DNA from: Willaertia magna
Taxonomy: Eukaryota > Heterolobosea > Eutetramitea > Acrasida > Naegleriidae
DNA length: 12,071 bases
Assembly (NCBI GenBank): GCA_902984215.1
Contig: CADWAF010000390.1
Location: 1-12,071 of the forward strand
Direction: 5' to 3'
Below the pieces are notes generated by a model. That model was given only the letters and a program-made list of their open reading frames with translations. It searched no databases and was not told the DNA's origin. The stretch's first letter is position 1. Each line of letters begins with the position of its first letter. The position numbers and the translations under genes are program-made. Shown in pieces: positions 1 to 12,071 of the stretch.

Positions 1-411
1 AGTTTGATTTGGTTTTGTTTCCATAGGACCACTATATTTAGTTGCAATAACCAAATCATTTCTATTAATGTTATGTTTTTTAATTAAATTACCAATCATT
101 GTTTCAGATTGACCAAGTGAATAGAAATTTGCAGTGTCAATAAAATTACCACCACGTTGAATATAATCTAAAAAGATTTTTTCTTGTTCTTCATCTTTAC
201 CACCAATTCCCTTGTTTTCAATTTAATATTGAAATTAATCCAAAAGACTGTCAAATAAGATACTTACAAAACCATCACTATAAATTGGATTGTAGCCAAA
301 GTGAACAGCACCTAAACCGATTGGAAAAACTCTCAAACCTGAACTTTTACTTAAAATTCTGTAGGTTGGAATGTTGGAAGTGTTATTATTATCAGTATTT
401 GTTTGTGACAT
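1..411 (-). CDS. Aldo-keto reductase, N-terminal part, spliced, runs off the window
   Basis: Two exons (411-268 and 210-1) encode 118 residues of an NAD(P)H-dependent aldo-keto reductase, a cytosolic (beta/alpha)8-barrel enzyme that reduces aldehydes and ketones. The N-terminal strand (RILSKSSGLRVFPIGLGAVHFG) leads to the family signature GGNFIDTANFYSLGQSE. The usual catalytic Asp (D73) and Tyr (Y78) are there, and the catalytic Lys is K106 in IATKYSG. The catalytic His and the cofactor-binding C-terminal half lie beyond position 1. The start is the ATG at 409-411, the only sensible one before the barrel. All Gln codons are CAA and no stop interrupts either exon, so this gene looks intact, unlike most neighbours. 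The family is clear; the substrate cannot be told. It resembles the aryl-alcohol dehydrogenase-like reductases. Confidence 0.88.
211..267 (-). other. 57-nt GT-AG intron in the aldo-keto reductase gene
   Basis: On the minus strand the intron begins GTAAGT at 267 and ends in AG at 211. Removing it joins codon 48 (Phe) directly to GIGGKDEEQ, which restores the normal spacing of the family. Left in, it would add 19 residues with two TAA codons. Its length is a multiple of three and it holds no in-frame TGA, so under a code with UAA/UAG as Gln it would go unnoticed as an insertion. Confidence 0.82.
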
Positions 412-617
412 TTGCTTTAATTTTTAATGAATTTGTTGTTGAATTTGCGCAAAGAAACTATTGAAGGTTATTTAAAATTATCCTTGCAATGTAAATGTTA
501 GTTATAAAACCACCCGTTGTTTATTTTTGTCACACATTTATATAATTTCTTTGAATTGTTATCGGCAGTGGAATTATTGTTAAACCTAAAAGTTTTAAAT
601 TAATGTTATAATTTAAA
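412..617. promoter_or_regulatory. Intergenic gap: upstream of the reductase, downstream of the F-box gene
   Basis: This 206-nt AT-rich spacer must hold the promoter of the reductase (start at 411) and the 3' end signals of the F-box gene (stop at 618). Both genes run leftwards. No specific promoter or polyadenylation motif stands out against the AT-rich background. Confidence 0.35.
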
Positions 618-1771
618 TTAATTAAAATATTTTTGTTCAATAAAGCAATAATTATCCTTAAAGTATTGCAATAAATATTCCTTATTTTTAATCTTTCCTT
701 TTACACCTTTCTGACTACCTGTTAATAATAAATATAATTTTTCAATCTTTTCCACATCACTATTTAAAACAATTTTACAATAACTATCCAAAATATTAAA
801 ATCATTTGTAATAGGGTTATCTAATTCATTTTGTAATATATGAATGGCGTTATTTAATGGTTTTTTGTTAAATGACATTAAATAAAGGGCGGTTTCTTTT
901 TTTGTTTTTAAATTTCCTTCTTTTGTAGTTAAAACATGTTGTAATGCTTTTTCAATAAAATAATCGCTTACAACAAATGTACTGTAAAAATATTTATTTA
1001 TTAATTTCTTTAATTCAGTAAACGTTAAATTAGGTTGAGTAATTAATAAATAAAAAATATTAAAAGAATAATTATGAGCATTTTTCATAATATTACAAAA
1101 AGTATCAAAAGAATATAATTTATTTTGTAAATATTTTTCTAACATTGCATTATTATATTTTGGTTTAAAATTTTTTAAAAAATATTCAATATTTTTTAAT
1201 TTATCTCCATTATTAGAAATATATTCAAAAAATAAATTATATAATTTTTCAAATCTATCATCCAATGTATTGTAACGATTTATTTCTTTAACAATATCTG
1301 TATTTAATAAACATTTAGATAATTTTAAAAATTTATTTAATAATAAATTAATTGCGTTAAAAACTTCTTTTTGTTTTGTTTCAGAATTAAATTTTATTAT
1401 AAATTTACAATCTTCATTGTCGTCAACACAAGGTTTTGTAAAGAGTTTGTAACGAAACAAATATTATAATTTTTATCATAATCTTTTAAGTATGAAAATA
1501 AAATATTAAATAATTTATTCCAATTCAATGAACAGTTTTTTCCTCGTGGAAAATATTGATCTATAATAAATTGATAATTATTTAATTCTTTCTTAATAAA
1601 ATTATTTAATAATTGTTTACGAAGTAACTTTGATTTTAATTCTTTGTTATTAGTTAATTGATTATTTCATTCTTTACAAACTAATAGAAAGGAAGACATG
1701 TTACGGAGCTCTAAATATTCAATAATTAAAAATAAAATATCATCGTTTAATGTCAAGTCTTGTCTTTTCAT
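618..1771 (-). pseudogene. F-box protein gene with an in-frame TGA and a frame change
   Basis: The minus-strand frame opens at the ATG at 1769-1771 with an F-box: LTLNDDILFLIIEYL, then LRNMSSFLLVCKE. F-box proteins recruit substrates to SCF ubiquitin ligases through SKP1. A TGA at 1667-1669 falls exactly where F-boxes usually have Trp (VCKE-stop-NNQL), which one G-to-A change of TGG would give. The frame runs on without TAA/TAG to about 1480. Coding then continues in another frame from about 1475 to the TAA at 618-620 for about 280 residues (for example SFDTFCNIMKNAHNY), rich in Asn, Lys and Leu, probably helical. Every Gln codon in both parts is CAA or CAG. No GT-AG intron at the junction explains the frame change, so it is an indel or a sequencing error. 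The F-box call is good; the partner-binding part is unrecognised. Confidence 0.68.
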
Positions 1772-1860
1772 TTTTTTTGGACTTGGATTGGGGGCTTCAA
1801 AAAAATGACAAAACAAAAAAACCAGCAAGGACTAGTAAGAAATAGAAACAGCTTAATAAT

Positions 1861-2897
1861 GCTGTGTCAAATAATACAAATAACAGTGTAGGAGGAGAAG
1901 ATGAGAAAAAGAAAAATGTTTACAAAAATCTAAACAAAGCCTTTAGAGTCATTGTAATATTTAAGAATAATAAAGAATTTACTAATGAGGAAATAATGAA
2001 AACTCTTAAATTAAGTAATACTGGAGTTGGTTTTATTTCTTAATTAAATAAAGAAATTGGAGGTGCGGTAATTTATTTTAGATGTAGATACACTGCAGAA
2101 ATGACTTTTAAGTATTTTAGAAATGAATTTTATGTTATGTTATAATCTAAAATTACAAAAATAAAATATCAAGTTAAATTAACTATTAACAATAAAGTTA
2201 TCTGTAAAGTTATTAAATATTTTAACAATTAACAAAATCCAGTATTAAGCATGAACTTTGTATTAAACATTAAATTTTAGGCCATTAGATTAGAAAATAT
2301 ATTTATGGCTGAAATTAATACGGATATATTAAAATATTTAAAAGTCTTTAATTTCAATAGAACTACTATTAAACTTAAAGTTCCAAAAGAGATTTCTAAT
2401 GAATATATTACAAAAGTTGTAAAAAAAAATTGAGACATTGATGGTAAAGTTAGTAATAAATATAACTTTACAATGTTTTTTATTGTATACAGAATAAATT
2501 TAATGATAAAATATCTAAAAGTTTTTACATTAGTTTAAATTAAATTGTAAACTATAGTTAGTATAGTAAATAAAAATATCTAAAAACTAAAAATAAAAAG
2601 AAATCATTAAATAAAATAGAATACACTGTCACAAAAGTTAACATTATTACTAAAACATTAGAAACTATTCAAATTAAAATTAACTTAATCAACAATGTGG
2701 ATTTTAATGAATAGAATAATGTTAAACATGTTATTAATAGTATTAAAAAAAAATATAATATCATTAAACTATAACTAAACAATTTAGAATTATCTAATAA
2801 TTATGTTAACAGTAAAGTTGATAAATATCTTAAAAGTAATACAGAAAAACAAGTTCTTAGAAAGTTATTTAATAACTTTGCATTTTGTTTTAAATAA
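1861..2897 (+). pseudogene. LINE ORF1 remnant (basic, RNA-binding type protein expected)
   Basis: The frame is readable from about 1861 (SNNTNNSVGGEDEKKKN), through a segment that could be an RRM-like fold (FRVIVIFKNNKEFT...VGFIS), to about 2550. It then changes frame and continues as a Lys/Asn-rich stretch likely to be helical (TLETIQIKINLINN) to a double TAA at 2895-2900. LINE ORF1 proteins bind element RNA; that role is inferred from position and composition, not from a decisive motif. In-frame TAA/TAG occur many times and one TGA (2431-2433) sits at a possible Trp. The start codon is not certain. The double TAA, 15 nt before the ORF2 ATG, looks like a real end and suggests TAA terminates in this genome. 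Confidence 0.6.
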
Positions 2898-2914
2898 TAA
2901 TTTATCAAATTGGA

Positions 2915-4990
2915 ATGGCTAGTATAAATTTATTTAATTTATTTCTTATTAAAAAAAAGTATTATCTTAGATAATATCTCTAAATTTTATCATAAGGTAA
3001 TAAATATATAAGAAACTTATTGGGATGAAAAAAAAGATTAGTATAAAGTTAGTTATTTACAAAAGTTTATTGGACAATGTAATGTTTTTAATGGTTTTAA
3101 AAACATTAATGATCATTATAATAGAGTACTAATTATTTTCAAACTTTATAAATCATAGCAAGTAGTATAGTTTCAAAAAATCATTAAAAGAAGACTTATA
3201 AACTTAATTTATAATCACCCTGTTATAAATGTATTAAATATTATTAATTAGTATAAATATTTAAATATTAATGACATTAACTTCACTTATCTGTTTAATC
3301 ATGTAGAGTCTATTATTTTATATGCTTTAATATATAAAGAATGTGTAATCATATTAGGTGTTTTTAATATGATTATAGTTAAAAATATTAAAGTTAACAT
3401 AAATAGTCAAGATAAAACATTAGAATCATAAATTAATAGATTATAATTACATGATTTACTTTTTAGTAATCTTAAACTTATCTTTTAAGCAACATAATAG
3501 TTTTTATGCTTATACTAATTCTTGCTCAAATTATATTATTAATAACTAAACTAACTAGTCTTAACTTAATATAAAAGAATAACAGTGAACTTTTCTATTA
3601 CTTTTAATGATAACAATAAATGGAATAGTAATTTTGTAAAGTTTTAAATAAAAAACTATTATGAATAATCAAGTAGTGCACTTTAGCAATATGTTTAACA
3701 TATTTTTTGGAGATACTACTATAAATTTAGATAACATTACTAATAAACTTTTAGTTAACTAGAAACTTTAAGAAGTAACAAGTAAAAATGTTAAATTTTT
3801 TACAATAAATTTAAACAACTCAATGCAAAGTTAAAATAATATATCAGTAGTATTATTAAAGAATTTAAATAATATTGCTTATGACTTTTTAGCAAAGTTT
3901 TTTAATGAATAGATTAATGAGTTACTTACTTTTACTATTAGATTGTAAAGTTGGTCTACTGTTATTTTTATTTAAAGTTATAATTCTCAAAGAATTTAAG
4001 GATTTTAGATTAATAGTAGTTTTTCCTACAATTTATCGTCTTTATTCTACTATTATTAACAACTAATTAATAGATGCTACTGATAATTATAAAATAGTTC
4101 ATGATTGTCAAAGAAAATTTTGTAAAAAAGCTTCTACATTAGATTATTTAATGGTTATAAAAACAATAATAGAAAACCAACTCAACAACAATAAAGGAGT
4201 ATTTTTAACTACTTTGGATATTAAGAATGCATATAAGTCTATTCTGTATAACAAATTTGAAGATATTTTTTAAACATCTTAGAGTTCAAAAAATATCTAT
4301 TAAGGCTATTACTAATATGATATTTAACTAAAGTATTGAAATTTTATCTAAAAGTAAACTGTTTAAATATTTTAATGTTAAGTTAAGAGTTCTACAAAAG
4401 GATCTATTTAGTCCTTTGTTATTTAATATTTACTTTAATAGTCTCACAAGTAAATTAGAGAATTTTAGAGGAGTTACAATTTGTGGTATTAAAATTGTTC
4501 TACTAAAGTATGTAAATAATATTATAGTTATATGTGAGCGTTATCAAAATATAAATAAGATTTTAAAGAACTTATATAATTTAACTTTATAACTAGAAAT
4601 ACATTTTGCACTAAATAAGTGTATAACTTAGAATAGAATCTCATTTAATTATAAGTCTAAAGCTATAATAGATTTTTTACAAATATAAATTTTATTATCT
4701 TTGTTAAGAAATAAACTGAATTTTTACTACAAAATATAGATCTAATTTCTTTATTTTGTAAAATCATTATGGGACTAATTTTATCATGTTTTGAGTAATG
4801 TAAATAAGGAAAAATTTCATAAAATTTAATTTTTTTTCTATTAATCCATAAACTGGAAAAAAAAAATTATTTGATAACAAAAAATCATTAAAAAAAATGC
4901 AGAAAAAAATTGTCAACAAATTATTATAGTCTAAGAAATATTAAGTGCCTGTCATTATAATAATTGTAAAGTCATTAATTTGAATTAAAT
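2915..4990 (+). pseudogene. LINE ORF2 remnant: AP endonuclease then reverse transcriptase
   Basis: ORF2 nicks target DNA and primes reverse transcription there. It opens MASINLFNLFLIKKKYYL at 2915. Endonuclease landmarks follow: the Gln-Glu-Thr motif at 3009-3017 (Gln codon is TAA; INIQETYW), YNRVLIIF, the ILGVFNM block (3357; usual GDFN, Asp changed to Val), LHDLLFSN, and a tail ending NDNNKWNSNF near 3630. Reverse transcriptase landmarks: FRLIVVFPTIYRLYS near 4004 (usually RPI), CQRKFCKKASTLDYL, LTTLDIKNAYKS near 4214 with the motif A Asp kept, LQKDLFSPLLFNIYF (usually QGD), and KYVNNIIV at 4506-4529 where the catalytic A/V-D-D has become V-N-N. Frame changes occur near 3000, 3500, 3650, 3990 and 4270. 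The C-terminal part after 4690 is poorly defined. Domain identity is secure; the enzyme is dead. Confidence 0.85.
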
Positions 4991-5109
4991 TCTTCTTATG
5001 ATTACCAGTTTGATTTGGTTTTATTATAGTTTAATTATAAACACCAGTTTAAAAGAATTTATGCAATGTTGTCATATATTTAAATTCTAACATTATAAAA
5101 TTATTTTAT
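4991..5109. other. AT-rich spacer between the LINE and the F-box gene fragment
   Basis: No coding frame is convincing here. A 16-nt stretch at 5007-5022 equals the first 16 nt of the window, which lie in the reductase coding sequence. Alone this could be chance in such AT-rich DNA. It lies on the same side of an F-box gene 3' end as the reductase does at the left of the window. Confidence 0.4.
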
Positions 5110-5340
5110 ATTTTTGTCTAATAAAGAAATAATTATCTTCAAAGTATTACAATAAAAAGCTCTTTTCAAATGTTTTGTGTACATTTAAATTACTTGGTAA
5201 ATATGGTTGTGTTATTAATAAATTAAAAATTTATCAAAAGAATATAATTGATATTCTAATATTTTTTTAATTTCGCATAAATATTAGTTTAAAAAAATAT
5301 TCATGTGGATTGCAGTGTTATAATTTTTTTATTTACAATA
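5110..5340 (-). pseudogene. Internally deleted, decayed copy of the 618-1771 gene 3' region
   Basis: The minus strand at 5117-5158 matches the end of the gene at 618-1771: FLL-stop-YFEDNYFFIRQKY against YLLQYFKDNYCFIEQKY. Here the Gln codon (CAA at 666-668) is TAA (5147-5149). A second match, at about 5232-5310, resembles 1102-1190 (EYFFK then KKY against EYFLKN and LEKYLQNKLYSF). About 350 nt of the parent is missing in between, and frames are broken. This is a non-functional duplicate in the same orientation as its parent. Its presence shows the F-box gene family is repeated locally. Confidence 0.62.
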
Positions 5341-5607
5341 AAGATATAAATACACTTCAAAATTAGAAAGCAAGCATTGAAATATTAATAATTGCAAGTT
5401 TTTTTTTAAATAATTTTAAAGCTTTTTTGTTGTGCAATATTAATTACTCTAAACTACATTTTTCAAAAAATGAATTTTTAATATTATCAAAGAACTTACT
5501 TATTAATTATTTTCAAAATAAAATATAATTATGAATAAAATAATGGTCTTAAAATGTTTATTTATAAAGCTGATTTTTTAGCACAATTTGTTTTTTAGTA
5601 TAATTTG
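5341..5607. other. AT-rich stretch with no recognisable gene
   Basis: Both strands are dense in stops and homopolymer runs. It may contain further decayed sequence of the 5110-5340 copy, but no segment could be aligned by eye with confidence. Confidence 0.4.
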
Positions 5608-5928
5608 TTAAAAGAACTCAAACAAAAAAGAAATATCTGTCACTTTATTTTGTAAACTACAATCAATTAATTTACCTTTAAATAATTTAATTTCCTTACA
5701 ACCACCAATATCTTCTTCATTATTAATTAAATAGTCACTATAAACAAAAATACCATTGCCAGGTAACACTGTTAAATATCTTAAATCTATGTAACAATCT
5801 TTAAAACTATTCGTAACGGTAAAATTTAAATTATAATAATCTCCTTCATAACATTTAGCGTTATCAATAACCAAATATATAGTAAACGAATTAATATATA
5901 AAGAATAAATGTTATTAATCTTAGGATT
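5608..5928 (-). CDS. Unrecognised open frame, 106 codons, no ATG, probable terminal exon
   Basis: The frame runs from a TAG at 5929-5931 to a TAA at 5608-5610 with no internal stop. It has richer codon use than its surroundings and four Cys (for example IDNAKCYEGDYYN, FKDCYIDLRYL, DIGGCKEIKLF). There is no ATG in the frame. The minus strand reads TCTTAG just before codon one, a possible 3' splice site, so this may be the last exon of a gene whose upstream exons are lost or lie in the damaged area to the right. The only Gln codon is CAA. The mix of Asn, Tyr, Asp and beta-type residues suggests a small beta-rich domain, but no family is recognised. Confidence 0.45.
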   Translation of the reverse strand, partial: NPKINNIYSLYINSFTIYLVIDNAKCYEGDYYNLNFTVTNSFKDCYIDLRYLTVLPGNGIFVYSDYLINNEEDIGGCKEIKLFKGKLIDCSLQNKVTDISFLFEFF

Positions 5929-5936
5929 CTAAGATT
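5917..5936. repeat. 8-bp perfect inverted repeat with a 4-nt loop
   Basis: AATCTTAG, loop GATT, CTAAGATT. It overlaps the upstream edge of the 5608-5928 open frame, including the TAG that bounds it. Its function is unknown; it could be chance or a transposon footprint. Confidence 0.5.
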
Positions 5937-5955
5937 GTAAAAGTTGATATGAATA

Positions 5956-6000
5956 AAAAAAAGCCTTATAGATTTCAAAATTTTAATTTTTTTAAAATCA
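5956..6000. repeat. Interspersed AT-rich repeat containing AGCCTTATAG, copy 1
   Basis: This stretch of about 44 nt resembles 10139-10182 (A-run, AGCCTTATAG, then T/A runs), with roughly four fifths of bases matching by eye. A shorter inverted match (CTATAAGG followed by T-run) is at 11591-11603. Each copy has an AATATTAATATT tract 60-175 nt away. These may be ends of a small non-autonomous element or shared 3' flanks of duplicated genes. Confidence 0.4.
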
Positions 6001-6104
6001 CGATTTTGGCAAACTGTAAATTTGAAATTTTTTAAATTTTAAAAACGCGGTAAAATTTTAAAAAATAAGATTCATTTAATATTAATCAAAATTTAATATT
6101 AATA

Positions 6105-6329
6105 TCAAATAAAAAATTTAACAAATAATTTAATATGATTTCTACCACTTGACATTTTAATAATTTTATTTTGACTTTCCGAAAAGGGTTTTTGATGATT
6201 TAATGGATTTGTTAAATTTTTAATGTGAAATGTTCCAAAAGTGTAATTTGATTTTTACATAAATGATTCATTAAGATTATACATATAATTTTCAAATCCG
6301 ATACCAATCTTTAGTATTTGTTGTTGTAT
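6105..6329 (-). pseudogene. Mutated copy of the small unknown gene at 11880
   Basis: This is the minus-strand counterpart of the gene starting at 11880. The start ATG has become ATA (6327-6329) and MQKP has become M-stop-KS with TAA at 6255-6257 against CAA at 11955-11957. The frame then runs through KMSSGRNHIKLFVKFFI to a TGA at 6105-6107, showing how the other copy probably continues past the window edge. All substitutions relative to 11880-12071 are G/C to A/T. The product is unknown. With start and frame lost, this copy cannot make the protein. Confidence 0.72.
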
Positions 6330-6592
6330 TTTTTTTTAGTTGGTGCGTTGTTGTGTTAAAAAAGATTTTGTAAAATTATGTTATAAAATTTATTAATTAC
6401 ATAACAAATATTATTTAAATATTAGTAAATTTGATCTTGTCTAACAATTTCTTGTAGAAAACCTTCACACTGATATAAAACTTTAGCAATCAATAGATGA
6501 TTATTTTTCAATAATTGTTTCACACTTTTTTCCTTATTATCACATTATTCACATAATGAAATACCCAAATCTTTAATTAAATAATAAACTAA
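6141..6592 (-). repeat. Inverted duplication, left copy (partner 11640-12071)
   Basis: The reverse complement aligns to 11640-12071 over the ankyrin-like C-terminus, a diverged linker, and the small unknown gene. The part farthest into the small gene (6141-6211) is identical. The linker carries indels and the ankyrin end more differences. Because the right copy is cut by the window edge, the duplication probably extends further beyond 6141. Confidence 0.88.
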
Positions 6593-7348
6593 ATTTGCTT
6601 TTGTTTCTTCTAATTTACAACAAGTATGTAATAAACCTTCACTATTATTATTTTTAGTATATAATAATTTTGGAACTTTTTCGGTGGTTTTTAGAGTTAA
6701 AAGATTTTCAATATTTTGATTAAAACAAATTAATAATTGACAAATATTATTTCCTTTATAATTAATAGATAATAATTCTTCTAGAGTAAACAATTCAATA
6801 AATTCTAATAATATAAATGGTTCAAATCTAAATAAATTTAATAATAAAAGTAATTCCATTAAATTACATAAAACATCCAAACAATAAATTGATTGTAATA
6901 AAATCTTTTTTAAAATATCTTTACCATGACGTTGATATAAAGTATATAAGAAATATTCTATAAAATTTTTATCATTTAATTTTAAGACAACATATTGAGC
7001 AATCTCAATAATAATGTCTTTCTTATCTAAAAGCAAGGAATTTACTAGTATTAGAAGAATTTCTAATAACCGTACTGCTTTATATAATTGAAGAATTTCA
7101 ATAATTTGATTTTCATAATTGTAACCATATTTAGTTAAACATAAATAAATATTTACAATTAAACCTTATTATGTTCCATAAAATATTCTACTACCTTGAT
7201 ATTCATTAGCTAAATATATTAAATATTGAATTAAACATAAATTATTTGGTTCTTCTAAAGAAAATGATCGAAAAGAAAAGTTTTCAACTAAAAAGTAATT
7301 GTTTTTAATCTAATATTCTAATAACCACTTTTTCATACTTAAATCCAT
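6422..7348 (-). pseudogene. Ankyrin-like repeat protein, interrupted by TAG/TAA codons
   Basis: From the ATG at 7346-7348 (MDLSMKKWLLEY) the frame continues to a TAA at 6422-6424 (RQDQIY-stop), about 308 codons. It is interrupted by TAG near 7310, a TAA pair near 7168, and TAA at 6545-6547. The last replaces a Gln that is CAG at 11688-11690 in the other copy (CE-Q-CDNK). The C-terminal third has ankyrin-like helix pairs: GLLHTCCKLEE, NLVYYLIKDLGISLCE, KSVKQLLKNNH, LIAKVLYQ. Such repeats usually bind proteins. The N-terminal part is Leu/Ile-rich helix. The frame also reads upstream of 7348 (DIVYIQPFS), so it may once have been fused to the leucine-rich gene to its right. Repeat match is weak, so the ankyrin label is tentative. 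Confidence 0.62.
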
Positions 7349-7365
7349 TATTCTTTTACCATTGA

Positions 7366-8193
7366 TTACAATATAACTATAAACACTGTTATTATTATTT
7401 GAAAATGGTTGTATATAGACAATATCAGTAATGTACAATCAATATTTAAACAAGCTTGTTGAAATGTTAAATGTAATGCTTCATTTTTTAAAACTTTTTC
7501 CAAATTTCTATATCCCTCATCATACAATAGAAAAATATTAACTCTTTCTAAATTATCGAATTATTTCAGTTGTGGCGATTGTATAGTTGATGAAATAAAA
7601 CTAAAGTTATTGTTATGCATAAAGATTAAATTTACTTTTTTCACATTTGGTAAACTATTTATAAAATTTACTATATGACCAAAGAAGCTGTAATTAAAAC
7701 TTTTTGAATAATTAATAAAAGTAATGGTAGTTAAATTCTTTAAGCAATCAAACAATAATTTTAAATTACTTTTTAAAGAATAATCATTGAATATTGTACA
7801 ATTAAATTGTAAACTTTTAATGGTTTCATTATCATCAATATATTCAACTAAATATAATTTCGTTGGCATATTAGATGAATAATGATCAGTTTTATTATAA
7901 ATTAATTGATTGGCTGTTTTGATGTTTGTAAAATATGCAAAATGTTGTTCTTCTAAAGCTTTTTCATTTTGATTAGTACTCATTGGTGTTCTTAAATTAA
8001 TTGATTGTGGCATTGTATTTTCATTCTTGATCTGTGATTTTATTTTATCTACTTTAAAATTTTTAGATAATTGTTATTCTAATTGACTTAAATTATTTTC
8101 TAAAAGTTTAAAAATATCAACAGAAGAAATGTCAATTAGTTAATAATTCTTCTTCTTTTTCTTACGTTTTATTTTCAATAAGTGATTTATTTT
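7366..8193 (-). pseudogene. Leucine-rich-repeat-like protein with in-frame TAA codons
   Basis: The minus-strand frame is bounded by TGA at 8191-8193. It reads NYQLIDISSVDIFKLLENN, SQIKNENTMPQSINLRT (an ATG at 8011-8013), then irregular leucine-rich segments: NLKLLFDCLKNLTTITFIN, NFINSLPNVKKVNLIF, QLK-stop-FDNLERVNIFLL, NLEKVLKNEALHL. TAA interrupts at three places (near 8140, near 8074, and 7561-7563), each where Gln fits. After about 7440 coding quality drops; it ends with TAA at 7366-7368, 18 nt before the next ATG at 7348. Leucine-rich domains of this kind follow F-boxes in many eukaryotes, and an F-box gene lies just upstream on the same strand, so the pair could be one gene split by decay. 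An MLK start at 8200 would be followed at once by the TGA. Confidence 0.62.
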
Positions 8194-8202
8194 TCATTTC
8201 AA

Positions 8203-8650
8203 CATTACTATCCCCAGTAAAACTTATTATTGGTATTTAGTAGCTCTAAAGGTATTACTACTAAAACTAAAAGTAGTTACTGTGCTAATTGTTCTAAAAA
8301 AACTTGTTGTTAAATATTATTGTTGAAATATATTGTCATTTTGTAGAAAAGAATTTTTTTTCTGAAAAATGCAGTAAAAAATATTCTAGAAAAATATTCC
8401 CTATGGTCAATAAGAACTTTATTTAATTATTATTTAAAAGTACATAGCCAAAACATTTCTAACAATGTAATTAACCACTTTTTCAACTTGCTTTGTAATC
8501 AATCTGTTTTTTACAACTAATCAATACCACAAAACTAAATCCCTCCAAAACTTTTACATAATAACGTTGAAAAATAAAATTCGTAGCAAAAAATTACTTT
8601 AGTAAAAATTTCCTCTTTTTTAAAAATGAGGCTAGTGAAAAAATTTTTTA
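8203..8650 (-). other. Gap between F-box and leucine-rich genes, with traces of coding sequence
   Basis: Nothing intact is seen. On the minus strand a frame at about 8640-8380 reads FATNFIFQRYYVKVLEG, then a Cys/Trp-containing stretch (LHC-stop-KCFGYVL) with several TAA/TAG and one TGA. It could be a decayed zinc-binding fragment, but no family can be assigned. The 8203-8340 part is Ser/Thr-like low complexity with many stops. Confidence 0.35.
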
Positions 8651-8668
8651 CTATTCACACTGCGCCTC
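8628..8668. repeat. GC-tipped hairpin around a 21-nt palindrome
   Basis: GAGGC (8628-8632) pairs with GCCTC (8664-8668). Inside, 8633-8653 is a palindrome (TAGTGAAAAAA then TTTTTTACTA) with a single G.T pair. It overlaps the stop codon of the F-box gene. The flank 8658-8674 is the most GC-rich spot nearby (CTGCGCCTCGGGG). It could be a transcript end hairpin or the tip of a small transposon. Confidence 0.55.
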
Positions 8669-9367
8669 GGGGAAAAAAAATTTCTTACTACAATCTTCAT
8701 TTATTATTTGATCCTTTTTCTTGTATTCTTCAAACTTTTTCTCATATAAAGTAATGTGATTTAATTGTAAAACTTTTTCAATTAATAAATCGTCACAATT
8801 TTCAATTAGTCTATTTTCATTATTAATTTTTAACTTTTTATAATCTATGTAAAGTCTTTGTAATCTTAACATTGAAACTAATTTCTACAAATGGTTCTTA
8901 TTTAATTTCTTATTTTGAATATATCCAGTTTCATAACAGTCCATAGTAATATTATCTTTATTTAAAATAAAACTTAAATCTAAATAATCTAAAGTTAAAA
9001 TCTTTAATTTCATTCTTTTATTAAATTCCTTATTAATCAATCTCATTTTATGAAAAGTCATTAATAGTGTATCTATTATAAATTTACATTCTTCCTTAAC
9101 ATTATTTGGTTCTATTAAACATTTCATTGAATTTAATATTTTTTGTTTCTTAATTTCTTGTAAATTTATTAATTCTTCATTAATCTCATTGTTATCTTTA
9201 TTTTTATTTGAAGAATAAAAAGCAGAAAGATTGTAAAAAGCTTGATCCATATTTTTTTCAATATTTATTTTAGTGTTTAATGCATAAATGTTGGAATATA
9301 TTGGAATAAAACTTATAATTTTATATTTTAAATCTAATGTTAAATCTTTTAAATATTTTACATCCAA
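8651..9367 (-). pseudogene. F-box protein with one in-frame TAG
   Basis: The frame opens after a TAA near 9371 and has no ATG before the F-box; 9365-9367 is TTG, so the true start is lost or lies in another frame. The protein begins with an F-box-like helix (LKDLTLDLKYKIISFIPI), has a charged insert (SSNKNKDNNEINEELIN), then F-box tail RLINKEFNKRMKLK and leucine-rich strands (LTLDYLDLSFIL). TAG at 8885-8887 interrupts KNHL-stop-KLVSMLRLQRL where Gln fits an LRR consensus perfectly. It ends at TAG 8651-8653 (FFPEAQCE). Eight other Gln codons are CAA or CAG. It overlaps the end of the RCC1-like gene by about 10 nt. Role: probable SCF ubiquitin ligase substrate adaptor, damaged. Confidence 0.66.
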
Positions 9368-10002
9368 ACTTTAACTAAAGGTTCATCATTTCTATAACAA
9401 TTAGCAAGATCTTGAATATTGTTATTTGTTACAAAACTAGTTTGTAATTTTTAATTTATATGGAATTCTTTTAAAATTTCTATAATTTTTGAAGGTTATG
9501 TAAACACATTTGTTGATTTTTTTGTTAATTTAAAAGCTAATAATTTTCTTGGTGCTTTTCTTTTAGTAGATTTTTTTGAAAAAGAATTTTTATTTTCGTT
9601 ATAAATGTTTCATTAAAATAAAATTATTAAACAATTTCCAACATTCATTATATTCTAAAGATGGTAATCTTAAGTAGAATGGTTTTTGACTTTTTTTTTG
9701 ATACATGAAAACAAAAAATAATTCACTTTACATACCCCGTTAATAATATATCTATTTTCTTTTTTAAAATTAAAATTAAATTCTTTAAGTTTTTTAACTT
9801 TCAATTTAAATGGTGAACCTAATTAGAAAAAAGTATTAAACTCTAAATCATAAACTCTATGTTCATTTGTTAAAAATATTATATAATTACAACCACATAT
9901 CACTTTCTTAATATTAAACTTTTCATCTTTTAAAAAGTAAAAAACATTTTAAACGATTGATGAAAAAATTCTTAATTAATAATGTCCATTATTTCTTATC
10001 AT
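9358..10002 (-). pseudogene. RCC1-like protein, spliced, with several TAA codons
   Basis: From the ATG at 10000-10002 (MIRNNGHY) the frame holds an RCC1-like blade: FNIKKVICGCNYIIFLTNEH, then RVYDLEFNTFF-stop-LG, with the typical Cys-Gly and terminal Gln-Leu-Gly; the Gln codon is TAA. RCC1 repeats form seven-bladed propellers that act on small GTPases or in ubiquitin ligases. Splicing out 9690-9735 joins RYIING to QKPFYLRLPSLEYNECW in frame. Another frame change near 9600 leads to KKSTKRKAPRKLLAFKLTKK and DLANCYRNDEPLVKVWM, ending in TAA at 9358-9360. Five TAA against four CAA Gln codons make this one of the most altered genes. Only one or two blades are recognisable, so the label is moderate. 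The gene may have continued into the F-box gene below it. Confidence 0.55.
9690..9735 (-). other. 46-nt GT-AG intron in the RCC1-like gene
   Basis: On the minus strand it starts GTATGT at 9735 and ends with an A-run and AG at 9690. Removal restores the frame (NG then QKPFYLRLP) across what is otherwise a frame change, which supports a real intron. The size is close to the other introns in the window. Confidence 0.62.
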
Positions 10003-10385
10003 TATTTGAACTAATATCATAAAAATGTATCTTGATTTTTATTGGTTTTTTTAATTTTTATTGTTTATAAATGTCTTTAATAAGTTAGATATTTCGTTAA
10101 TTTTTAGATTCCAAAATTATTAAAAACTTAAAATTTGAGAAAAAGCCTTATAGTTTTTAAAAATTTTATTTTTTAAAAATAGATATTTTTGTACGAAAAT
10201 TTAATATTAATATTAAAAAAAAACAATATCAATATTAAATAAAAATAAATAGTTTTATTAAAAAATAAATAAATTACTTCTTTAACTTCTTAAATAATTA
10301 TTTTTGCTAGTGAGAAGAATTTTAGATTTTAAAACTATAGGTTTATGATTTTTAGAAATAATTTTTGATTTATTTTTGTCTTTAT
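10003..10385. other. AT-rich spacer holding repeat copy 2 and AATATTAATATT tract
   Basis: It contains the second AGCCTTATAG repeat (10139-10182) and an AATATTAATATT tract at about 10200-10215. The minus strand at 10390-10290 continues the Lys/Ser-rich coding character of the small ORF to the right in another frame (KSKIISKNHKPIVLKSK), so that ORF may be longer with a frame change. Nothing else is seen. Confidence 0.4.
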
Positions 10386-10550
10386 TTATTTGTTCGTTAA
10401 CAAGTTACTTAAATTATTTCTTGATATACTTTTTTTTACCTTTTTTTGCTTTACTTCTTTATTGTTAATGTAATGTATGTTATAAGGTTGTGAATAAAGA
10501 TATTTAATTTCAAAATTATTATTCTCAATTGCACTAACAATGTTTTTCAT
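10386..10550 (-). CDS. Small basic ORF, 54 residues, unknown
   Basis: From the ATG at 10548-10550 it reads MKNIVSAIENNNFEIKYLY, then QPYNIHYINNKEVKQKK and a Lys/Ser/Asn-rich tail, ending at TAA 10386-10388. The frame is open upstream (LYKY) to AATAG, a possible splice acceptor, so it may be an internal or terminal exon. Coding composition continues after the stop in a shifted frame for about 35 codons. It lies head to head with the ubiquitin-like gene. The MKNIVSAIENNNFEIKY start resembles the opening of RCC1-type sensors that show a per-gene residue pattern, but this is too thin to name. Confidence 0.4.
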   Translation of the reverse strand: MKNIVSAIENNNFEIKYLYSQPYNIHYINNKEVKQKKVKKSISRNNLSNLLTNK

Positions 10551-10930
10551 ATATTTATACAAATAAATGTACTATTTTTAATTAATAAATGGGTTATTAG
10601 TAGAATTAGGAGTAATTAATGGTTATTGTTGTTGTTATTGTAAAGATATAATTTTTTTAATAGGAATGTTTGTAGTTAGTGTTAGATTATGTATAGTATA
10701 CTTGTTAATGTTATTTTTTAAAATTAATTTTTTAAAAAATAAACGACAATTATTTAGAATTTTTATAAACAAAGAAAAAACTTAAACTTTTAACGTTCAA
10801 AAATATATTAAAGTTACTAATATTAAATTGATTAAAGAAAAATTAGAAAAAAACAATAAATTTAAGTATGTGTATACTGGAAAAGAAATTTTTGAATTGT
10901 TTATTGATTGTTTTTTTTTGTATTTAAAAT

Positions 10931-11013
10931 GTAAGTAAATTAGTTATTTTTAATTGATTGTGTAGTTGTTAAAAAGAATAATTTATTTAATTGTGTTTTA
11001 TTGCATATTTTAG
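10931..11013 (+). other. 83-nt GT-AG intron in the ubiquitin-like gene
   Basis: It starts GTAAGT and ends TTTTAG. It splits a codon after its first base (T then GT, Cys) and leads into YDIK of the ubiquitin-like fold. Confidence 0.62.
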
Positions 11014-11027
11014 GTTACGATATTAAG

Positions 11028-11075
11028 GTGTAAATATTATTATTTATAAAAGAAACCATAAATTATTTTTTTTAG
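11028..11075 (+). other. 48-nt GT-AG intron in the ubiquitin-like gene
   Basis: It starts GTGTAA and ends in a T-run plus AG. Removing it joins YDIK to AYS and the last beta strand in the same frame. The non-consensus second half of the donor (GTGTAA) may be natural or mutated. Confidence 0.55.
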
Positions 11076-11123
11076 GCTTATAGTTAGGAAGTGGGTGTTA
11101 TAAAATTTAAGAAAAGTTATTAA

Positions 11124-11543
11124 ATAATTTTTTCCTTTGTCTATTTTTTATTATAAATTAAAAGCTTATAAATTATATATAAAAAAAAATTCAAATAAAA
11201 TTTATATTCAATATTATAATTTAAAGTGTTTCATGTTGATAATTATAATGTGGATTATGTTTATAAAAAATTAAATTTTAATAGACCTACTTTTTTAAAT
11301 AAAAAAATCTAATTTTTATATTTCAGCTTTATCCATAATTATAAGATAAGGAAAAAGATTTTCTAGTAATGAATATTTATGATAATTTTTTAAACTAATC
11401 ATAAAATTTGATATTAATATTAAATTTCTTTTTTATAGTCCAATATTTTAATGTTTTTTAAAATATGTAGTTGTTTTTATTTATAGACTTTATAAAAAAA
11501 ATTATGTATTATTTTTTTAAATAATTTTTAAAATTTATATTAA
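11124..11543 (+). other. Exon-like fragments of an unknown gene, decayed
   Basis: Two patches look coding on the plus strand: 11226-11308 (FHVDNYNVDYVYKKLNFN then RPTFLNKK) and 11327-11408 directly after a TTTCAG acceptor (LYP-stop-L-stop-DKEKDFLVMNIYDNF). In-frame TAA codons occur again at Gln-like sites. A donor matching the TTTCAG is not evident. The remainder is AT-rich filler with a tract at 11407-11427 that is the exact reverse complement of 6089-6109. Confidence 0.35.
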
Positions 11544-11813
11544 ATAAATAAATTTTGTAAACCACAATTAAATTTTCATTTTTTTTTATTCTATAAGGTT
11601 TTTATTTATTTTAATGAAAATTTACATAATTGGAATCCTAAGTTAGTTTATTATTTAATTAAAGATTTAGATATTTCATTATGTGAACAGTGTGACAATA
11701 AGGGAAGAAGTGTGAAACAATTATTAGAAAATAATCATCCGTTGATTGCTAAAGTTTTATATCAATACGAAGGTTTTCCACAACAACTCTTAGTAAAAGA
11801 TCAAATTTACTAA
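11544..11813 (+). CDS. Ankyrin-like protein C-terminus, intact copy, 5' end unclear
   Basis: The frame is open from 11544. It becomes clearly related to the 6422-7348 gene from about 11640 (KLVYYLIKDLDISLCEQCDN, then GRSVKQLLENNH, LIAKVLYQYEGF), ending VKDQIY-TAA at 11811-11813. The Gln that is TAA in the other copy is CAG here (11688-11690) and no stop interrupts the homologous part. Upstream of 11640 the similarity ends abruptly (FNENLHNWN), so the gene is truncated, or this is an exon with its acceptor near 11597. Ankyrin-like repeats are presumed to bind proteins. The linker after the stop differs from the other copy by indels not in threes, which supports TAA being a true end. Confidence 0.6.
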   Translation: MNKFCKPQLNFHFFLFYKVFIYFNENLHNWNPKLVYYLIKDLDISLCEQCDNKGRSVKQLLENNHPLIAKVLYQYEGFPQQLLVKDQIY

Positions 11814-12071
11814 TTTTGTAAAATAATTAATAAATTTTATAACATATTACAAAAACTTTATTAACACAACCGAAAAAAAATGCAGCAACAACAAATACTA
11901 GAGATTGGCATCGGATTTGAAAATTATGTGTATAATCTTAATGAATCATTTATGCAAAAACCAAATTACACTTTTGGAACATTTCGCATTGAAAATTTAA
12001 CAAATCCATTAAATCATCAAAAACCCTTTTCGGAAAGTCAAAATAAAATTATTAAAATGTCAAGTGGTAGA
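11640..12071 (+). repeat. Inverted duplication, right copy (partner 6141-6592)
   Basis: This is the plus-strand copy of the ankyrin-like end, linker and small unknown gene. About 5.05 kb separates it from the left copy. This is the less mutated copy: it keeps the ATG, all Gln codons and the higher GC at all eight substituted sites in the small gene. Confidence 0.88.
11880..12071 (+). CDS. Small unknown protein, N-terminal 64 residues, runs off the window
   Basis: The ATG at 11880-11882 follows a run of eight A, the kind of start context common in AT-rich eukaryotes, and lies 66 nt after the ankyrin-like stop. It reads MQQQQILEIGIGFENYVYNL, NESFMQKPNYTFGTFRIENL, TNPLNHQKPFSESQNKIIKM, SSGR and continues. 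Based on the mutated copy at 6105-6329, it could end some ten residues later. All Gln codons are CAA or CAG. No family is recognised. The QKPNYTFGTFRIENL stretch looks like beta structure. Near identity of its 3' part to the other copy indicates recent duplication or gene conversion. Confidence 0.62.
   Translation, partial: MQQQQILEIGIGFENYVYNLNESFMQKPNYTFGTFRIENLTNPLNHQKPFSESQNKIIKMSSGR

Follow-up and report, generated by a model that had tools for sequence, protein, structure and literature searches.

Organization of the locus and its host genome

The window, meaning the whole stretch of DNA that was analysed, is contig C118 of a 19.24-Mb assembly in 894 contigs; it is 12,071 bases long and 81% A+T. 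Two copies of one duplicated segment lie in it on opposite strands. The left copy holds the decayed 5' end of an RCC1-type gene (the left arm, 6141..6329, minus strand), which has lost its start codon, has gained one stop (CAA to TAA) and, compared with the right arm, shows eight G/C-to-A/T substitutions and lacks 3 nt, and, forming one duplicate with it, the 3' end of an adjoining gene, the H3-tail gene (6366..6595, minus strand). In the right copy, the start of the same RCC1-type gene (the right arm, 11880..12071, plus strand) is open to the contig end over 64 codons, and the 3' end of the H3-tail gene (11640..11869, plus strand) is truncated on its 5' side and lacks an excess of C>T changes relative to contig C715 (C>T is used here for C-to-T and G-to-A together). 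An open relative of the arm gene, 62% identical over residues 3-63 and with RCC1 repeats recognized by Pfam, is found on contig C252 (L082). The H3-tail gene on the left is a pseudogene (6411..9578, minus strand) for a protein of about 1,030 residues, the gene being intact on C715 and C400. At 9604..9994 (minus strand) lies a decayed RCC1 piece related to C715:3012-3453, where Pfam RCC1 was found. A dead LINE-type retrotransposon with many TAA and TAG codons occupies 1882..4852 (plus strand), and a relative on contig C822 contains a reverse-transcriptase domain. Additionally, reading of the frames places an aldo/keto-reductase sequence at positions 1-420, and such a gene also adjoins the H3-tail genes on C715 (L078:3438-4133, plus strand; Pfam 3.3e-35); its occurrence at both places suggests that a larger segment may have been duplicated.

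The host is assigned to the heteroloboseans, and not to the fungi, by its mitochondrial cox1: among the best 120 of 7,997 matches, the nearest named organisms are Pleurostomum flabellatum (83%) and Acrasis kona (73%), and metagenome matches reach 90% identity. The nuclear code looks to be the standard one. A ciliate-type code was tried for the TAA/TAG-rich LINE frame and was ruled out by HSP70, which has no in-frame stop in 9 of 9 match rows; long standard-code frames are also present in the genome. The mitochondrial contig (C438), which also carries genes that we take to be nad7, rps12, ccmF and tatC, encodes ARAGORN-predicted tRNAs with the anticodons CTA and TTA (L040:337-409, plus strand, and L041:1501-1572, minus strand). 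These would read stop codons, yet all eight long open frames listed from four mitochondrial loci, some of them overlapping, end in TAA.

The H3-tail genes encode proteins of about 1,000 residues that start with a histone H3 tail, its 24 residues agreeing with residues 1-24 of H3 except, in some H3s, at a single position. Such sequences are located at window positions 9529-9576 (decayed, minus strand), L078:4280-7366 and 2-2734 (minus strand), L079:1631-4681 (minus strand) and G000:C724:4499-4518, and beyond the tail no Pfam family reached its cut-off. In the C715 genes, a putative intron of 53 or 55 bp (GTAAGT...TAG) separates the ATG from the next codon. The genome contains six exact ARTKQTA-coding sites, on C400, C471, C715 (twice), C724 and C846, and true H3 genes may be among these. 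A family of histone-tail mimics is thus a possible reading of these predicted proteins.

One-way change in the left arm

When the reverse complement of 6141-6326 is aligned with 11886-12071, 179 of the 186 columns are identical. The seven mismatches, at right-copy positions 11901, 11909, 11928, 11955, 11961, 11986 and 11991 (left-copy positions 6311, 6303, 6284, 6257, 6251, 6226 and 6221), all set a right-copy G or C against a left-copy A or T. An eighth substitution, the G-to-A change that turns ATG into ATA, adjoins the 3-nt indel in a CAG/CAA run just upstream of this alignment. Realignment thus confirms the initial annotation in its count of eight substitutions and one 3-nt indel, all substitutions being G/C-to-A/T in the left copy; its coordinates are right, and the start loss, the stop and the changes to Ser, His and Lys read as claimed under the standard code. 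Inference of ancestral states with an outgroup, which had been proposed as a check, places the change in the left arm at six of the eight sites when the C252 gene is used, the CAA-to-TAA and start-codon sites being uninformative; the right arm has no derived change at the six informative sites. The one-way G/C-to-A/T pattern in the left arm is therefore real and mostly polarised.

The annotation had further stated that there are no transversions and no reverse changes and that the bias is complete. The former holds within the arm and fails over the whole duplicate (6141-6595 against 11640-12071, 459 columns), which has 19 A/T-ward transitions on the left, 6 on the right and 8 transversions (4 A<>T and 4 of other kinds), so that the bias is not complete there either. 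The probability that the arm would hold no other kind of substitution is about 0.15 given the spectrum of the other dead copies, and at most 0.002 given live silent-site spectra, the latter figure resting on two ratios, 6.9 and 6.5, taken from the composition of fourfold sites and from close pairs. The occurrence of five of the eight changes in CpA or TpG had been offered as a context signal; there is no excess, since this context already accounts for 25 of the 49 scored C/G sites in the arm and holds 4 of the 7 unambiguous changes (OR 1.33, p=1).

The truncated right-copy fragment of the H3-tail gene behaves in another way. Over 192 columns aligned with C715, it shows 4 A/T-ward transitions in the window, 5 reverse transitions and 8 A<>T changes, a C>T to A<>T proportion of 4:8 that differs from the 110:35 of the left pseudogene (p=0.004) and for which comparison with the 45:24 of the same gene part on the left gives p=0.054.

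Decay of the H3-tail pseudogene and other dead copies

The open copies of the H3-tail gene are two in tandem on C715, one of them cut by the contig end, and one on C400. With C400 as the outgroup, the pseudogene branch carries C>T at 110/441 sites, the two strands being alike (C-to-T 50/192, G-to-A 60/249), T>C at 49/1,690 and 35 A<>T changes; the open sister C715b carries C>T at 15/333, T>C at 49/1,688 and 33 A<>T changes. By codon position 1/2/3, the C>T rates are.224/.263/.341 in the pseudogene and.028/.017/.229 in the live sister, and thus the constraint on C>T that the sister shows has been lost. Moreover, the pseudogene rate of 110/441 equals the silent rate of the sister over the same time (8/35, p=1), as loss of selection predicts, which argues against hypermutation. 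A burst of C>T, which might be read from the equal T>C counts (49 in each branch), was considered and is not decisive given that silent-site rate. At the first two codon positions of the pseudogene, A<>T changes (15/1,069) are less frequent than at the silent sites of the sister (18/609, p=0.04), and T>C changes are not distinguishable between them (26/1,069 against 17/609, p=0.63); the low A<>T is a hint that the copy died late and thereafter changed fast at C alone. New stops in the pseudogene arose from 7 of the 49 CAA and 3 of the 7 TGG codons of the gene.

Elsewhere in the genome, 28 further stretches match the LINE in the window, and several of these are fragments of a single copy. On the branch of the window LINE, C>T is found at 102/273 sites, T>C at 29/969 and A<>T 22 times. 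Another copy, L011 (C495), has C>T at 85/469, T>C at 17/1,327 and 6 A<>T changes. T>C in this copy is concentrated at third codon positions (12/344, compared with 5/953 at the other two, p=0.0002), and C>T is spread evenly over codon positions (13/68 against 72/394, p=0.87); the T>C changes look like those of a live phase, and the dead phase like one of almost pure C>T. In the RCC1 piece, local alignment with C715:3012-3453 gives 41 A/T-ward transitions in the window, 6 reverse transitions, 2 A<>T and 5 other transversions, and a longer alignment gives 47 C>T, 11 reverse and 6 A<>T changes. Pooled over dead copies, the per-site ratios are 16.4 (11.3-24.9) for C>T/T>C and 33.7 (20.4-60.6) for C>T/A<>T, where the pool consists of codon positions 1 and 2 of two LINE copies (that of the window and L011, out of 29 matching stretches) and the unpolarised RCC1 piece. 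The H3-tail pseudogene was left out of it because it also diverged while alive. The left arm is one case of a broader decay, dominated by C>T, that dead copies undergo in this genome.

Another pair of dead LINEs, L020 and L021 (C636 and C429), was compared over 2,083 columns and differs, unpolarised, by 277 transitions, 17 A<>T and 12 transversions of other kinds; it was dropped from the pooled figure because the outgroups aligned badly.

Sequence context and repeat-induced point mutation

The initial annotation had read the left-arm pattern as the signature of repeat-induced point mutation (RIP) or of another cytosine-deamination defence acting on duplicates. RIP is a premeiotic process that senses duplicates and changes C to T, mostly at CpA, by way of an RID-type methyltransferase. 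According to the available text of two reports, fungal RIP has CpA as its main target, and some species show CpT or CpG signatures (PMC4352252, PMC12543289). A literature search of limited coverage found no paper on RIP in Heterolobosea. The likeness to what those texts describe lies in the C:G-to-T:A transitions in duplicated DNA, to which the stops from CAA and TGG can be added here, and within the arm all eight changes are transitions. A first difference lies in the context. Counting of transitions by dinucleotide, in five segments comprising the arm, the H3-tail pseudogene, the window LINE, L011 and the RCC1 piece, gives 418 C>T at 1,553 C sites, with no preference for CpA (OR 0.93, p=0.61) and none for CpG (OR 0.99, p=0.90, from few CpG sites), and none of the CpA, CpT or CpG signatures is seen. 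A decay by CpG methylation was likewise ruled out on the pooled CpG ratio, few as those sites are. The RIP indices, also proposed as a check, are shifted in the window LINE (TpA/ApT 1.18, CpA index 0.81) relative to L014, its relative on C822 (0.91 and 1.17), and barely move in the pseudogene (0.94 and 1.17, against 0.85 and 1.31 in the intact gene). As to the kinds of change, the exclusively C:G-to-T:A transitions are those of the arm, and the pseudogene has 49 T>C and 35 A<>T as well.

RIP is further disfavoured by which copies have changed. Only one member of the pair is mutated, C715b having C>T at 15/333 sites and the pseudogene at 110/441, and linked, near-identical duplicates are spared. 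The tandem C715 copies a and b are 96.9% identical over 2,753 columns, with 24 and 31 A/T-ward transitions, and their frames are open over the sequenced part (911 and 1,029 codons); the LINE pair on C822 is 95.5% identical over 3,325 columns, with transitions divided 56:67 and frames that are largely open, with a stop in places. Additionally, the host is heterolobosean by its cox1 and not a fungus. RIP in its known form is thus not supported as the cause of the left-arm pattern, and we consider it very improbable; a deamination process of another kind, tied to silenced DNA, is possible.

A single-strand cytidine deaminase or UV damage would produce C>T changes that favour a pyrimidine before the C. 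Such a preference is found in the pooled segments (OR 1.41, p=0.004), where it is driven by L011 (OR 2.20, p=0.0003); the pseudogene lacks it (OR 0.86), and the arm shows the opposite tendency (OR 0.25, p=0.12). Moreover, C-to-T and G-to-A changes are interspersed in L011 (runs z 0.61), and this explanation is accordingly an improbable one, if less so than RIP.

Mutation pressure toward A/T on dead DNA as a proposed explanation

Ordinary A/T pressure on dead DNA, which the initial annotation had named as its alternative, is the simplest account of the one-way pattern, and we give it about an even chance of being correct. The left arm is part of a dead duplicate. Once selection was lost, C:G pairs would have changed to T:A on both strands, whatever base follows, and few other changes would have accrued. 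The driver would be the strong mutation pressure toward A/T in this genome, which becomes visible where selection has ended, and no machinery that senses duplicates would be needed. Spontaneous cytosine deamination is the usual source of A/T-ward mutation, and we infer that spontaneous mutation rather than an enzyme makes the C>T changes. The decay resembles that of pseudogenes and dead transposons under A/T pressure in that frames are lost, C>T is flat over codon positions, the strands are alike and the composition drifts toward that of the A/T-richest spacers.

This last point can be put in numbers. A C>T/T>C ratio of 16.4 predicts an equilibrium of 5.7% GC (3.9-8.1%), and spacers below 8% GC were found as 7 runs in 6 of the 35 sampled loci, amounting to 23% of 24,542 non-ORF bases. 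The match between the predicted 4-8% GC and the A/T-richest spacers means that general mutation pressure suffices for the C>T/T>C ratio, which agrees with the composition of neutral DNA provided that the A/T-richest runs are neutral. If they are, the genome would already be at the composition set by this spectrum, and weak selection or biased conversion would hold live silent sites above it (12.7% GC at fourfold positions). Against this, most of the sampled non-ORF DNA is richer than 4-8% GC, with a mean of.185 and a median run of.23.

Spacers below 8% GC over hundreds of bases flank tRNAs, beside genes of about 25-30% GC, at L043, L047, L056, L058, L060 and L063.

The C>T/A<>T ratio is harder to reconcile with A/T pressure. 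At live third positions, C>T/T>C is 2.3 (1.1-4.5) and C>T/A<>T is 5.1 (2.2-10.7), a baseline that pools four branches, which overlap, and counts no more than 9 C>T, along with 46 T>C and 21 A<>T. At fourfold sites, C>T/A<>T is 3.8-10.7 in four close-pair comparisons and 1.3-2.7 in three comparisons of more distant pairs. In four small spacer pairs it is 0-2.5, on a total of 13 transitions and 23 A<>T; these pairs are A/T tracts, a promoter and a tRNA flank and may mislead. NUMTs could not serve as single-copy dead controls, a mitochondrial query giving only matches of 67-187 bp outside the mitochondrial contig. One mutation pressure should act alike everywhere, and therefore a ratio of about 34 (20-61) in dead copies, against 5.1 at live third positions, 3.8-10.7 in the close pairs and 0-2.5 in the spacers, counts against it: relative to C>T, A<>T changes are scarcer here than at live silent sites and in the few spacers examined, unlike what ordinary decay of pseudogenes and transposons would give. 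The alternative named in the annotation accounts for C>T/T>C; C>T/A<>T exceeds that of live silent sites and may have a further cause. Two other observations weigh against the alternative, namely the concentration of T>C in L011 at position 3, with C>T flat, which would look like a burst of C>T after its death, and the lack of the C>T excess in the right-copy fragment.

Possible methylation-coupled decay

A different explanation can be considered, in which silenced repeats and dead duplicates would carry 5mC in all four dinucleotide contexts and deamination of 5mC would make C-to-T change faster, on both strands. The 5mC would be deposited by a DNMT1-type enzyme, as in Naegleria gruberi. We regard this as a serious candidate, though one with a lesser chance than A/T pressure. 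In the available text on N. gruberi, 5mC occurs at similar levels in all four dinucleotide contexts, is enriched in repeats, and the genes that carry it are mostly silent and heterochromatic (PMC12344493). If 5mC lies in all contexts, its footprint would be context-free C>T on silenced repeats, and the C>T changes described here are indeed context-free (CpA OR 0.93, CpG OR 0.99), similar in all four contexts as is N. gruberi 5mC. Methylation would also fit the rise of C>T/A<>T in dead copies only, the two-phase pattern in L011 and the right-copy fragment without the pattern (4:8 against 110:35).

A search for methyltransferases, which the initial annotation had proposed for RIP-type enzymes, found two PF00145 genes, one on C319 (DNMT1-type) and one on C456, which by reading is Dnmt2-like. 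The genome thus encodes a predicted DNMT1-type methyltransferase on C319, a putative gene in keeping with methylation. Its catalytic part matches DNMT1 structures at 1.2e-43, and a frame upstream is similar to mouse-type DNMT1 chains (1.3e-6, residues 272-361). This latter match presumably falls in the BAH region. In the six-frame reading, the C319 match has two in-frame stops, which count against this explanation and may mark an intron. Two TET/JBP-like matches were found, both below the cut-off, and these too count against it. Moreover, the C>T/T>C ratio is explained without methylation, and the pseudogene C>T rate does not exceed the silent rate of the sister.

The likeness to N. gruberi CX methylation, as far as the available text describes it, includes a heterolobosean host, a DNMT1-type gene, no dinucleotide preference and the involvement of repeats and silent loci; the difference is that 5mC itself is reported there, with no C>T footprint in that text, whereas what is seen here is sequence change (PMC12344493). 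It is possible, though less likely than not, that heterolobosean silenced repeats are worn down by a context-free, C>T-only process that would be the footprint of CX methylation, a slow, non-fungal analogue of RIP that would erase dead duplicates without sensing duplication.

Implications

These results take away a tempting case for RIP outside the fungi, in a protist, and show that A/T pressure on a dead copy can mimic RIP in a short alignment. They also raise a question about CX methylation in heteroloboseans, namely whether silenced repeats bear C>T changes without sequence context as its footprint. If they do, such a footprint would tie the unusual Naegleria methylome to genome evolution.
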